A stretch of 64,000 nt of DNA, taken from Pedobacter alluvionis. Its GTDB lineage: Bacteria; Bacteroidota; Bacteroidia; Sphingobacteriales; Sphingobacteriaceae. This document shows positions 1-64,000 of this stretch, one piece after another; position 1 is the stretch's first letter; the number at the start of each line of letters is the position of its first letter. The DNA lies in contig NZ_RCCK01000012.1 of assembly GCF_003664035.1 (NCBI RefSeq), positions 1 through 64,000 on the forward strand, read 5' to 3'. The notes under the pieces are model-generated. The model was not told the origin of the DNA and searched no databases. It saw only the letters and a list, made by a program, of their open reading frames with translations. A program made the translations under genes and the position numbers.

Positions 1-275
1 TCCATTGAAGGAGTAGGGCTAAATTCAATAACATCAATAGAGCCAAAATGTTTTTTTACAGCAACCAAAGCATCTTTTAAAGAATTTCTATCCAAAACAT
101 CAGCGTAAAAAGAAGCAACCGAAATTTCTTGTGCTTCAAGCTGTTTAACCAGATCATTTAATTTTTCTTCACTTCTTGCCAAAAGAGCTACATTGTAACC
201 TTCTTTCCCAAAACGTTTTGCCACAGCAAATCCAACACCTGGACCGGCACCAATTATTGCAATAGTTTTTACCAT
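1..275 (-). CDS. SDR-family NAD(P)-binding oxidoreductase, N-terminal part
   Basis: The reverse strand reads MVKTIAIIGAGPGVGFAVAK at the start, a Rossmann nucleotide-binding loop (GAGPGVG), followed by an ARSEEKL segment and a YADVLDR segment as in short-chain dehydrogenases. The gene runs off the left edge of the window, so only about 91 residues are visible and the catalytic YxxxK lies outside. It is divergent from the HxlR regulator at 377, which suggests that the regulator controls it, as is common for HxlR/oxidoreductase pairs. The substrate cannot be read from the sequence. Confidence 0.85.
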   Translation of the reverse strand, partial: MVKTIAIIGAGPGVGFAVAKRFGKEGYNVALLARSEEKLNDLVKQLEAQEISVASFYADVLDRNSLKDALVAVKKHFGSIDVIEFSPTPSM

Positions 276-318
276 TTACTTACATTTTAATTTTAGTGTA
301 ACAAAAATACCTAAATTG

Positions 319-333
319 CTTACAAAATGTAAG
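319..333. promoter_or_regulatory. 15-bp palindrome, probable HxlR operator
   Basis: CTTACA-AAA-TGTAAG is a perfect inverted repeat in the 101-bp divergent space between the SDR and HxlR genes. Further TTACA/TGTAA half-sites lie on both sides (near 279-286, 343-349 and 352-357). The position suits autoregulation and control of the SDR gene; binding itself is inferred. Confidence 0.5.
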
Positions 334-376
334 TGGTTACCCAAATGTAACTACTTACCTTTAAGTAACTAACTTT

Positions 377-763
377 ATGATTGAGATAACAAAACAACTA
401 AAGAAATCTATCGAGCTATTTCCTAATCTAACTGAATGTAAATCCTCATTAGGCCCAATACAAGACGCATTATATGTATTGGGCGGAAAATGGAGGATTC
501 CAATTTTAGTTGCAATGCTTGAAGGCAACAAGCATTTTGGTGAAATTAAAAGGACAATAAATAAGATTTCTGCAAAAGTGCTTTCACACGAATTAAAAGA
601 ACTAGAATTAAATGGTTTTATAACCCGACGTGTTTACGGAACGAAACCTGTAGGCATTGAATACGAACTGACAGAATATACAAATTCGCTTGGTGCTGTA
701 ATTGTGGCATTGAGAGAGTGGGGACTATTACACCGTGAAAAAGTGAAGACGGAATGGAATTGA
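377..763 (+). CDS. HxlR-family winged-helix transcriptional regulator
   Basis: This 128-residue protein has the HxlR layout. A short N-terminal region holds one cysteine (Cys21). Then come the hallmark LGGKWRIPIL segment, a winged helix with LSHELKELELNGFI, and the wing RRVYGTKPVGIEYELTEY. HxlR proteins are small dimeric DNA-binding regulators that often sense electrophiles or oxidants through a Cys near the N terminus. It starts with ATG at 377 and is divergent from an SDR oxidoreductase, its likely target. The effector is unknown. Confidence 0.92.
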   Translation: MIEITKQLKKSIELFPNLTECKSSLGPIQDALYVLGGKWRIPILVAMLEGNKHFGEIKRTINKISAKVLSHELKELELNGFITRRVYGTKPVGIEYELTEYTNSLGAVIVALREWGLLHREKVKTEWN

Positions 764-1061
764 AAAACAACCGCCGCCAATACTCAAACCGTTATGCGTC
801 ACAAATTGCGACCGGGCAACTTCAAACTTGCTCACTTTCAAGACTGTAAAGTAAAATCAGAATACGATGGGGCTCTTCGGGGAGTTAAGACTAATTGACA
901 CATTTGCGGCAGAATTCTCCGGATTACAAAAGGAAAAATCAAATTTAATGAAAGCTATTTTCTGAATCTTACCAAAGCTTTACGAACATTATACAATTAG
1001 GCTAATTTATTTGAAGATACCAAAATGAATGGGGAAAAGACATTATAATTATTCTGATCTA
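764..1061. other. non-coding stretch, no recognisable gene
   Basis: I found no coding frame, RNA gene or clear repeat here. The stretch separates the HxlR gene from a decayed reading frame at 1062 and looks like debris between two modules. Confidence 0.5.
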
Positions 1062-1151
1062 TTAAAGAACATCAAACTGTTTATTGCCTGACATCCCTTT
1101 CGCAAGTTCCAATCCGGCAAGTCCACCGCCACTGATGAAGATTTTTTTCAT
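1062..1151 (-). pseudogene. remnant of an FAD/NAD(P)-dependent oxidoreductase (first 29 codons)
   Basis: The frame begins with ATG at 1151 and reads MKKIFISGGGLAGLELAKGM, then SGNKQFDVL and a TAA. GGGLAGLELAKG is a GxGxxG dinucleotide-binding loop as at the start of FAD-dependent oxidoreductases and type II NADH dehydrogenases. The reading stops immediately afterwards, so only the first beta-alpha unit is left. It lies just downstream of the RND gene, in the same orientation. The exact parent family is uncertain. Confidence 0.5.
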
Positions 1152-1234
1152 TTTAGGTAAACGGTCTATGGTTAGGATAACAATCCCCGATCTCCGCCAC
1201 TTGATAGAGTAGCGTGAACCGGGGATCAATCTTG

Positions 1235-4200
1235 TTAATGCACAGATACTGACACGCTACTGGAGTGATCTTCCTTCCTTGGGAACCTTTGTCTGTATTT
1301 ATCTCCGATCCTATCAACGCAGTAGTACACCATCGGCACCACAAACACGGTAAGGCAAAGACTGGTAGACAATCCACCGATCACCACCCATGCAAGGCCA
1401 TTTTTCCATTCACTGCCCGGAGCGGTACTGGTGGCAATAGGAATCATACCAATTACCATGGCAATGGTCGTCATCAAAATAGGCCGTAGCCTGGTTTGTC
1501 CGGCTTTTATTAAAGCTGTCCAGGTACTGTCGCCATGTTCCTTGCGCTGGTTGGCGAAATCGACGATCAGGATGGCATTTTTTGCTACAAGCCCCAAAAG
1601 CATGATCATACCCAGAATGGTGAAAATACTCATGGAAGATTTGGTCAGTGCAAGTGCGAGAAAAACACCTAGAAATGCCACCGGAATAGCGAAAAGCACT
1701 ACAAAGGGGTATATGAAGTTATTATACAAGGCCACCATAACAAGGTACATCAGGAAAATGGCAGCGACAATAGCTGCAGCCAGTGCACCGAAGGAATCTG
1801 CCTGGCGCTCAGCATCTCCACTCCACCGTAAATCAATACCGGCAGGCAGAGGCTTTTCCATCAGCGATTGCTTGATTTTGTCGACCACGTTACCTGATGG
1901 CAGGCCGAGTACATTGCTTTTTACCGTAACGGAGGTTCTTCTGCCCTTACGCTCCAATACACTGGGGCCGCTTCCCTGCACGATATTGGCAAACTGCGAT
2001 AGCTTGATAGACTTGCCGACATCATTGATAAAAGAAATATTCTTAACATCTTCCACATCGTGTTTATTAAAATCATCAAACTTGACCCGGATATCATATT
2101 CATTGTTACCGACACGATATTTTGCGTCGTCATTTCCTGAATAGGCGTTTTGTAATGTTGTGCCGACACTGTAAATGTTCAGGCCTAACTGCCCCATTTG
2201 TTCACGGTTAATATTGACTTCCACCTCAGGGTTCCCGGCCTCAACGCTAAGATTCGTATTTATCGCTCCGGGCATTGCCGCTATCCTGGATTTCAGTTCA
2301 TTGGCCACTTTCATCAGCTGGTCGTTATCTTCTCCGTTCAAAACGATCTGGATCGGATCGCCCATGTTTACCATGCTAACCATACTTGGGCTAACCTTCA
2401 CGCCAGCAAAATGTTTGGCAATCTGCTGACTTTTTTTAAGCATCAGTTTTTCGGTTGAAAGCGCACGCTTATCTTTGTCAACCAGTGTCACGGTTAATTC
2501 GGTTTTATAATCGGATCCCACACCGGCTACGATTGAGGAAGTGCTACTGCCTGCCACATTACTGAATACGGTGGTAACATCAGACTGCTGGCGCAGATAA
2601 CTCTCAATTTCATAACTGAGTAAGTTATTTTGCTTAACTGTCAGGCTTTTGTCGTATTCCAGGGCGAGTCTGAATTGTCCTTTATCGGTTTGTGTAATAA
2701 ATTCCTTGCCAATGATGCCCATGTTCATCACCAAGCCAATCGCCGCAAAAAGCGTCAGCACGAACCCTGCCGTGATTAATTTATGCTTTAATGTCCATTG
2801 AAGCGCGCCGACGTACCAGGCGGTAAGCCCGTCAAGAAGCTTTTCAAACTGGATCAATACTTTGTGAAACATATTTTTGTTGTCCAGCACAGTTACCTTG
2901 CCAAAGCGTGATGCCAGCCAGGGGGTCAGCGTATAACATACAAACAAGCTCATCAGTGTCGCTATGACAATGGTAACGGCATACTGGCGAAGTACGTCGC
3001 CAATTGTATTTTGGATCACACACAACGGGCCAAACACCACCACATCCACTGTTGTAATTGCAAGGGCAGAGAAACCTATTTCATTTCTTCCGTCAAGCGC
3101 TGCTTGACGTTTATTTTTTCCCATGTGAAGGTGGCGGTGGATGTTTTCAAGTACCACAATACTGTCGTCGACCAAAATCCCGATAACAAGAGAAAGAGCG
3201 AGCAAACTCATCAGGTTCAGACTAAAACCAAAGAAATACATCGCGATAAAGGTAGAAATCAGCGAGGTCGGAATTGCCACCAGGACGATCAGCGAATCGC
3301 GGATACTGTGCAGGAACAAAAGCATAATGGCCGCTACCAGCAGCACCGAAATTTCAAGGTCATGTACTACGCCGTCTGCAGACTCTAAAGTGTAATCCGC
3401 TGTATCGTCTGCAATGATGAATTTCACGCCTTTACTGGCATACTTGTTTTGGATGGCTGAGATCTTTGTTTTAACTTGCCTGCTGATATCGACCGCATTG
3501 GCATCCCCCTGCTTTTTGATCAAAAGACCAATAGCATTTTCGCCATTATAGCGAAAGACGGATGCAGGTTCCTTTGTAACATCAGTAACGGTAGCAACGT
3601 CACTTAGTTTAACCGGACTGCCTGCCGAGGGTAGAGCGACGGTCAAATCATTCAATTGGGCGACCGAAGAAAACTTGCCGGTTAGCCTGACTGTCATCTG
3701 ACCGTTATTCTCAGATTTAACTTTTCCCGCCGGAAACTCTACGTTCGCGTTGGTAATCTTCTGGGTAACATTCAGGATCGAAAGCCCGTAATAGTCCAGT
3801 TTGTCTTTTAGTACATTGACCTGTATTTCCCTTTCTTGGCCGCCAATGACCGTTATTTCGCCCACACCTGTGATTTGCTGAAACTGGGGGTTTATCTCAT
3901 TTTTGATGACATCGTAAAATTCAGAACCGCTTAATTTAGATACGGCTGCCAGCTGAATAATGGGCTGGTCGCTTGGTGTCACCTTGGAGATGCTTGGAGA
4001 CTTCACATCAGAAGGAAGATCACTTAAAATGTTGTTGATTTTCCTTTGTACTTCCTGTTGTTTACTGTCTATATCGCTTCCGACATTAAATTCGGCTGTA
4101 ATGATCGAGTTACTTTCCAGTGACTGCGAGGATACTGTTTTGATACCATCCACACCGCTGAGTACATCTTCTATTTTTTTTGTAACAGTCTGCTCCACAT

Positions 4201-4372
4201 TGACAGGTGCAGCTCCTGGGTATTGCGTGGTGATCACCAGCGTTGGCTTACTCATTTCAGGCATCAGCTCATAGCTTAGCTTGGTGTAGCAAAATATACC
4301 CCCGGCGAGAAGGACTGTGAAGATCACAATGATCAGCGAGGGGCGTTTGATTGAAATTTCGGTTAATGACAT
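1235..4372 (-). CDS. RND efflux pump inner-membrane permease (AcrB/MexB-like)
   Basis: This 1045-residue protein is a proton-driven exporter of the hydrophobe/amphiphile RND type. Visible features are a first membrane helix after MSLTEISIKRPSLI, the periplasmic porter entry PEMSKPTLVITTQYPGA, and the proton-relay pair in TM4 (GILVDDSIVVLENI). The relay lysine of TM10 is in GLVAKNAILIVDFANQ. The length is normal for the family. It is the last gene of a TolC - membrane fusion - RND operon, 47 bp after the fusion protein gene, and is presumably controlled by the TetR protein at 7135. Drug or metabolite specificity cannot be told from the sequence. Confidence 0.95.
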   Translation of the reverse strand: MSLTEISIKRPSLIIVIFTVLLAGGIFCYTKLSYELMPEMSKPTLVITTQYPGAAPVNVEQTVTKKIEDVLSGVDGIKTVSSQSLESNSIITAEFNVGSDIDSKQQEVQRKINNILSDLPSDVKSPSISKVTPSDQPIIQLAAVSKLSGSEFYDVIKNEINPQFQQITGVGEITVIGGQEREIQVNVLKDKLDYYGLSILNVTQKITNANVEFPAGKVKSENNGQMTVRLTGKFSSVAQLNDLTVALPSAGSPVKLSDVATVTDVTKEPASVFRYNGENAIGLLIKKQGDANAVDISRQVKTKISAIQNKYASKGVKFIIADDTADYTLESADGVVHDLEISVLLVAAIMLLFLHSIRDSLIVLVAIPTSLISTFIAMYFFGFSLNLMSLLALSLVIGILVDDSIVVLENIHRHLHMGKNKRQAALDGRNEIGFSALAITTVDVVVFGPLCVIQNTIGDVLRQYAVTIVIATLMSLFVCYTLTPWLASRFGKVTVLDNKNMFHKVLIQFEKLLDGLTAWYVGALQWTLKHKLITAGFVLTLFAAIGLVMNMGIIGKEFITQTDKGQFRLALEYDKSLTVKQNNLLSYEIESYLRQQSDVTTVFSNVAGSSTSSIVAGVGSDYKTELTVTLVDKDKRALSTEKLMLKKSQQIAKHFAGVKVSPSMVSMVNMGDPIQIVLNGEDNDQLMKVANELKSRIAAMPGAINTNLSVEAGNPEVEVNINREQMGQLGLNIYSVGTTLQNAYSGNDDAKYRVGNNEYDIRVKFDDFNKHDVEDVKNISFINDVGKSIKLSQFANIVQGSGPSVLERKGRRTSVTVKSNVLGLPSGNVVDKIKQSLMEKPLPAGIDLRWSGDAERQADSFGALAAAIVAAIFLMYLVMVALYNNFIYPFVVLFAIPVAFLGVFLALALTKSSMSIFTILGMIMLLGLVAKNAILIVDFANQRKEHGDSTWTALIKAGQTRLRPILMTTIAMVIGMIPIATSTAPGSEWKNGLAWVVIGGLSTSLCLTVFVVPMVYYCVDRIGDKYRQRFPRKEDHSSSVSVSVH

Positions 4373-4419
4373 TTTTTATGTTGTTTTAGCTTGAATAACC
4401 TGGCAACTTGCAGGTTCTT

Positions 4420-5475
4420 TTATTTTGCAATGGATACCCGTGAACCATCACTGAGATTAACAAGTCCGCCTGATGCAACTAGGTTGCCTGCGGCTAGTCC
4501 GCTGGTTACCTGAACGCGGTTTTCGTTCCCGCTACCGAGCTGGATATCCCGAATTTTCGCAACATTATTTTCAATCACATATACCTGTGGTTTTGCCGAA
4601 GATCCGATGATGGCTGAACGGGGAACGGTCAAGGCGTCAGCTGAAAGCGTATTTGTAAGCTCAACAGTTCCGTACATACCCGACCGTAAAGCGGAATTGT
4701 TGTTGGCTACACGGACTTTGATCTGAAAATTGTGCGAGGCGTCCGCATCTGATCCAATCATTTCTACTATTCCTTTAAATTTGGTACCGGGGTGAACATC
4801 AGAGGTTACATCAATAGCTTGTCCTGTTTTAAACTGGGCAATATTTTTTTCAGGAACATTGATTTCAAGTTTTAAGGAACTGATATCGATCAGGGTTGCC
4901 ATTTGCATGCCTGGGGATACGATAGCCCCCAGATCGAAATTCCGGCTGATGATCACACCAGCAGAAGGTGCATGAATGGTACACTGGCTGATCTGTTTTT
5001 TAAGCTGGTCGATCTGGGCTTTTGTAATAAGAACGTCTGTTTTGGCGTTGTCTATTTGTAACTGGGTGACCCCTGAAACTGCCTGCTGATACCTGGTGAG
5101 CGTACTGACGGCTCTGTCGTAACTAGCATTTGCTGATTGTAGTTGGGTTTTCAAAAGGTCACTATCGAGCTGGGCAATCACGCTGCCAGCTGCCACTCGG
5201 GAGCCTTCCTGGATATTGACTTTGATCACTTTTCCGGTTGTCTCAGTACCAAGGGTTACTTCACGGTTGGGTGCAAAAGAACCCGTAAAAGTAACCGACT
5301 GGTCAAACCGTGCCATTTTTACTGAATCTATCTGCACCATTACAGCGGTGTTGACATCGGGTTGGTAAATCTTTTCGGTGAGCTCTTCTTTGTTGCTGGT
5401 CAGTTTGAAAGCCACCGCAGCTAACAGGGCGCCAGCAATGACGACCGTTAAAACCGTTTTTGTTATTTTGTTCAT
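4420..5475 (-). CDS. RND efflux periplasmic adaptor (membrane fusion protein)
   Basis: The 351-residue protein has an N-terminal membrane anchor (KTVLTVVIAGALLAAVAF). It continues with the lipoyl half-motif EVTLGTETTGKVIKVNIQEG, a coiled-coil hairpin of about 60 residues, the second lipoyl half (CTIHAPSAGVI) and beta-barrel and membrane-proximal domains ending in ASGGLVNLSDGSRV. This is the HlyD/AcrA family that bridges the RND pump and the outer-membrane channel. The gene sits 55 bp after the TolC gene and 47 bp before the permease gene in one operon. Confidence 0.95.
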   Translation of the reverse strand: MNKITKTVLTVVIAGALLAAVAFKLTSNKEELTEKIYQPDVNTAVMVQIDSVKMARFDQSVTFTGSFAPNREVTLGTETTGKVIKVNIQEGSRVAAGSVIAQLDSDLLKTQLQSANASYDRAVSTLTRYQQAVSGVTQLQIDNAKTDVLITKAQIDQLKKQISQCTIHAPSAGVIISRNFDLGAIVSPGMQMATLIDISSLKLEINVPEKNIAQFKTGQAIDVTSDVHPGTKFKGIVEMIGSDADASHNFQIKVRVANNNSALRSGMYGTVELTNTLSADALTVPRSAIIGSSAKPQVYVIENNVAKIRDIQLGSGNENRVQVTSGLAAGNLVASGGLVNLSDGSRVSIAK

Positions 5476-5530
5476 GGTTTTGTGTTGTTATGATGTTTGA
5501 TCTAATCTATGTTTATATTAATTTGAAATT

Positions 5531-6868
5531 TTATGGGAGCAGGGTACCCTGGGCTTGTTTCAGGTTTAGTTCTGCCTGTTTAATATTGATCAGTGCCGTA
5601 ACGTATTTTGTTTGTGCCGATTGCAGATCGCTTGTAGTATTAATCACATCACTGACTTTAACGATCCCACTCTGATACTGCTGATTGATATCAGCCAATA
5701 CCTTTTGAGCTAGGGCCAAGTTTCTTTTCTGGTTTTCATATGTGATCATATTGCTTCGTATATCTGCCCGGGCATTAGCAACATCCTTATCGTTTTGCTG
5801 CAATATCTGTGTGGCCTGAACATCAAGCTTGCCAATTTCAAGTTGTTTTTGCTGGGCTTGGTATTTGGTATTAAAACCATCAAAAATGGATATTTTGAAT
5901 TTAATCCCAATGTTGGACGCCGGATAGAGCTTGTCGTTGATATTTTTGAATGGATTGGCGTTAACGTTATATCCATATAGCCCATAATTGGCATAAAGTG
6001 ATACTGTTGGCAAGTAACCTGCTTTTATGTTCTTGTATTCGAGTTCGGCAATTCGTTTGTTTTGAAGCAACTGTAAATAATTTGTTTTTTTAGCCGCGTC
6101 ATAGTCGCTGTCTGCCTTGTGACTTATTTCGTTTTCAGTGAAGGTATCGATACTGACGGATTCGCTGAGTGGCATGTTCATCAGCACTTTAAGCAGGTTG
6201 TAATATTTTTCTTTGGAGTTCTGAAGCCCTTCCAGATCGGCCTTACTATTGTCACGGGTAACGGTCAGCCTATCTACGTCGGTCTGGGTAGCAAGCCCTG
6301 CCCGCAACTGCTCCGAAGTGCCTTTTAGTAAGGTTTCGGTATTTTGCAGGCTTTGACCGCTTAGTTCTTCCTGTTTTAACAGCGATTGGATGTTGTAGTA
6401 GGTAGCAGCGACATTGTAGACCAAGTCTTCCTGTGAGCTTCTGATCTGAAGCTGACTGCCAGCCAGCAGAACTTTCGCCGCTTTTAGCTCTATTTTGGCC
6501 GATGCATTGTAAATGTTCTGGCTTAGTTCAGCAGACACTAATTTGGTCTGGTCGATGCCTAGACGTGCAGGGATATACGTGCCTTCAGTTCCTCCAAAGG
6601 TCGAAGCAGGGAGGATGGAGGTTTGAATCTGGGGCGAATACTGATAAGAGCCGCTGGCACTAATGTTTGGCAGTAGCGCACTGTAAGCCTGCCTGATGCC
6701 GGCGTTAGCTTTGTCAAAATCAAGCGTAACTGCTTTGAGTTGTAGACTTTGCCTAAGGGCTATTTCTGTGCAGTGGGCAAGCGTATAGTGCGTCTGCGCA
6801 TGAGCCATCGAACTTATGCTAATCAATATTACAAATGATATACCGAAGGCATTTTTTTTTGGTTTCAT
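5531..6868 (-). CDS. TolC-family outer-membrane efflux channel
   Basis: I place the start at the ATG at 6868, which gives a clean signal peptide (MKPKKNAFGISFVILISISS then MAHAQ). An ATG further upstream at 6949 would add 27 residues encoded by the tandem repeat region and no signal. The 445-residue mature-type sequence shows the two-fold OEP repeat. One half has YTLAHCTEIALRQSLQLK, the other has SSTALRQ-like helices ending in VSDVINTTSDLQSAQTKYV and ALINIKQAELNLKQAQG. It is the first gene of the RND operon and gives the tripartite pump its exit duct. Confidence 0.93.
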   Translation of the reverse strand: MKPKKNAFGISFVILISISSMAHAQTHYTLAHCTEIALRQSLQLKAVTLDFDKANAGIRQAYSALLPNISASGSYQYSPQIQTSILPASTFGGTEGTYIPARLGIDQTKLVSAELSQNIYNASAKIELKAAKVLLAGSQLQIRSSQEDLVYNVAATYYNIQSLLKQEELSGQSLQNTETLLKGTSEQLRAGLATQTDVDRLTVTRDNSKADLEGLQNSKEKYYNLLKVLMNMPLSESVSIDTFTENEISHKADSDYDAAKKTNYLQLLQNKRIAELEYKNIKAGYLPTVSLYANYGLYGYNVNANPFKNINDKLYPASNIGIKFKISIFDGFNTKYQAQQKQLEIGKLDVQATQILQQNDKDVANARADIRSNMITYENQKRNLALAQKVLADINQQYQSGIVKVSDVINTTSDLQSAQTKYVTALINIKQAELNLKQAQGTLLP

Positions 6869-6889
6869 ACTTTTTATTTTATTTAATTG

Positions 6890-7119
6890 TTGGATATTTT
6901 TGTCAAATAGTGTGTAAAAATGTGGCTGAGCTATTTCTTGATACATCAAACTTCATAATATACTAAGCTTTTTATTTAAATGTTTTATATAATTGTTCGA
7001 CATTCTTGTCGAATACTGAATAAAAATGTGGTTGAGCTGTTTCTTGATACATCAAACTTCATAATATATTTAGCTTTTAACGTAAATGTTTTATGTGATT
7101 GTTCGACATTTTTGTCGAA
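6890..7119. repeat. 106-bp tandem repeat carrying three TetR-type operators
   Basis: Two full units and one partial unit of exactly 106 bp begin at 6890, 6996 and 7102. Each begins with an 18-bp inverted repeat: TTCGACATTCTTGTCGAA at 6996, TTCGACATTTTTGTCGAA at 7102 and a decayed TTGGATATTTTTGTCAAA at 6890. The arms are 7 bp with a 4-bp centre. The array lies between the TetR gene and the efflux operon, so it is a likely multi-site operator for the pump promoter. It has apparently grown by duplication, since the sequence between operators is also repeated. Confidence 0.75.
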
Positions 7120-7134
7120 TATTAGATAAAAAAA

Positions 7135-7746
7135 CTAAGCCTTAAACGCGTTTGCCAAAAAATCAATCAGATACTGTTTTCGTTCTTTCATTAAGTTTAA
7201 ATAAGCTTTGTCGGAAAGATTCAGCAAAGACTTGATCATGCCCATCCCTGCGAATGGAAACATACAGGAAGACAGAAAGGTGAGAAAGATTTGTTCCGGA
7301 TTCCCTATCATTTCACCTCTTTTGACAGCCTCGGCAATTCCTGTTTTAAAATATTCATAAAAATCTTTCTGAAGAAGCTTTTGAATATCCTGAAACAATG
7401 CAGGGTTTTTGTTGAATTCGTTCAACAAAAATATATCAACTTCTGGCTTCTGCATAGCATCGTCCATGTAGTGACCGGCAAAAAGCTGCATTTTTTCTAC
7501 GATAGTATAATTGTCGGCATTAAGATCAAGCATCCGTGCGGCCAACTCGCCGAAGAAATCCTTCCAGACTACTGCAAAAAGCTTTTCTTTACTACGGAAA
7601 TAATAATGAAGTGCCGTGCGTCCAATACCGGCTTCATCGGCAATTTCTTGCAACCGAGTACCTGCCAGACCTTTTTGTAAAAAAATTTTTCTGGCGGCAA
7701 GTTTAATCTGTGTTTCGGTATCTGTAGTAACCTCGCTATTCAACAT
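7135..7746 (-). CDS. TetR/AcrR-family repressor of the efflux operon
   Basis: I place the start at the ATG at 7746 (MLNSEVTTDTETQIKLAARK), because the longer frame to 7800 runs through an operator-like palindrome. The 203-residue protein has the N-terminal TetR helix-turn-helix (GTRLQEIADEAGIGRTALHY then YFRSKEKLFAVV) and a ligand-binding helical domain. It is transcribed toward the efflux operon, with the repeat operators in between, so it very probably represses TolC-MFP-RND and is relieved by a pump substrate. The ligand is unknown. Confidence 0.93.
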   Translation of the reverse strand: MLNSEVTTDTETQIKLAARKIFLQKGLAGTRLQEIADEAGIGRTALHYYFRSKEKLFAVVWKDFFGELAARMLDLNADNYTIVEKMQLFAGHYMDDAMQKPEVDIFLLNEFNKNPALFQDIQKLLQKDFYEYFKTGIAEAVKRGEMIGNPEQIFLTFLSSCMFPFAGMGMIKSLLNLSDKAYLNLMKERKQYLIDFLANAFKA

Positions 7747-7750
7747 AGTG

Positions 7751-7781
7751 TCTGACAATTTTGTATAACACAAATGTCGGA
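7751..7781. promoter_or_regulatory. imperfect 31-bp palindrome upstream of tetR, probable autoregulatory operator
   Basis: Directly upstream of the chosen TetR start the ends read TCTGACA and TGTCGGA, and 23 of 31 positions match their reverse complement. The GACA/TGTC half-sites resemble those in the downstream 18-bp operators (TTCGACA/TGTCGAA), with wider spacing. This suggests the repressor also controls its own gene. Confidence 0.4.
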
Positions 7782-7796
7782 TGAATTTTTGATATT

Positions 7797-7904
7797 TCAA
7801 AGGGCATAGTATGATTTTTTTGTTCGTTCGGAAAATAGCTCGGTGTCGGGAAAAGCCAGCGTGAATTGATATCCCAGCGATCGTCTGGCGTCATTAGCAC
7901 CTGT
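7797..7904 (-). pseudogene. possible C-terminal remnant of an unidentified protein
   Basis: After an in-frame stop, the reverse strand reads TGANDARRSLGYQFTLAF and then PDTELFSERTKKSYYAL before a TGA. The composition looks like a real protein C terminus rather than random DNA, but I cannot name the family. It lies immediately upstream of the TetR gene and has no start. It is probably debris of a gene cut by rearrangement. Confidence 0.25.
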
Positions 7905-7991
7905 TCAAACCTGGTCTTTCAAAATTGGATCGTTGATTAAAGCAACGAAAAGCGCTTAAAGAGCATTAAGAAAAGCGTTTAAGCGTGCTTT

Positions 7992-8357
7992 TTGCCGGAA
8001 TTAAGTGGCGGTTTAACTGCTAATAATATCGTTATTATCAACAATAAAAAAATGAGATGTAATGCCAACACGATGCAAAATGGGACTATCGCGCAGAAAA
8101 CACAGATGAACCTATTGGAAAACATTCCTAACCAAAAGTCTAACCAGACCATTATTAACGATTTGGGGAGAAGCTTTGCTGAATGAGTATTTGAAAGTGT
8201 CGGGGAAATGATTTCTACAACTGGAAAGATAGGTGCTGACCTGTTAAGTCTTCTTATGGAGCCTGTTTACATCGCACCCGAAGAAAATCCAGGTGAGCCA
8301 TCCAAACGTAAGAAAAAAAAGCAAAGGGAATCACAGGATTACGGGATAAGCAGATGA
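7992..8357 (+). pseudogene. decayed gene fragment, possibly mobilisation-protein C terminus
   Basis: One reading frame runs from a TTG at 7992 to a TGA at 8355-8357, with an in-frame TGA at 8184-8186. The part after the stop reads FESVGEMISTTGKIGADLLS, then LLMEPVYIAPEENPGEPSKR and a lysine-rich tail. A helix followed by an acidic stretch and a basic tail resembles the ends of Bacteroidetes mobilisation/relaxase proteins, but this match is by impression only. Together with the neighbouring fragment it marks a stretch of mobile-element debris. The 206 bp after it (to 8563) are AT-rich and hold no gene I can see. Confidence 0.35.
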
Positions 8358-8563
8358 CTTTATATCTGAACAGCGACAGAGCAGCCTCCATATATCTAAT
8401 TAATTTTAGTTCTTTTAATTTTGCTTAAATGAATTAAAATCCATTTATCCAATTTATCATTGTTAATGATTTACAGAATTTAGTTCTATTTTTGGATCTC
8501 TAAATTGCTGATTTATTTAGGAACTCCTTTCTGTAAAAACTAAACAGGCTTAATATCAAAAAC

Positions 8564-9145
8564 TTGACGATACAACCTTTAATTGAATATTTTAAAAAGT
8601 ACCTTCCGCTAAATTCCGATGAAATAATTTTGCTTTCCGAAAGAGTAACACCAAGGAAAATAAAACGGAGGCAGATGATCTTACAGGAAGGCTTTGTTTG
8701 CAAACATTATACATTTGTTGAGAAAGGCTGTTTTAAAATGTATGGCATTGATGAAAAAGGGACGGAACATAATCTAAGGTTTGCAGCAGAAAATGATTGG
8801 GTTGCTGACCTGGGAAGTTTCTATTCGGAAAAACCAAGCAAACTGTTCATAGAGGCAATTGAACCTTCTACAATTTTGCAGATTGAGAAGCAGGACTTGC
8901 TTTATCTTTTTGTGAATTCACCAAAGTTTGACAGAAACTTTCGGGTGATCGTGGAGGAAAAATTTATTGAACTTCAAACCCGCTTGTTACAAAATTTCAG
9001 TTCAAATGCAGAGCAACGATATCTGGATTTTCTTGAACAGTATACCGAGCTATCATCAAGATTACCCAATACTCAGATAGCTTCCTATTTGGGCATCACA
9101 CCTGAATTTCTGAGCAAAATCAGAAAAGATATATCATTAAAATAA
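8564..9145 (+). CDS. Crp/Fnr-family transcriptional regulator
   Basis: The protein (193 residues) has an N-terminal cyclic-nucleotide-binding-like jelly roll (RRQMILQEGFVCKHYTFVEK, then GCFKMYGIDEKGTEH) and a long dimerisation helix. The C-terminal helix-turn-helix contains NTQIASYLGITPEFLSKIRK. The only usable start in frame is the TTG at 8564, just after an in-frame stop at 8534. Glu/Arg residues for cAMP binding are not evident, as is usual for this Bacteroidetes subgroup, so the ligand is unknown. The small gene at 9265 follows on the same strand and may be its target. Confidence 0.9.
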   Translation: MTIQPLIEYFKKYLPLNSDEIILLSERVTPRKIKRRQMILQEGFVCKHYTFVEKGCFKMYGIDEKGTEHNLRFAAENDWVADLGSFYSEKPSKLFIEAIEPSTILQIEKQDLLYLFVNSPKFDRNFRVIVEEKFIELQTRLLQNFSSNAEQRYLDFLEQYTELSSRLPNTQIASYLGITPEFLSKIRKDISLK

Positions 9146-9264
9146 TAGTTACCCTTAAACTACATTAAGACTATTTCTTAAGCTTGTTTATTGGCTGGAA
9201 AGACATTTGTAAACCATCTTTGCATCGTATAACAACTCAGTTTTACAAGTCAAAAAAATATAAA

Positions 9265-9675
9265 ATGGGAGCAACAAAAGAATTCTTCAATCAATTTTTA
9301 CAATTCATTAATACTGCTGATGAAAATTTGGCTCAACAACTAATAAGTCCTGCTGCGAAATTCTATGTGCCTTTTCAGGCTGATCCGTTGCAAGGGCCTA
9401 AAGGTTATCTAACGATTATAGGAATGATGCGCAGCGGCTTTCCTGATATTCAATGGAGTATCGAAGATATGATCGCTGAGAATGACAAAGTAGCCGTTAG
9501 ATTTACAATGAAGGGAACCCATAAAGGAACCTTCTTCGGAGTATCCGCAACCGGAAAACCAATCGCAGTTAGCGCAATGAATTTTTATCGTTTGTCTGAC
9601 AACCAGATCATAGAAGAAATAGGACAACCTGATTTGCTAGCTTTAATGACTCAAATCGGAGCTATACCACAATAA
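9265..9675 (+). CDS. SnoaL-like / NTF2-fold ester cyclase family protein
   Basis: The start at the ATG at 9265 (MGATKEFFNQFLQFINTADE) gives a 136-residue cone-shaped NTF2 fold. An upstream TTG frame would add an unconvincing 27 residues. Family-typical segments are LQGPKGYLTIIGMMRSGFPD, the IEDMIAENDKVAVRFTMKGT segment and a HKGTFFGVSATGKPIAVS segment, as in SnoaL-like polyketide cyclases and related proteins of unknown role. It follows the Crp-type regulator by about 120 bp. The actual reaction cannot be inferred. Confidence 0.85.
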   Translation: MGATKEFFNQFLQFINTADENLAQQLISPAAKFYVPFQADPLQGPKGYLTIIGMMRSGFPDIQWSIEDMIAENDKVAVRFTMKGTHKGTFFGVSATGKPIAVSAMNFYRLSDNQIIEEIGQPDLLALMTQIGAIPQ

Positions 9676-9714
9676 AATTTTCGTTGCAAAAGTCTAGCGA
9701 GATGGTTTTAAATA

Positions 9715-9747
9715 AAGAGAGACGGTTCACTATGAGCCGTCTCTCTT
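9715..9747. terminator. bidirectional hairpin terminator
   Basis: A 15-bp stem (AAGAGAGACGGTTCA pairing with TGAGCCGTCTCTCTT, one G-U pair) closes a 3-base loop. It lies between the convergent SnoaL-like gene (+) and the XRE gene (-). The A/T-rich stem ends allow termination in both directions. Confidence 0.8.
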
Positions 9748-9772
9748 GTATTTTATGAACTTGATAGAAAGC

Positions 9773-10177
9773 TTACTGATTTCCTTTTTTCAATAATTCT
9801 ACCTTTTCATGCTCACTCTGTAACAAACGCTCCAAAAGGGCTACCTTCTCATCATAAAGTTCTACAATCTTATCCAAAGGATTAAATGAGCATTGATAAT
9901 TTAACGATGCTGAATTATCGTGGTAAGTATTTCCAATTATATTAAAAACAGCCTCTTCACTGAAATTTTTAATAGCATCCACGCTGAGGCCTAAGACCTT
10001 TGCTATTTTTTCTAATGTTGCAACTTCAACTTCCTCACTCTGCTCAATCTTTGAGATAGTCTGCTGGCTTACGCCAAGTTCAATAGCAAGAAAATCTTGT
10101 TTTATACCACGTATTTCCCTGATACGGCTGATCTTTCTGCCGATATGCACTTTGTTAGATTTTGTAGGCGTTTCCAT
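9773..10177 (-). CDS. XRE-family helix-turn-helix regulator
   Basis: I take the ATG at 10177 as the start (METPTKSNKVHIGRKISRIR); the longer frame to 10273 would overlap the operator region. The 134-residue protein has a Cro/C1 HTH (QDFLAIELGVSQQTISKIEQ) followed by a linker and a C-terminal helix rich in Glu and Lys (DEKVALLERLLQSEHEKVEL) that may form a coiled coil. It is divergent from the HEPN gene at 10306 across 128 bp with three inverted repeats. It is likely the autorepressor and regulator of that operon. This family recurs in Bacteroidetes integrative elements. Confidence 0.92.
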   Translation of the reverse strand: METPTKSNKVHIGRKISRIREIRGIKQDFLAIELGVSQQTISKIEQSEEVEVATLEKIAKVLGLSVDAIKNFSEEAVFNIIGNTYHDNSASLNYQCSFNPLDKIVELYDEKVALLERLLQSEHEKVELLKKGNQ

Positions 10178-10232
10178 AAAGCAAATATAATAAATTCCTA
10201 AGATAGTAATGAACCAATGTATTGTAGTAAGA

Positions 10233-10296
10233 TACCAATTTAATTGGTAGGTTACGGCATTGCCGTACCTCATTTTTGATCTCAGAAATCAAAAAT
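10233..10296. promoter_or_regulatory. divergent promoter with three inverted repeats
   Basis: Three palindromes follow one another: TACCAAT-TTA-ATTGGTA (10233-10249, perfect), TACGGC-ATT-GCCGTA (10253-10267, perfect) and ATTTTTGAT-7-ATCAAAAAT (10272-10296, perfect arms). They fill most of the space between the XRE and HEPN genes. An extra ACCAAT half-site occurs near 10213. The first palindrome is a plausible XRE operator. Confidence 0.6.
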
Positions 10297-10305
10297 GTCA
10301 CGATT

Positions 10306-11205
10306 ATGGAAACACAATTCTCGCAATCTGGTCAGTTCCAGAAAGAAAATTTTTCAGCCTTTATAAAAGAGCTGGTTCAAAAATTCAAGCCCGAGCAAAT
10401 ATATAGCTTTGGAAAATACATCGATTTTAAAGTCAATAACGGGTGCTTTATACAGAACCATAGTACAGAAAACTATCATTATTTTTTGCTGATGGTCACA
10501 GAAAGCGTCACCAGAATTGAACACGAGGTGCAAGACTTTGCCAATAATAAATACCCTTTCGGAAAAATCACCATATTGGCTCATGGGCAAGAAACCATTG
10601 CAGCGGCAATAAAGGCCAATAACAGGTTTTTCATTACCATTTATAACGAGGGTAAAATTCTCTATAGTCGGGATGGTATGGTACAACCTTTCCAGGCTAT
10701 AAGTTTGATTCCCACACAGGGAGCAGTAAAAGCCCAAAAACATTACAACCATCGCTTTCCGTTGGCAACAGGTTTTTTAAAAAGTGCAAAAGAATGCCTG
10801 ACCAACCAACATTACAATCTTAGTGCATTTATGGCACATCAGGTAGTAGAACAATGCTGTATTGTTTTGATCAGGGTTCATCTGGCTTACCGTTCTGATA
10901 TACACAACCTGTATAGACAACTTCGGTTGTGCGATAGCTTTTCTCCGGCACCATCAAGGCTATTTTTATCGGGCAGTGAAGAGGACAAACGGCTCTTTGA
11001 CATTATGGTAAAAAGTTATTCCGCTGCACGTTACAAGGATAACTTTAAGGTTGAACTAGTCGATGCGGAGCAAATTTTCACCCGTGTTTCAACCTTTTTA
11101 AAGCTTACTGAAATTATGTGCAGTGACAAGATAAAATCCCTTGCACAAGTGGCAGAATCCTACACACAACTAAAAAAAGAAAGAGAGGTGGATTATGCCG
11201 GATAA
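10306..11205 (+). CDS. HEPN-domain protein with a nucleotidyltransferase-like N-terminal half
   Basis: I choose the ATG at 10306 (METQFSQSGQFQKENFSAFI), not the upstream TTG at 10276, which lies inside a palindrome. The 299-residue protein has an N-terminal half with an alpha/beta look (KPEQIYSFGK, YFLLMVTESV, FGKITILAHGQETI) that resembles a degenerate MNT nucleotidyltransferase. The C-terminal HEPN helical bundle has FMAHQVVEQCCIVLIRVHLA and RSDIHNL, an R-x3-H variant of the HEPN R-x4-6-H motif. Many HEPN proteins are RNases in toxin-antitoxin or defence systems. The next gene overlaps by 11 bp, so the two form an operon. Confidence 0.8.
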   Translation: METQFSQSGQFQKENFSAFIKELVQKFKPEQIYSFGKYIDFKVNNGCFIQNHSTENYHYFLLMVTESVTRIEHEVQDFANNKYPFGKITILAHGQETIAAAIKANNRFFITIYNEGKILYSRDGMVQPFQAISLIPTQGAVKAQKHYNHRFPLATGFLKSAKECLTNQHYNLSAFMAHQVVEQCCIVLIRVHLAYRSDIHNLYRQLRLCDSFSPAPSRLFLSGSEEDKRLFDIMVKSYSAARYKDNFKVELVDAEQIFTRVSTFLKLTEIMCSDKIKSLAQVAESYTQLKKEREVDYAG

Positions 11206-12481
11206 AACTATTCCATCGATGAACTTCTTTCATTTGCCCTTTACGCCAAATACAAGAATACTTACAGAAAATACACTGAACCAATATTCCGAAATCAGAA
11301 AACCCAAAAGGGGTTATTTCCCCATTAAAATCAGAAAAATATCTTTCAGCAATGAACTGCTCGTAATAGGTGTAATTCTGGACAAAGAGCCTGAAGAGCT
11401 TGTTTATATCAAAGTCACCACATCCAAACTACTGGTGAGCTGCAGCGTTGATACCCATGAAAACTATTTGAGCCGATACGCTTATTTTTCGCTTAACCAA
11501 CTGATGTACTATCATACTGAATACGATTTCGAGGACTATTATTGGCCGGGATTCTTTGATCAGGAAACAGGGGTATCTAAGTATCTGATGATCCATAAGT
11601 CAAAGGACAGTTTATATGTATCATCAAAAGTGAGGTATAAAGGCTTATATAAACCTGGAAAACAACTTCCTAATATATCTGCAAATATAATTGAGCTACG
11701 AAAAGCAGTTCCCTCAATTCAGGAACAGCCACCGAGTGAGACCCACATCGTATTGAGTTTCTGCTTGGCAGACACTAACAATGAAAGATACCGAACTAAC
11801 CATTACCCTTTTCTAATTCCTTGTATAGGTATATTGAACAAAGGCAAAACGGGAGTTAGGAGCTTTAAAACATACGTACTTAATGAAATGCACCTTTCGG
11901 AAATTGATCTTACGGACGAACAGCAAAGCCTCGTTGAGATTTGCTTCGACATGAAAAAGATAGCCTTAGTTGCTAACCCAGAATATAAAGAAGACGCTCA
12001 TAGTCTAGCTGAAAAACGGAAACAGAACCAATATAATTTCAATCAGCTTTTTGAGCTATGGCAAAAGGCGCTCCCTTTACTTTCAGGAAGGCTGTATACA
12101 CACTACAGTTATACGTATGGAATGCGTAATGTAAAGAGCAAACCGATAAGATCGTATATGACTCCATGCGAAGTTAATAATGAAACACCAGAAATCTGCT
12201 TTCTATGGAAAGATAAGGGCGATTATTATAAACTGGAGCTTCGATTAATGCTTCTAGGAAAAATACATCCGCTACAATATTACTTCAATACCGCTTTCTT
12301 TGCTATGCTGAGCTACAGCCCGAGAAAATATGTGCTATTGAACTCTGTTGTAGATAGCGAACTGCTTACTTATTTTCAGCAAAGCCAATTTCAGCTCTTA
12401 GTACTAAAGAAACACTATGACGGTGATTTTAAAGATTTTGTAGATCAACTAAGGATGGGATATAGGTTTATTGATAAATAA
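11195..12481 (+). CDS. uncharacterised 428-residue protein in operon with the HEPN gene
   Basis: I do not recognise the family with confidence. The ATG at 11195 overlaps the end of the HEPN gene by 11 bp, which implies translational coupling. There is no signal peptide or membrane segment, so it should be cytosolic. The C-terminal part (EICFLWKDKGDYYKLELRLM, then YVLLNSVVDSELLTYFQQ) reminds me of the domain that precedes the ATPase core in large Bacteroidetes SNF2-type helicases. No Walker or helicase motifs are present, so it may be a stand-alone version or a truncated relative. Confidence 0.6.
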   Translation: MPDKTIPSMNFFHLPFTPNTRILTENTLNQYSEIRKPKRGYFPIKIRKISFSNELLVIGVILDKEPEELVYIKVTTSKLLVSCSVDTHENYLSRYAYFSLNQLMYYHTEYDFEDYYWPGFFDQETGVSKYLMIHKSKDSLYVSSKVRYKGLYKPGKQLPNISANIIELRKAVPSIQEQPPSETHIVLSFCLADTNNERYRTNHYPFLIPCIGILNKGKTGVRSFKTYVLNEMHLSEIDLTDEQQSLVEICFDMKKIALVANPEYKEDAHSLAEKRKQNQYNFNQLFELWQKALPLLSGRLYTHYSYTYGMRNVKSKPIRSYMTPCEVNNETPEICFLWKDKGDYYKLELRLMLLGKIHPLQYYFNTAFFAMLSYSPRKYVLLNSVVDSELLTYFQQSQFQLLVLKKHYDGDFKDFVDQLRMGYRFIDK

Positions 12482-12580
12482 AGATCACGAAAAAATTAAA
12501 AAATTGAAATTACATGTTTACCTATCAATTGTTCATGTTCATTAGGATTTAGGGGTATGGTTATTGTAGAAATAATTCTT

Positions 12581-12588
12581 TATTTTTG
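12581..12588 (+). promoter_or_regulatory. probable -7 box of the vapBC promoter
   Basis: TATTTTTG fits the Bacteroidetes -7 consensus TAnnTTTG and lies 23 bp before the ATG at 12612. No well-spaced -33 TTG is obvious. Its position argues for the ATG at 12612 rather than the TTG at 12588, which would overlap this box. Confidence 0.4.
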
Positions 12589-12611
12589 TGTTAACACTCA
12601 ATATCATATCC

Positions 12612-12842
12612 ATGCACATAGAAACACGTAAATTACATTTGATAGAAGAAATGCTCAAAGTAAAGAGTGAAGCTACTTTATCTGCTTTGGAGAAGCTATT
12701 AAAGAATACCAATAATAGAACAGTTAAGAAAACGCTAAGCTTAAAAGATTTTTCTGGAATCTGGTCGAAGGACGAGGCGGAAGAAATGGAACGTATTATT
12801 GCAGAATCTTGTGAAACAATCCACCCAGATGACTGGAAGTAA
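12612..12842 (+). CDS. VapB-like antitoxin of a VapBC pair
   Basis: This 76-residue acidic protein starts MHIETRKLHLIEEMLKVKSE and contains a short helix-rich N-terminal half. A C-terminal toxin-binding tail follows: SLKDFSGIWSKDEAEEME, then a Cys-Glu-Ile segment ending DDWK. It directly precedes a PIN-domain gene and overlaps it by 14 bp, the usual antitoxin-first order. Antitoxins of this type neutralise VapC and repress their own promoter. Confidence 0.8.
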   Translation: MHIETRKLHLIEEMLKVKSEATLSALEKLLKNTNNRTVKKTLSLKDFSGIWSKDEAEEMERIIAESCETIHPDDWK

Positions 12843-13221
12843 CCTATTAGACACCAATATCGTTATTGAGTTATTTAAAGGCAATCCAACAATTACAGAG
12901 TTTCTTGAAACCTTAGAGGAGGAAATAAATATTCCTTTTGCTGTATTAGGGGAACTATATCTGGGTGCTTACAGATCAGCTAACCCAAAAAAGCACATTA
13001 AACAGATCAACTCTTTTCTAGAAAGGTGTAATGTTCTTATTGCTGATGATGAAACAGCAAATCACTATGCCTTAATCAAAACTGCCTTGTTGCAAAAAGG
13101 TAAGCCAATACCGGAGAATGACATGTGGATAGCCGCAGTATCAAAGCAATTTGACCTAAAGTTACACACCAAGGACAAGCACTTTAAGGAAATAGACAAC
13201 CTAAATTTAAAGAGCTGGTAA
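12829..13221 (+). CDS. VapC-like PIN-domain toxin ribonuclease
   Basis: The start at the ATG at 12829 gives MTGSNLLDTNIVIELFKGNP, with the first PIN acidic residue in LLDTNIVI. Other PIN hallmarks follow: a Glu in IPFAVLGELYLGA, Asp in PENDMWIAAVSKQFDLKL and the terminal KDKHFKEI. The 130-residue length is normal. VapC toxins are Mg2+-dependent RNases that often cut tRNA or rRNA. The overlap with the antitoxin gene supports a functional pair, probably stabilising the surrounding island. Confidence 0.9.
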   Translation: MTGSNLLDTNIVIELFKGNPTITEFLETLEEEINIPFAVLGELYLGAYRSANPKKHIKQINSFLERCNVLIADDETANHYALIKTALLQKGKPIPENDMWIAAVSKQFDLKLHTKDKHFKEIDNLNLKSW

Positions 13222-13404
13222 TCCTTGACATATATTTGCTTATTAATCAGCACCACCCGCACGGTGCGGCCTGCGAAACCCCATCACACGTAAGCCAACC
13301 CGCTGTTCTCGCTCTGGGCATTTACGGAGTTGTTTACCTTGGTTTCCTGCCATAGTACATTGGTCGTGTGGTATATGATCGGCACCCTTTGCAGTGGGAC
13401 AAAA

Positions 13405-13432
13405 ACCACGCATTGCAATAACAATACGTGGT
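13405..13432 (-). terminator. terminator downstream of the integrase
   Basis: An 11-bp stem with one mismatch (ACCACGCATTG / CAATACGTGGT) and a 6-base loop lies 28 bp past the integrase stop. On the minus strand it is followed by a run of five T, as in an intrinsic terminator. Confidence 0.7.
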
Positions 13433-13460
13433 CAGTAGATGAAAAGTGCTATTGCTTTTA

Positions 13461-14786
13461 TTACGACGCTTCTTCCATTTCTGGTGTTACTACAGTGTAT
13501 TTTTCCCGGATCAAGGCAATATCAGCGCTTATTTTCGATTCTGTAACTTCATTAGCTTTGGTATGTTGAGCAACAAATTTCCCCATAAGTGGCGCCATAT
13601 CTTCACTTACTTTGGTATCCAATACTTTGGCATATAATTGTGTAGTACGGATATTGGTGTGCCCAAGCATTTTAGATACGCTTTCGATAGGTACACCGTT
13701 CAATAAAGTTACGGTGGTGCCAAAAGTCCGTTTGGCTATCCGGTTTCCTAATGTTTTATTAACGCCTGAAAGTGCCGCAATTTCAACCAGATATTCGTTC
13801 ATCTTTTGATTGCTTGAAATTGGTAGAGCCTTGTTGTTATGAAGGCAATAAGGGTGATCTTTGTACTTTTCCAGAATGCTTGCCGCTATTGGCAGCAAAG
13901 GTATTGCCACCCTTGTATCTGTTTTTTTTCTGTAGGTAAATATCCAACGTTCGCCGTCAACCCCAATACTTACATCGGCTAGTTTAAGTTTTTGAACATC
14001 TGCATAAGAAAGTCCGGTATAACAACTGAACAGGAAAAAGTCACGTACCTGCGATAACCTTGCGGTAGTAAACTGTTTTTCGGTGATCTTATGCAATTCA
14101 TCTGCGGTTAAAAATTCCCTGTGGACAGGTTTTGATTTAAGCGTATGCCCAAAGAAAGGGTCGGTATTAATCCATTTATACTTCCGGCAGATGCTTACGA
14201 TCTTTTTGAGATTTTTAATATGCTTATTTGCGGTGTTGGTATCGTTTTCCTTTACCGTATGCAGGTAGAAGTCAAAACCGTGGATAAACTCGTGGTCTAT
14301 ACGTTTTACATTAAAATCGGTTCTGTTGTATTTGGCGGCAATGAACTCTTCTACATGCCTTTCCAATACTTCAAATCTTCTAAGCGTGCCAGGCGCATAT
14401 TCTTCTTTCTCCACCAATGCTTTCATTTTTTCATTGTGAGTTTTAATGGCCTCCAATATGGTGTGTGCTTTTTCTTCTTTACCTAAGAATTTGCATTTAA
14501 CACTATCAGCAGTTATTTCAGCTCCGTCCACGCTTAACTGGCTATGGGCTGCATAAACTTCCGCTTTCATATTTTCCAGATAGGCATTCAGTATTTTAAC
14601 ATCTTCCTTTGTGCCGATGACTTTTCCGGCTTTTGCATTCCACCGCTCTGGTTCGCAATTTCTGCTTGTTGACATTTCCGCACGAATCCCGTCCACCGTA
14701 ATTCTTAAAAAGATAAAGTAAACAGCCCCTTTTATGTAGTTTTTTGGCTTTTTCAAAAAGAAAAGCACGCTAAAATTAGTTTTCAT
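13461..14786 (-). CDS. Bacteroidetes-type tyrosine integrase with altered catalytic motif
   Basis: The ATG at 14786 gives the family-typical start MKTNFSVLFFLKKPKNYIKG and 441 residues. Domains in order are an arm-DNA-binding region (to about 100), a SAM-like core-binding domain (about 115-215) and the catalytic domain. In the catalytic domain I see CYTGLSYADVQKL, in the position where this family has no first Arg; a Lys in YRKKTDTRVAIPLLP; MLGHTNIRTTQLYAKV with the second His and the Tyr nucleophile. The central HxxR box reads RIAKRTFGT, so both the His and the Arg are replaced. The gene lies 249 bp from tRNA-Lys, a typical island end. Confidence 0.93.
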   Translation of the reverse strand: MKTNFSVLFFLKKPKNYIKGAVYFIFLRITVDGIRAEMSTSRNCEPERWNAKAGKVIGTKEDVKILNAYLENMKAEVYAAHSQLSVDGAEITADSVKCKFLGKEEKAHTILEAIKTHNEKMKALVEKEEYAPGTLRRFEVLERHVEEFIAAKYNRTDFNVKRIDHEFIHGFDFYLHTVKENDTNTANKHIKNLKKIVSICRKYKWINTDPFFGHTLKSKPVHREFLTADELHKITEKQFTTARLSQVRDFFLFSCYTGLSYADVQKLKLADVSIGVDGERWIFTYRKKTDTRVAIPLLPIAASILEKYKDHPYCLHNNKALPISSNQKMNEYLVEIAALSGVNKTLGNRIAKRTFGTTVTLLNGVPIESVSKMLGHTNIRTTQLYAKVLDTKVSEDMAPLMGKFVAQHTKANEVTESKISADIALIREKYTVVTPEMEEAS

Positions 14787-14911
14787 AACGATAACATTAA
14801 GGTTAAACAAAAATAGCTTTGCAGTTTCATTCATACAAGATGTTCATCCATTAAACGAGTTGAATATCAATGTTTTAATACGAATTAGGGGAGTTTGATA
14901 TTATAAAGAAC

Positions 14912-14930
14912 GACGCACCGAATGACGCAC
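14912..14930. repeat. direct repeats GACGCAC upstream of the integrase
   Basis: GACGCAC occurs at 14912-14918 and 14924-14930, a 12-bp period, between the integrase start and the tRNA-Lys. Such short repeats next to an integrase could be arm-type recombinase-binding sites. This is inferred only from position. Confidence 0.3.
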
Positions 14931-14976
14931 ATTTTATATGCGATTTCGTGCATATTTTGGCATAACCCGTAAAAGC

Positions 14977-15010
14977 AAAAACCCTGCAATCATTTGATTT
15001 GCAGGGTTTT
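14977..15010 (-). terminator. terminator of tRNA-Lys
   Basis: A long stem (AAAACCCTGCAATC with GATTTGCAGGGTTTT, one bulged base) starts 24 bp past the tRNA 3' end. On the minus strand it ends in a T run. It would also work toward the integrase side. Confidence 0.75.
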
Positions 15011-15034
15011 AGTTCTCTTTGATATTGTTTCTTG

Positions 15035-15107
15035 TGATCCCGCTGGGATTCGAACCCAGGACCACTACATTAAAAGTGTAATGCTCTACCAGCTGAGCTA
15101 CGGAATC
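15035..15107 (-). tRNA. tRNA-Lys (anticodon TTT)
   Basis: The minus strand folds as a 73-nt cloverleaf. The acceptor is GATTCCG pairing with CGGGATC (one T-G pair). The D-arm is GCTC AGCTGGTAGA GAGC-like, and the anticodon stem TTACA/TGTAG encloses CTTTTAA (anticodon TTT). The T-arm is CTGGG-TTCGAAT-CCCAG, with discriminator A. CCA is not encoded. It has its own promoter and terminator. Its 3' end faces the integrase gene, so it is the likely attachment site of the island to its left. Confidence 0.95.
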
Positions 15108-15131
15108 ATTTTCCTTTTGTTTAAGGAGGTG

Positions 15132-15161
15132 CAAATATAGAGATAAATCCTTTCTTTGCAA
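15132..15161 (-). promoter_or_regulatory. promoter of tRNA-Lys
   Basis: On the minus strand, TTG (15161-15159) is followed after exactly 19 bp by TATATTTG (15139-15132). This matches the Bacteroidetes housekeeping promoter TTG-N19-TAnnTTTG, and the -7 box lies 24 bp before the tRNA. Confidence 0.75.
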
Positions 15162-15317
15162 ATGTTTTTACAAAATGTTTTAGGCCTTTATTGTTAAAAT
15201 AAAGTTATCAGGGTGTAACTTCTTGATTTTAAAATGGCTAAGCGCCAAAAATAATTTTCATCTTTTAAAAATAAAAAGTTGAACAAGCTAAATAGGGGTG
15301 TGCTTACCCGAAATATA

Positions 15318-16016
15318 TTATTTAACCGACTTCGGTATAAAGTTCAAAAACGACTGAAACTGTGCTTTATGTTTGTTTTTATCCAGTTTAAAATAAAAGG
15401 CACCACGTCTGGAGTTCGATTTATCTTTTTCTGCTTGTTTGATTAATAAGCCACTGGCGGTAATTTTACGGATAAAGTTGCGGTTATCAATCGGTGTATC
15501 GTACACCTGTTCGTATAAAGCCTGCAGTTGTGGTATGGTAAAGCGTTTGGGTAATAACTCGAACAAAACAGGGTGGAGGGCGGCCTGATAACGGATTTTA
15601 TCCATCGCTGCTTTAACCATAACGTTATGGTCGAAAATCAGTTCAGGAACTTCTTTAAGTGTAAACCATTCTGCATGGTATTGATCATTAATCTGTTTGC
15701 TGTATTTATTGATATCGATCAGCGCAAAATATACTACCGATACCGTCCGTTCAATCGGATCACGGTCCGGGCTACCGTAAGCATGCAGCTGCTCTAAATA
15801 TACATCGTGCAGGCCGGTAAGCTCCAAAAGGATCCGCTTCGCAGCACCATCCAGGTTTTCGTTTTCGCCGATAAAACCGCCCATTAAGCTCCATTGGTCT
15901 TTTATTGGCTCAATGGCCCTTTTAATAACCAAAAGTTTCAGTTGTTCGCCGTCGTAACCAAAAATAATACAGTCTACGGCAACCAATACAGGTTTTTGAT
16001 TTAGATATTTTTTCAT
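15318..16016 (-). CDS. NrtR/AraR-like transcriptional regulator with a degenerate Nudix domain
   Basis: This 232-residue protein has an N-terminal Nudix fold (VLVAVDCIIFGYDGEQLKLL, MGGFIGENENLDGAAKRILL). The catalytic Nudix box G-x5-E-x7-REUxEE is broken: the RE and EE positions read KR and LEL. A C-terminal winged helix follows (RFTIPQLQALYEQVYDTPID, NRNFIRKITASGLL). Regulators of this type bind sugars or NAD metabolites and repress catabolic genes; Bacteroides AraR is an example. It is in operon with a HAD hydrolase (3-bp gap) and next to a divergent aldose epimerase, which fits a sugar-sensing role. Confidence 0.88.
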   Translation of the reverse strand: MKKYLNQKPVLVAVDCIIFGYDGEQLKLLVIKRAIEPIKDQWSLMGGFIGENENLDGAAKRILLELTGLHDVYLEQLHAYGSPDRDPIERTVSVVYFALIDINKYSKQINDQYHAEWFTLKEVPELIFDHNVMVKAAMDKIRYQAALHPVLFELLPKRFTIPQLQALYEQVYDTPIDNRNFIRKITASGLLIKQAEKDKSNSRRGAFYFKLDKNKHKAQFQSFLNFIPKSVK

Positions 16017-16019
16017 GGT

Positions 16020-16691
16020 TTAAAAAAGCAGATTTAATTTAGCATCGTTGTAATCGGTAATATAGCCCAAAATATTTGGATAACCATCAAATTCTTCCAG
16101 GCTATGGGTAGTCGTTAATACCAGGCATTGCATACCTGCGTTCAAAGCCGATTCTACACCTTTGGGTGCATCTTCAAAAACCAGGCAATCGGCCGGTGCA
16201 ACACCCAGGGCAGCTGCAGCCTTTAAAAAGGTTTCCGGATCGGGTTTGCTTATTTGTACATCATCGGCACTTACAATGGCACCCAGGTAATGGCGGATGT
16301 TTAAACCATCTACCACAAAATCAATATTAAAAGGAATAGCTGCGGAGCCAATGGCCATCGGAATCTGTGCAGCCTTAGTCCGCTCCAAAAAGTCGTCCAA
16401 ACCGGCTATCAAGGCCAAATGCGGTAAATAACACTCCTGGTAGCGCTTTTCTTTATCTATCGAAAGGCGTTCGATTTCTGCAGGACTAAACTTATCCTTA
16501 CCAAAAACACGCTCCAGTACTTCGTGGTTTTTGCCGTACATTTCTTTCTTTACAATTTCGTAATTTAGTGCTGCACCTAAATCTTCCGTCATAATACTGT
16601 ACCAGGCTAACGTATGGTATTCCATATCGTTAATCATGGTTCCGTTTAAATCAAAAAGAAGGGCTTTGGGCTTAAAATTAAAATCGTGCAT
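16020..16691 (-). CDS. HAD-superfamily hydrolase, beta-phosphoglucomutase-like
   Basis: The 223-residue protein has motif I LLFDLNGTM, a four-helix cap, motif II in MAIGSAAI, a Lys in ISKPDPETFL and motif IV in CLVFEDAPKG. Its overall layout is that of beta-phosphoglucomutase-like phosphatases. The residue two after the nucleophile Asp is Asn (DLN) where DxD is usual, so acid/base catalysis may be changed. It is transcribed first in the operon with the Nudix-type regulator and divergent from the galM gene. The substrate is probably a sugar phosphate. Confidence 0.88.
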   Translation of the reverse strand: MHDFNFKPKALLFDLNGTMINDMEYHTLAWYSIMTEDLGAALNYEIVKKEMYGKNHEVLERVFGKDKFSPAEIERLSIDKEKRYQECYLPHLALIAGLDDFLERTKAAQIPMAIGSAAIPFNIDFVVDGLNIRHYLGAIVSADDVQISKPDPETFLKAAAALGVAPADCLVFEDAPKGVESALNAGMQCLVLTTTHSLEEFDGYPNILGYITDYNDAKLNLLF

Positions 16692-16764
16692 AGCTGCTAA
16701 ATTATATGATTTTTTTTGATGTTGGGAATGATGATCAATATTAACAGAAATAATATTATAATCG

Positions 16765-16779
16765 TTAACGCGACGTTAA
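16765..16779. promoter_or_regulatory. 15-bp palindrome TTAACG-CGA-CGTTAA between HAD and galM
   Basis: This perfect inverted repeat lies in the 197-bp divergent space, 74 bp upstream of the HAD start and 109 bp upstream of the epimerase start. It is a candidate operator for the Nudix-type regulator encoded nearby. A TAACCAAA sequence follows at 16801. Confidence 0.45.
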
Positions 16780-16888
16780 TTATTTTTACTACTTTAGCTG
16801 TAACCAAAAATAAATCTATATGCAAGCATCAGGAGTTTTGCCAGGTAAAATTCACGATTGCTTCATCAACTTAAAACAATAATAACTG

Positions 16889-18040
16889 ATGAAAAAACCA
16901 TTTCTTAAGGCATTACCATTGGCTACCTTGTGTGTAGCCCTTGCTTTTAGTGCATGTAATCCTAAAACCGATAAAGGTGCAACAAGTAGTACACAGCAAG
17001 ATTCGTTAAAATACAGCGCGACCATTGATGGTAAGGCAGTTAAACTTTACACGTTGAAAAACAAACAAGGTGCTTCGGTATCGATTAGCAATTTCGGCGG
17101 TAGGATAGTTTCCTTATTGGTGCCAGATAAAAACAACAAATTAACCGATGTGGTACTCGGCTACGATAGCGTGGGTGCTTACCGTAAAAAAGGTGAACCC
17201 TTTTTCGGCGCATTGATTGGCCGCTATGGAAACCGCATTGGCAAAGGTAAATTTACTTTAGATGGAAAAGAATACCAGTTGCAGCTTAATGATGGCGTAA
17301 ATACCTTGCATGGCGGTACTGATGGCTTTTTCGGCAAAGTATGGGATGCCAAACAAGTGGATAGTACCAAACTTGAATTGAGTTACGTTTCTAACGATGG
17401 CGAAGCTGGTTACCCTGGCAAGTTGGACGTTAAAGTGACCTACACTTTAACCAACGATAATTCGCTGCAAATTGATTACGCGGCTACCACTGACAAAACG
17501 ACTATTGTAAACCTGACTAACCACGCTTATTTTAATTTAAACGGTGAAGGCGACAGTACCATTTTGGATCACGAACTGATGATTGATGCCAATACTTACA
17601 CGCCAGTTGATTCGACCCTGATTCCAACCGGAAAATTGCAGCCTGTTGCGGGTACGGCTTTCGATTTTAACAAAGCAAAACTAATTGGTAAACAAATTGG
17701 CGATAACGACGAGCAGTTAAAATTTGGTAAAGGTTACGACCATAACTTTGCCTTAACCCACCACGATGGTAAAACACCGGTAGCTGTAGTAAAAAGTACT
17801 AAAACCGGGATTGTTTTATCGGTTATCACTACCGAGCCTGGCTTACAGTTTTATAGTGGTAATTTCTTAACCGGGGCGGATAAGGATGGTAAAGGTGGTA
17901 AATCTTACCCGCACCGTTCAGCTTTCTGTTTGGAAACGCAACACTTCCCTGATGCACCAAACCACCCGAATTTTGCTTCAACGGTACTTAAACCGGGCGA
18001 AACCTATAAAACGAGTACCACTTACAAGTTTTCGAAATAG
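16889..18040 (+). CDS. galM: aldose 1-epimerase (mutarotase), lipoprotein
   Basis: The 383-residue protein begins with a lipoprotein signal ending in the lipobox LAFSAC, so it should be membrane-anchored and periplasmic. GalM signatures are IGRYGNRIGKGKFTLDGKEY, LHGGTDGFFGKVWDA with the catalytic His region, NLTNHAYFNLNGEGD with the second His, and a late Glu in SAFCLETQHFPDAPNHPNF. It interconverts alpha and beta anomers of free aldoses (galactose, glucose, arabinose or fucose). Divergence from the HAD/Nudix-type operon suggests shared control. Confidence 0.93.
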   Translation: MKKPFLKALPLATLCVALAFSACNPKTDKGATSSTQQDSLKYSATIDGKAVKLYTLKNKQGASVSISNFGGRIVSLLVPDKNNKLTDVVLGYDSVGAYRKKGEPFFGALIGRYGNRIGKGKFTLDGKEYQLQLNDGVNTLHGGTDGFFGKVWDAKQVDSTKLELSYVSNDGEAGYPGKLDVKVTYTLTNDNSLQIDYAATTDKTTIVNLTNHAYFNLNGEGDSTILDHELMIDANTYTPVDSTLIPTGKLQPVAGTAFDFNKAKLIGKQIGDNDEQLKFGKGYDHNFALTHHDGKTPVAVVKSTKTGIVLSVITTEPGLQFYSGNFLTGADKDGKGGKSYPHRSAFCLETQHFPDAPNHPNFASTVLKPGETYKTSTTYKFSK

Positions 18041-18067
18041 CGTTAACGGGTTGTATCAAATATAGAA

Positions 18068-18136
18068 TTGTCATACTGAGCCTGTAGAAAGCCTTCCGTT
18101 ATGCGTATGGGGCATTCGACAGGCTCAACGTGACAA
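18068..18136. repeat. intergenic inverted-repeat element
   Basis: The left end TTGTCATACTGAGCCTGT and the right end ACAGGCTCAACGTGACAA are imperfect inverted copies that enclose about 30 bp. The pair lies between convergent genes and could fold as a long hairpin. It belongs to the same broad class as the TGTCATTCTGA elements further right. Confidence 0.65.
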
Positions 18137-18173
18137 ACTTCTGAGAAAGCAAGATTGATTGATACAGCCTTTT

Positions 18174-19343
18174 TTATACTGACAATAACCTTTCAGGGAA
18201 TTGCGAAATTTTTTCGATGGTGAGTTGCTGCATAATCTGGTATAAGTGGGTTTTAAACATATTGATGGTATGTTCACCGCCCTCATCACCTAAAGCGCCA
18301 ACGCCATACATAAACGGACGGCCCATAAAGTTGAATTCAGAACCAACGGCGTATGCCCTTGCCAAATCAACACCCGAACGGATTCCTCCATCCAACATGA
18401 TTTTGAGTTTTGATTTGTAAGCTTCATTTCCGGCGAGTTTAATTAAAGAATTGATCGATGATTCGCCCGCATCAATTTGTCGTCCACCGTGATTCGAAAC
18501 AATAACCCCATCAACACCAATTTGTATGGCTGCCTGCATATCCTCGTCGGTAGCGATGCCTTTTAAAACCAAAGGACCCTTCCAGATTTCGCGGATGGCT
18601 GAAACTTTTTCGATATCAACTTTCCCCGTAAATGTTCTGTTCATAAACTGTCCGAGCTGCGACATATCCATTCCTTTTTCCATATATGGCTTTAAGGTAG
18701 CAAATGAAGGGATGCCGTGCTGAAGTGTTTTAATTCCCCATAAAGGTCTTGCGAAGGCCTGTAAAATATTGCTTATTGACATTTTTGGTGGAATAGATAA
18801 GCCACTTTTAATTTCCTTATACCTTAATCCAAAGGCAGGAACATCTACCAGTACCACCAACACCGGACACTCAACCGCTTTTAATCGTGATAAAATATCA
18901 TCCCTCAGTTTGTTTTCAGTAGGGTGATAAAGCTGAAACCAGGCTTTTCCTTCCGAAACTTCTGCAATGCGTTCGATACTGCTGGTAGATACCGTACTCA
19001 GTGTATAGGGGATATCATGTTTGGCCGCTGCTTTAGCCAGAATTTCAGGTGCGTTGGGCCACATTAAACCTTGTAAACCGATAGGAGATATGCCAAATGG
19101 CGCACTATATTTACGACCAAAAAGCTCAACCGACATGTCGATATCTTCACCAACACGTAAGTAATTCGGTTTAAGGTAAATATTACCGAAGTCGCTCTCG
19201 TTTCTCGATAAATTAAGTCCCTCATTACAACCACCCTCCAGGTAATCAAAAGCAAATTTAGGGATTCTTGATTTTGCTTTTTTTCTTAAATCGGCTACAG
19301 AAGGGAATTGAGGATGGTAAGGGAATGTAATCTTTTTACTCAT
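18174..19343 (-). CDS. lldD: FMN-dependent alpha-hydroxy-acid dehydrogenase (L-lactate dehydrogenase type)
   Basis: The 389-residue protein has the FMN-linked TIM barrel of LldD/glycolate oxidase. Features are FAFDYLEGGCNEGLNLSRNE at the start, PIGLQGLMWPNAPEILAKAA, the active-site His/Arg in VSNHGGRQIDAG, and the phosphate-binding LDGGIRSGVDLARAYAVGS with MGRPFMYG. It oxidises an L-2-hydroxy acid to the keto acid. As last gene of the fucose-type operon it could turn the L-lactate released from L-fucose into pyruvate. A repeat element separates it from the lactonase gene, so it may be transcribed less strongly. Confidence 0.9.
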   Translation of the reverse strand: MSKKITFPYHPQFPSVADLRKKAKSRIPKFAFDYLEGGCNEGLNLSRNESDFGNIYLKPNYLRVGEDIDMSVELFGRKYSAPFGISPIGLQGLMWPNAPEILAKAAAKHDIPYTLSTVSTSSIERIAEVSEGKAWFQLYHPTENKLRDDILSRLKAVECPVLVVLVDVPAFGLRYKEIKSGLSIPPKMSISNILQAFARPLWGIKTLQHGIPSFATLKPYMEKGMDMSQLGQFMNRTFTGKVDIEKVSAIREIWKGPLVLKGIATDEDMQAAIQIGVDGVIVSNHGGRQIDAGESSINSLIKLAGNEAYKSKLKIMLDGGIRSGVDLARAYAVGSEFNFMGRPFMYGVGALGDEGGEHTINMFKTHLYQIMQQLTIEKISQFPERLLSV

Positions 19344-19484
19344 AATTAAATATTGTATTGGTCAGATTGTGTTTTAAAAATTGAAAACTAATGTTTTGTA
19401 TTATGTTTTCCATCCTGCACTATCTGCTATTTTTAATTTTAGTTAAGGAGAATGTAGAAAAATATTGTTTGCGCAGGTCTGATC

Positions 19485-19562
19485 TGTCATTCTGAACGAA
19501 GTGAAGAATCCTTTGCAAATAAAGCAACATCAAAAAGATCCTTCATTGCATTCAGGATGACA
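19485..19562. repeat. TGTCATTCTGA-type inverted-repeat element
   Basis: The left end TGTCATTCTGAACGAAGTGA and the right end TTCATTGCATTCAGGATGACA-like sequence are inverted copies around a 25-bp spacer, 78 bp in total. It lies inside the presumed fucose-type operon between lldD and the lactonase gene. Confidence 0.65.
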
Positions 19563-19582
19563 AATGAGGAGAAGATATGTTG

Positions 19583-20404
19583 TTAAACCCCATAAAAAGC
19601 TTTCGCATTATCGGTGAAAATTAATTTCCTTTCAGCTTCAGAAAATCGAGCTGTGTATTTAGTAACTAAATTAAACCAATCTTCATAAGGCCTGCTGATT
19701 AACATTACCGGCCAATCGCTGCCATACATCACACGTTCAGGGCCAAACGCTTCAAAGATCACATCGAAGCAATTAAATAATTCTTTCTCCGTCCAGTTTT
19801 GCCAGTCGGCTTCGGCTAAAAGGCCCGACACTTTACATTGTACATTTGGGTTTGCGGCCAAAGTTTTAATGTTTTCAGTCCAGGTTTTCAAATCCTGACT
19901 TTTTACATCTGGTTTACCGCAATGGTCCAATACAAATGGCTGATTCGGAATTTGATCAACCATTTGTATAATGGCTTCCAACTGATTGTGGTAACACAAT
20001 AAATCGTAAGTATAATTGTATTTTTTTAACTGTTTAACACCCGCAATAAAAGCCGGGTTAAGCATAAAATCACGGTTCTCGGCCTGCAGCACATGTCGCC
20101 AGCCTTTAATGATCTTATGATTTTGCCAGTAGTTTAAACGTTCATCCAGATTGGGATTAAGCAAATCAACCCAACCCACAATGCCTTTTATGATTTCGTT
20201 TTGCGCTGCCAGCTTCAAGAGAAAATGATTTTCATCTTCTGACTGACTGGCCTGCACGGCAATACATCCGGTAATATGAAGTTGGTTATAAGGATCCGTA
20301 AGGTTTTCCGGAGAAAAATCTTTGCGGATAATTTTCATATCATCGCTAATCCAATTATCTCTAACCGGATCGAAATTCCAAAAATGTACGTGCGTATCAA
20401 TCAT
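19583..20404 (-). CDS. amidohydrolase-family lactonase, probable L-fuconolactonase
   Basis: The 273-residue protein belongs to the amidohydrolase 2 group. Metal-site motifs are MIDTHVHFWNFD at the N terminus, FVLDHCGKPDV with the conserved His, and MYGSDWPVML with the last Asp. Close families hydrolyse sugar lactones such as L-fucono- or L-rhamnono-lactone, or 4-sulfomuconolactone. The neighbours (mutarotase, FAH hydrolase, SDR, L-lactate dehydrogenase) make L-fucono-1,5-lactone the most likely substrate. Confidence 0.8.
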   Translation of the reverse strand: MIDTHVHFWNFDPVRDNWISDDMKIIRKDFSPENLTDPYNQLHITGCIAVQASQSEDENHFLLKLAAQNEIIKGIVGWVDLLNPNLDERLNYWQNHKIIKGWRHVLQAENRDFMLNPAFIAGVKQLKKYNYTYDLLCYHNQLEAIIQMVDQIPNQPFVLDHCGKPDVKSQDLKTWTENIKTLAANPNVQCKVSGLLAEADWQNWTEKELFNCFDVIFEAFGPERVMYGSDWPVMLISRPYEDWFNLVTKYTARFSEAERKLIFTDNAKAFYGV

Positions 20405-20416
20405 GTTGTAAAGGCA

Positions 20417-20746
20417 TTAAAGTTTAAATATCTGGTCCATTAAGATCCACTTTTCGCCCGGTTTAGCTCCAGGCAAACCCTGCTGGAATTTCCACATCAG
20501 GGTTTCCCATTCCTGCACCTTTGGGTTGGCTAAATCGGCTGCACCTTTGGCTTCAAAAGAAAAACTTTCATTTACCTCCATAATCATAAACAGCCGGCTG
20601 CCCGTGAGGTATATCTCCAGATTTTCGATGCCAGAGGAGCTGATACTTTCTTTAATTTCGGGCCAAACCGATTGGTGGTATTGCTTATACTCTTCAATAA
20701 GCTTTGCATCATCAACCAGATCGAGCGCCAGGCAATATCTTTTCAT
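20417..20746 (-). CDS. L-rhamnose/L-fucose mutarotase (RhaM/DUF718 family)
   Basis: The ATG at 20746 (MKRYCLALDLVDDAKLIEEY) starts directly after the stop of the preceding gene; a GTG at 20758 would overlap it by 11 bp. The 109-residue alpha/beta protein shows the family motifs HQSVWPEIKESISSSGIENL, EIYLTGSRLFMIMEV and WETLMWKFQQGLPGAKPGEK. RhaM-type enzymes interconvert anomers of 6-deoxy-L-sugars. Given the operon, L-fucose is a likelier substrate than L-rhamnose, but the family alone does not decide this. Confidence 0.88.
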   Translation of the reverse strand: MKRYCLALDLVDDAKLIEEYKQYHQSVWPEIKESISSSGIENLEIYLTGSRLFMIMEVNESFSFEAKGAADLANPKVQEWETLMWKFQQGLPGAKPGEKWILMDQIFKL

Positions 20747-20747
20747 A

Positions 20748-21602
20748 TTAATTATCACCGTAAGCTTTAGCCGTTTGTTTACTGGTACCTAAACCATCAA
20801 TACCCAACTCAACCACATCGCCTGCTTTTAAATACCAGGGCTCAGGTTTCTGGCCTAATCCAACGCCGGCTGGTGTTCCTGTAGATATTACATCGCCTGG
20901 CAAAAGCGTCATAAACTGACTGATGTAAGAAATCATAAAAGGAACATTGAAAATCAGGTTCGAAGTATTTCCATCCTGTAAGGTTTTTCCGTTTACGGTT
21001 AACCAAAGGCGAAGATTATGTACATCGGCAATTTCATCCTGAGTAGCAATAAATGGCCCGATCGGCGCGAAAGTATCGCAGCTTTTTCCTTTTACCCATT
21101 GGCCGTTTCTTTCAATCTGAAACTCACGTTCGCTATAATCGTTGTGCAACACATAACCTGCGATGTGATCCAACGCATTTTCTTCAGAAACATAACTCGC
21201 TTTTTTACCAACAACAATGCCCAATTCTACTTCCCAATCGGTTTTTTTACTGTTTTTTGGGATAATTAAGTCATCATTCGGGCCAACGATGGCCGAAGTA
21301 GCCTTGAAGAATAAAATCGGCTCGGTTGGAATAGGGGCATTGGTTTCTGCAGCATGGTCTTTGTAATTTAAACCTACACAGATAATTTTAGAAGGACGAG
21401 CCAAAGCAGGACCAAGGCGCACAGCTTTATCAACCTGTGGTAAATCAGCAGATTCGATGTCTTTTTTAAGTTTTTCTAAACCGTCGCCAGCAAAAAACTC
21501 TTCGTTATAATCTTTTACCAGTGCAGAAACATCGAAATAATTATCGTTGATGATTACTCCTGGTTTTTCAGCTCCCGCTTCTCCAAATCGTATTAATTTC
21601 AT
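20748..21602 (-). CDS. fumarylacetoacetate-hydrolase family enzyme, probable 2,4-diketo-3-deoxy-L-fuconate hydrolase
   Basis: The 284-residue protein has the C-terminal FAH fold. Hallmarks are CVGLNYKDHAAETNAPIPTE, PILFFKATSAIVGPND, metal ligands in DWEVELGIVVGKKA and HNDYSEREFQ, and GDVISTGTPAGVGLG. Members cleave carbon-carbon bonds of acylpyruvates. In the non-phosphorylating L-fucose pathway this step gives pyruvate and L-lactate, which fits the lactate dehydrogenase at the operon's end. Acylpyruvase activity on another substrate is possible. Confidence 0.87.
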   Translation of the reverse strand: MKLIRFGEAGAEKPGVIINDNYFDVSALVKDYNEEFFAGDGLEKLKKDIESADLPQVDKAVRLGPALARPSKIICVGLNYKDHAAETNAPIPTEPILFFKATSAIVGPNDDLIIPKNSKKTDWEVELGIVVGKKASYVSEENALDHIAGYVLHNDYSEREFQIERNGQWVKGKSCDTFAPIGPFIATQDEIADVHNLRLWLTVNGKTLQDGNTSNLIFNVPFMISYISQFMTLLPGDVISTGTPAGVGLGQKPEPWYLKAGDVVELGIDGLGTSKQTAKAYGDN

Positions 21603-21626
21603 TATTTTATATTTAAAATTTCGTTA

Positions 21627-22391
21627 TTAATTGTTTAAGGTTGTAAATCCGCCATCAATCGGGTAATCACAGCCCGTAATAAAAGCAGCTTCATCACTGC
21701 ACAAATATAAAGCCAGCGCGCCTACTTCTTCCGGTTTCGCCATCCGGCCGATAGGTTGTGTTTTAGAAAGTTTTTCGAACATTTCAGGGATATTATCCGG
21801 ATAGTTTTTCTGTAAAAAGCCATCTACAAAAGGCGTGTGTACCCTTGCCGGGGAGATGGAATTACACCTGATGTTTTCGCCGATATAATCTTTGGCCACA
21901 CTCATGGTAATGGCTTTCACTGCACCTTTAGCCGCACTATACACGAAACGGTCGGGTAGGCCGACCAAAGCAGCAATTGACGCCATATTGATGATCACAC
22001 CTCCACCTGCCAAACGGATCTGCGGAATGGCTGCATGCAAACAGTTGTAAACACCTTTAACGTTTACGCGCATTACACGGTCAAAATCCGCTTCTTCAGT
22101 CGTATCAGCCTTTCCGATATGCGCAATGCCTGCATTATTGATCAGGATGTTGATCTGCCCGATCTGATTAAAAACCTCATGAACTGCTTTATGGTCAGAA
22201 ACATCGCAGGCATAACTAAATGCTGTACCGCCATTTTCCTTAATTTCATTGATCGTATCCTGCGCCTGTTCAGTTCCCAGTTCGATGATGTGAACTTCAG
22301 CGCCCTGTTTAGCTAAAATGGTTGCAATGGCCTTTCCAATGCCGCTTCCTCCGCCTGTAACCACGGCTCTTTTGTTTTTTAATGAAAACAT
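21627..22391 (-). CDS. SDR dehydrogenase, probable 2-keto-3-deoxy-L-fuconate (or L-fucose) dehydrogenase
   Basis: This classical 254-residue SDR shows TGGGSGIGKAIA (cofactor loop), CDVSDHKAV, NNAGIAHIGKA, the Ser in INMASIAALV, the YSAAKGAVKA catalytic Tyr/Lys and a C-terminal GCDYPIDGGF. It is the first gene of the minus-strand operon, 24 bp before the FAH gene. Its place fits oxidation of 2-keto-3-deoxy-L-fuconate to the diketo acid; an L-fucose dehydrogenase role is the alternative. No L-fuconate dehydratase gene lies in the window. Confidence 0.85.
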   Translation of the reverse strand: MFSLKNKRAVVTGGGSGIGKAIATILAKQGAEVHIIELGTEQAQDTINEIKENGGTAFSYACDVSDHKAVHEVFNQIGQINILINNAGIAHIGKADTTEEADFDRVMRVNVKGVYNCLHAAIPQIRLAGGGVIINMASIAALVGLPDRFVYSAAKGAVKAITMSVAKDYIGENIRCNSISPARVHTPFVDGFLQKNYPDNIPEMFEKLSKTQPIGRMAKPEEVGALALYLCSDEAAFITGCDYPIDGGFTTLNN

Positions 22392-22564
22392 GTATGGTTA
22401 TAAATTATAATTGATTAGAATATACAATACAAATAAAATAAATATTGTTGGTTAAAAATTTTATCTTCTTGTCTAAATATTAACAGATATTGTCATACTC
22501 CGCCTGTAACATCCCAACTGCCTTACCTTGCGTAAATTTTACAAACACAGAAAGCTAATTTACT

Positions 22565-22600
22565 TATATTTGAATATTATTTTTATATTTAAATAATATT
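22565..22600 (+). promoter_or_regulatory. -7 box and adjacent AT-rich palindrome upstream of the first PUL operon
   Basis: TATATTTG at 22565-22572 fits TAnnTTTG. Directly after it lies an inverted repeat AATATTATTT-8-AAATAATATT (22573-22600), a possible operator, and then TTAACCAAAT. The glycosidase gene starts at 22659, giving a leader of about 80 nt. Confidence 0.45.
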
Positions 22601-22658
22601 TTAACCAAATATCACATTTCATCTTTCTGTAAAAGGAGAGCGGTAAGCCACAAATTGA

Positions 22659-25394
22659 ATGAGAAATTTTCTGATTTTTATTTCCTGTTATTTTTTATGT
22701 ATACCATTTTCTCATGCAACGCAGCGTGCACAAAAAACGATTGTTATTTCTACTGAGCACCATGTTCGCGTAGGTTTTGGCGCAGAAAGAATTTCAAAAG
22801 CTTTAACTAAATTAAATTATTCGATCAAAATCGAACAGAAAGACAAAATCGGTAGCGTAAGCAATATGATTGCAATCGGTATATTTTCCGATAAGCTCTT
22901 CGCCAATCATCTTCCTGCTGAAGTTAAAAATAAGATCTCCATTACAAAAAAAGAAGGTTTCCATATTTATACCTCAAAAAATGGTGCCATTTATATCATT
23001 GGTAACGATGCATCGGGTGCCTTGTATGGCTGTATTGAATTAGCAGATCAAATTAAAAGTAACGGTAAATTACCATTGCAGCTAACCATGTCCGATCAAC
23101 CCGAAATGGTATTACGCGGCACTTGTATCGGCTTGCAGAAACCAGACTACCTGCCCGGACATGATGTTTACGAATATCCATACACACCCGAAACTTTTCC
23201 CTGGTTATATGATAAAGCTTTATGGATCAAATACCTCGATATGATGGTCGAGAACCGTTATAACTCGCTTTATTTGTGGAATGGACATCCCTTTTCTTCT
23301 TTATTGAGGTTAAAAGATTATCCTTATGCTGTAGAGGTAGATGATGCTACTTTAAAAAAGAATGAAGAGATTTTTCGGTTTTTAACCACAGAAGCTGATA
23401 AACGCGGAATTTGGGTAATCCAAATGTTTTATAATATCATCATCCCAAAACCTTTTGCCGCTAAACATGGATTAAAAACACAGGATCGAAACCGCCCGAT
23501 TATTCCTTTAATTGCTGATTACACCAGAAAATCGATTGCTGCATTTGTAGAGAAATATCCAAATGTGGGGTTAATGGTGGCTTTGGGAGAAGCGATGGAA
23601 GGCGTTGGGCAAGATGATATTGATTGGTTTACCAAAACCATTATTCCAGGAGTAAAAGATGGGTTAAAAGCTGCCGGAATTAAGGAAGAACCTCCAATTG
23701 TATTGCGTGCACATGATACAGATGCGCCCAGCGTAATGAAAGCCGCATTGCCACTTTATCATAATTTATATACTGAAAATAAGTTTAACGGAGAGGCCTT
23801 GACCACTTATACGCCGCGTGGCGTATGGGCCGATCTGAACAGAAAGTTGGCAGCTATTGGCACTATTAATATCTCGAACGTACATATTTTAGCCAATTTA
23901 GAGCCTTTTCGCTATGGCTCGGCAGATTTTATCCAGAAATCAGTTCAAGCGATGAACAAGATTTATGGTGCGAAAGGCTTGCATTTATATCCACAAGCCA
24001 GTTATTGGGATTGGCCTTACTCGGCAGAGAAGCTTAATGGCAGGTTGTTAGAAGTAGACCGCGATTGGATCTGGTATAAAGAATGGGCGAGGTATTCGTG
24101 GAATTCGCAGCGCGACCGCAAACAGGAAATCGATTATTGGGGCAAAGAACTCAGCGATAAATACGGTACCAATTTAGCAGGTGGTAAAGCCATTTTAAAT
24201 GCCTACGAAGAATCGGGAGAGATATCGCCTAAACTTTTACGTAGATACGGCATTACCGATGGTAACCGGCAAACGCTGACTTTGGGTATGTTGATGACAC
24301 AATTGATTAATCCTTACCGATACGGACTTTTTACCTTGTTATACGAATCAGAAGCGCCAGAAGGTGAAATGATTATTGATTATGCAGAAAAGGAATGGAA
24401 GAAGCAGGGACATATCGGCGAAACACCCGTTCAGGTGGCAAAAGAGGTGGTTGAACATGGAAAACGAGCCATCCAATCGATAAATGAAGCTGCACCAGAC
24501 GTAAAAAGGGATACGGCAGAATTTAAAAGGCTTAAAAATGATATTTATTGCTACGATGCCATGGCCAATTTTTATGCAGAGAAAGTAAAAGCGGCGCTTT
24601 GGATATTGCGGTATAAATATTCGAACCAGGTAAGCGATTTAGAACAGGCCTTGCCTTTTCTGCAAAAAAGCGTTAATTACTATTCGGAACTGGTTAAACT
24701 AACCGATCATACTTATTTATATGCCAACAGTATGCAGACTAAACAGCGTAAAATACCAATGCGTGGTGTAGATAAGACTTTTATCCATTGGAGAGAAATG
24801 TTACCCGTTTTTACTAATGAATTAAATCATTTTAAAAGGAGTATCGATTCTTTAAAATTAATAAAAAAAGGAACGCTTGCTGCAATTAAACCTTATAAAA
24901 CGGCCGATGTTAAGGTAATGAACGAAACTGAAAGTTATATTATCGCCAAAGATGCTTCGCTTTTTACGGATACAACAGTTAAAATTAAAGAAGTTGCGGC
25001 GCAGCTAAGTGGTTTAAGGGGTGTCAAATTGAGCAAAGCACAACAAATTAAAAATGGTACAGAAATAAAGTTCAGCACAAAATCTCCTGTAAAATTACTG
25101 GTTGGCTTTTTTAACCAGAAAGATCCGCAATACCTGGCTCCGCCACAATTGGAAACTGATGCAAGTGCCAATAATTATGGTCAATCCGAAATTAAAATAT
25201 CGAATGCGCTGGTACCTTATGGTTTTCCTCCGGTAAATGTACACGCTTATGCTTTCCCGGCCGGAACGCATACATTAAATTTAGGAAAAGGAGTCTGTTT
25301 GGTTTTAGGTTTTATTGATGATAAACAGGAACTACGCATTTTTAATGCAGGTTTAGATGGTAGGGGAAAAGATATAGACTGGTTATTCGAATAA
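22659..25394 (+). CDS. secreted putative glycoside hydrolase, alpha-glucuronidase/GH20-zincin-like fold
   Basis: The 911-residue protein has a signal peptide (MRNFLIFISCYFLCIPFSHA). Residues 30-150 form the small alpha/beta domain found in front of GH20/GH67 barrels (GFHIYTSKNGAIYIIGNDAS, then GALYGCIELADQI). A TIM-barrel region follows, with YNSLYLWNGHPFSSLL, IPLIADYTRKSIAAFVEKYP, VGLMVALGEAMEG and LYPQASYWDWPYS, and then a helical C-terminal domain. No CAZy family is certain to me. Acidic residues in LGEAMEG and the region around it are candidates for catalysis. It leads an operon whose next gene overlaps by 1 bp, and it probably acts on a uronic-acid or fucosyl linkage of pectin. Confidence 0.7.
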   Translation: MRNFLIFISCYFLCIPFSHATQRAQKTIVISTEHHVRVGFGAERISKALTKLNYSIKIEQKDKIGSVSNMIAIGIFSDKLFANHLPAEVKNKISITKKEGFHIYTSKNGAIYIIGNDASGALYGCIELADQIKSNGKLPLQLTMSDQPEMVLRGTCIGLQKPDYLPGHDVYEYPYTPETFPWLYDKALWIKYLDMMVENRYNSLYLWNGHPFSSLLRLKDYPYAVEVDDATLKKNEEIFRFLTTEADKRGIWVIQMFYNIIIPKPFAAKHGLKTQDRNRPIIPLIADYTRKSIAAFVEKYPNVGLMVALGEAMEGVGQDDIDWFTKTIIPGVKDGLKAAGIKEEPPIVLRAHDTDAPSVMKAALPLYHNLYTENKFNGEALTTYTPRGVWADLNRKLAAIGTINISNVHILANLEPFRYGSADFIQKSVQAMNKIYGAKGLHLYPQASYWDWPYSAEKLNGRLLEVDRDWIWYKEWARYSWNSQRDRKQEIDYWGKELSDKYGTNLAGGKAILNAYEESGEISPKLLRRYGITDGNRQTLTLGMLMTQLINPYRYGLFTLLYESEAPEGEMIIDYAEKEWKKQGHIGETPVQVAKEVVEHGKRAIQSINEAAPDVKRDTAEFKRLKNDIYCYDAMANFYAEKVKAALWILRYKYSNQVSDLEQALPFLQKSVNYYSELVKLTDHTYLYANSMQTKQRKIPMRGVDKTFIHWREMLPVFTNELNHFKRSIDSLKLIKKGTLAAIKPYKTADVKVMNETESYIIAKDASLFTDTTVKIKEVAAQLSGLRGVKLSKAQQIKNGTEIKFSTKSPVKLLVGFFNQKDPQYLAPPQLETDASANNYGQSEIKISNALVPYGFPPVNVHAYAFPAGTHTLNLGKGVCLVLGFIDDKQELRIFNAGLDGRGKDIDWLFE

Positions 25395-26947
25395 TGGAAA
25401 ATACACGAAAATTTATAGCCACGGCAGCATTGTCCATATTGACAATTACTGGCTTTGCGCAACAGAAATCTATTTTAGGAACAGAAAAGCTGAAGAAGTA
25501 CGTCGAATATTTTAATTCGATAGATACGGAAGCGGTAAAGAATTATATTCCAAATAGCGAGGCTTTTGAATGGCTTGCCGATCAGGCTCCTTTATTCGAA
25601 TGTCCTGATTCGGTATTGGAACAGAATTATTACTACCGCTGGTGGACTTACCGTAAACATCTGGTTAAAACGCCCGAAGGTTTCATTTTTACCGAGTTTA
25701 TTGAACCGGTTAAACATGCAGGAAAATACAATTCCATAAGCTGTGCACTAGGTCACCACATTTACGAAGGCAGGTGGCTAAAGGACAACAGTTACCTGAA
25801 AGATTATGTCAAATTCTGGCTTTACCATGCAGATGTGGGGCAAAGCAAGCAGCGTTTTCATCAATTTAGCAGCTGGGTGGATGATGCGGTGTATCAAAAC
25901 TATCTGGTGAAACCGGATCAGGGATTTTTGAAAGAAATTTTGCCTGCACTGGATAAAGATTACGAAAAATGGGAATCGCAACGACAGCTTAAAAACGGAT
26001 TGTTCTGGCAGCATGATGTTAAGGACGGCATGGAAGAATCAATCAGCGGATCACGCAAAGACCAGAACCAGCGACCAACAATAAACAGTTACATGTATGG
26101 CAACGCCATGGCTTTAGATAAAATTGCTACACTTTTAGGTGACGGCGCGCTCGCTGGTAAGTATAAAAACAAAGCAATTGCGCTTAAAAAACTGGTTCAG
26201 GATAGTTTGTGGAATGCTTCTGCTTCATTTTTTGAAACAAGAAAAGCCAAAGGCGGTTCAGCTGATGTACGGGAAGCTATCGGTTTTACGCCCTGGGATT
26301 TTAATTTACCCGATGATCAGGCCAGCTATGCAAAAGCCTGGGACCAGTTATTGGATACTGCCGGATTTAAAGCGCCTTGGGGATTAACCACAGCCGAAAG
26401 GAGAAACCCAACATTCAGAACAAGAGGAACAGGACATAGCTGCGAATGGGATGGAGCACTTTGGCCTTTTGCCAGTTCGCAGACATTAAAAGGATTGGCA
26501 AATCTGCTCACGAATTATAAAAAACATGGTAAAATGAATGCCGAGGTCTTTTATCAGGAATTGCACCAGTATGCAGCATCGCATGTCAAAAACGGAAAAC
26601 CTTATATAGGGGAATACCAGGACGAAAAAACCGGGGAATGGTTAAAGGGTGACAACCCTCGAAGTAGTTTCTATAACCACTCTACCTTTAATGATTTAAT
26701 TATCAATGACCTGATTGGTATAAAGCCACGTCAGGATGATGTGCTTGAAATTTTTCCCTTAATTCCTAAAAATCAATGGGATTGGTTTATACTGGATAAT
26801 GTTTTCTATCATGGTAAAATAGTAACGGTTTTATGGGACAAAACAGGAACAAAATATAACAGGGGTAAGGGGTTACTGGTGTTTGTTGATGGTAAAGAAA
26901 TTTATAAAGGCAAAGATTTGAAGCCTTTAAAGGTTAGGATGGATTAA
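25394..26947 (+). CDS. secreted (alpha/alpha)6-barrel glycosidase, MGH1/GH63-like
   Basis: The ATG overlaps the preceding stop (TAATG), showing coupling. The 517-residue protein has a signal peptide ending in TGFAQQ. Motifs resemble the glucosidase/MGH1-like (alpha/alpha)6 toroids: YYYRWWTYRKHLVKTPEGFI, ALGHHIYEGRWLKD, the central GMEESISGSRKDQNQRPTIN and the late RGTGHSCEWDGALWPFASSQ. The Asp in KDGMEES and the Glu in CEWDGA are candidate acid and base. The sugar specificity cannot be assigned. A cluster of hairpin repeats follows before the GH28 gene. Confidence 0.72.
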   Translation: MENTRKFIATAALSILTITGFAQQKSILGTEKLKKYVEYFNSIDTEAVKNYIPNSEAFEWLADQAPLFECPDSVLEQNYYYRWWTYRKHLVKTPEGFIFTEFIEPVKHAGKYNSISCALGHHIYEGRWLKDNSYLKDYVKFWLYHADVGQSKQRFHQFSSWVDDAVYQNYLVKPDQGFLKEILPALDKDYEKWESQRQLKNGLFWQHDVKDGMEESISGSRKDQNQRPTINSYMYGNAMALDKIATLLGDGALAGKYKNKAIALKKLVQDSLWNASASFFETRKAKGGSADVREAIGFTPWDFNLPDDQASYAKAWDQLLDTAGFKAPWGLTTAERRNPTFRTRGTGHSCEWDGALWPFASSQTLKGLANLLTNYKKHGKMNAEVFYQELHQYAASHVKNGKPYIGEYQDEKTGEWLKGDNPRSSFYNHSTFNDLIINDLIGIKPRQDDVLEIFPLIPKNQWDWFILDNVFYHGKIVTVLWDKTGTKYNRGKGLLVFVDGKEIYKGKDLKPLKVRMD

Positions 26948-26952
26948 ATTAA

Positions 26953-27131
26953 CTATCTCTCGTCCTCGGTCTGTGTCCCCACAGACCGAAGTAAATGTTT
27001 ATTGGTTCGTGAAGACACGAACCAGGGAGATAGAAAAGCGATAAAATCGCTGATCTCATTCATCCTCGTTACAAACGAGGACGAGGATTTTACGAATAAA
27101 TTAAATGCCTCGGTTCGTGTCTTCACGAACC
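26953..27131. repeat. cluster of REP-like hairpins
   Basis: Several perfect or near-perfect palindromes lie in a 200-bp gap. One has 10-bp arms TCGGTCTGTG around TCCC (26966-26989). Another is GGTTCGTG-AAGA-CACGAACC (27004-27023). Next come AGCGAT-AAA-ATCGCT (27037-27051), CCTCGTT-ACA-AACGAGG (27063-27079), and a last GGTTCGTG/CACGAACC copy (27111-27130). CTATCTC (26953) and GAGATAG (27027) enclose the first two and would give a cloverleaf-like fold. Copies recur at 31.6-31.8 and 38.0 kb. Confidence 0.8.
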
Positions 27132-27150
27132 GAACCATAATAAAAAATCA

Positions 27151-28728
27151 ATGAAATACATATTCAAAACCTTGCTTTTTGTACTTGCAATAAGCACTTC
27201 CTTAACCGTTAAAGCCCAATCTTACTATAACGTAATTAAATACGGTGCAAAAAATGATAGCAGTAAACTGGCCACAACTGCCATTAGAAATGCAATAGAA
27301 GCCGCATCCAAAGCAGGTGGTGGTACTATTTATTTTCCTGCCGGAAAATATTTAACAGGTGCAATTCACCTAAAAAGTAACATCACCATATTGATTGATG
27401 CCGGTGCCGAATTACATTTTAGCGATAATTTTGATGATTATTTACCGATGGTGAAAAGCCGTTACGAGGGCGTAGATGTAACCAGTTTTTCGCCTTTGTT
27501 TTACGCCTATAAGGCAGAAAATATTTCAATCATTGGTCGTGGAATTATCGATGGACATGGCAAAAAGTGGTGGGATTTTGTAGAAGGTTATAAAGAAGGT
27601 CAACCGCGATCGAAATGGCAGACTACTTTTGATGGTTTAAATAAGGATATTATTCTTCCTGAAGACCCTAAACAGATGAAGAGAGGGTTTCTCCGTCCGC
27701 CTTTTATACAGCCTATGTTTTGCAAAAACGTATTGATTGATGGAATTACCATCCGCAATTCTCCTTTTTGGACCATAAATCCTGAGTTTTGCGAAAATGT
27801 AAAAGTTCATGCGGTTACCATCAACAATCCCCATTCGCCGAATACAGACGGGATCAATCCTGAATCTTGTAAAAATGTACACATTTCAGATTGCCACATC
27901 AGTGTGGGCGACGACTGCATTACCATTAAATCAGGCAAGGATGCACCCGGGAGAAAAATGGCCGTTCCGGCAGAAAATTACGTGATTACAAATTGTACGA
28001 TGTTATCAGGTCATGGCGGAGTGGTTATTGGCAGTGAGATGTCGGGCGATGTGCGCAAAATAGCCATCTCGAATTGTGTCTTTGATGGAACAGATCGGGG
28101 AATCCGCATCAAAACTGCCCGTGGAAGAGGCGGTGTGGTTGAAGAGATCAGGGTGAGCAATATTATCATGAAAAACATTAAAGATCAGGCTATCGTATTG
28201 GATATGCAGTATGCAAAAACCAATGTAGTACCTGTTTCTGATCGAACGCCTGTTTTTAGAAATATCCATTTCAGCAGTATTACTGGTCAGGTTAATCAGG
28301 CAGGCTATTTAAATGGTTTAGAAGAAATGCCTATCGACAATATTACTTTCAATGACATCAATATGGACGCTAAAACTGGTTTTTCCATCAATAATTCCAG
28401 TAATATTGAATTTCATAATGTAACCGTAAATACAGAATTGGGACCATCTTTGAAGGTAGCTAACGTGAATAATTTAATTGTTGATGGTTTTAAAAGCAAT
28501 AAACCAAATGCAAATTCAGCAGTAATCGATCTTAAGGATGTATCTGATCTGTTTTTGTACAATGCTTTTCCTGTAAAAGAAACTATTACGTATTTGAAAT
28601 TAAGCGGGGCGGAAACCAAAAATATATACCTTGGGAATAATAATTTCAGAAAGGTTAAACAGGCCGTTAAAAAGGAAAAAGAAGTAACAGCAAGCATCGA
28701 AATTATTTCGGGCGATAAAGGACAATAA
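27151..28728 (+). CDS. GH28 polygalacturonase-type glycosidase
   Basis: This 525-residue secreted protein (signal MKYIFKTLLFVLAISTSLTV, then KAQ) is a right-handed beta-helix of family GH28. Catalytic motifs are all visible: NTDGINPESCKNV, GDDCITIKSG, GHGGVVIGSEMSG and IRIKTARGRGG. It hydrolyses alpha-1,4-galacturonosyl or rhamnogalacturonan linkages by inversion. The following GH95 gene begins 1 bp after its stop, so the two are cotranslated. The family is common in pectin loci. Confidence 0.93.
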   Translation: MKYIFKTLLFVLAISTSLTVKAQSYYNVIKYGAKNDSSKLATTAIRNAIEAASKAGGGTIYFPAGKYLTGAIHLKSNITILIDAGAELHFSDNFDDYLPMVKSRYEGVDVTSFSPLFYAYKAENISIIGRGIIDGHGKKWWDFVEGYKEGQPRSKWQTTFDGLNKDIILPEDPKQMKRGFLRPPFIQPMFCKNVLIDGITIRNSPFWTINPEFCENVKVHAVTINNPHSPNTDGINPESCKNVHISDCHISVGDDCITIKSGKDAPGRKMAVPAENYVITNCTMLSGHGGVVIGSEMSGDVRKIAISNCVFDGTDRGIRIKTARGRGGVVEEIRVSNIIMKNIKDQAIVLDMQYAKTNVVPVSDRTPVFRNIHFSSITGQVNQAGYLNGLEEMPIDNITFNDINMDAKTGFSINNSSNIEFHNVTVNTELGPSLKVANVNNLIVDGFKSNKPNANSAVIDLKDVSDLFLYNAFPVKETITYLKLSGAETKNIYLGNNNFRKVKQAVKKEKEVTASIEIISGDKGQ

Positions 28729-28729
28729 C

Positions 28730-31540
28730 ATGAGGTTTAAACTTTTTTTAGGCATTTTATCTTTGACATTGGTTGCATACAGCGACAGTTTTGCGCAACA
28801 AAACAACCATACTTTGTGGTACACCAAACCCGCAGAAAAATGGACAGATGCTTTACCGGTTGGTAACGGCCGCATCGGCGCTATGATTTTTGCAGGCACA
28901 ATGGTTGATCATATCCAGTTTAACGAAGAAACCTTATGGACAGGAAAACCAAGGGGTTACAACCGCAAAGGAGCCTTTAAATATTTAAACGACATTAGAG
29001 AATTGCTTTTTGAGGGCAAACAAAAAGAAGCCGAGGCTCTTGCTCAGGCAGAATTTATGGGACTGCAAAGCGAACCAGGAGACAGGAATGCCTGGGTAAA
29101 CCAAATGAAAAACGGGAAGGGCATTCAGGGCAACCCTGCGTTAGCCAGTTTCGATGATAAACTTTGGAAAAGCATTAAAGTACCTGCTTTTAATGGATGG
29201 GAGACTGTGGGTTTAGCCAATTTAGATGGTGCAGTGTGGTTTAGAACAAGTTTTGATGTTCCCGCAAATTGGATTGGAAAAGATCTGGTAATTGATCTTA
29301 ACCGCATTCGTGATCAGGATTTTACCTATATCAATGGCCAACTGGTTGGCAATACCGATAATAGTGATCCAAGAAAATACACTATTCCTGCAAAGCTGAT
29401 CAAAAAGGGGAAAAATACAATTGCCATACAGGTACTCAACTATTTCGATAAAGGCGGTTTAGTAGGTTATAAGGATACTTCAAAAAAAATAGGCATTTAC
29501 CCTGTGGGCAGCAGTGTTGAGCAGGGCATTTCATTGGTTAAAGCGTGGGAATATAAAATCCAGGATGAAAATCCACCGGCCGTTCCTCAATATCAGGAAA
29601 GTTACCAGCCGTTTGGCGACCTGAACTTATACTTTAAACTTAACAAATCGCTGGTGAGCAATTATAAACGCTCACTTGATATCAGTACTGCTGTTGCTAA
29701 AACTAGCTTTACCAGCAATGGGATAAATTATCAGCGCGAATATTTTGCCAGCCAGCCTGATCAGGCTATAGTCATTCATTTAACTGCCGATAAATCTAAA
29801 GCCATCAGTTTTGATGCCGAATTATCGAGCCCTCACCGCAAGTCGGCGGTTAAAAAACTGGATAAACAGACGCTGGCTTTGACGGTGTCGGTTAAAAACG
29901 GTGTATTAAAAGGAGAAAGCAGGTTAACAGCCATTATTAAAAAAGGCAGTTTAAAAATCGCAAATGGAAAAATCAGTATCAATCAGGCAGATGAAGTGAT
30001 GCTTTATTTAACTGCGGGTACCAATTTTATTAGTGCGCAGGATGTTTCAGGAAATCCGGCAACGGCCAATGTTAAAGCACTTAATGGTTTAAAAGGTAAA
30101 GCATACACCGAAATTAAACAGAACCACATTAAAGAATATCAAACCTATTATAACAACTTTAGCGTTGATTTTGGACATTCTGAGAATGAAAACCTGCCGA
30201 CAGATGAAAGATTGGAAAAATTTGCGAGCGCTAATGATCCTGCATTTGCAGCGCTTTATCTGCAATACGGTCGGTATTTGTTGATTTCGAGTTCCAGGCC
30301 AGGAACACAGCCTGCTAATCTTCAAGGGATTTGGAACGACCTGCTCACACCGCCATGGGGAAGTAAGTATACCACGAATATTAACCTCGAAATGAACTAT
30401 TGGCCCACCGAAATCCTCAATTTATCAGCCTTAAACGAACCACTTTTTAATAAAATTAAAGGCTTATCAAAAACTGGTGCTGAAACGGCAAAAGCATATT
30501 ATAATGCCCGTGGCTGGGTATTACACCACAATACTGATTTATGGAATGCTACAGCCCCGATTAACGCTTCCGATCATGGCATTTGGGTAAGTGGTGGTGC
30601 TTGGCTAAGTCAGCATTTGTGGGAACATTATCAATTTAGTAAAGACCGTAAATTCCTGGAGACAGAGGCTTATCCCTTAATGAAACAGGCCGCTTTGTTT
30701 TTTGAGGATTTTTTAGTGAAAGACCCAAAAACAGGCTGGTTGATCAGTACACCATCCAATTCGCCCGAAAATGGTGGTTTAGTGGCTGGTCCGACGATGG
30801 ATCATCAGATTATTCGATCTCTTTTTAAAAATTGTATCGCTGCTAGCGAGGTGTTAAATGTTGATGAAGATTTCAGGAAATCCCTGACAGAGAAAGTTAA
30901 ACAAATTGCTCCAAATCAGATTGGCAAATATGGACAACTACAAGAGTGGTTGGAAGATAAAGACGATACCACCAATAAACACCGTCACGTTTCTCATTTA
31001 TGGGGTGTTTATCCCGGAAATGACATTACATGGGACAGTAACGAAAAAATAATGCAAGCTGCAAAACAATCTTTATTGTATCGCGGAGATGATGCTACGG
31101 GCTGGAGTTTAGCCTGGAAAATAAATTTCTGGGCACGGTTTAAGGATGGCGACCATGCGATGAAACTGATCAAAATGTTAATTAAACCAGCCCATAATGG
31201 TGCAGGTTCTTATGTAAACCTTTTTGATGCACATCCTCCTTTCCAGATTGATGGAAATTTTGGTGGTGCAGCAGGAATTGCTGAAATGATTGTGCAAAGC
31301 CATCAGGGTTATCTGGATATTTTACCAGCTTTGCCAACAGCTATTCCAAATGGAGAAATTAAAGGCTTGCAGGCACGTGGTGGATTTGAACTGAATTTGA
31401 CATGGAAAAACGGCTTACTAACCTCGCTTACCATAAAATCTAAAACTGGGGGGAATTGTAAAGTCCATTATAAAAACAATAAGATAAGTTTTGAAACCAA
31501 AATGGGTGGAACTTATAAACTGAATGGAGATTTGAAATGA
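28730..31540 (+). CDS. GH95 alpha-L-fucosidase / alpha-L-galactosidase with inserted beta-sandwich
   Basis: The 936-residue protein has a signal peptide and a GH95 N-terminal domain (LWYTKPAEKWTDALPVGNGR, GAMIFAGT, FNEETLWTGKPRGYN). It also has the (alpha/alpha)6 catalytic domain with NLQGIWNDLLTPPWGSKYTT, NINLEMNYWP, LHHNTDLWNATAPIN and PPFQIDGNFGGAAGIAEM. Residues about 110-290 are an insertion (WETVGLANLDGAVWFRTSFD, DQDFTYINGQLVGNTDN) resembling the galactose-binding-like domain of sialate O-acetylesterases and GH2 enzymes. GH95 enzymes release terminal L-fucose or L-galactose; a fucose product would feed the catabolic operon at 18-22 kb. Confidence 0.92.
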   Translation: MRFKLFLGILSLTLVAYSDSFAQQNNHTLWYTKPAEKWTDALPVGNGRIGAMIFAGTMVDHIQFNEETLWTGKPRGYNRKGAFKYLNDIRELLFEGKQKEAEALAQAEFMGLQSEPGDRNAWVNQMKNGKGIQGNPALASFDDKLWKSIKVPAFNGWETVGLANLDGAVWFRTSFDVPANWIGKDLVIDLNRIRDQDFTYINGQLVGNTDNSDPRKYTIPAKLIKKGKNTIAIQVLNYFDKGGLVGYKDTSKKIGIYPVGSSVEQGISLVKAWEYKIQDENPPAVPQYQESYQPFGDLNLYFKLNKSLVSNYKRSLDISTAVAKTSFTSNGINYQREYFASQPDQAIVIHLTADKSKAISFDAELSSPHRKSAVKKLDKQTLALTVSVKNGVLKGESRLTAIIKKGSLKIANGKISINQADEVMLYLTAGTNFISAQDVSGNPATANVKALNGLKGKAYTEIKQNHIKEYQTYYNNFSVDFGHSENENLPTDERLEKFASANDPAFAALYLQYGRYLLISSSRPGTQPANLQGIWNDLLTPPWGSKYTTNINLEMNYWPTEILNLSALNEPLFNKIKGLSKTGAETAKAYYNARGWVLHHNTDLWNATAPINASDHGIWVSGGAWLSQHLWEHYQFSKDRKFLETEAYPLMKQAALFFEDFLVKDPKTGWLISTPSNSPENGGLVAGPTMDHQIIRSLFKNCIAASEVLNVDEDFRKSLTEKVKQIAPNQIGKYGQLQEWLEDKDDTTNKHRHVSHLWGVYPGNDITWDSNEKIMQAAKQSLLYRGDDATGWSLAWKINFWARFKDGDHAMKLIKMLIKPAHNGAGSYVNLFDAHPPFQIDGNFGGAAGIAEMIVQSHQGYLDILPALPTAIPNGEIKGLQARGGFELNLTWKNGLLTSLTIKSKTGGNCKVHYKNNKISFETKMGGTYKLNGDLK

Positions 31541-31583
31541 CAAGAGACTTTAAAGGCATTTTAGAAAGAAATTTGAACGTAAT

Positions 31584-31786
31584 GAGGTCCGTGGGGACAC
31601 GTACCTCGGCTATAGATTTGAAAGAGCGATGAATTTACTTACGAAATCTAAAGGGACTGAGCGGGAGAAGATTTCGTCAGTCTTAGCCTATAGTCCAGTA
31701 AATACTTCCGAAGTTTGCCATCTCACCATCTTACAAAACTTCGGAAGAAACCTTTTGCGTCGCCTTGGTTCGTGTCTCCACGAACC
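31584..31786. repeat. second cluster of REP-like inverted repeats overlapping a gene start
   Basis: Palindromes are GAGGTCCGTG-GGGA-CACGTACCTC at 31584-31607 (one mismatch), ACGAAATCT/AGATTTCGT at 31641 and 31669, CTTCCGAAGTTT/AAACTTCGGAAG at 31705 and 31736, and GGTTCGTG-TCTC-CACGAACC at 31767-31786. The last is the same family as in the 27-kb cluster. The cluster fills the space between GH95 and the signal peptide of the GH2 gene. Confidence 0.75.
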
Positions 31787-34700
31787 GATAACCTACTCAA
31801 ATCTTAGACGGAAACTTTTACTATCTTTTTGCGCTATTTTCTTGCTGGGAATCAATTTCGTTCATGCCCAAAGTTCAATCAGAAAAGATATTTCCTTAAA
31901 CTCCAATTGGTTCACCATTGCCGATGAAAAAAGCGATACTTATGATGGCTTTCAGCAGGCCAATTTTAAAACTATAGACTGGAAAAATGTTAATGTTCCA
32001 CACAATTGGGACCAATACGAAGGCTATCAACGGAAACTTCATGGCAATAAACATGGTTTTGCCTGGTACCGGAAAACATTCAACACCAATGAAATTAAAC
32101 CCGGTAAAAGGTTCTTCTTATATTTTGAAGGGGTAGGTTCTTATGCAACTGTCTGGTTAAATGGCAAAAAAGTAGGCTATCATGCGGGCGGAAGAACAAC
32201 TTTTACATTAGATGTTACTGCTGCAATTAAGCTGAACAATCAGGAAAATATTTTGGCCGTTCGTGCCGATCATCCTGCAAACATTCAGGATTTACCCTGG
32301 GTTGATGGCGGTTGCGCTACTGAACGCGGTTTTTCGGAAGGTTCGCAACCCATGGGAATTTTCCGTCCGGTGCATTTAATTGTAACCAATGATATCCGTG
32401 TTGAACCATTTGGTATCCACATCTGGAACGACAACAAAATTTCAGAAAAGACCGCAGTATTAAACCTGAGTACAAACATTAAAAACTATGCTTTAAAGCC
32501 AAAAAATGTATCGGTAATTAACAGACTGTTTGATTCAGGCGGAAAGCTAGTTAAGGAAATTAAAAAAACACTAGTTGTTCCTGCTGGGAAAGAAATCCAG
32601 ATCAATCAGCAAACCGACAAAATAATCAATCCAAAACTTTGGTCTCTGGAAAGCCCATATCTCTATACACTGCAAACCACCATCATCGAAAATGGAAAAA
32701 TTGTAGATGAACTGAACACACCTTACGGCATCCGCTGGATCAGCTGGCCTACAGGCGATCAGGCCAACCAAAAGCAATTTTTATTAAATGGAAAGCCAGT
32801 CTTTATCAATGGTATTGCAGAATATGAGCATTTAATTGGACAGAGCCATGCTTTTAGTAAGGAACAGATCAGATCGAGGGTGATGCAGATTAAAGCAGCA
32901 GGTTTTAATGCCTTTCGCGATGCGCACCAGCCACACAATTTATTGTATTCTGATTATTGGGATAAGGAGGGGATTTTGTGCTGGACGCAAATGGCGGCCC
33001 ATATCTGGTACGATACGCCCGAATTCAGAAAGAATTTTAAAGCGCTTTTAACGGATTGGGTAAAAGAAAGAAGGAACAGTCCTGCGGTAGTGTTATGGGG
33101 ATTGGAAAATGAAAGTACCCTTCCTGAAGATTTCGCAAAAGAGTGTTCCGAACTGATCAGAAAACTGGATCCAACCGCTTCTTCACAAAGAAAAGTAACT
33201 ACCTGTAATGGCGGTAAAGGAACCGATTGGGATGTACCTCAAAACTGGACAGGTACCTATGGAGGCAATCCTTTAACCTATGGTGAAGACTTACAAAAAC
33301 AGATTTTAGTAGGAGAATATGGTGCCTGGAGAACCATTGATCTTCATACCACTGATGCCAATGGAAAAGGATACACGGAAAACAAAATGACCGACCTGAT
33401 GGAAACCAAGGTGCGACTGGCCGAATCGGTAAAAGATAAAACAGCAGGTCATTTTTTTTGGCTGTATAGCTCGCATGATAATCCTGGCCGGGTTCAGGGT
33501 GGGGAAGGTCTGCGCGATTTAGATCGCATTGGTCCGGTAAACTACAAGGGCATGTTTACTCCCTGGGAGGAACCAACAGATGTTTTTTACATGTTCCGGT
33601 CTAATTATGCGCTTAAAGCAACACAACCGATGGTATATATTGTATCGCATACCTGGCCAAACCGTTGGATAAAAGCTGGCATCAAAGATAGTGTAGTGGT
33701 GTATTCTAACTGTGATGAAGTAGAACTTTTTAATGATGTAAACGGACAGTCATTAGGCAAGAAAAAACGTGGGGCAATTGGTACGCATTTCCAATGGGAT
33801 AAACCGAATATTCAGTATAATGTTTTGTATGCTATAGGTTATGTTAACGGGATGCCTGTAGCTAAAGATCAGATCATTTTACAGAACTTGCCACAAAGCC
33901 CTAATTTCAATCTGTTGGTTACCGATAAGAAAATAATCAATCCTGAAAATAGCTGTCACTATGTTTATCGTTTAAACTGTGGAGGAGGGGATTATACTGA
34001 TGTGAACGGCAATCAATGGTCTGCCGACCGGAATTTAACTTCGGCTGATCGTTTTGGATCTACCTCATGGACGGCTAATTTTCCGGGTGTGCCCGATTTT
34101 TTCGCCAGTCAACGCCGTACTTTTCAACCGATTAACGGCACTAAAGACTGGAAGCTTTTTCAAAGTTTCAGATATGGCAGAGACCAGTTAAAATATCACT
34201 TTCCATTGCCAGATGGAGAATATTTGGTTGAACTTTATTTCATTGAACCCTGGCTGGGCATTGGTGGCGGTTTTGATGCTAAGGCCATGCGTTTATTTGA
34301 TGTGGCCTTTAACGGAAAAACAGTTATTAAAGATTTAGATATCTGGAAAGGAGCCGGTAGCAATACATTATTGAAGAAAACAATCAAAACTTCAATCAAA
34401 GGCGGCTTTTTGGATATTAATTTCCCTGAGGTGAAAGTGGGGCAGGCAGTGATTTCGGGCATTGCAATAGCCAGTTTAGATCAAAGTATTAAACCTGCAC
34501 AAGCAAGCAATTCGCTTTTAACCAACATCAAAAATGCTGAATTAAACAGCTGGCTGGATATTGGCGAAGCGCAGTTTAAAAACGAAAAATCAGCATTTAC
34601 TGATTTACCTTCAAATTTATACGGCGCTGAATGGCTAAAAGCCACACGTGGACAGGAAAGCATCGAATTTACCGCTACTGATAGTGTTGATGCCTTTATT

Positions 34701-35282
34701 GCACTGAATAAAAACAGTAGTGTTCTTCAAGGATTTGAAAATACCAAAAGCACTTTAGGCAACAGCAATAATGAAACGTTTGATCTTTATCGCAGAAGAC
34801 TTGTCCCGACCGAAAGAATCATTTTTGATAGCAGGGTGGTCAGCGTTTTTGTGTTGCCCGTTACCCATTTACAACCCGCTTACGATTTAAAAACCACCAC
34901 AAGCTATAAAGCTACTGATGGCATTTTAGATGGGAAAGATATTACAAAAGCAGTATTAATGAACAAACAGCGCGTAATTTTTAATGCTGCCAACCGGGGG
35001 AACCTCACCTGGAATATTTCAGTTGGCGTTGCTGATACCTACTCTCTAACCATTAAATATCATAATCCGTCCAATCAGCCACTGAAAGCTAAACTGGAAT
35101 TTTTATCGGCAGATGGAACCTTAATGAAAACAGAAATAGCAGAATTTGCCCCTACAAAAGAGGGGAAATGGAATTACCTGAACACCAATACCGGAAGCAT
35201 GATTAATGCCGGAAGTTACCAATTGCGTTTAACCGCCACAGAAACCAAAGGACTGGCAGTTGATGTTTTAGATGTTCAATAA
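31629..35282 (+). CDS. GH2 beta-galactosidase-like enzyme with malectin domain; start uncertain
   Basis: The only in-frame ATG (31629) lies in a hairpin cluster. The real signal peptide appears to be around residues 60-81 (RRKLLLSFCAIFLLGINFVH then AQ), with TTG at 31755 a possible start. Then follow the GH2 sugar-binding sandwich (FHGNKHGFAWYRKTF-like), the immunoglobulin-like domain, and the TIM barrel with the acid/base Glu in VVLWGLENEST (about 490) and the nucleophile Glu in ILVGEYGAW (about 563). A malectin carbohydrate-binding domain lies at about 770-950 (RLNCGGGDYTD, FFASQRRTFQP). Its substrate is likely a beta-galactoside or beta-uronide of pectin. Confidence 0.88.
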   Translation: MNLLTKSKGTEREKISSVLAYSPVNTSEVCHLTILQNFGRNLLRRLGSCLHEPITYSNLRRKLLLSFCAIFLLGINFVHAQSSIRKDISLNSNWFTIADEKSDTYDGFQQANFKTIDWKNVNVPHNWDQYEGYQRKLHGNKHGFAWYRKTFNTNEIKPGKRFFLYFEGVGSYATVWLNGKKVGYHAGGRTTFTLDVTAAIKLNNQENILAVRADHPANIQDLPWVDGGCATERGFSEGSQPMGIFRPVHLIVTNDIRVEPFGIHIWNDNKISEKTAVLNLSTNIKNYALKPKNVSVINRLFDSGGKLVKEIKKTLVVPAGKEIQINQQTDKIINPKLWSLESPYLYTLQTTIIENGKIVDELNTPYGIRWISWPTGDQANQKQFLLNGKPVFINGIAEYEHLIGQSHAFSKEQIRSRVMQIKAAGFNAFRDAHQPHNLLYSDYWDKEGILCWTQMAAHIWYDTPEFRKNFKALLTDWVKERRNSPAVVLWGLENESTLPEDFAKECSELIRKLDPTASSQRKVTTCNGGKGTDWDVPQNWTGTYGGNPLTYGEDLQKQILVGEYGAWRTIDLHTTDANGKGYTENKMTDLMETKVRLAESVKDKTAGHFFWLYSSHDNPGRVQGGEGLRDLDRIGPVNYKGMFTPWEEPTDVFYMFRSNYALKATQPMVYIVSHTWPNRWIKAGIKDSVVVYSNCDEVELFNDVNGQSLGKKKRGAIGTHFQWDKPNIQYNVLYAIGYVNGMPVAKDQIILQNLPQSPNFNLLVTDKKIINPENSCHYVYRLNCGGGDYTDVNGNQWSADRNLTSADRFGSTSWTANFPGVPDFFASQRRTFQPINGTKDWKLFQSFRYGRDQLKYHFPLPDGEYLVELYFIEPWLGIGGGFDAKAMRLFDVAFNGKTVIKDLDIWKGAGSNTLLKKTIKTSIKGGFLDINFPEVKVGQAVISGIAIASLDQSIKPAQASNSLLTNIKNAELNSWLDIGEAQFKNEKSAFTDLPSNLYGAEWLKATRGQESIEFTATDSVDAFIALNKNSSVLQGFENTKSTLGNSNNETFDLYRRRLVPTERIIFDSRVVSVFVLPVTHLQPAYDLKTTTSYKATDGILDGKDITKAVLMNKQRVIFNAANRGNLTWNISVGVADTYSLTIKYHNPSNQPLKAKLEFLSADGTLMKTEIAEFAPTKEGKWNYLNTNTGSMINAGSYQLRLTATETKGLAVDVLDVQ

Positions 35283-35380
35283 GATAAGATGGTATAATAT
35301 GTGGCAAAAATCTTATATTAATGATGATATTTAGCGATGCATATTTGTTTTAACCAAATTAATAAACGAGCCAACAAGTA

Positions 35381-36949
35381 ATGAGAGGTCTACCCGTATT
35401 CGATCTTGCGATCATCTTCATTTACCTTGTCGGGATGATATTAGTTGGGGTTTATTTTTCGCGAAAAAATAAAAACTCCGAGCAATTTACAAAAGCTTCG
35501 GGCCTGATCCCCGGATGGGCGATAGGTTTATCTATTTATGCGACATTTTTAAGCAGTAATACTTTTTTGGGTGTGCCCGGTAAATCTTTTGGCGGCAACT
35601 GGAATGCATTTGTATTTAGTATTTCGATGCCATTGGCGGCGTGGGTGGCTTCTAAGTATTTTGTGCCATTTTACCGCAATAGCGGAGAGATCTCAGCTTA
35701 TACCCATTTAGAAAAACGTTTCGGCGCATGGGCAAGGGTATATGCAGTAGTTTGTTTTCTGTTGACGCAGTTGGCCAGAATGGGATCGATATTTTTCGGA
35801 ATTGCGCTGAGCCTGCAGGCACTTACAGGCTATTCTATGCTGATGATTATGATCGTAATGGGGATCTGTATCATTGTTTATACCGTTTTAGGAGGGATTG
35901 AAGCGGTAATATGGACAGAAGTGGTACAGGCCATTGTGAAAACCCTGGGTGCGCTACTCATTTTGTACCTGATTATTACGAATATGCCGGGAGGTGTATC
36001 AAAGATTGTAGAGATTGGGAAATCTGCCGATAAATTTAGCCTTGGCAGTTTTAAATTCGATTTTGTCGGATCGTCGTTTTGGGTGGTTTTGCTTTATGGT
36101 TTTTTCATTAACCTGAACAATTTTGGAATGGATCAGAATTATATTCAGCGTTACCATACCGCATCATCAGGTAAAGCGGCTTCGAAATCAATCTGGTTAT
36201 GTGTTTGGTTATACATCCCTGCGTCATTGCTGTTTTTCATTATAGGATCTTGCTTATTCGCTTACTATGAGGTTAATCCGGAATTGGTGCAGTCGGTCAA
36301 ACATCAGGTAGCTATTGAGCATTTGCCTTTACATGCTTCGGTAGTAGATGTTCTGAAAGTACAAAATGCTTTGGTTCCGTCAGATTATGGAGATAAAATA
36401 ATGCCGCATTTTATGGTTACCAAGATTCCGGCTGGTTTGGTTGGACTGATTGTTTCGGCCATTTTATCTGCAGCCATGAGTACCATTAGTTCTGGAATGA
36501 ATGCTTCGGCAACCGTGTTTTCAGTAGATATTTACAAAAGATATTTCAAACCCGACATCACCGAAAAACAAAATTTATCGCTGTTACATTTGGCTACGGT
36601 AGGATTTGGCTTGCTGGGCATGATTGCTGGAATTGCCATGATCGGTGTAAAAAGCATTTTGGATGTTTGGTGGGAATTATCCGGCATTTTTGCGGCCGGC
36701 ATGCTGGGCTTGTTTTTATTGGGTATCATCAGCAGGCAAACTAAAAATCATGAAGCCATTACTGCAACCATCATCGGTATTGCTGTAATTATATGGATGA
36801 CATTTTCTTCACTTCTTCCTCCGCAATATGAAGTTTTTAGAAATCCTTTACATAAAAACATGATTATCGTAATCGGTACTTTAACCATTTTTTTAACAGG
36901 ACTTTTCCTGACAAAAATTAAGAACAAAAAGATAAAAACAGCCCATTAA
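35381..36949 (+). CDS. sodium:solute symporter (SSS family)
   Basis: The 522-residue protein has about 13-14 membrane helices and SSS features: FDLAIIFIYLVGMILVGVYF, SRKNKNSEQFTKASGLIPGW, STFLSSNTFLGVPGKSF-like loop in TM2, and SAILSAAMSTISSGMNASAT (Na2-site region in TM8). It sits in the inner membrane and couples Na+ to uptake of a small solute. The lyase gene follows after 58 bp, so the pair probably imports and cleaves one compound. The SSS family includes sugar, sialic-acid and carboxylate carriers. It is at the head of its own transcript after TAACCAAATT. Confidence 0.93.
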   Translation: MRGLPVFDLAIIFIYLVGMILVGVYFSRKNKNSEQFTKASGLIPGWAIGLSIYATFLSSNTFLGVPGKSFGGNWNAFVFSISMPLAAWVASKYFVPFYRNSGEISAYTHLEKRFGAWARVYAVVCFLLTQLARMGSIFFGIALSLQALTGYSMLMIMIVMGICIIVYTVLGGIEAVIWTEVVQAIVKTLGALLILYLIITNMPGGVSKIVEIGKSADKFSLGSFKFDFVGSSFWVVLLYGFFINLNNFGMDQNYIQRYHTASSGKAASKSIWLCVWLYIPASLLFFIIGSCLFAYYEVNPELVQSVKHQVAIEHLPLHASVVDVLKVQNALVPSDYGDKIMPHFMVTKIPAGLVGLIVSAILSAAMSTISSGMNASATVFSVDIYKRYFKPDITEKQNLSLLHLATVGFGLLGMIAGIAMIGVKSILDVWWELSGIFAAGMLGLFLLGIISRQTKNHEAITATIIGIAVIIWMTFSSLLPPQYEVFRNPLHKNMIIVIGTLTIFLTGLFLTKIKNKKIKTAH

Positions 36950-37007
36950 GCTCATTAAGTACTTATTCGAGGCAAAAAATATAGCACATTTACCATATCA
37001 AATTATA

Positions 37008-37940
37008 ATGGAAAACTCACAAAAAGGGTTCATCCCGGTTATGCTCACGCCATTTTTAAACAATGGGAACATTGATTATCCTGCTTTAACACAACTTACG
37101 GAGATTTATTTACAGGCAGGAGCTTCAGGTTTGTTTGCCAATTGCCTGTCGAGCGAGATGTTCGAATTGAGTGATAAAGAAAAAATCCAGGTCATAAAAC
37201 ACGTAATAAAAGTGGCAAACGGTGCAGTGCCTGTTGTAGCTACCGGAACCTTTGGCGGCGAAATTACCAAACAGGCCGATTTTATAAAAGAAGTAAGTGA
37301 TGCAGGTGTAGAAGCCGTAATTGCCATTACCAGTTTATTGGCTAATGAAGCGGAAAGCGATGAAATATTTAACGAACGTGTGTTCGACCTGTTACATCAA
37401 ACCAATGAAATTCCGATGGGTTTTTACGAATGCCCTGTACCCTACAAAAGAGTATTAAAACCACAGCAACTGGCCGATTTTGTCGCTACAGGAAGGGTAA
37501 TTTATCATAAAGATACCAGCCTGGATCTTAATCAGATAAAAGAAAAACTTAAACTCATCGAGGGGTATGCTTTTGGTTTGTACGATGCCTACATGGTTCA
37601 CGCAGTTGATTCGCTGAAAGCAGGTGCTTCAGGGGTATCCTGTATTCAGGGTAATTACTTTCCTGAATTAATTGTTTGGTTATGTGATCATTATAATGAC
37701 GAATCGCTTAATGGGGAGGTACATGCCGTGCAGCAGTTTTTGATCGATAATATGGAGGTGATGCATCATGTTTATCCGGTGGTCTCCAAATATTTTCTCC
37801 AAAAAAGGGGTTTAAATATTTCGACTTTTACACGCAGAAATGTGGGCGCATTTACAACAAGCGAAGTAAAAGGAATGGAAACCTTATTTGATGATTATAC
37901 TTCGCTACGCAATAATTTGAATATTAAGGTTTTTATATGA
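37008..37940 (+). CDS. DapA/NanA-family class I aldolase or lyase
   Basis: This 310-residue TIM-barrel protein has the family features. The N-terminal segment is GFIPVMLTPFLNNGNIDYPA. PVVATGTFGG follows, then FYECPVPYKRVL with the conserved Tyr, and VIYHKDTSLDLNQIKEKL with the Schiff-base Lys. Members include dihydrodipicolinate synthase, N-acetylneuraminate lyase and 2-keto-3-deoxy-sugar-acid aldolases. The loop is not that of a true DapA, and it pairs with a symporter in a pectin locus, so cleavage of an imported keto-deoxy sugar acid is more likely than lysine synthesis. Confidence 0.88.
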   Translation: MENSQKGFIPVMLTPFLNNGNIDYPALTQLTEIYLQAGASGLFANCLSSEMFELSDKEKIQVIKHVIKVANGAVPVVATGTFGGEITKQADFIKEVSDAGVEAVIAITSLLANEAESDEIFNERVFDLLHQTNEIPMGFYECPVPYKRVLKPQQLADFVATGRVIYHKDTSLDLNQIKEKLKLIEGYAFGLYDAYMVHAVDSLKAGASGVSCIQGNYFPELIVWLCDHYNDESLNGEVHAVQQFLIDNMEVMHHVYPVVSKYFLQKRGLNISTFTRRNVGAFTTSEVKGMETLFDDYTSLRNNLNIKVFI

Positions 37941-37948
37941 TATTTTTT

Positions 37949-37981
37949 AAACCACGCAGGTTTAAAAAATCTGCGTGGTTT
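37949..37981 (+). terminator. hairpin downstream of the lyase gene
   Basis: AAACCACGCAG and CTGCGTGGTTT form an 11-bp perfect stem with an 11-base loop, starting 9 bp after the lyase stop. The T run is short, so termination is probable but not certain. Confidence 0.6.
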
Positions 37982-37992
37982 GACTCATTTCC

Positions 37993-38060
37993 ATGGTCTG
38001 TGTCCCCACAGACCATAATTGTCATAATCAAAGATTTCGATCTGTGGGGACACAGACCGA
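37993..38060. repeat. pair of REP-like hairpins
   Basis: ATGGTCTGTG-TCCC-CACAGACCAT (37993-38016) and an inverted copy with arms TCGATCTGTG and CACAGACCGA around GGGA (38037-38060) share the core GTCTGTG-TCCC-CACAGAC with the 27-kb cluster. They lie in opposite orientation between convergent genes. Confidence 0.8.
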
Positions 38061-38131
38061 GGGGAATAGTTAAACGATTCTATCGTTTGCAAACGATAAA
38101 CTAATCAACGCGCGTTAGCAAAGTATATTTT

Positions 38132-38164
38132 AAACCTCGCAGGTTTCAAAAAACTGCGGGGTTT
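38132..38164 (-). terminator. hairpin downstream of the AraC regulator
   Basis: AAACCTCGCAG and CTGCGGGGTTT pair over 11 bp (one wobble), 12 bp past the AraC stop. It resembles the hairpin at 37949 in arm sequence. The lack of a T run on the minus strand lowers certainty. Confidence 0.45.
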
Positions 38165-38175
38165 GTTATCCTGGC

Positions 38176-39045
38176 TTAATTCAAATACTTCCTTTTATAA
38201 TCCAATGGCGTCATTCCTGTTACTTTTTTAAAGTGCCTGTAAAAATTCGATACATTATTGAAGCCGCAATCAAAACAGATCATTTCGGTTGGCAGTTTAT
38301 TCTCAATCAGGAAACGACAGGCGTGGCTCACCCTGATCTCGATCAAAAAATCATAAAAAGTCTTTTTCGTCATTAATTTAAAATAACGGCAGAAAGAAGT
38401 CACGCTTAAATTGCTTAACGATGCCACTTCCTCTAAAGTAATATCCTTTTTATAATTACTAAGCGTATAATTGCAGATTTTATTGATGCGTAAAGTTTCC
38501 GATTCGTTCGATTGATAAAAAGTATTTTTACTGGTTACAATGGTCGAATATTCATCCGTTTCTGCGAGCGTTTTTAAGATCGAAAGTAAAATAATAATGC
38601 GGTCTAAATTCGTAGCATCAACAGCTGCCCGCATTAAATCAACCAGTTTATCTTTAGCCTTACCTTTAATTACCATGCCACTTTTGGCTTTTTCGAACAG
38701 TTTAGGAATCAGGTAAGCTTCGGGCAAAGTAAGCAGGTATTTGCCCAAACAATCAGGCAAAAAATGGATCACCATGGCTTCCGTTGTTAGATTGGGATTG
38801 TTCTGGAAATACTCATCCTTGCAGCGCCAGGTATGCGGCAGGTTTTCGCCCAGCAATACCATTTCGTCAGGCACAAAATTACTAATGTTATCGCCGATAA
38901 AACGTACACCTTCACCTTTGATTACATAATGGAGTTCCAGTTCGGGATGATAATGCCAGATGTTTCCAAAATCGGGTTTAACATCATGGCGGATACTAAA
39001 AGAACTTTGTAAAGTAATGGGAACTTTATGGAAATGGGGTTTCAT
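38176..39045 (-). CDS. AraC-family transcriptional regulator with cupin sensor domain
   Basis: I choose the ATG at 39045 (MKPHFHKVPITLQSSFSIRH) over a GTG at 39072. The N-terminal cupin (IWHYHPELELHYVIKGEGVR, DEMVLLGENLPHTWRC) should bind a sugar. The C-terminal double HTH has DITLEEVASLSNLSVTSFCR, then YFKLMTKKTFYDF and NVSNFYRHFKKVTGMTPLDY. It sits in the centre of the PUL on the opposite strand and is the only PUL regulator in the window, so it probably controls neighbouring glycosidase or SusCD transcription. Its ligand is unknown. Confidence 0.92.
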   Translation of the reverse strand: MKPHFHKVPITLQSSFSIRHDVKPDFGNIWHYHPELELHYVIKGEGVRFIGDNISNFVPDEMVLLGENLPHTWRCKDEYFQNNPNLTTEAMVIHFLPDCLGKYLLTLPEAYLIPKLFEKAKSGMVIKGKAKDKLVDLMRAAVDATNLDRIIILLSILKTLAETDEYSTIVTSKNTFYQSNESETLRINKICNYTLSNYKKDITLEEVASLSNLSVTSFCRYFKLMTKKTFYDFLIEIRVSHACRFLIENKLPTEMICFDCGFNNVSNFYRHFKKVTGMTPLDYKRKYLN

Positions 39046-39270
39046 CTCAGGATTAAAATATTTGGTTAGCACTGCAACAATCTACTAAGCTAAATTTTTG
39101 CAGCAGACATAAAGTTAAAGAGTTAAATGATAATATCCTATATTAATTGGCTAAAAACCATTAGAAAATAGTGTTTTTCTATGTTGAGTTTTGTATTAAG
39201 CCAAATGGGCGTAACCAAATTATAAACAGACAAATTATTTTCATATAAATTTTTTGTTTATTAATAAATT

Positions 39271-39369
39271 ATGAGACAAGGAAAAACAACCAAAAATTCC
39301 ACTAATTTAGACTGGGTATTTAAACATCCTCTTCATCAAAACTGTTGGTGGTGGAAGGTTTGCAATTAA
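39271..39369 (+). CDS. possible 32-residue Trp/Cys-rich small protein or leader peptide
   Basis: An ATG frame at 39271 encodes 32 residues ending HQNCWWWKVCN, then TAA, 64 bp before the DUF3826 start. The rest of the 388-bp gap between the AraC and DUF3826 genes is AT-rich; a GTAACCAAATTATAAAC sequence at 39211 is the only other notable feature. The C-WWW-KVC pattern is striking for a chance ORF, but the length is short and no ribosome binding site is visible. It could equally be non-coding leader. Confidence 0.3.
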   Translation: MRQGKTTKNSTNLDWVFKHPLHQNCWWWKVCN

Positions 39370-39433
39370 AAATTTTATGCTTCCAAAAAAAGCAAATCCA
39401 GTTAAAACATATTCAATTCAAAATATCAAATAC

Positions 39434-40102
39434 ATGAAATTATCCATTTTGGCCTTTTTGTTAACGTTCTCCGGCATAACAGCCATTTTTGCACAGACCA
39501 ATTCAGCTGCCAATAAGGAAGCCTATACCAAAATGATTACTGAGCGCGCGGCTAAAATTGTGACCAAGCTATACCTTAATGATGCGAAGAAAACAGAAAA
39601 GGCAACGGTAATTGTGCGCGATCAATACAGCAATTTGAATGATATTTATGCAGCCCGTGATGCCAGGGTTAAAGAAATTAAAGAAAAAAACAAAGATAAT
39701 AAAGTAGAACGCGACTCGGCACTGGCAAAAGATGGCCTTATTGTAGAAAGAGCTTTAAATAAGCTGCACAAAAAATACATCAGCAAACTTTCTGCTCAAT
39801 TGACTAATGAGCAGGTAGAGCTGGTTAAAAACGGCATGACTTATAATGTGTTGCCCATCACTTATAAAGCTTATCAGGAAGAAATTTTAACGCTGACCGA
39901 AGATCAGAAAAAACAGATCCTGAGTTGGCTAACCGAGGCCCGGGAGCATGCTATGGATGCAGAGTCATCTGATAAAAAACATGCTTGGTTTGGCAAATAC
40001 AAAGGCCGCATCAACAATTACCTTTCAGCAGCAGGTTACGACCTTAAAAAGGAAGGCATAGAATGGGAGAAAAGGCGAAAGGCCAAGGCTGGAGTCAATT
40101 AA
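39434..40102 (+). CDS. DUF3826-family secreted protein
   Basis: The ATG at 39434 gives a clean signal peptide (MKLSILAFLLTFSGITAIFA then Q); an upstream ATG at 39377 would hide it. The 222-residue mature part is helical and highly charged (YTKMITERAAKIVTKLYLND, EKATVIVRDQYSNLNDIYAA, LTEDQKKQILSWLTEAREHA, GRINNYLSAAGYDLKKE). I recognise it as DUF3826, a family that recurs in Bacteroidetes pectin loci without known function. It precedes the SusC gene by 457 bp. A periplasmic accessory role is inferred from the signal peptide and context. Confidence 0.8.
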   Translation: MKLSILAFLLTFSGITAIFAQTNSAANKEAYTKMITERAAKIVTKLYLNDAKKTEKATVIVRDQYSNLNDIYAARDARVKEIKEKNKDNKVERDSALAKDGLIVERALNKLHKKYISKLSAQLTNEQVELVKNGMTYNVLPITYKAYQEEILTLTEDQKKQILSWLTEAREHAMDAESSDKKHAWFGKYKGRINNYLSAAGYDLKKEGIEWEKRRKAKAGVN

Positions 40103-40140
40103 TTTCTAATAATTTAAGGGCATAAATTTTTTTATTATTT

Positions 40141-40358
40141 TTTATTTAAGAATACTTCATTTATATATGAATTTATTTATACCTTGTATGATCAATTAAA
40201 AAAGGTATAAATGCGCCTTAAATTTTGTTTTATGCTGAAAAATAATTCAAAATTTAACGGGGAGATTAGCTAGGATTACCAATTTAATTATAGTTCGAAT
40301 TATAATACATTTTCTAACCAGATAATTCACAGAGATCAAAATATAAATGAGCCAAATT
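40141..40358 (+). promoter_or_regulatory. long leader of the SusC operon, copy 1 of a duplicated regulatory region
   Basis: The 457-bp gap before SusC holds two blocks also found upstream of the pectate lyase. Block 1 (40141-40188) contains CATTTATATATGAAT, a near-palindrome, and ends TACCTTGTA, a possible -7 box. Block 2 (40301-40358) contains CATTTTCTAACCAGATAA and ends at ATGAGCCAAATT. The blocks are about 160 bp apart in both places. If transcription starts after block 1, the leader is about 360 nt and includes block 2. A 12-codon frame begins at the ATGAGCC. Confidence 0.6.
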
Positions 40359-40559
40359 ACCTTAAATTTTTTGTCCTATAAATTTTAATAAGCGTTAGTT
40401 GATGTTATCTTTTTTAAGGTAATAATTGATCGCCTATTACCGATAATTAATTTACGACGGTAATTATTATGAGGCCAAACTAGAGATGCCCCGAACATTA
40501 AATGGAGGAACCTTACTAATTCATCCAAAAATCAAATTAAAAACTAACCAAATAACAAT

Positions 40560-43500
40560 ATGAACTTAAAATTTTTACGCAAGATTTCTTTGCCTTTGCT
40601 GCTGATGCTCATGGCAAGTACAATGCTCTTTGCCCAGGATCGAAAGGTTACGGGCAAGGTGGTAGACCAGGCCGATGGGCAGGGGATTCCAGGAGTAAAT
40701 GTAAGCTTAAAGGGCATCCCTAGTAATGTGAGTACCAACGCTGATGGAAATTTTACCATTCAGGTAAAATCAGATGCAGATGTTTTAGTGTTTTCCTACA
40801 TCGGGTATGTAAGACAACAGATCGCTGTTGGCGCAAAAACAACGCTAACCGTTAGGCTGGTTTCTGAAAATAAGGACCTGGACGACGTGGTTGTAGTAGG
40901 ATATGGAACACAAAAAAGAGCCACGTTAACTGGCTCTGTGGTTGACATAAAAGCATCCGAGATCGAAGATCTGCCCGGCACTAACGTTGCTGCTGCATTA
41001 AGTGGCAGACTTTTGGGCGTTGGCGTTAGTGGAGGTATAGCTCGCCCGGGTGTTCCTGCAAAAATTACCATTAGAAATCCAAATGCCATTTTCTCTAAAG
41101 ATGGAGGTAGTACAGATCCCCTTTATGTTATTGATGGGGTAATACAGATTGATGGACAAGGAAAACCAGATGCCACAAACTTCGGGAATTTAGATGCTTC
41201 TGAGATTGAAACCATGTCGTTCTTAAAAGATGCATCTGCAGCAATTTATGGTACCCGTGGTGGTAACGGAGTTGTTTTGATAACCACAAAGCGCGGTAGG
41301 GTGGGTAAACCAAGAATAAGTTATAGTGGTTCGTATGCAGTTAATGATGAGGCCTATCGTACTAAAATGATGAGTGCTTATCAGTTTGGTCAGTATATGA
41401 ATATCCTCAATGGAGCAAACAGTAGCAATCCAAAATTGCCAGGAGTTGATAATTTCTTCTCTAACGACGAACTTGAGTATTTTAAAACCATTGATTACGA
41501 CCGTTTGGAAGATGCATGGAAATCTGCTTCTGATGTGCGGCATACCTTAAGTGTAAGTGGTGGTGCAGATAAAGCAACCTTTTTTGCAAGTGCATCATAC
41601 AATAAACAAAATGGAAATTTAGCCACATTGGATTATGATAGATGGAATTTTAGAGCAGGTACAGATGTAACTGTGGCGACTAATTTTAAGGTTGGCGTGC
41701 AGCTTTCCGGAAATAGTGGAAATTTGGTTAAAACGTTTAATAAAGTTTCGGGTGAAGGTGTTGAAGACGATTATAAGAATTTATTGCTTGCACCAAGATA
41801 TGTGCCAGATTACGTTAACGGTTTGCCTGTAAAACTTCCAGGAACAACAAACGATTTATCGAGATATCACTTTGGCGAAATTAACAGGCTAAACAATTTG
41901 GCAACCACTAAATCAAATCTTTTCTCCGTTAATGTTTATGCAGAATACGAATTACCATATATAAAAGGGTTGAAGGCCAGATTAGCTTACGCAAGAAATG
42001 CCGGTAATTCTGTTGGAGATCAGGTTGGTACATTTTATACCTTATATGAGTTTAACCGTTTAGGTGAAAATAAACATATTTACGAAGGATCAACAGTTTT
42101 AAGTTCGCTTAAGGTTACAAATGGTGATCGTCTTTATTATTCAAATACGAATCAAAAAAGTGAGCAGACCAATTTTGTATTAAATTATGCCAGAGACTTT
42201 GGTAAACACTCAGTAAGCGGCTTGTTTACAGTGGAAAAGTCAGAGTCTGAAAACGCACAGCAAGTTGTTTTTAAAGCAAGCCCAATTGCCGCTACAAATG
42301 GTCAGTTTAATTCGGCTACCGGGGCAATTGATGGTTCAACATCTGCTAACGAGGCCGGCTCCCTTTCATATGTAGGAAGAGCCAATTATGCATATGCAAA
42401 CAAATATTTAGCCGAATTCTTATTCAGAAGTGATGCTTCTACAAAATTTGCCCCTGAAAACTATTGGGGAAAATTTTATTCAGGATCTGTGGGCTGGGTA
42501 ATATCGGAAGAAAGTTTTTTTAAAGTACCAGCTGTAAATTATCTAAAACTTAGATATGCATTTGGTGTGCTTGGAAATGACCAGACCAAAGCATGGCTAT
42601 GGCGTCAGCGTTATACTTTCCAGGATGGAAAAGGTGGGGTTTTTGGTGGTAACTCTGCAACAACAGCCGGCTTTAAAATGGAAGCAGCCCCTAACAGAGA
42701 TGCAACCTGGAGTACAGAATATAAAAACAACATAGGTATTGATGCCAAGTTTTTAAAGAATAGACTAGGAGTTACTGTTGAGGGTTATTATAATCTGGCA
42801 CGAAATATTTTAATTGAACCAACGGCTAGTTTACCGGTAACAGTTGGAGGAACAGTGGCTTCAATAAATATGGGTTCAGCAGATTATTTTGGCTATGAGC
42901 TAGGTATTTCATGGGATGATAAAATTGGTAAAGATTTTAATTACGGAGTTAGCGCACGTTTCGGATGGAGTGATGATAAAGTGAAAGTAAGTAATTTTAA
43001 TGCTAACGATATTTTAAAACCCTGGATGCCAAAACCTGGCGAGTCTTCAGATAATGGGATGTGGGGTTATGATTATTTAGGAATGTTTAAGACCCAGGAT
43101 GAAGTAACCAACTATATTAATCAGAACAAAATTACCCAGGTTTTTGGCGTAGCCGCTAACCAGCTAAAGCCAGGAACACTTTATTATAGAGATGTGAGAG
43201 GTCCGCTTCAATCAGACGGAAGTTTTGCAGGTCCCGACGGAATAATTGATGAAAACGATCAGGTTCAGTTATCTAAAAAAGCCACCAACCATTACGGCTT
43301 TGGTATTACATTAAAAGCTGGATATAAAGGTTTTAGTGTTGATGCCGTTATTGCAGGGTCTTTTGGTGGATGGTCTGAAATAGACGAGCGCAAGCCATTA
43401 AATGCATCTATTGCAAGAAACTTTACAAGCCTTCCTGATATCTGGGGAAGTATATATGATCCGGCAATCAACCCGGGAGGTGTAATGCCAAACCCTAGCT

Positions 43501-43760
43501 TTGAAAGCATCAATTTAACGCCTACTTCTAACTTTTATAAAGTTAATGCAATGAGGATCCGGATACCTAGTTTCAATGTGAACTACAGTATTCCAAAAAT
43601 AATTGTAGAGAAACTTAAAATTAACAATGCCAGGGTTTTTGTATCTGCATTAAATCCTGTTAACCTTTATAATCCTTATACCTACAAAGGCCCGGATGGC
43701 GCATGGGATGCTTACCCCAATTTGCGTACGCTTTCTTTTGGTGTAAACTTAACCCTGTAA
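40560..43760 (+). CDS. SusC/RagA-family TonB-dependent outer-membrane transporter
   Basis: The 1066-residue protein has a signal peptide (MNLKFLRKISLPLLLMLMAS), a carboxypeptidase-regulatory-like domain (KVTGKVVDQADGQGIPGVNV, to about 105), a TonB-box/plug region (VVVVGYGTQKRATLTGSV, LYVIDGVIQ, SAAIYGTRGGNGVVLITTK) and a large beta-barrel ending LRTLSFGVNLTL. There is no N-terminal STN signalling domain, so it is not a sigma/anti-sigma-coupled transducer. With SusD it imports oligosaccharides into the periplasm. A very long leader precedes it. Confidence 0.97.
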   Translation: MNLKFLRKISLPLLLMLMASTMLFAQDRKVTGKVVDQADGQGIPGVNVSLKGIPSNVSTNADGNFTIQVKSDADVLVFSYIGYVRQQIAVGAKTTLTVRLVSENKDLDDVVVVGYGTQKRATLTGSVVDIKASEIEDLPGTNVAAALSGRLLGVGVSGGIARPGVPAKITIRNPNAIFSKDGGSTDPLYVIDGVIQIDGQGKPDATNFGNLDASEIETMSFLKDASAAIYGTRGGNGVVLITTKRGRVGKPRISYSGSYAVNDEAYRTKMMSAYQFGQYMNILNGANSSNPKLPGVDNFFSNDELEYFKTIDYDRLEDAWKSASDVRHTLSVSGGADKATFFASASYNKQNGNLATLDYDRWNFRAGTDVTVATNFKVGVQLSGNSGNLVKTFNKVSGEGVEDDYKNLLLAPRYVPDYVNGLPVKLPGTTNDLSRYHFGEINRLNNLATTKSNLFSVNVYAEYELPYIKGLKARLAYARNAGNSVGDQVGTFYTLYEFNRLGENKHIYEGSTVLSSLKVTNGDRLYYSNTNQKSEQTNFVLNYARDFGKHSVSGLFTVEKSESENAQQVVFKASPIAATNGQFNSATGAIDGSTSANEAGSLSYVGRANYAYANKYLAEFLFRSDASTKFAPENYWGKFYSGSVGWVISEESFFKVPAVNYLKLRYAFGVLGNDQTKAWLWRQRYTFQDGKGGVFGGNSATTAGFKMEAAPNRDATWSTEYKNNIGIDAKFLKNRLGVTVEGYYNLARNILIEPTASLPVTVGGTVASINMGSADYFGYELGISWDDKIGKDFNYGVSARFGWSDDKVKVSNFNANDILKPWMPKPGESSDNGMWGYDYLGMFKTQDEVTNYINQNKITQVFGVAANQLKPGTLYYRDVRGPLQSDGSFAGPDGIIDENDQVQLSKKATNHYGFGITLKAGYKGFSVDAVIAGSFGGWSEIDERKPLNASIARNFTSLPDIWGSIYDPAINPGGVMPNPSFESINLTPTSNFYKVNAMRIRIPSFNVNYSIPKIIVEKLKINNARVFVSALNPVNLYNPYTYKGPDGAWDAYPNLRTLSFGVNLTL

Positions 43761-43799
43761 TAGCAGGGAAATTTGTAAATTCAATAATCTATTATAGAG

Positions 43800-45812
43800 A
43801 TGAAAAGAAATAAAATATTAGGTTTAATTACTGTAATGATTATCCTAGCCAGTAGCTGTAAAGATTCATTTCTCGAAGAAAAGAGGGATCTGGCCGGTTA
43901 CAATGAAGAAGTTTTTAAAGATGCGGCCTTAGCCCAGGGTTATGTAGACTATGTTTATGGCCTGTTCCTACCCGCAAATAATGCACAGTCTCTCTCGTGG
44001 AATTTAGCTACCAATAACGATACCTTTGCAAAAACAACTGATGAATTTGCTGGTGAAACAGATTTTAATAAAATTTGGGCATCAATAAGCTATACAAATG
44101 CACACGCATTGAATTATTTCGGCGCGAGGCTTTCAACTAGCATAGTTAATAATCCTTACACCAGATTAAAACAGATTAATATCTTTTTGGCTGAAATTGA
44201 TAAAAATGGCTTGCCAGAAGATATAAGAAATAAGTTGAAAGGGCAGATGTACTTCTGGCGGGCATGGCAGTATTTCGATCTGTTAAGATTATACGGTGGC
44301 GTTCCTTTGGCATTAACACCGCAAGACCCTATTCTGGCTGATGGAACTGAGTTGCAAATTCCAAGAAGTTCTTCATCTGCTTGTATTAAACAGATTTTAG
44401 CTGATCTAGACATGGCACAATCGTTATTGCCTGGAAAATGGGGCGGATCTGATTGGGGTCGAATTACAAGCGGAGCATGTGCCGCAATGAAAGGCCGGGT
44501 ACTGTTAACATGGGCCAGTCCATTATTTAACCGTACCGATGATGTTACACGCTGGGAAGCCGCATACCAGGCAAATTTAGCTGCTAAAACATTATTGGAA
44601 GAAAACGGTGGAGGCTTATTTAAAAATGGAGGTACAGCTAATGGCGTGGCCTGGGGTAATATGTGGTTTTCTGAAGTGAACAATCCAGAAGCAGTAATCG
44701 TTTATGGTTTTAACAATTTAGCAATAGGTGGTAACACGACTAAGAATAGTGGCTGGGAGCAAGCTGCGCGTTCAAAAGAAATAAATGGTGGAGGGGCATT
44801 ATCGCCAACACGCGAACTTGTAGATGCTTTCCCAATGAAGGATGGTAAAATGCCTGGCACATCTGCAACATACATTTACGATGCTAAGAAATTCTATAAA
44901 AACAGAGATCCCCGTTTCTACAAAACATTTGCTTACAATGGGGCTATTTGGCCCTATGCCGGAAACGCTAACTTTAAGCAATGGACATATAAGTGGTATA
45001 AAACTGCTGCAGAAACAGTACCTAGCTTGACTACCGAAACTAAAGGTGCTAATGCAAGTGCAATTTATATCAGCAAAGCAACAAATCCGGCCGCCTCAAA
45101 TGCGAATGGAAACTTCCAGCAAAGTGGCATGGATTTCATGGAAATGCGGTTTGCCGAGGTTATTTTAAATCTGGCAGAATCAGCTATAGGATCTAATCGG
45201 CTGACTGAAGGTTTAGAAGGAATTAAGTCGATTAGAGAACGGGCTGGCGTGGAAAATTTAGATGGTGTATATGGTTTATCAGGTGCAGCAAGCAGAGATC
45301 AGTTGTTCTCCGCAGTGCTAAAAGAGAGAAACATCGAGTTTGCATACGAAGGAAAAAAGTTTTTTGATCTTAGACGCTGGATGTTATTTGAAGAAGATTC
45401 TCCGACAGCGCTTCGTTTGGGTATAAAACCATTAAATGGAACACGCAGGACGGGTTATTTTATTGCCGTAAAATCTTTGGCGGGAGCGAAATATGTAGGC
45501 AATAATGATCCTCTGATTAAACCTGCAACAGGTAACGCACCAATAATCGATCGCGATCCTGCAACTTACCCAACCCCAAATGGCAGCGCAAATTATGCAG
45601 CATATTTAGATTACTTGTACGATAATGTTTTCGTAATTATGGTTAAAGATGATCTCGACAAAACAAACCCTACTGACTGGAAATTCAAGTGGTATCCAGA
45701 ATACTATTTTTTTGGGCTAAATGAAAATATTTTAAGTTCATCTCCTTATTTAGAACAAACTAAAGGATGGAACAGCCTTAAAGGTGCTGGCACTTTTGAT
45801 CCGTTAAAATAA
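43800..45812 (+). CDS. SusD/RagB-family glycan-binding lipoprotein
   Basis: The 670-residue protein has a lipoprotein signal (ILASSCKDSF). The helical SusD core is visible in RLKQINIFLAEIDKNGLPED, KGQMYFWRAWQYFDLLRLYG and GVPLALTPQDPI. The C-terminal signature is MEMRFAEVILNLAESAIGSN, then ERNIEFAYEGKKFFDLRRWM. It lies 39 bp after SusC, and the two form the import complex on the cell surface. A strong terminator follows. Its size is on the large side for SusD, which suits a big branched glycan. Confidence 0.96.
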   Translation: MKRNKILGLITVMIILASSCKDSFLEEKRDLAGYNEEVFKDAALAQGYVDYVYGLFLPANNAQSLSWNLATNNDTFAKTTDEFAGETDFNKIWASISYTNAHALNYFGARLSTSIVNNPYTRLKQINIFLAEIDKNGLPEDIRNKLKGQMYFWRAWQYFDLLRLYGGVPLALTPQDPILADGTELQIPRSSSSACIKQILADLDMAQSLLPGKWGGSDWGRITSGACAAMKGRVLLTWASPLFNRTDDVTRWEAAYQANLAAKTLLEENGGGLFKNGGTANGVAWGNMWFSEVNNPEAVIVYGFNNLAIGGNTTKNSGWEQAARSKEINGGGALSPTRELVDAFPMKDGKMPGTSATYIYDAKKFYKNRDPRFYKTFAYNGAIWPYAGNANFKQWTYKWYKTAAETVPSLTTETKGANASAIYISKATNPAASNANGNFQQSGMDFMEMRFAEVILNLAESAIGSNRLTEGLEGIKSIRERAGVENLDGVYGLSGAASRDQLFSAVLKERNIEFAYEGKKFFDLRRWMLFEEDSPTALRLGIKPLNGTRRTGYFIAVKSLAGAKYVGNNDPLIKPATGNAPIIDRDPATYPTPNGSANYAAYLDYLYDNVFVIMVKDDLDKTNPTDWKFKWYPEYYFFGLNENILSSSPYLEQTKGWNSLKGAGTFDPLK

Positions 45813-45827
45813 ATGAGTTAAGATCTT

Positions 45828-45857
45828 AGGGCGGTTTGCTCACCGCCTTGGTTTTTT
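45828..45857 (+). terminator. terminator of the susCD operon
   Basis: An 8-bp GC-rich stem (AGGGCGGT / ACCGCCTT) with a 6-base loop is followed by GGTTTTTTA. It lies 15 bp past the SusD stop and makes susCD a separate unit from the lyase gene. Confidence 0.85.
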
Positions 45858-45901
45858 ATATTTGGTTTTTGAAAAAAGGGAACATTAATTTGTTTCCTTT
45901 T

Positions 45902-46132
45902 TTTATTCAAGAATGTTACATTTATATATGAATATAATTACTATCTTGTAACATGGCTCAGAGAACGAAATTAATTTGTTATAGGTATTTTAGTCTATTG
46001 ATAAAATAGTACAATAGCTAGCCAAAATTATACCATAAATAGCCGCTTTTTGCGTGCAAAATTGAAATATAATATACTTTCTAACCATAATTATTTACAG
46101 GGATAGACAAAGAAATGAGCCATGAATTTTAA
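45902..46132 (+). promoter_or_regulatory. leader of the pectate-lyase operon, copy 2 of a duplicated regulatory region
   Basis: After the susCD terminator, block 1 (45902-45950; ACATTTATATATGAAT, then CTATCTTGTA) and block 2 (46067-46132; ATACTTTCTAACCATAATTA, ending AAATGAGCCATGAATT) repeat the layout seen before SusC. In between lie an AGCTAGCCAAAATTA stretch and A/T-rich DNA. The shared elements suggest a common regulator or a leader RNA for both transcripts. Confidence 0.6.
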
Positions 46133-46202
46133 TATAAGCAATCAGTTTTTTGCTGGTCAAAATAATTCGTAACTTATTGATCTTCCCAACGAGCAAACAC
46201 AA

Positions 46203-47855
46203 ATGAAAAAGAACTTTTTAAATCTGTTGTGCACAACAGCATTAATTCTCTCGGCAAATTATACGTTTGCACAATACCCGAATATTCCGGCAAACATCAA
46301 AAAGTCTTCTGATTCAATGATGAAAGAAGCTTATCGCCAATCAGACATCGCCTGGGAAAAAGCGAAACCCATTATGGCAAAAGAAGCTGCTGAAGGTAAG
46401 CCATATATTCCATGGGCTGGCCGACCGACCGATTTACCTCAATCTAAATTATTGGCCTTTCCAGGTGCAGAAGGCGGAGGTGCATATAGCTTTGGTGGTC
46501 ACGGCGGCAGGGTAATTGTAGTCAAAAATTTAAACGATAGTGGTCCGGGCTCTTTACGTGATGCCTGCGAACAAGGTGGGGCGAGGATTGTTGTTTTCAA
46601 TGTTGCGGGAATCATCAGGTTGAAAACACCATTAATTATCCGTGCCCCATATATTACTATTGCCGGACAAACGGCGCCTGGCGATGGTGTTTGTGTAGCT
46701 GGAGAATCAGTTTGGTTAAATACCCATGACGTTATTGTTCGCTTTATGCGTTTTAGAAGAGGTGAAACTTTTGTAGGTCGCCGCGATGATGCCATAGGCG
46801 GAAATCCGGTTGGAAACATCATGATTGATCACGTTTCTGCCAGTTGGGGCTTAGATGAAAATATGTCCATGTATCGCCACATGTATAATGATAGCACAGG
46901 TAAAGCCGAAGAAAAATTAGGAACAGTTAACATTACGATCCAAAACTCTATTTTCTCTGAAGCTTTAGATTATTGGAATCACGCTTTCGGGAGTACCTTA
47001 GGTGGCGAAAACTGTGCGTTTGTACGTAATCTTTGGGCCGATAATGGCGCCCGTAATCCATCAATTGGTTGGAACGGCATTTTTAACTTTGCCAATAACG
47101 TAGTGTTTAACTGGAACAACCGCTCAACAGATGGCGGCGATTATACCGCGCAGTACAATATCATCAATAACTTTTACAAACCTGGTCCCGTTACTGAGTT
47201 AAAAGACCCGATCAGCTACCGTATTTTAAAGCCGGAATCTGGTCGCAGTAAATTACCTTATGTTGTTTTCGGACGTGCTTATGTAGCAGGAAATATCATT
47301 GATGGCAATGAAAAAGTAACTAAAGACAACTGGAATGGAGGTGTTCAGTTAGAAGATAAAAAAGGGAACCTCATGTCGTTTGAAACTGCAAGTAAATATT
47401 TCGCAGCAATGAAAGCTAAAGATCCATTCCCGATGCCTAAAATCAGCATTATCCCAACGTTACAAGCGAAAGACTATGTATTGGCAAATGCAGGTGCTAC
47501 CTTACCAAAGAGAGATCCGGTTGATACCCGCGTAGTTAAACAGGTGGCTACCGGAAAAATTGAAGTTCACCCCAACGCTAAACCATCTGCATTCCAATTC
47601 GAACACCGCAGATTACCTGGCGATTCTTACAAACAAGGTATCATTACAGAAGTTTCTCAGGTAGGTGGTTATCCGGAATATAAAGGAACGCCTTATAAAG
47701 ATAGCGACGATGATGGGATGCCAGATGCATACGAAATTAAAAATGGCTTGAATCCTAAAGATGCAAAGGATGCTACAAAGCTATCGAAATCTGATTATGC
47801 CAATATTGAAGTTTATTTGAATAGTTTGGTGGATGTAAATAAGGTGAGGCCTTAG
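46203..47855 (+). CDS. PL1-type pectate lyase with C-terminal Ca-binding tail
   Basis: The 550-residue secreted protein (signal MKKNFLNLLCTTALILSANY, then TFAQ) is a right-handed beta-helix of pectate-lyase type. Visible are AFPGAEGGGAYSFGGHGGRV, SGPGSLRDACEQGGARIVVF, YITIAGQTAPGDGV, RRDDAIGGNPVGNIMIDHVS (Asp-rich Ca site) and ARNPSIGWNGIFNFANNVV. The C terminus has a thrombospondin-type-3 repeat (DSDDDGMPDAYEIKNGLNPK). It cleaves polygalacturonate by beta-elimination, probably giving entry to the backbone. Confidence 0.92.
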   Translation: MKKNFLNLLCTTALILSANYTFAQYPNIPANIKKSSDSMMKEAYRQSDIAWEKAKPIMAKEAAEGKPYIPWAGRPTDLPQSKLLAFPGAEGGGAYSFGGHGGRVIVVKNLNDSGPGSLRDACEQGGARIVVFNVAGIIRLKTPLIIRAPYITIAGQTAPGDGVCVAGESVWLNTHDVIVRFMRFRRGETFVGRRDDAIGGNPVGNIMIDHVSASWGLDENMSMYRHMYNDSTGKAEEKLGTVNITIQNSIFSEALDYWNHAFGSTLGGENCAFVRNLWADNGARNPSIGWNGIFNFANNVVFNWNNRSTDGGDYTAQYNIINNFYKPGPVTELKDPISYRILKPESGRSKLPYVVFGRAYVAGNIIDGNEKVTKDNWNGGVQLEDKKGNLMSFETASKYFAAMKAKDPFPMPKISIIPTLQAKDYVLANAGATLPKRDPVDTRVVKQVATGKIEVHPNAKPSAFQFEHRRLPGDSYKQGIITEVSQVGGYPEYKGTPYKDSDDDGMPDAYEIKNGLNPKDAKDATKLSKSDYANIEVYLNSLVDVNKVRP

Positions 47856-47863
47856 CGCATTAC

Positions 47864-47994
47864 TGTCATTCTGAACGCAGTGAAGAATCTGTAAGCGGTG
47901 AAATTAAAACTTTAATAACCCACACCCAAAACGTAAGTGGGTTAGGCAAAAATAGAAATATTAGGTTGCAGATGCTTCGTGCCTCAGCATGACA
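47864..47994. repeat. 131-bp element with terminal inverted repeats (MITE-like)
   Basis: It begins TGTCATTCTGAACGCAGTGA and ends GCTTCGTGCCTCAGCATGACA-like; the ends are inverted copies of about 25 bp. The centre carries its own hairpin (AACCCACAC ... GTGGGTT). A close relative of almost the same length lies at 51178. Confidence 0.75.
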
Positions 47995-48007
47995 ATACAA
48001 ATAAATA

Positions 48008-51000
48008 ATGCCAAAAACTAACCACATATTAAAAGTTATACAACTAAAAACCTTACCAATTTTGGTAATGGCTCTTTTGGCGACTAACTTGTCTTTTGCG
48101 CAAAAAACAAAGCCTGTTGAACCTCCAAAGCCGATTTTTAAAGGAAAAGATGGTAAAATGGCTTACACTCCTGATGCAGATGGAAACCGGATTCCCGATT
48201 TTTCTTATGCAGGTTACATGGCTGGCGAAAAAGCAATTCCTAATGCAACAATAAAGGTAATAGTTCCTGTTTCAAAGGGCGATGCTACCTTAAGGATTCA
48301 ATCGGCCATTAATTATGTTTCGAAATTACCCCTTGGTAAAGATGGTTTACGCGGAGCGGTTTTACTTGAAAAAGGCACTTACGAAGTTGCAGGAATATTA
48401 AAGTTGTCAGCATCTGGAGTGGTACTCCGTGGTAGTGGAATGGGCGAAAATGGCACAAAGATTTTTGCAACTGGTTTAGATAGGATTGGTGTAATCAGAA
48501 TTTTAGGGCAAAAAAACAAAATAGAAGAAAAGGCAATTTCGGTTACAGATACTTATGTGCCTGTTAATGCGAACAAGATTACTTTAGCCAATACGAGCGG
48601 ATTAAAAATTGGTGATGGGATTTTGATCCATCGTCCATCAACCAAAGAATGGATCGAAACGCTGAAAACGGTTGAGTTTGGTGGAGGAGAAAGTGCTTTA
48701 GGCTGGAAACCTGGAACAAGGGATATCCATTGGGATCGAAAAATTATCGCCATAAATGGCAATGCCATCACTTTTGATGCACCAATTACAACAGCATTAG
48801 ATGTTAAGTTTGGTGGAGCAACCATCGCTAAATATGCATGGAACGGTAGAATTGCGCAAACGGGGGTTGAAAACCTGAAAATCGAATCTGATTATCATAA
48901 AGAAAATAGTAAGGATGAATACCATCGCTGGACAGCCATCTGTTTGGAAAATGTACAGGATGCATGGGTTCGTCAGGTTGTTTTTGAGCATTTTGCTGGC
49001 TCTGCCGTTAATGTACTCGAAACCGCTAAAAGAATTACTATAGAAGATTGTAAATCACTTACCCCAATTTCTGAAATCGGTGGTGAACGCCGTTTTACCT
49101 TTTTAACTACTGGTCAGCAAACACTTTTTCAAAGGTTATACTCAGAATATGGTTACCATGATTTTGCTGTTGGCTTTTGTGCACCGGGACCTAATGTTTT
49201 TGTGCAATGCCAGTCTTATTTGCCTTTCAGTTTTAGTGGTGCTATTGATAGCTGGGCATCTGGTGTGCTGTTCGATATTGTAAATATTGATGGGCAGGCC
49301 TTAAGTTATTTAAACCGCGGACAAGACGGGCAGGGAGCGGGCTGGAGTGCCGCAAACAGTATGTTCTGGCAATGCAGCGCTGCAAGGGTAGATAATTATC
49401 AGCCGCCAACTGCTCAGAACTGGGCATTCGGAACATGGGCGCAATTTGCCGGAAACGGTTATTGGGATATGTCTAACGAACAGATTCAGCCGCGAAGCTT
49501 ATATTATGCGCAGTTAAAAGATAGATTGGGTAACGAAGCTGATAAACGGAATTTTGTTCTTCCCGTAGAAACTGAAGCATCGAGCAGTCCTCCCGTTGAT
49601 GTAGCCCTAAAACTGACTAAACTGGCGTACAAACCTGCTTTAACAGTTTCAGAATACATTGATGCAGCAGCCGATCGGGATGAAATTCCAACCGATGCCG
49701 GTTCTGCAAAAAGCATAGATAAAATTGGCTTGGATAAAGTCGTCAAACCTGTACTTGAGGATGCAATGACGATCAAAAATGGCTGGTTGGTGCGTGGCAA
49801 CGAAATTGTAGTGGGCAATCGTCAGGATGTGCCCTGGTGGAATGGAAGCGCCCGTCCGTATGGATTAAAAAACACTAAATTTCATGTCACCCGTTTTGTT
49901 CCCGGCCGTTCCGGAAATGGCTTAACCGATGATCTTGAGGAAATTACCGATTCGATGAAAAATGGTTCGGTTAAGGTACTTGATCATAATTATGGCCTTT
50001 GGTATGATAGGAGAAGAGACGATCACGAACGCATCCGCCGTATGGATGGCGACGTTTGGGCACCTTTTTATGAATTGCCATTTGCCCGTAGCGGGCAGGA
50101 TAAAGCCTGGGATGGTTTAAGCAAATACGACATCACAAAATACAATCTTTGGTATTGGGACAGGTTAAAGCAATTCGCCAATCTTGCCGATCAAAAAGGG
50201 TTGGTATTGATCCACGAAAATTATTTCCAGCACAATATTATTGAAGCTGGCGCACATTATGCCGATTTTCCCTGGCGTACTGCAAACAATATCAACAATA
50301 CAGGCTTCCCTGAACCAGTGCCGTATGCCGGCGATAAACGCATTTTTATGGCTGAGCAGTTTTACGACATCACCAACGAACACCGCAGGGCAATCCATAA
50401 AGCTTACATCAGAAAATGTTTAGAGAATTTTGACGGAAATTCCGGAGTCATTCAATTAATCGGTGCCGAATTTACAGGCCCTTTGCATTTTGTTCAGTTC
50501 TGGATCGATATCATTAAGGAATGGGAGAAAGAAACAGGTAAACACCCAATTATCGGTTTAAGTGTGACCAAAGATGTGCAGGATGCCATTTTAGCTGATC
50601 CTGAACGTGCTAGCGTAGTCAACCTGATCGATATCAGGTATTGGCATTATCAGGCCGATGGAACTGCTTATGCGCCGCAAGGAGGTTTAAGTTTAGCGCC
50701 TCGTCAGCATGCCCGTTTGCTAAAACCGAAGAAAACGTCTTTCGAAGAAGTTTACCACGCTGTATCCGAATATAAAAACAAGTTCCCTGAAAAGGCAGTA
50801 ATTTACTCAGGAGATAATTTTGATAGTTTCGGATGGGCGATCTTAATGGCGGGTGGTTCTTTATCAAATGTTAATGAGATAGATAAAACAGTTCTAAGTG
50901 CCGCATCTTCAATGAAACCTTTTCTTCCTGCAGGTAAATCAGCTAAACAATATGGACTGGAGAATGCAGGTAAAGCTTATATTTTATACAATTCTTCAGC

Positions 51001-51169
51001 AGAGGCCATAGATCTTGATTTGAGTAAAATCACGGGGAAATTTACCGTAAAAGTGCTCAATACACGAACCGGGAAAGTGCTTAAGGAAGAGAAAATTAAG
51101 GGTGGTGCAATGGTAAAATTGAACAAAGTAGCATCAGGAGATGAAGTTATCATTGTAAATAAAATATAA
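48008..51169 (+). CDS. fusion of a beta-helix domain and a TIM-barrel glycosidase-like domain (DUF6298-like)
   Basis: The 1053-residue protein has a signal peptide ending LSFAQ. Residues about 60-510 form a pectin-lyase-like beta-helix (RIQSAINYVSKLPLGKDGLR, GVVLRGSGMGENGTKIFA, AVNVLETAKRITIEDCKSLT, LFQRLYSEYGYHDFAVGFC). From about 620 the sequence looks like a TIM barrel (VRGNEIVVGNRQDVPWWNGS, KVLDHNYGLWYDRRRDDHER, GNSGVIQLIGAEFTGPLHFV, FPEKAVIYSGDNFDSFGWAI), with a short beta C-terminal domain. I know the group as DUF6298, without an assigned reaction. It may combine lyase-like binding or cleavage with hydrolysis of a pectin side chain. Confidence 0.75.
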   Translation: MPKTNHILKVIQLKTLPILVMALLATNLSFAQKTKPVEPPKPIFKGKDGKMAYTPDADGNRIPDFSYAGYMAGEKAIPNATIKVIVPVSKGDATLRIQSAINYVSKLPLGKDGLRGAVLLEKGTYEVAGILKLSASGVVLRGSGMGENGTKIFATGLDRIGVIRILGQKNKIEEKAISVTDTYVPVNANKITLANTSGLKIGDGILIHRPSTKEWIETLKTVEFGGGESALGWKPGTRDIHWDRKIIAINGNAITFDAPITTALDVKFGGATIAKYAWNGRIAQTGVENLKIESDYHKENSKDEYHRWTAICLENVQDAWVRQVVFEHFAGSAVNVLETAKRITIEDCKSLTPISEIGGERRFTFLTTGQQTLFQRLYSEYGYHDFAVGFCAPGPNVFVQCQSYLPFSFSGAIDSWASGVLFDIVNIDGQALSYLNRGQDGQGAGWSAANSMFWQCSAARVDNYQPPTAQNWAFGTWAQFAGNGYWDMSNEQIQPRSLYYAQLKDRLGNEADKRNFVLPVETEASSSPPVDVALKLTKLAYKPALTVSEYIDAAADRDEIPTDAGSAKSIDKIGLDKVVKPVLEDAMTIKNGWLVRGNEIVVGNRQDVPWWNGSARPYGLKNTKFHVTRFVPGRSGNGLTDDLEEITDSMKNGSVKVLDHNYGLWYDRRRDDHERIRRMDGDVWAPFYELPFARSGQDKAWDGLSKYDITKYNLWYWDRLKQFANLADQKGLVLIHENYFQHNIIEAGAHYADFPWRTANNINNTGFPEPVPYAGDKRIFMAEQFYDITNEHRRAIHKAYIRKCLENFDGNSGVIQLIGAEFTGPLHFVQFWIDIIKEWEKETGKHPIIGLSVTKDVQDAILADPERASVVNLIDIRYWHYQADGTAYAPQGGLSLAPRQHARLLKPKKTSFEEVYHAVSEYKNKFPEKAVIYSGDNFDSFGWAILMAGGSLSNVNEIDKTVLSAASSMKPFLPAGKSAKQYGLENAGKAYILYNSSAEAIDLDLSKITGKFTVKVLNTRTGKVLKEEKIKGGAMVKLNKVASGDEVIIVNKI

Positions 51170-51177
51170 TTGAGTTT

Positions 51178-51306
51178 TGTCATTCTGAGCGCAGCGAAGA
51201 ATCTCCAGGCGATGGAAACAAAACGTTAATAACCATTAAAAATGGATTGAGCAAACATAAGCTGTATACATAATAGGTAAGAGATGCTTCGTACCTCAGC
51301 ATGACA
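51178..51306. repeat. 129-bp MITE-like element
   Basis: Ends TGTCATTCTGAGCGCAGCGA and CTTCGTACCTCAGCATGACA are inverted copies, like those at 47864. The internal sequence differs except near the ends, so the two copies are old or separately arisen. Confidence 0.75.
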
Positions 51307-51365
51307 GCACGTTTTTTATTGCGGGTGTCTACACCCACCAACATTGTAAATATATTAAACTGAAT

Positions 51366-52766
51366 ATGAACCTTAAATTAAAAATATTTCTGCTTGCTGT
51401 GCTTTCTTGCCTTGCTTTTGGCTGTAAGAAAAAGCCTCATTTTGGCGATAAAAGTCTTTTGGTGTCAGAAAACGGACGGTATTTAACCACAGGTGATGGT
51501 AAACCCTTCTTTTGGCTTGGCGATACAGGTTGGTTGCTGTTTGGTCGTTTAACCCGTGAAGAAGCAAATATCTACCTTGAAGACCGTAAACAAAAAGGTT
51601 TTAATGTAATTCAGGTGATGTTATTACATGATGTGCCTTCGAGAAATGTATACCTCGATTCCTCAGTTGTACATGCAGATGTATCAAAGCCGATGCTTAC
51701 ACCAGGCAATAATCTTCAAGACTCTTCGGCCTATGATTATTGGGATCATGTAGATTATATCGTAGATCAGGCAGCAGAAAAGGGACTTTATATGGCCCTG
51801 GTTCCGGTATGGGGTACCAATGTGAAAAATAAAAAAGTGAATAAAACGCAGGCAAAGGCTTATGCTGAGTTTCTGGCAAAACGTTATAAAGACAAATGGA
51901 ACATCATTTGGCTCAATGGTGGCGATATTAAAGGTATTGATGGTGCAGACGTTTGGAATACCATTGGCGAAACCTTAAGGGCAAACGATCCGAATCATCT
52001 AATAACTTTCCATCCCCGGGGCAGAACTGCTTCCTCACAATGGTTTCAAAATGCAAAATGGTGTGATTTTGATATGGTTCAATCTGGTCACCGCCGGTAT
52101 GATCAGGACACCTCTAAAAACGAGAAATTACATTATGGAGAAGACAACTGGAAATATATCGAAGCCGATTATAAATTAAAACCAACCAAACCAACCATTG
52201 ATGGGGAGCCTTCTTATGAAGATATTCCACAAGGTTTGCACGATACCCTCCAGCCACGCTGGACAGCTAGCGATGTAAGAAGATACGGTTATTGGTCGGT
52301 TTTTGCGGGTGCATTTGGTTATACTTATGGTCACAATTCGGTAATGCAGATGTATAAAAAAACAGATTTAAAACCTGCTTATGGTCCGAAAGACCATTGG
52401 ATCACTGCCATTAATGCTCCCGGAGCAAAACAGATGCAATACCTGAAAGATTTAATGCTTTCTCATTCTTATTTCGACCGCATACCCGATCAAACTTTAG
52501 TGGCTGGAAAGAATGGCGAAAAATACGAACGGGTTATTGCGACAAGAGGCGAAGAATTTGCATTGCTTTACACCTATACAGGAAGAAATTTCAGTGTACA
52601 AATGGGCAAAATCGATGGTGATGAAGTAAAAGCATCATGGTTTGATCCAAGAACTGGTAAAAGCACAAAAATAGGAGAATTTGAAAATAAAGGCATTAAG
52701 GAGTTTAACCCACCCGGCGAACCTGCAAATGGTAACGACTGGGTGCTGGTGTTGGAGGAGATATAG
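51366..52766 (+). CDS. GH140-like apiosidase (DUF4038 family), lipoprotein
   Basis: The 466-residue protein has a lipoprotein signal (SCLAFGCKKK). The GH140/DUF4038 barrel shows RYLTTGDGKPFFWLGDTGWL, NVIQVMLLHDVPSRN, the candidate acid/base Asp187 in LNGGDIKG and the candidate nucleophile Glu281 in IDGEPSYEDIP. A C-terminal beta-sandwich follows (LLYTYTGRNFSVQMG, ASWFDPRTGKST). Characterised GH140 enzymes remove apiose from rhamnogalacturonan-II side chains A and B. The family also holds uncharacterised members, so apiose is the best, not the only, choice. Confidence 0.82.
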   Translation: MNLKLKIFLLAVLSCLAFGCKKKPHFGDKSLLVSENGRYLTTGDGKPFFWLGDTGWLLFGRLTREEANIYLEDRKQKGFNVIQVMLLHDVPSRNVYLDSSVVHADVSKPMLTPGNNLQDSSAYDYWDHVDYIVDQAAEKGLYMALVPVWGTNVKNKKVNKTQAKAYAEFLAKRYKDKWNIIWLNGGDIKGIDGADVWNTIGETLRANDPNHLITFHPRGRTASSQWFQNAKWCDFDMVQSGHRRYDQDTSKNEKLHYGEDNWKYIEADYKLKPTKPTIDGEPSYEDIPQGLHDTLQPRWTASDVRRYGYWSVFAGAFGYTYGHNSVMQMYKKTDLKPAYGPKDHWITAINAPGAKQMQYLKDLMLSHSYFDRIPDQTLVAGKNGEKYERVIATRGEEFALLYTYTGRNFSVQMGKIDGDEVKASWFDPRTGKSTKIGEFENKGIKEFNPPGEPANGNDWVLVLEEI

Positions 52767-52792
52767 GAGAAGCGTTTAGGTCTAAACAAAAT

Positions 52793-52874
52793 CGTCATCT
52801 CGAGTGAAGCGCAGCGGAATCGAGAGATCTTTTATAACAAATTAACAGATTTCTCCACTTCGGTCGAAATGACG
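52793..52874. repeat. 82-bp inverted-repeat element
   Basis: It begins CGTCATCTCGAGTGAAG and ends CTTCGGTCGAAATGACG. The arms pair imperfectly. It fills the gap before the propeller gene, whose GTG start lies 28 bp further. Confidence 0.65.
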
Positions 52875-52902
52875 ACCAAACGAAAAAAGAAAATAAAAAA
52901 GA

Positions 52903-53829
52903 GTGTTTAAACCCAATTCCATATCATCATTTCGCTTAGCCATAATTGGCCTGCTGTTTTGTGGATTAACATCCTGTTCAAAACAGGCTTATTTATTTAC
53001 CTCTTTCCACGAGCCGGCAAACGAAGGATTAAGGTTATTATACAGTTATGATGCTTATCACTGGACAGATTTAAATAAAACTTTTTTGAAACCAGCGGTT
53101 GGAACGCAGAAAGTTTTGCGCGATCCATCAATTGCTCAAGGGCCAGACGGCACTTTTCATTTAGTTTGGACCTGCAGCTGGAAAGGCGACAAAGGTTTTG
53201 GTTACGCCAGTTCAAAGGATCTGATCAATTGGAGCGAACAAAAATTCCTTCCGGTAATGGAAAGTGAACCAAAAACAGTTAATGTTTGGGCACCCGAAAT
53301 TTTTTACGATAACGCGAAAAAGGAGTATGTAATTATATGGGCTTCAACCATACCGTTCCGTTTTGCTAAAGGAATAGAAGAGGAGGAAAATAACCATAGA
53401 ATGTATAGCATTACGACAAAAGATTTTATAAGCTTCTCTAAACCGAAATTGTTTCTTGATCCTGGTTTCAGTGTAATCGATGCAGTGATTGTGAAACGGG
53501 CAAGCAAAGATTATGTATTGGTTTTAAAAGACAATACCCGCCCGAACAGAAATTTAAAAGTTGCTTTTGCAAAGGATGCTTTAGGTCCTTACGAAGATGT
53601 TTCGGAGACTTTTAGTCCGAAATTAACGGAGGGACCAACTGTGGTAAAAGTAAAAAATGACTGGCTGATTTATTTCGATGCTTACGGACAAAAGATTTAT
53701 TCAGCTTATAAAACGTCAGATTTTAAGACTTTTAAGGATGTAACAGCATCAATTTCAATCCCCGAAGGACATAAACACGGAACAATTATAAAAGTGAAAA
53801 GAAGAGTGATTGAGGAATTGAAAAAATAG
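52903..53829 (+). CDS. GH43-like five-bladed beta-propeller glycosidase, lipoprotein
   Basis: The frame opens with GTG at 52903; no ATG is available before the signal (IGLLFCGLTSCSKQ, lipobox LTSC). The 308-residue length and repeats fit a 5-bladed propeller as in GH43/GH117/GH62-type proteins: LLYSYDAYHWTDLNKTFLKP, RDPSIAQGPDGTFHLVW with the base Asp, NVWAPEIFYDNAKKEYVIIW, SVIDAVIVKRASKDYVLVLK and LTEGPTVVKVKNDWLIYFDA with the acid Glu. It may release arabinofuranose or a related sugar. Confidence 0.78.
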   Translation: MFKPNSISSFRLAIIGLLFCGLTSCSKQAYLFTSFHEPANEGLRLLYSYDAYHWTDLNKTFLKPAVGTQKVLRDPSIAQGPDGTFHLVWTCSWKGDKGFGYASSKDLINWSEQKFLPVMESEPKTVNVWAPEIFYDNAKKEYVIIWASTIPFRFAKGIEEEENNHRMYSITTKDFISFSKPKLFLDPGFSVIDAVIVKRASKDYVLVLKDNTRPNRNLKVAFAKDALGPYEDVSETFSPKLTEGPTVVKVKNDWLIYFDAYGQKIYSAYKTSDFKTFKDVTASISIPEGHKHGTIIKVKRRVIEELKK

Positions 53830-53847
53830 AAAATAATTAAATACTGC

Positions 53848-53976
53848 TGTCATCCTGAGGCACGAAGGATCTGCAAACGATAGAAAACTGGGCTCTGAAT
53901 ACATTACAACCATTAGTAGTAGGTTAATTTCAGGCAGTGGGAATCGGTTAGAGATTCTTCCTTCGTCAGAATGACA
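53848..53976. repeat. 129-bp MITE-like element, third long copy
   Basis: Ends TGTCATCCTGAGGCACGAAG and CTTCCTTCGTCAGAATGACA are inverted copies; the length equals that of the elements at 47.9 and 51.2 kb. Confidence 0.75.
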
Positions 53977-53992
53977 GATAGGAAAATATGAA

Positions 53993-55825
53993 ATGAAAAT
54001 ATTTAAAATACTTTGTTTAAGCTTACCATTTGCATTTGCGATACCAACTTCGCACGCGCAGGATACGGTGCGCTATACAGGTAAAACTTTGGTTAATGCA
54101 GATTACCATCACGGTCAGCTTTCGCCTGCAATGGGTGTGCATAATATCCAGACTTTCCGTGCCAACCGGGAACACCCGGAACTGGCTGAAAACTTCGGTT
54201 GGACATACAACCATGCACCAATGCTGGCCTATTGGAACAATAAATTTTACATCGAATACCTGAGTGATAAAATTGGCGAAAGCATCCCGCCGGGGCAAAC
54301 TTTATTGCAATCGTCAAAAGATGGCTACACTTGGACCAAGCCAGAGGTTATTTTTCCGGTTTACCGGATTCCCGATGGTACAAGAAAAGAGGGCAGAACT
54401 AATGTTGCAAAAGATTTAGATGCTGTGATGCATCAACGCATGGGATTTTATGTTTCCACTAAAAATGTATTCCTGGTTTTGGGTTTCTATGCGATCAGTT
54501 TCGATGCTAAAGACGATCCGAACGATGGTCACGGAATTGGCAGGGCCGTAAGAGAAATTCAGCCAGACGGAAAGTATGGCCCGATTTATTTTATTCACTA
54601 CAACCCCGGCTACTCCGAGAAAAACACCAAATATCCATTATATACCAAAAGTAAAAGTAAAGCTTTTGTTGGTGCTTGTAATGAGTTATTGTCCAGTAAA
54701 TTAATGACTCAACAATGGAATGAAGAGGCTGATCGGAAAGATCCTTTGATCACATTACAAAAACAGTATAAAGCATTCAGTTATTATCACTTGCCTGATG
54801 GAAGAGTTGTGGGCTTATGGAAAAATGCCTTAACAGCCATTAGCAATGATAATGGCCAAAGCTGGCCAGAAAATGCATCGCGGGCACCCGGTTTTGTGAA
54901 CAGCAATGCCAAAATATGGGGACAAAAAACTTCAGATGGCAATTATGCAACAGTTTATAATCCATCTGAATATCGGTGGCCCCTAGCTATATCAACCAGT
55001 AAAAACGGACTCAATTATACCAACCTTTTACTGGTGCATGGTGAAATTACGCCAATGCGTTATGGAGGTAACTATAAATCGTACGGGCCACAGTATGTTC
55101 GAGGAATTATCGAAGGTAATGGCAAACCTTCCGATGGGAAATTATGGGTAACCTACAGCATGAACAAGGAAGATATCTGGGTTTCTTCAGTTCCGGTACC
55201 CGTTAATGATAAGGCCACACAACATGTAAATGATGATTTTAGTAAAATAACAGCTGATAAGGCACTCGAAATGTGGGACATCTATAGTCCGCTTTGGGCG
55301 CCTGTTAAAGTCGATAATGGATTTTTGGTTTTAAAAGATAAGGATCCATTCGACTATGCCAAAGCTGAAAGATTGTTTCCTGCATCCAGAAAAATTATTG
55401 CTTCGTTTTCGGTTATACCAAAGCAAAATGATTTTGGCTTGCTGGAAATCGAATTGCAGGATGCTAAAGGAACAGCAACTGTGCGCCTGACTTTTGATAC
55501 CGCCGGAACTTTAAGCGCAAAAGCGGGAGCACGGTATAAAAATTTTATGAAATACGAGGCGGGTAAAAGTTACGACATCAAATTAAAATTAGATGCCTTT
55601 ACCCGATTTTACACCATCACCGTAAATGGAAAAAATGTATTAACCAGTCTGGCTTTTCAACCTGTGGCTGATGTTTCCAGAATTGTTTTCCGCACCGGCG
55701 ATGTTCGCCGTTTTTCTGATGTAGATACACCTGCCGATCAAACCTATGATTTGAAAAATGCCGGAGAATCAGAGAAAAAGGAAGCTGTTTATTCGATTAA
55801 GTATTTAAAAACGGAGGGATTTTGA
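53993..55825 (+). CDS. sialidase-like beta-propeller protein with C-terminal jelly roll
   Basis: The 610-residue protein has a signal peptide (MKIFKILCLSLPFAFAIPTS, then HAQ). Residues about 30-420 look like a six-bladed propeller with BNR-type sequences (LLQSSKDGYTWTKPEVIF, ALTAISNDNGQSWPENASR, LAISTSKNGLNYTNLLLVHG). Residues about 430-600 form a concanavalin-like domain (ASFSVIPKQNDFGLLEIELQ). Such propellers occur in GH33, GH143- and GH145-type enzymes and in PL families acting on glycans. The activity is unassigned. Its stop overlaps the start of the next gene by 4 bp. Confidence 0.7.
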   Translation: MKIFKILCLSLPFAFAIPTSHAQDTVRYTGKTLVNADYHHGQLSPAMGVHNIQTFRANREHPELAENFGWTYNHAPMLAYWNNKFYIEYLSDKIGESIPPGQTLLQSSKDGYTWTKPEVIFPVYRIPDGTRKEGRTNVAKDLDAVMHQRMGFYVSTKNVFLVLGFYAISFDAKDDPNDGHGIGRAVREIQPDGKYGPIYFIHYNPGYSEKNTKYPLYTKSKSKAFVGACNELLSSKLMTQQWNEEADRKDPLITLQKQYKAFSYYHLPDGRVVGLWKNALTAISNDNGQSWPENASRAPGFVNSNAKIWGQKTSDGNYATVYNPSEYRWPLAISTSKNGLNYTNLLLVHGEITPMRYGGNYKSYGPQYVRGIIEGNGKPSDGKLWVTYSMNKEDIWVSSVPVPVNDKATQHVNDDFSKITADKALEMWDIYSPLWAPVKVDNGFLVLKDKDPFDYAKAERLFPASRKIIASFSVIPKQNDFGLLEIELQDAKGTATVRLTFDTAGTLSAKAGARYKNFMKYEAGKSYDIKLKLDAFTRFYTITVNGKNVLTSLAFQPVADVSRIVFRTGDVRRFSDVDTPADQTYDLKNAGESEKKEAVYSIKYLKTEGF

Positions 55826-57354
55826 CACAGTTCGCAGTTTTCAGTTTGAAGTTTTCAGTTTTTCCCTGGTTGCGTTTTAAAGCGTTCGTCATTCCGGCCG
55901 CCTCATCGTCATTGCGAGGAGGTACGACGTGGCAATCTTTCTTACTCGTAGCCATTCTTGCTTTATTTTCCTTTTCCGCCAACGCAAAAATCCTCCTGCC
56001 TCAAATTTTATCGAGCAATATGGTTTTGCAGCGCGAAAAACCCATCAATATCTGGGGTTTTGCTTCGCCAGGCGAAAAAGTAGAAGTAAGTTTTGCAGGC
56101 CATAAAAAAGAAGCTATTGCCGATAAAAACGGAAATTGGCTAGTGGTTTTAGCACCATTAAAAACAGCTACAAAACCTCAAATAATGACCATTAGTGGCT
56201 CAAATAAGATCGAACTCACCAATATTCTGATAGGCGAAGTTTGGGTATGCTCAGGTCAATCCAATATGGAATATGCCATGCGCAAACTGGCCAAAATCCC
56301 GAAACTAAAGAATGAAAAACTAGGTTTCCCGTCTGATGAAGTTGCAAAGGCAAAAAACGATCAGATCAGGATTTTCCTGGTTAACCGAAAAACCTTAATT
56401 AAACCTGATTCGATTCATAAAAGCTGGGCATTAGCGCAGGATTCAGCTTTACGTGCTTTTTCAGCTGTCGGTTATTTCTTCGCGAAAGAAATTCAGAATA
56501 AATTAGGTATTCCTGTCGGGATGATCTCTTCGGCCATTCCAGGGAGTGCAATTGAACCGTGGATTTCAGAAAATGCATTTGCACAGGAAGATTACTTCAA
56601 AAACCAAAAAGTAGGAAACGATCCGGGTAAATTTTATCCGACGATGATTGAACCTTTAACACAGTTTAAAATCCGCGGATTTCTTTGGTATCAGGGCGAA
56701 ACCAATTGTTTTCTGAACGAGAAAATCAGCTATGCTTATAAAATGAAAGTATTAATCAATAGCTGGAGGAAAGCCTGGAAAGAAAACGATCTGCCATTTT
56801 ACTATGTTCAGATTGCGCCTTTCAATTATTCCAAAACAAAAGGTAAAGTACCTGTTGATGAAAATACAGAACCTGAATTTTGGGAAGCCCAAACACAATT
56901 GTTGCGGTTGTCAAATACCGGAATGATATCTACAAATGATTTAACCGATTCCAACGAAGATCTGCACCCAACATACAAGTGGGAAGTGGGAAGAAGATTG
57001 GCGCTTTGGGCTTTAGCCGAAACCTATAATCAAAAAAATGATTTCTCTGGACCTGTTTATAAATCAGTGTCATTTAAAAATGGAAAAGCTTTATTGGACT
57101 TCGATTATTTAAAAGCAACTTCGCCTAGTTCGATTACCGGTTTTACCATCGCAGGAAATGACGGGAAATTTGTGAATGCTGATGCGATCGTAAAAGATGG
57201 AAAGCTTATCGTTTCTTCAAAAGAAGTTGAAAGGCCAATGGCTGTGCGCTATAACTGGACGCAAAACCCTTCAGGAAACTTTTATAGCAATGGTTTACCT
57301 GCTTTGCCTTTCCGTACCGATAATCCCTTAATTAAAACTTTTAAAACCAATTAA
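55822..57354 (+). CDS. SASA-type esterase (sialate O-acetylesterase family); start uncertain
   Basis: The frame opens at TTG 55822, overlapping the previous stop, but its first 30-odd codons run through repetitive DNA (GTTTTCAGTTT copies and a GTCATTGCGAGG element). A TTG at 55912 would leave a good signal peptide (WQSFLLVAILALFSFSANA). The SGNH hydrolase features are IGEVWVCSGQSNMEYAM (Ser nucleophile), SSAIPGSAIEPW, GFLWYQGETNCFLNEK and TDSNEDLHPTYKWEVGRRLA (Asp/His). It removes acetyl groups from sugars; RG-II and other pectins are acetylated. It is coupled to the GH2 gene by a 1-bp overlap. Confidence 0.87.
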   Translation: MTQFAVFSLKFSVFPWLRFKAFVIPAASSSLRGGTTWQSFLLVAILALFSFSANAKILLPQILSSNMVLQREKPINIWGFASPGEKVEVSFAGHKKEAIADKNGNWLVVLAPLKTATKPQIMTISGSNKIELTNILIGEVWVCSGQSNMEYAMRKLAKIPKLKNEKLGFPSDEVAKAKNDQIRIFLVNRKTLIKPDSIHKSWALAQDSALRAFSAVGYFFAKEIQNKLGIPVGMISSAIPGSAIEPWISENAFAQEDYFKNQKVGNDPGKFYPTMIEPLTQFKIRGFLWYQGETNCFLNEKISYAYKMKVLINSWRKAWKENDLPFYYVQIAPFNYSKTKGKVPVDENTEPEFWEAQTQLLRLSNTGMISTNDLTDSNEDLHPTYKWEVGRRLALWALAETYNQKNDFSGPVYKSVSFKNGKALLDFDYLKATSPSSITGFTIAGNDGKFVNADAIVKDGKLIVSSKEVERPMAVRYNWTQNPSGNFYSNGLPALPFRTDNPLIKTFKTN

Positions 57355-60131
57355 TGAAACGCAGATTTATACTTTTCTGGTGTTTAATAACTATGTTTTG
57401 CTCGGTAAAAGCACAGCAAACAGAGAAATTATACCTATCAGGAACCGGAAATGATAATACCGTTAACTGGGATTTCTTCTGTACAGCTGGAGCAAATTCT
57501 GGTAAATGGACGACCATTCCAGTACCCTCAAACTGGGAATTACAAGGTTTTGGGAAATATAATTATGGCTTTAACAAAGAGGAAAATAAAGGGAAAGAAC
57601 AAGGACTTTACAAGTACAAGTTTAAGGTTCCCACCGCCTGGAAAAATAAGGAAATTAATATCGTTTTTGAAGGCTCAATGACCGATACCGAAGTCAAAAT
57701 TAATGGTCAGTTGGCGGGAGAGATTCACCAGGGTTCATTTTATGTTTTTAAATATGACATTTCCAAACTGATTAAATTTAGCGATGATAATTTACTTGAA
57801 GTAAAAGTATTTAAGCATTCTGAAAATCAATCTGTTAATGAAGCTGAACGTAAGGCTGATTTCTGGATCTTCGGTGGTATTTTCAGACCTGTTTATCTCG
57901 AATCGCTGCCGCCGCAAAATCATATCGATAGGATTCAGATCGATGCAAGAGCTGATGGCAGTTTAAATGCGCAATTAAATTATACTGGTGATGCAGATAA
58001 AGTTGAGGTGGAGCTTTTAGGGAAAGATGGAAAAAGATTCGGTAATAGATTTACCACTCCAATAAAAAAGGGAAGTAAAAGTGTAAAGTTGAATCATCAG
58101 TTTTCGGATCCGGCATTATGGTCGTCAGAGTTTCCAAACTTGTACACTGCAAACTTTACCCTGAGTAAAAATGGCAAAGCGGTTCACCAGGTTTCAAAAA
58201 AGATTGGTTTTAGAACAGTAGAAGTAAAAGAACGTGATGGCGTATATGTAAACGGAGTGAAGATGAAATTCAAAGGTGTAAACCGCCATTCATTTTACCC
58301 ATCATCGGGCAGAACAACGAGTAAAAAAATCAGCATTGCCGACGTTTTACTAATGAAAGAAATGAACATGAATGCCGTTCGGATGTCGCATTATCCGCCT
58401 GATGTTCATTTTTTGGATGTTTGCGATTCGCTGGGTTTGTTTGTGATGGACGAACTGGCTGGCTGGCACGGCACTTATGATACACCAACCGGAACAAAAT
58501 TAATGAAAGAAATGATGTTGAATGATGAAAATCATCCATCAATTATATTTTGGGCAAATGGAAATGAGGGTGGGCATAATCGCGAACTCGATCACCTTTT
58601 TGCTGAAGAAGATCTTCAAAAAAGACCTTTAATTCATCCATGGGAAGTTTTTGGTGGATTTGAAACCACACACTACAGAGAGTTTAATTACGGAATTGGT
58701 AATTACGATCACGGGCACAACATTTTAATGCCTACTGAGTTTCTGCATGGTATGTGGGACGGCGGTCATGGCGCAGGCCTTGAAGATTACTGGAATGCCA
58801 TGTGGAATAATCCACTTTCTGCTGGTGGTTTCCTTTGGGATTTTGCCGACCAGGCGGTGGTGCGTACGGATAAAAACAGCGAATTAGATACTGACGGAAA
58901 CCATGGCCCTGACGGAATTGTTGGACCTTACCACGAAAAAGAAGGTAGTTTCTTTACCATTAAAGAAATTTGGAGTCCTGTTTTTGTAGAAAAAAGAGAA
59001 ATGACAGCAGGCTTTGACGGTTCGTTTACATTAGAAAACCGTTATGCTTTTACCAACCTCAATCAATGTACTTTTGATTGGAAGTTAAAAAAGTTAAAAG
59101 CTGGTGATGATGCAGCATTCAAATCTGGCAAAGCCGATGCACCAAACATTAAACCATTCGAAAAAGGAAAATTACAGGTTAATCTTCCATCAGATTGGAG
59201 AAGCTTTGATGCTTTATACTTAACTGCCAATGCACCAGATGGTAAGGAATTGTTTACCTGGAGTTTTCCCATTGCATTGCCTAAAGATGAAGCAGAGAAA
59301 ATTATTGTAAAAACAGGTTCTTCAAAAGTCAATCTGAAAGAAGACGCTAAATTTTACCAGGTATCTGCTAACGGTATTGATCTGACTTTCGACAAAATAA
59401 CGGGTTTGTTGCAACAGGCCAGGAATGCCAAAGGTGTAATTCCGTTTTCGAACGGTCCGATTTTGCAGAAAGGTGTAAATAACTTTAAAGGTTTTACTCA
59501 GAAAATGGATGGCGAGAACTTAGTGATTTCATCTAAATTTGATAAAAAGGAAAGCTGGAATACGCTACAGTGGACGATTTATCCGTCAGGATGGTTAAAA
59601 ATGGAGGTAAAATATTTCCCATCGGATTACTTTACCACTTTTGTTGGACTTAACTTTTCTTATCCTGAAACAGAAATCAAAGCAGTTGAATATAAAGGAA
59701 ACGGACCATACCGCGTTTGGAAAAACAGGATTAAAGGCACAGCTTTCGGCATTTGGAAAAAGGATTATAACAATTCGGCAACCGGTGAAGCACCCTGGCA
59801 ATATCCCGAATTTAAGGGGTATTATTCAAATATGTACTGGTGCGAATTTATTGGCAAACAACAATCATTCAAAGTTGTAACCGATCGGGAAGATGTTTTT
59901 TTAAGGTTATTTACACCTAAAAAATCGAAAGATACAGAATATGATAACATGAGTCCGACATTTCCGGATGGTGATATTTCCTTTATGAATGCCATTTCGG
60001 CAATTGGTACAAAAACACAAAAACCAGAAACAACAGGACCAATGGGAATGAAGAATATTTATTACGATTTTGATAAAGATCCGGGAAGGGCATTGAATAT
60101 GACTTTGTATTTTGATTTTTCAGGTAGATAG
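57354..60131 (+). CDS. GH2 beta-galactosidase/beta-glucuronidase-like enzyme
   Basis: The 925-residue protein starts with a signal (MKRRFILFWCLITMFCSVKA). It has the GH2 sandwich (NSGKWTTIPVPSNWELQGFG, EGSMTDTEVKINGQLAGEIH), an Ig-like domain, and a TIM barrel with MRMSHYPPDVHFLDVCD-like HYPP motif. The acid/base Glu is in FWANGNEGGHNREL (about 407) and the nucleophile Glu is in MPTEFLHGMWDGG (about 463). A C-terminal beta-galactosidase-type domain follows. The ATG overlaps the esterase stop. Likely target is a beta-galactosyl or beta-uronosyl residue of the imported pectin fragment. Confidence 0.9.
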   Translation: MKRRFILFWCLITMFCSVKAQQTEKLYLSGTGNDNTVNWDFFCTAGANSGKWTTIPVPSNWELQGFGKYNYGFNKEENKGKEQGLYKYKFKVPTAWKNKEINIVFEGSMTDTEVKINGQLAGEIHQGSFYVFKYDISKLIKFSDDNLLEVKVFKHSENQSVNEAERKADFWIFGGIFRPVYLESLPPQNHIDRIQIDARADGSLNAQLNYTGDADKVEVELLGKDGKRFGNRFTTPIKKGSKSVKLNHQFSDPALWSSEFPNLYTANFTLSKNGKAVHQVSKKIGFRTVEVKERDGVYVNGVKMKFKGVNRHSFYPSSGRTTSKKISIADVLLMKEMNMNAVRMSHYPPDVHFLDVCDSLGLFVMDELAGWHGTYDTPTGTKLMKEMMLNDENHPSIIFWANGNEGGHNRELDHLFAEEDLQKRPLIHPWEVFGGFETTHYREFNYGIGNYDHGHNILMPTEFLHGMWDGGHGAGLEDYWNAMWNNPLSAGGFLWDFADQAVVRTDKNSELDTDGNHGPDGIVGPYHEKEGSFFTIKEIWSPVFVEKREMTAGFDGSFTLENRYAFTNLNQCTFDWKLKKLKAGDDAAFKSGKADAPNIKPFEKGKLQVNLPSDWRSFDALYLTANAPDGKELFTWSFPIALPKDEAEKIIVKTGSSKVNLKEDAKFYQVSANGIDLTFDKITGLLQQARNAKGVIPFSNGPILQKGVNNFKGFTQKMDGENLVISSKFDKKESWNTLQWTIYPSGWLKMEVKYFPSDYFTTFVGLNFSYPETEIKAVEYKGNGPYRVWKNRIKGTAFGIWKKDYNNSATGEAPWQYPEFKGYYSNMYWCEFIGKQQSFKVVTDREDVFLRLFTPKKSKDTEYDNMSPTFPDGDISFMNAISAIGTKTQKPETTGPMGMKNIYYDFDKDPGRALNMTLYFDFSGR

Positions 60132-60182
60132 GTTTAACCGCAAAGAACGCTAAGTTTTTCGCAAAGCAAAATGAAGAATAGC

Positions 60183-60315
60183 CCGCAGATAACGAGGATT
60201 TACGCAGAGGAGAAAATTATTGGTATGCGTAAATCTTCAAAATCAGCGGGAGCAAATAAATAATAACTGAGTTAGTGTAATCAATTATCTGTGTAATCCA
60301 ATAATCGGTGTAATC
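60183..60315. repeat. inverted repeat plus short tandem GTGTAATC repeats
   Basis: CCGCAGATAACGAGGATTTA and TAAATCTTCAAAATCAGCGG (60183-60250) are imperfect inverted copies. They are followed by three GTGTAATC units at 60275, 60291 and 60308. This fills the 198-bp gap before the GH78 gene; no promoter stands out. Confidence 0.55.
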
Positions 60316-60329
60316 AACCGCGAAGCGTA

Positions 60330-63068
60330 ATGAACATTAAAATATACATAGCGATCATCAGCATTTGGTTCCTATCCTTTACAAAGGTGATGGCGCAAGT
60401 CTCGTTGCAAAACACCACCTGCGAGATGCTCGAAAATCCGTTGGGCATTGATGTTGTAAAACCTCGCTTCGCCTGGCATATCATTTCTAACGAACGTAAT
60501 GTACTGCAAACCGCTTATCAAATTTTAGTTTCATCGTCTGCAGAAAAATTAAAGGCGAATGAGGGTGATTTATGGGACTCAGGAAAGGTTAACGAACCAG
60601 AATCTATCCATGTAAGCTATAACGGTATGGCATTAAGAAGCCGTATGAAAACCTATTGGAAGGTTAAAGTTTGGACAACCGCTGGTCAAAGTGATTGGTC
60701 GGCTAACAACTCTTTTTCCATGGGTTTGCTTTATTACAAAGATTGGCCTAAGGGCTGGATTGGTTTCGACCGGGCTTTCCCATGGGATAATATTAAAACT
60801 GATTCACGTTTATCAGCAAGATATTTCAGAAAGGAGTTTCAGAGCATGAAACAAATCAAGTCTGCCACAGCATCTATCATTGGCTTAGGTTTATACGAAC
60901 TCTACATCAACGGAAAGAAAGTTGGGAAAGATGTATTGTCTCCGTCACCTACAGATTATACTAAAAACGTAAAATATAACACTTACGATGTAACGAGTTA
61001 CCTTCAGAATGGTAAAAATGCAGTGGGTGCCATACTCGGAAATGGCCGTTTCTTCGCGATGCGCCAAAATGAGAAACCTTATAAAATTAAAACATTTGGT
61101 TTTCCGAAAATGCTCATGAACATCAACATTGTTTATACTGACGGAACAACAGTGAATATTGATACCGACGATAGCTGGAAGGGTACAACGGATGGGCCGA
61201 TCAGAACCAATAACGAATATGATGGAGAAGAATATGATGCTACAAAAGAAGCTTCAGGCTGGAACAGGATAGGTTTTGATGATAGCAAGTGGGCGAAAGC
61301 AGAATTTGTACAGGAACCAACCGGAACCATTGAGGCCCAGATGAATGAAAACATGAAAGTGATGAATACCATTAAGCCTGTTTCAATCACCAAACTTTTT
61401 GGTGGCCGGTATATTTTGGATATGGGTCAAAACATGGTGGGTTGGTTACAGATCAAGGTAAAAGGCGTAAAGGGCAAACAGATCAAAATGCGTTTTGCAG
61501 AATCATTACAAGATAATGGCGAACTTTTTACCGCTAATCTTCGCAATGCAAAATGTACCGATTTATACACCTTAAAGGGAAGTGAATCAGAAACCTGGGA
61601 ACCAACTTTTGCTTACCGTGGGTTTAGATATGTTGAGCTTTCAGGATATCCTTACCAACCATCAGTAAATGATTTTGTAGGCAAAATGATTTACGATAAC
61701 ATTAAAACAGTTGGAACCTTCGAGACTTCGGATGCGCTGACCAATCAGATTTTCAAAAATGCCTGGTGGGGAATTGCAGGGAGTTACAAGGGGATTCCGG
61801 TTGATTGTCCGCAACGCAACGAACGCATGCCTTGGTTAGGCGACAGAGGCGCCGTGGCTTATGGTGAAAGTTTTCTTTTTGATAACGGGCGGTTTTATGC
61901 CAAATGGTTGCAGGACATCAGAAACTCGCAAAAGGAAGATGGTGCCATTCCGGATGTTGCACCCGCTTTTTGGCGCTACTACAGCGACAACATGACCTGG
62001 CCCGGAGCTATGCTTTTAGTTACTGAAATGTTATACAAGCAAACTGGTGATGTATTGGCCGTACGGGACAACTATCCAGCAATGAAAAAATGGCTGGCTT
62101 ACATGCAAGACCGTTACATGAAAGATTATATTTTGACCAAAGATAGTTATGGCGATTGGTGTATGCCGCCCATTACCATCGAATTTGGCCGTGGTAAAAG
62201 TGCAGATAAAAAGTATCCGTCTGAATTGATTTCGACAGCATATTATTATCATTTCACCCAATTGATGATGCAATTTGCGAAGGTAAGCGGCAACGATGAA
62301 GATATAAAAATATATGAGCTTCTGGGATATAATATCAAGGAAGCCTTCAACCAGAAATATTACAACGACAAAGGATATTATGCTTCAAATGCATTAACCG
62401 ATAACATCATTCCGCTTTACTTCGGGATGGTTCCTCAGAACAAAGTAGATAAAGTTTTTAAGCGCATTACTTACACGGTTGAGGTTACAAACAAAGGGCA
62501 TTTGAGCAATGGTTTAGTGGGGATTCAGTGGTTAATGCGATGTTTAAACGATTATGGCCGTCCGGATTTGGCCTATACCGTTGCCACCCAAAAAACTTAT
62601 CCAGGTTGGGGTTACATGGTTGATAACGGCGCAACTACCATTTGGGAACTCTGGAATGGAAATACAGCCGATCCGAAAATGAATTCGCAGAACCACGTGA
62701 TGATGCTTGGCGATCTACTGATCTGGTATTATGAAAATCTGGCTGGTATAAAATCAGAAAGTGCAGCTTTTAAAAAGATCATCATGAAGCCAGAGATGAT
62801 CAATGGCTTAAATTCAGTTAATGCCAGTTACAATTCGGTTTATGGTTTGATAAAAAGTAGTTATACCAAAACAGCCGATCAATTTAAGTGGAATGTAACC
62901 ATACCCGCAAATACAACTGCAATGGTGTGTATTCCTGCAAATAATAAAAATGAGATTTCAGAAAAATTGAAATCCATAAGAGATTTAAAATTTATAAGAA
63001 TGGAGAATAACAGGGCCGTTTATGAGCTTGGTTCTGGCAATTATGCTTTTGTGGTAGAGCGGAAATAA
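60330..63068 (+). CDS. GH78 alpha-L-rhamnosidase
   Basis: The 912-residue secreted protein (signal MNIKIYIAIISIWFLSFTKV, then MAQ) has the GH78 layout. The N-terminal Fn3-like domain has LENPLGIDVVKPRFAWHI. Bac_rhamnosid beta-domains follow with SARYFRKEFQSMKQIKSATA, GLYELYINGKKVG and VLSPSPTDYTKNVKYNTYDV. The (alpha/alpha)6 domain carries PVDCPQRNERMPWLGDRGAV, with the acid Asp/Glu pair, and DNGATTIWELWNG with the late Glu. It releases terminal L-rhamnose by inversion. A T-rich terminator follows it. Confidence 0.95.
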   Translation: MNIKIYIAIISIWFLSFTKVMAQVSLQNTTCEMLENPLGIDVVKPRFAWHIISNERNVLQTAYQILVSSSAEKLKANEGDLWDSGKVNEPESIHVSYNGMALRSRMKTYWKVKVWTTAGQSDWSANNSFSMGLLYYKDWPKGWIGFDRAFPWDNIKTDSRLSARYFRKEFQSMKQIKSATASIIGLGLYELYINGKKVGKDVLSPSPTDYTKNVKYNTYDVTSYLQNGKNAVGAILGNGRFFAMRQNEKPYKIKTFGFPKMLMNINIVYTDGTTVNIDTDDSWKGTTDGPIRTNNEYDGEEYDATKEASGWNRIGFDDSKWAKAEFVQEPTGTIEAQMNENMKVMNTIKPVSITKLFGGRYILDMGQNMVGWLQIKVKGVKGKQIKMRFAESLQDNGELFTANLRNAKCTDLYTLKGSESETWEPTFAYRGFRYVELSGYPYQPSVNDFVGKMIYDNIKTVGTFETSDALTNQIFKNAWWGIAGSYKGIPVDCPQRNERMPWLGDRGAVAYGESFLFDNGRFYAKWLQDIRNSQKEDGAIPDVAPAFWRYYSDNMTWPGAMLLVTEMLYKQTGDVLAVRDNYPAMKKWLAYMQDRYMKDYILTKDSYGDWCMPPITIEFGRGKSADKKYPSELISTAYYYHFTQLMMQFAKVSGNDEDIKIYELLGYNIKEAFNQKYYNDKGYYASNALTDNIIPLYFGMVPQNKVDKVFKRITYTVEVTNKGHLSNGLVGIQWLMRCLNDYGRPDLAYTVATQKTYPGWGYMVDNGATTIWELWNGNTADPKMNSQNHVMMLGDLLIWYYENLAGIKSESAAFKKIIMKPEMINGLNSVNASYNSVYGLIKSSYTKTADQFKWNVTIPANTTAMVCIPANNKNEISEKLKSIRDLKFIRMENNRAVYELGSGNYAFVVERK

Positions 63069-63079
63069 AAATGAAATAA

Positions 63080-63105
63080 GTCGTCATTGCTGACGACCTT
63101 TTTTT
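63080..63105 (+). terminator. intrinsic terminator after GH78
   Basis: GTCGTCA-TTGC-TGACGAC forms a perfect 7-bp stem with a 4-base loop, followed by C and seven T. It lies 12 bp after the GH78 stop. Confidence 0.85.
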
Positions 63106-63116
63106 AATAAATAAAC

Positions 63117-64000
63117 ATGATGTTAAAAAGAAAAATACACATTACACTGGCCTTTATTTTTGCAGTCTTGACGAGTGCCAATGCGCAGGTAGAGAAATGG
63201 CAAAAAGGAATCGTAAAACAAGAGTTTTTATACGATAAGGCACCATTCCCCTCATGTCACTCAGCTACAATAGCAGAAACGCCGACAGGTTTAGTCGCTT
63301 CATTTTTTGGCGGCACAAAAGAACGAAACCCTGATGTAGAAATCTACATCAGCCGTTTTGTAGATGGTAAATGGTTAGCACCATTCTCGGTTGCCAATGG
63401 CATTCAGCCTGATGCTAAAAGATTACCAACGTGGAATCCGGTTTTATACCAGGTTCCTGGAGGAGATTTGTTACTGTTTTATAAAATCGGACCAAAACCA
63501 TCTGAGTGGTGGGGCATGATGAAAACTTCAAAAGATGGTGGGAAAACCTGGTCTGATGCCACTAAACTACCCCATGGTTATATTGGCCCTGTAAAAAACA
63601 AGCCTGTTTTATTAAGTAATGGAAATCTTTTTGCGCCATCGAGCAAAGAGGGTGATGGCTGGAAAATCCATTTTGAAGTAACAAAAGACAACGGTAAAAC
63701 CTGGAGAAAAGTTGGCCCGCTTCCTGAAAACGGCATTAAAGCCATTCAACCGAGTATATTACAATATGGAAACGGAAAGTTGCAGCTACTGGCAAGAACT
63801 GCCAACCGTGCAATCGTAGAAGCATGGTCAAACGATAACGGTGAAACCTGGTCGGCATTAACCAAAACAACCTTGCCAAATAACAATTCCGGTACAGATG
63901 CCGTAACCATGAAAGATGGCCGGCAGGTATTGGTGTATAACCATGTTTTGCCTCCGGGTGATTTAGCAAAAGGTCCCAGAACACCATTAAATGTTTCCGT
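63117..64000 (+). CDS. sialidase-family beta-propeller protein, N-terminal part
   Basis: The gene starts at ATG 63117 and runs off the right edge (about 294 codons visible). A signal peptide (MMLKRKIHITLAFIFAVLTS, then ANAQ) is followed by a sialidase fold with FPSCHSATIAETPTGLVASF, FGGTKERNPDVEIYISRF and three Asp-box repeats (SKDGGKTWSD, TKDNGKTWRK, SNDNGETWSA). Exo-acting enzymes of this fold act on sialic acids, Kdo or uronic-acid termini. In this pectin locus a non-sialic substrate is more likely. The second ATG (63120) is an alternative start. Confidence 0.85.
   Translation, partial: MMLKRKIHITLAFIFAVLTSANAQVEKWQKGIVKQEFLYDKAPFPSCHSATIAETPTGLVASFFGGTKERNPDVEIYISRFVDGKWLAPFSVANGIQPDAKRLPTWNPVLYQVPGGDLLLFYKIGPKPSEWWGMMKTSKDGGKTWSDATKLPHGYIGPVKNKPVLLSNGNLFAPSSKEGDGWKIHFEVTKDNGKTWRKVGPLPENGIKAIQPSILQYGNGKLQLLARTANRAIVEAWSNDNGETWSALTKTTLPNNNSGTDAVTMKDGRQVLVYNHVLPPGDLAKGPRTPLNVS

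Follow-up and report, generated by a model that had tools for sequence, protein, structure and literature searches.

The SusC-type importer gene and the lyase gene of a pectin-eating locus in Pedobacter alluvionis are each preceded by a leader carrying the same two sequence blocks. On balance, we favor the interpretation that control in each leader has two layers, in which a promoter served by an adjacent AraC-family regulator (block 1) is followed by a docking site for a small RNA (sRNA) encoded behind gapA (block 2). This interpretation draws on conservation, on complementarity, on the anatomy of the sRNA gene, and on its place behind gapA. The original prediction had put forward three possibilities for coupling the importer to the lyase (a single regulator, a leader RNA, or a small-RNA target); our analyses retain the regulator for block 1 (i.e., AraC half-sites) and the small-RNA target for block 2 (i.e., two seeds in antiparallel order), and set aside the folded leader RNA, for which no conserved fold was found. 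The DNA analyzed (the window) comprises the first 64,000 nt of contig NZ_RCCK01000012.1 (GCF_003664035.1; genome size, 6.04 Mb). The comparison set consisted of 145 Pedobacter genomes; since the genome rows are related species, the counts given below are not independent. The features are listed in Table 1.

Table 1. Features of the locus in window coordinates
Feature	Position	Strand	Remark
AraC-family regulator gene	38176..39045	-	
AraC start region CUAACCAAAUAU, complement of sRNA linker seed	39058..39069	-	
Tandem half-sites 19 bp apart, 5' of AraC gene	39238..39269	+	Proposed further AraC operator
SusC block 1, half-sites TTTATTTAAGAAT (40141-40153) and TTTATATATGAAT (40160-40172), 19 bp apart	40141..40172	+	Proposed AraC operator
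SusC leader -7-like box TACCTTG	40180..40186	+	Proposed promoter
SusC block 2, linker-seed site UUUCUAACCA	40311..40320	+	TTTCTAACC at 40311-40319
SusC block 2, loop-seed site AUGAGCCA	40347..40354	+	ATGAGCC at 40347-40353
SusC start region CUAACCAAAU, complement of sRNA linker seed	40544..40553	+	Start codon 40560
SusC-type importer gene	40560..43760	+	Start codon 40560
Lyase block 1, half-sites TTTATTCAAGAAT (45902-45914) and TTTATATATGAAT (45921-45933), 19 bp apart	45902..45933	+	
Lyase leader -7-like box TATCTTG	45942..45948	+	
Lyase block 2, linker-seed site UUUCUAACCA	46078..46087	+	TTTCTAACC at 46078-46086
Lyase block 2, loop-seed site AUGAGCCA	46115..46122	+	ATGAGCC at 46115-46121
Lyase gene	46203..47855	+	Named "pectate lyase" in the original prediction

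Distribution of the two-block leader

Block 1 starts 400 nt upstream of the SusC start codon and 282 nt upstream of the lyase start codon, with a spacing of 151 bp and 157 bp, respectively, from block 1 to the TTTCTAACC word of block 2. The two shared blocks first noticed by comparing these leaders are real. In the P. alluvionis genome, the block-1 model matched both leaders (E = 5e-14 and 8e-9; next best, 0.3), as did the block-2 model (E = 1e-10 and 4e-7; next best, 0.02). A genome search had been called for as a check against random occurrence, and it showed that the blocks are not randomly placed: a 33-nt block-1 pattern (up to three mismatches) matched only the two leaders in the entire 6.04-Mb genome, and across the genus the arrangement block 1-N(125-155)-block 2 was found in 86 places in 44 of the 145 genomes, with none for a reversed-pattern control. 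In the stretches examined, the two-block leader lay upstream of SusC genes and of the locus lyase, even where a different SusC paralogue followed. The next-best genome matches of the block-2 model comprised one within a SusC gene and two where other genes appear to start.

Short words taken alone were not significantly enriched in the window: TTTATATATGAAT with two mismatches was found nine times (6.5 expected), and CTTTCTAACC with one mismatch was found six times (4.5 expected). A rigid block-2 pattern returned zero matches, the two known places included, because the spacing there differs. The 10-mer described as shared, CTTTCTAACC, is exact only upstream of the lyase; the SusC leader reads TTTTCTAACC, and the word common to both is TTTCTAACC. 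A Pfam search with the lyase (threshold, 0.001) matched no family.

Block 1 and the adjacent AraC-family regulator

In the aligned leaders, block 1 is promoter-like, with two 13-bp direct AraC-type half-sites 19 bp apart, and a TAnnTTG box is mostly retained across 37 aligned block-1 regions. The gene adjacent to the locus encodes an AraC-family regulator with an AraC-type HTH (HTH_18, E = 2.8e-19; HTH_AraC, E = 2e-12); as its start, we favor the ATG at 39045 over the GTG listed at 39072, given that many homologues start at residue 10. When the block-1 half-site model was applied to 39 AraC upstream regions at 15 spacings, the best score was obtained at a spacing of 19 (15.8; shuffled, -12.6), followed by 7.6 at a spacing of 15. 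Homologues of the regulator (E = 1e-80) are present in 42 of the 44 genomes with block 1 versus 33 of the 101 others. The two exceptions (G061 and G073) carry block 1 with no match for the AraC homologue, and ten genomes with the AraC gene lack a close block 1 at the corresponding place. On the basis of this half-site architecture and co-occurrence, we predict that block 1 probably serves the adjacent AraC regulator as an operator.

Block 2 and a candidate sRNA gene behind gapA

UUUCUAACCA and AUGAGCCR are complementary, in antiparallel order, to the conserved core of a candidate sRNA gene at another place in the genome. This gene has a promoter box, two seeds, of which one lies in a hairpin loop (GCUCAU) and the other in a linker (UGGUUAGAAA) just before the terminator, and a covarying terminator, of whose 13 pairs 10 have changed on both sides; the promoter-like sequence, the core, and the terminator are all conserved in the alignment. 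The seeds come after about 90 to 100 nt of 5' RNA, and the inferred length of the sRNA is about 165 nt. As a whole, the sRNA folded hardly better than shuffled sequences (z = -1.44; 18 of 200 as good). The gene sits behind gapA, about 20 nt past the gapA end in some species (i.e., 11 of 86 rows have a core that begins 19 to 23 nt after gapA and lacks a TATATTTG box of its own), while in the clade of the window it has its own TATATTTG box and lies about 410 to 420 nt further behind gapA. The sRNA model matched 141 of the 145 genomes, with one match in this genome and one to four across the 21 genomes examined; among viruses, zero stretches with the core were found. Within the words searched (sRNAs in Pedobacter or Sphingobacteriaceae, at polysaccharide loci, or near gapA), one open-access library gave no report of this sRNA. 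In the available part of one source (PMC2864571), the sole Pedobacter entry is the Pedo-repair motif, for which an Rfam scan gave no match (the family is presumed from its number to be in the library).

In all 57 genomes with any match to TTTCTAACC-N(14-34)-ATGAGCC, a match was antisense to the sRNA core, and only four places were found outside the locus and the sRNA in the 145 genomes (reversed control, 11). Two outside matches look like chance: one (L137, in G009) lies inside a coding gene, and the other (L138, in G030) is intergenic, with the next gene oppositely oriented. Hybrid energies at block 2 averaged z = -5.15, with 98% of 97 below -2 (leader middles, -0.16 and 7%). TGAGCC is followed by A or G in 69 of 72 cases, which fits a U in the sRNA. 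For 91 leaders from genomes with the GCUCAU-type sRNA, pairing was better with GCUCAU than with GUUCAU in 86. Leaders of GUUCAU-type genomes did not favor their own form (3 of 6); a matching UGAAC is present at the lyase in only 2 of 16 GUUCAU-type genomes, and UGAGC is missing from 9 of 42 GCUCAU-type lyase leaders. When the non-overlapping sites of the window were ranked by raw energy, those in block 2 came only 11th and 12th. Judging from the complementary seeds and their conservation, block 2 is quite probably a target of the gapA-linked sRNA. In three genomes (G037, G052, and G128), TTTATATATAAAT occurs 53 nt before the lyase start, 3' of block 2; if it is a promoter, that lyase mRNA would be made without block 2.

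The linker seed is also complementary to start regions. At this locus type, its site CTAACC was found at the starts of 62 of 69 SusC, 23 of 39 AraC, 3 of 57 SusD, 0 of 20 DUF3826, and 2 of 40 DUF6298 genes, and 34 of the 69 SusC starts scored below z = -2. Genome-wide, 13 of 56 SusC starts versus 4 of 31 other starts fell below this value; the signal for a general targeting of SusC starts, which we set aside, was weak, and enrichment extended to words without a fit to the sRNA.

Block 2 could instead act as DNA, either as a second promoter or as a site bound by a protein (e.g., a loop partner of block 1), and match the sRNA incidentally. We consider this unlikely. The proposed pairing with the sRNA leaves unexplained a conserved TATAC immediately 5' of TTTCTAACC, and the spacing between the blocks is narrow in lyase leaders (157 in 28 of 49), both of which would suit a DNA site. 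Before SusC, however, the spacing ranges from 114 to 159, and block 2 is kept in leaders where block 1 has been lost. Furthermore, a single RNA core matches both motifs in their order and strand, with the few matches elsewhere and the preference after TGAGCC described above. Slightly less likely again is a short leader ORF (M-S-H/Q/R...) that has its start region in block 2 and the translation of which controls the downstream gene with or without the sRNA. An A-rich run before the AUG resembles a Bacteroidota start region, and AUG is kept in 75 of the 83 motifs found (GTG in two and TTG in one). Conserved short frames from ATGAGCC had indeed been reported, but they are shared only over M-S-(H/Q/R), with no common peptide past these three residues, and at 3 to 62 codons (median, 11) are not longer than those in another frame (median, 12). 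Moreover, AUG is replaced by AGG, ATT, ATA, or ATC in 5 of the 83 motifs, and in 14 of 97 cases the motif was not found.

The DNA between the blocks has diverged, as originally stated, yet it can still be aligned between the SusC and lyase leaders, as would be expected if the leaders were duplicated promoter DNA, alike by descent only and without further function. This is very improbable given that in the alignments the blocks are near-invariant despite the drifting middle and the exchange of SusC paralogues behind them (about 32 to 88% identity). Least probable of all is a folded riboswitch or attenuator RNA, which would suit long leaders with a narrow length range, but the consensus energy was 0 or no better than that of shuffled columns in four subsets, single leaders were no better than shuffled ones (mean z, -0.25 to -0.98), and an Rfam scan of the leaders gave no match. 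A pairing of the lyase-leader 5' end with AUGAGCC, seen by eye in the window, was absent from the SusC consensus.

Proposed mechanism and relation to known systems

We propose that the AraC protein binds the two half-sites beside the -7-like box and that block 1 is an activator-dependent promoter, so that AraC would initiate transcription of both genes in the presence of a pectin-derived ligand. In the leader transcript, AUGAGCC would be paired by the sRNA loop GCUCAU and UUUCUAACCA by the sRNA linker UGGUUAGAAA, and the same linker would pair with the start-codon regions of the SusC and AraC mRNAs. With sites at the AraC, SusC, and lyase mRNAs, the sRNA would reach activator, importer, and lyase together, and since the importer and the lyase share an old control region with candidate docking sites, one RNA could tune uptake and digestion jointly. 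We lean toward repression as its net effect, most likely exerted when glycolytic sugar is plentiful; the sRNA would mask the start codons of both SusC and AraC and, in the leaders, a ribosome standby or translation-enhancing region. More tentatively, carbon catabolite control in Pedobacter may have its RNA arm in the gapA-linked sRNA. Made behind the glycolytic gapA transcript or, in some species, from it, the sRNA would report sugar flux and act on three levels of the locus simultaneously, pairing with the mRNAs of AraC, SusC (start codon and distal leader site), and the lyase (distal two-seed site). If the two-layer interpretation holds, a central glycolytic gene would be joined to pectin uptake and digestion, and one case of RNA-level carbon-source ranking becomes testable; with the seeds and sites all named, the pairing is open to a direct test by compensatory changes of single bases.

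Parts of this scheme have counterparts elsewhere. At araI1-I2 of Escherichia coli, an AraC-type activator uses tandem direct half-sites 21 bp apart near the promoter. The Pedobacter locus likewise has an AraC-family gene alongside and two direct half-sites 5' of a promoter box, but these half-sites are 19 bp apart and their binding is putative. sRNAs derived from 3' UTRs are a known class, which the 11 of 86 rows with the core directly after gapA and no TATATTTG box resemble; the clade of the window differs in having its own box. Repression of E. coli tisB by IstR-1 at a distal standby site may offer a precedent for sRNA sites that lie well upstream of a start codon, a standby role in the Pedobacter leaders being conjecture.

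GibS (about 145 nt versus about 165 nt inferred here) is, in the available part of its description (PMC7366714), similar in having two seeds, start-codon targets, and a relation to sugars. The GibS model (RF04182) scored 16.7 bits on the sRNA (E = 3.8), below its gathering score of 115, and this weak alignment spans the same strand and extent as the Pedobacter sRNA. The Rfam matches up to E = 10 for the sRNA included no FopS-named family, a result that reaches only as far as the families in the library. In the part of PMC11697453 available to us, sRNA control of SusC importers is shown in a gut Bacteroides, and FopS of Bacteroides thetaiotaomicron is a paralogous sRNA family with 14 members (12 to 15 per genome); its features include an association with RbpB and repression of the translation of SusC. 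As far as that part describes FopS, the two share a conserved sRNA complementary to SusC start regions, a link to carbohydrate loci, a terminator hairpin, and paralogues in many relatives. They differ in that the gapA-linked sRNA is single-copy in this genome (versus the 14 FopS paralogues), that the FopS seed is a single-stranded 5' end followed by the terminator, whereas the Pedobacter seeds lie in a hairpin loop and a linker, and that the Pedobacter sRNA lies behind gapA and has a distal two-seed site serving a lyase. If our interpretation is true, sRNA control of SusC importers would extend from Bacteroides to Pedobacter, with the sRNA gene and its sites named to the base; on the more tentative reading given above, control of a non-SusC enzyme by that sRNA through distal loop-plus-linker docking would represent a mode new to Bacteroidota.

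Two-block leaders in a pectin locus

The host genome (6.04 Mb, 18 contigs; the window is C3:1-64000) carries, around the two leaders, genes with Pfam matches to GH28, GH95, GH2, GH43, rhamnosidase, apiosidase-like, SusC, SusD, DUF3826, and AraC-type regulator families, which mark a pectin/rhamnogalacturonan utilisation locus. The Pfam scan at 0.001 assigned the lyase to no family; "pectate lyase" is the name used in the original prediction. The duplicated blocks predicted upstream of SusC and of the lyase were both confirmed. In the genome search, block 1 (the promoter-like part) occurred only at these two places, where the two best matches of the block-2 model (the downstream part) also fell.

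Features of the locus and of the candidate RNA gene (C1, another contig of the same genome; L123, a stretch of C1).
Feature	Place	Strand	Remark
Palindromic hairpin, 42 bp	window 37941-37982, 38124-38165		Two near-copies (88%) between DHDPS-family and AraC genes
AraC-family gene	window 38176-39072	-	Pfam
AraC start region	window 39043-39072	-	ATG 39045; listed GTG 39072
Block 1, SusC leader	window from 40141
SusC	window 40560-43760	+
Block 1, lyase leader	window from 45902
Lyase start region	window 46184-46202		Region of the GAGC/GAAC counts
Lyase	window 46203-47855	+
RNA core match	C1:540303-540333		Candidate RNA gene on opposite strand, between gapA and Crp-like gene
RNA gene region	L123:3262-3437	-	Conserved palindrome upstream of TATATTTG box; Crp-like gene on other side

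The pattern TTTATATATGAA-N(125-155)-TTTCTAACC matched at 86 places in 44 of the 145 Pedobacter genomes, while its reversed form gave no match in the same genomes. We collected 61 loci (60 stretches from 59 genomes and the window), chosen for the pattern or a lyase orthologue; 50 of them contained 97 two-block elements (≤2 mismatches, both words together), 48 before SusC and 49 before the lyase. Ten loci carried three elements (before two SusCs and the lyase), and 11 had none at this threshold. The block spacing was 157 in 28 of the 49 lyase leaders (range, 144 to 160) and 114 to 159 before SusC. In G107 (L098), a SusC leader nearly identical to that of the window precedes a SusC only 46% identical to the window protein, as if the leader were fixed and the SusC/SusD pair after it could be swapped. 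A second lyase (approximately 62 to 70% identical) directly follows the first in many relatives (e.g., L064-L071); the window has a single lyase, with DUF6298 adjoining.

The original prediction also offered a leader RNA as one option and described conserved short frames from ATGAGCC, and neither was borne out. Across four leader subsets, the alignment energy was 0 or within 0.5 SD of shuffled columns, and the folds of single leaders (up to 25 per subset) were no more stable than those of shuffled sequences (mean z, -0.25 to -0.98). Of the 97 leaders, 83 contain a sequence close to AAATGAGCC; the frames beginning there span 3 to 62 codons (median, 11 versus 12 in another frame) and have only M-S-(H/Q/R) in common. 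Genomes lacking block 1 in place (e.g., G037, G052, G069, G128, G001, G011, and G036) still have, 64 to 125 nt before the lyase, the leader body and (A)TCTAACCA. Three of these (G037, G052, and G128) have TTTATATATAAAT at -53 of the lyase, downstream of block 2; should it serve as the promoter, block 2 would lie outside the transcript in these genomes.

A candidate small RNA gene behind gapA

The block-2 pattern TTTCTAACC-N(14-34)-ATGAGCC matched in 57 of the 145 genomes, and in all 57 one match fell at a conserved position away from the locus, common to these genomes, where the opposite strand carries what looks like an RNA gene. Matches elsewhere, outside both the locus and this gene, numbered 4, versus 11 for the reversed pattern (145 genomes). 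Alignment of 18 genomes revealed a conserved upstream stretch with TAGTGTA-N6-TACACTA, the TATATTTG box, a 5' half with lower conservation, a conserved core, and a terminator, followed by divergence; the box and the terminator imply an RNA of approximately 165 nt. The core AAAGCCUGGCUCAUAACAGGUUUAUAUUUGGUUAGA is the same in 45 distinct rows but for one 1-nt deletion, an invariance that is not an independent test because the search pattern required most of the core. In 21 rows obtained by other means (a covariance model for the 20 that are more diverged), ACAGGUUUAUAUUUGGUUAG is invariant and the loop seed variable; three weaker model matches (G026, G124, and G036) depart from ACAGGUUUAUAUUUGGUUAG.

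According to the predicted fold, GCUCAUAA lies within a hairpin loop, and the linker before the terminator holds the UGGUUAGAAA seed. Both sides change in 10 of the 13 base pairs of the terminator stem; the seed hairpin is invariant and thus uninformative on covariation. For the RNA as a whole, the fold is little more stable than those of shuffled sequences (z, -1.44). GGCUCAU is the reverse complement of AUGAGCC, as UGGUUAGAAA is of UUUCUAACCA, and the order of the two is antiparallel.

At an E value of 0.01, the model matched 141 of the 145 genomes (none in G097, G103, G108, or G109), once in the window's genome and up to five times per genome, weak extra matches being perhaps due to chance. 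In a sample of 395 genomes of the class, 8 matched at 0.001 (six of the genus and two weakly elsewhere). In the named genome collection, the core occurred in 48 stretches, 47 labelled Pedobacter and one a Sphingobacteriaceae MAG. Of 86 rows, some of which are one genome under two names, 75 have gapA upstream in the same orientation; the other 11, with no gapA within the stretch, include secondary copies and cut stretches. The core lies 407 to 717 nt behind gapA in 64 rows and, without the TATATTTG box, begins 19 to 23 nt after its end in 11. Secondary copies behind other genes have altered loop seeds (L235, L237, L238, and L239; GGUUCAU, GUCUCAU, GGCUCAA, and GGUUCUU) and are perhaps aimed at other mRNAs.

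Predicted pairing at block 2 and at start codons

Against dinucleotide shuffles, pairing of the core with the 97 block-2 sites gave a mean z of -5.15 (98% below -2), compared with -0.16 (7%) for leader middles and -0.28 (13%) for 31 other window gene starts. By raw energy, the two block-2 sites rank only 11th and 12th among non-overlapping window sites. In 69 of 72 cases, TGAGCC is followed by a purine (A or G), which fits an A-U or G-U pair. Some species carry the loop seed GUUCAU instead of GCUCAU. The GCUCAU form pairs better in 86 of 91 leaders of GCUCAU-type genomes (mean, -25.8 versus -19.8); among six leaders from GUUCAU-type genomes, three pair better with GUUCAU. With a usable lyase start in 59 of 61 loci and one genome's type unsettled, lyase UGAGC occurs in 33/42 GCUCAU-type and 3/16 GUUCAU-type genomes, and UGAAC in 0/42 and 2/16; as the species are related, this pattern counts as suggestive. 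Immediately upstream of the lyase start, GAGC occurs in 26/42 GCUCAU-type and 0/16 GUUCAU-type genomes and GAAC in 5/42 and 7/16, which could reflect a further seed contact or kinship.

CTAACC within -50 to +15 relative to the start, and starts with z below -2 against single-base shuffles.
Gene	CTAACC	z below -2
SusC	62/69	34
AraC	23/39	23
SusD	3/57	7
DUF3826	0/20	0
DUF6298	2/40	3
Lyase	5/111	6

The reversed word occurred at most once in each gene class in the same start regions. The SusC site mostly lies at -14 to -19, though the proteins are 26 to 100% identical to the window SusC. AACCAA is present at 32 of 39 AraC starts; rows anchored on it have a conserved preceding T (0.91) and a conserved ATAT behind (0.94, 0.94 with the preceding A; 0.78; 0.97), with flanks mostly at 0.34 to 0.72. 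Genome-wide, 13 of 56 SusC starts, picked by a rule of thumb, fell below -2, versus 4 of 31 other starts. Because this excess is weak, the starts are approximate, and words incompatible with the RNA are enriched as well, wider targeting of SusC starts is no more than possible. Two apparent non-SusC gene starts on other contigs of the window's genome (L298 and L299) are directly preceded by TTTCTAACCA and are possible further targets.

The AraC regulator, the proposed mechanism, and known systems

Aligned block-1 regions (37 of 86 distinct ones, picked for spread) contain direct repeats TTTATTTAAGAAT and TTTATATATGAAT, 19 bp apart, and then a TAnnTTG box; in G026, G027, and G091, the box is shifted downstream by 10 bp, roughly a helical turn (counted by eye). 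ATG 39045 is a more likely start of the neighbouring AraC gene than the listed GTG 39072, since many homologues align from residue 10. Homologues at an E value of 1e-80 occur in 75 of the 145 genomes, i.e., 42 of 44 with the two-block pattern versus 33 of 101 without (Fisher, 2.4e-13, kinship ignored). A half-site model built from block 1 and run at 15 spacings on 39 regions upstream of the AraC gene scored best at 19 (15.8; shuffled, -12.6; next, 7.6 at 15), the best pair lying 25 times on the plus strand and 14 times on the minus strand; these regions are orthologues, so the result counts as little more than a single observation. Scores of the full weight matrix of block 1 on them were low. 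Against the AraC link, G061 and G073 have the pattern and lack this AraC, and ten genomes (G001, G011, G036, G037, G038, G052, G069, G110, G114, and G128) have an 85 to 89% identical AraC and no close block 1 in the usual place. AraC homologue matches in G020, G141, G080, G079, G074, G055, G018, and G114 contain an internal stop codon, possibly from gene decay or assembly error.

We propose that AraC would drive transcription from block 1 and that the RNA would then pair with block 2 and with the start-codon regions of SusC and AraC, where the complementarity is observed and the pairing predicted. Its linkage to gapA hints that the RNA may be coupled to glycolysis. Activation by the RNA is conceivable; a distal standby region, known from E. 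coli, is a possible way for the leader site to repress. By analogy, repression is the expected effect, because the Bacteroides RNA FopS binds near the start codon and represses SusC translation (PMC11697453). Within one open-access library, we found no earlier report of this small RNA. We liken it to FopS and GibS in its way of working but do not count it as a member of either family: the GibS model (RF04182) gives it 16.7 bits, against a gathering score of 115, the window's genome has one copy, and its seeds are placed differently.
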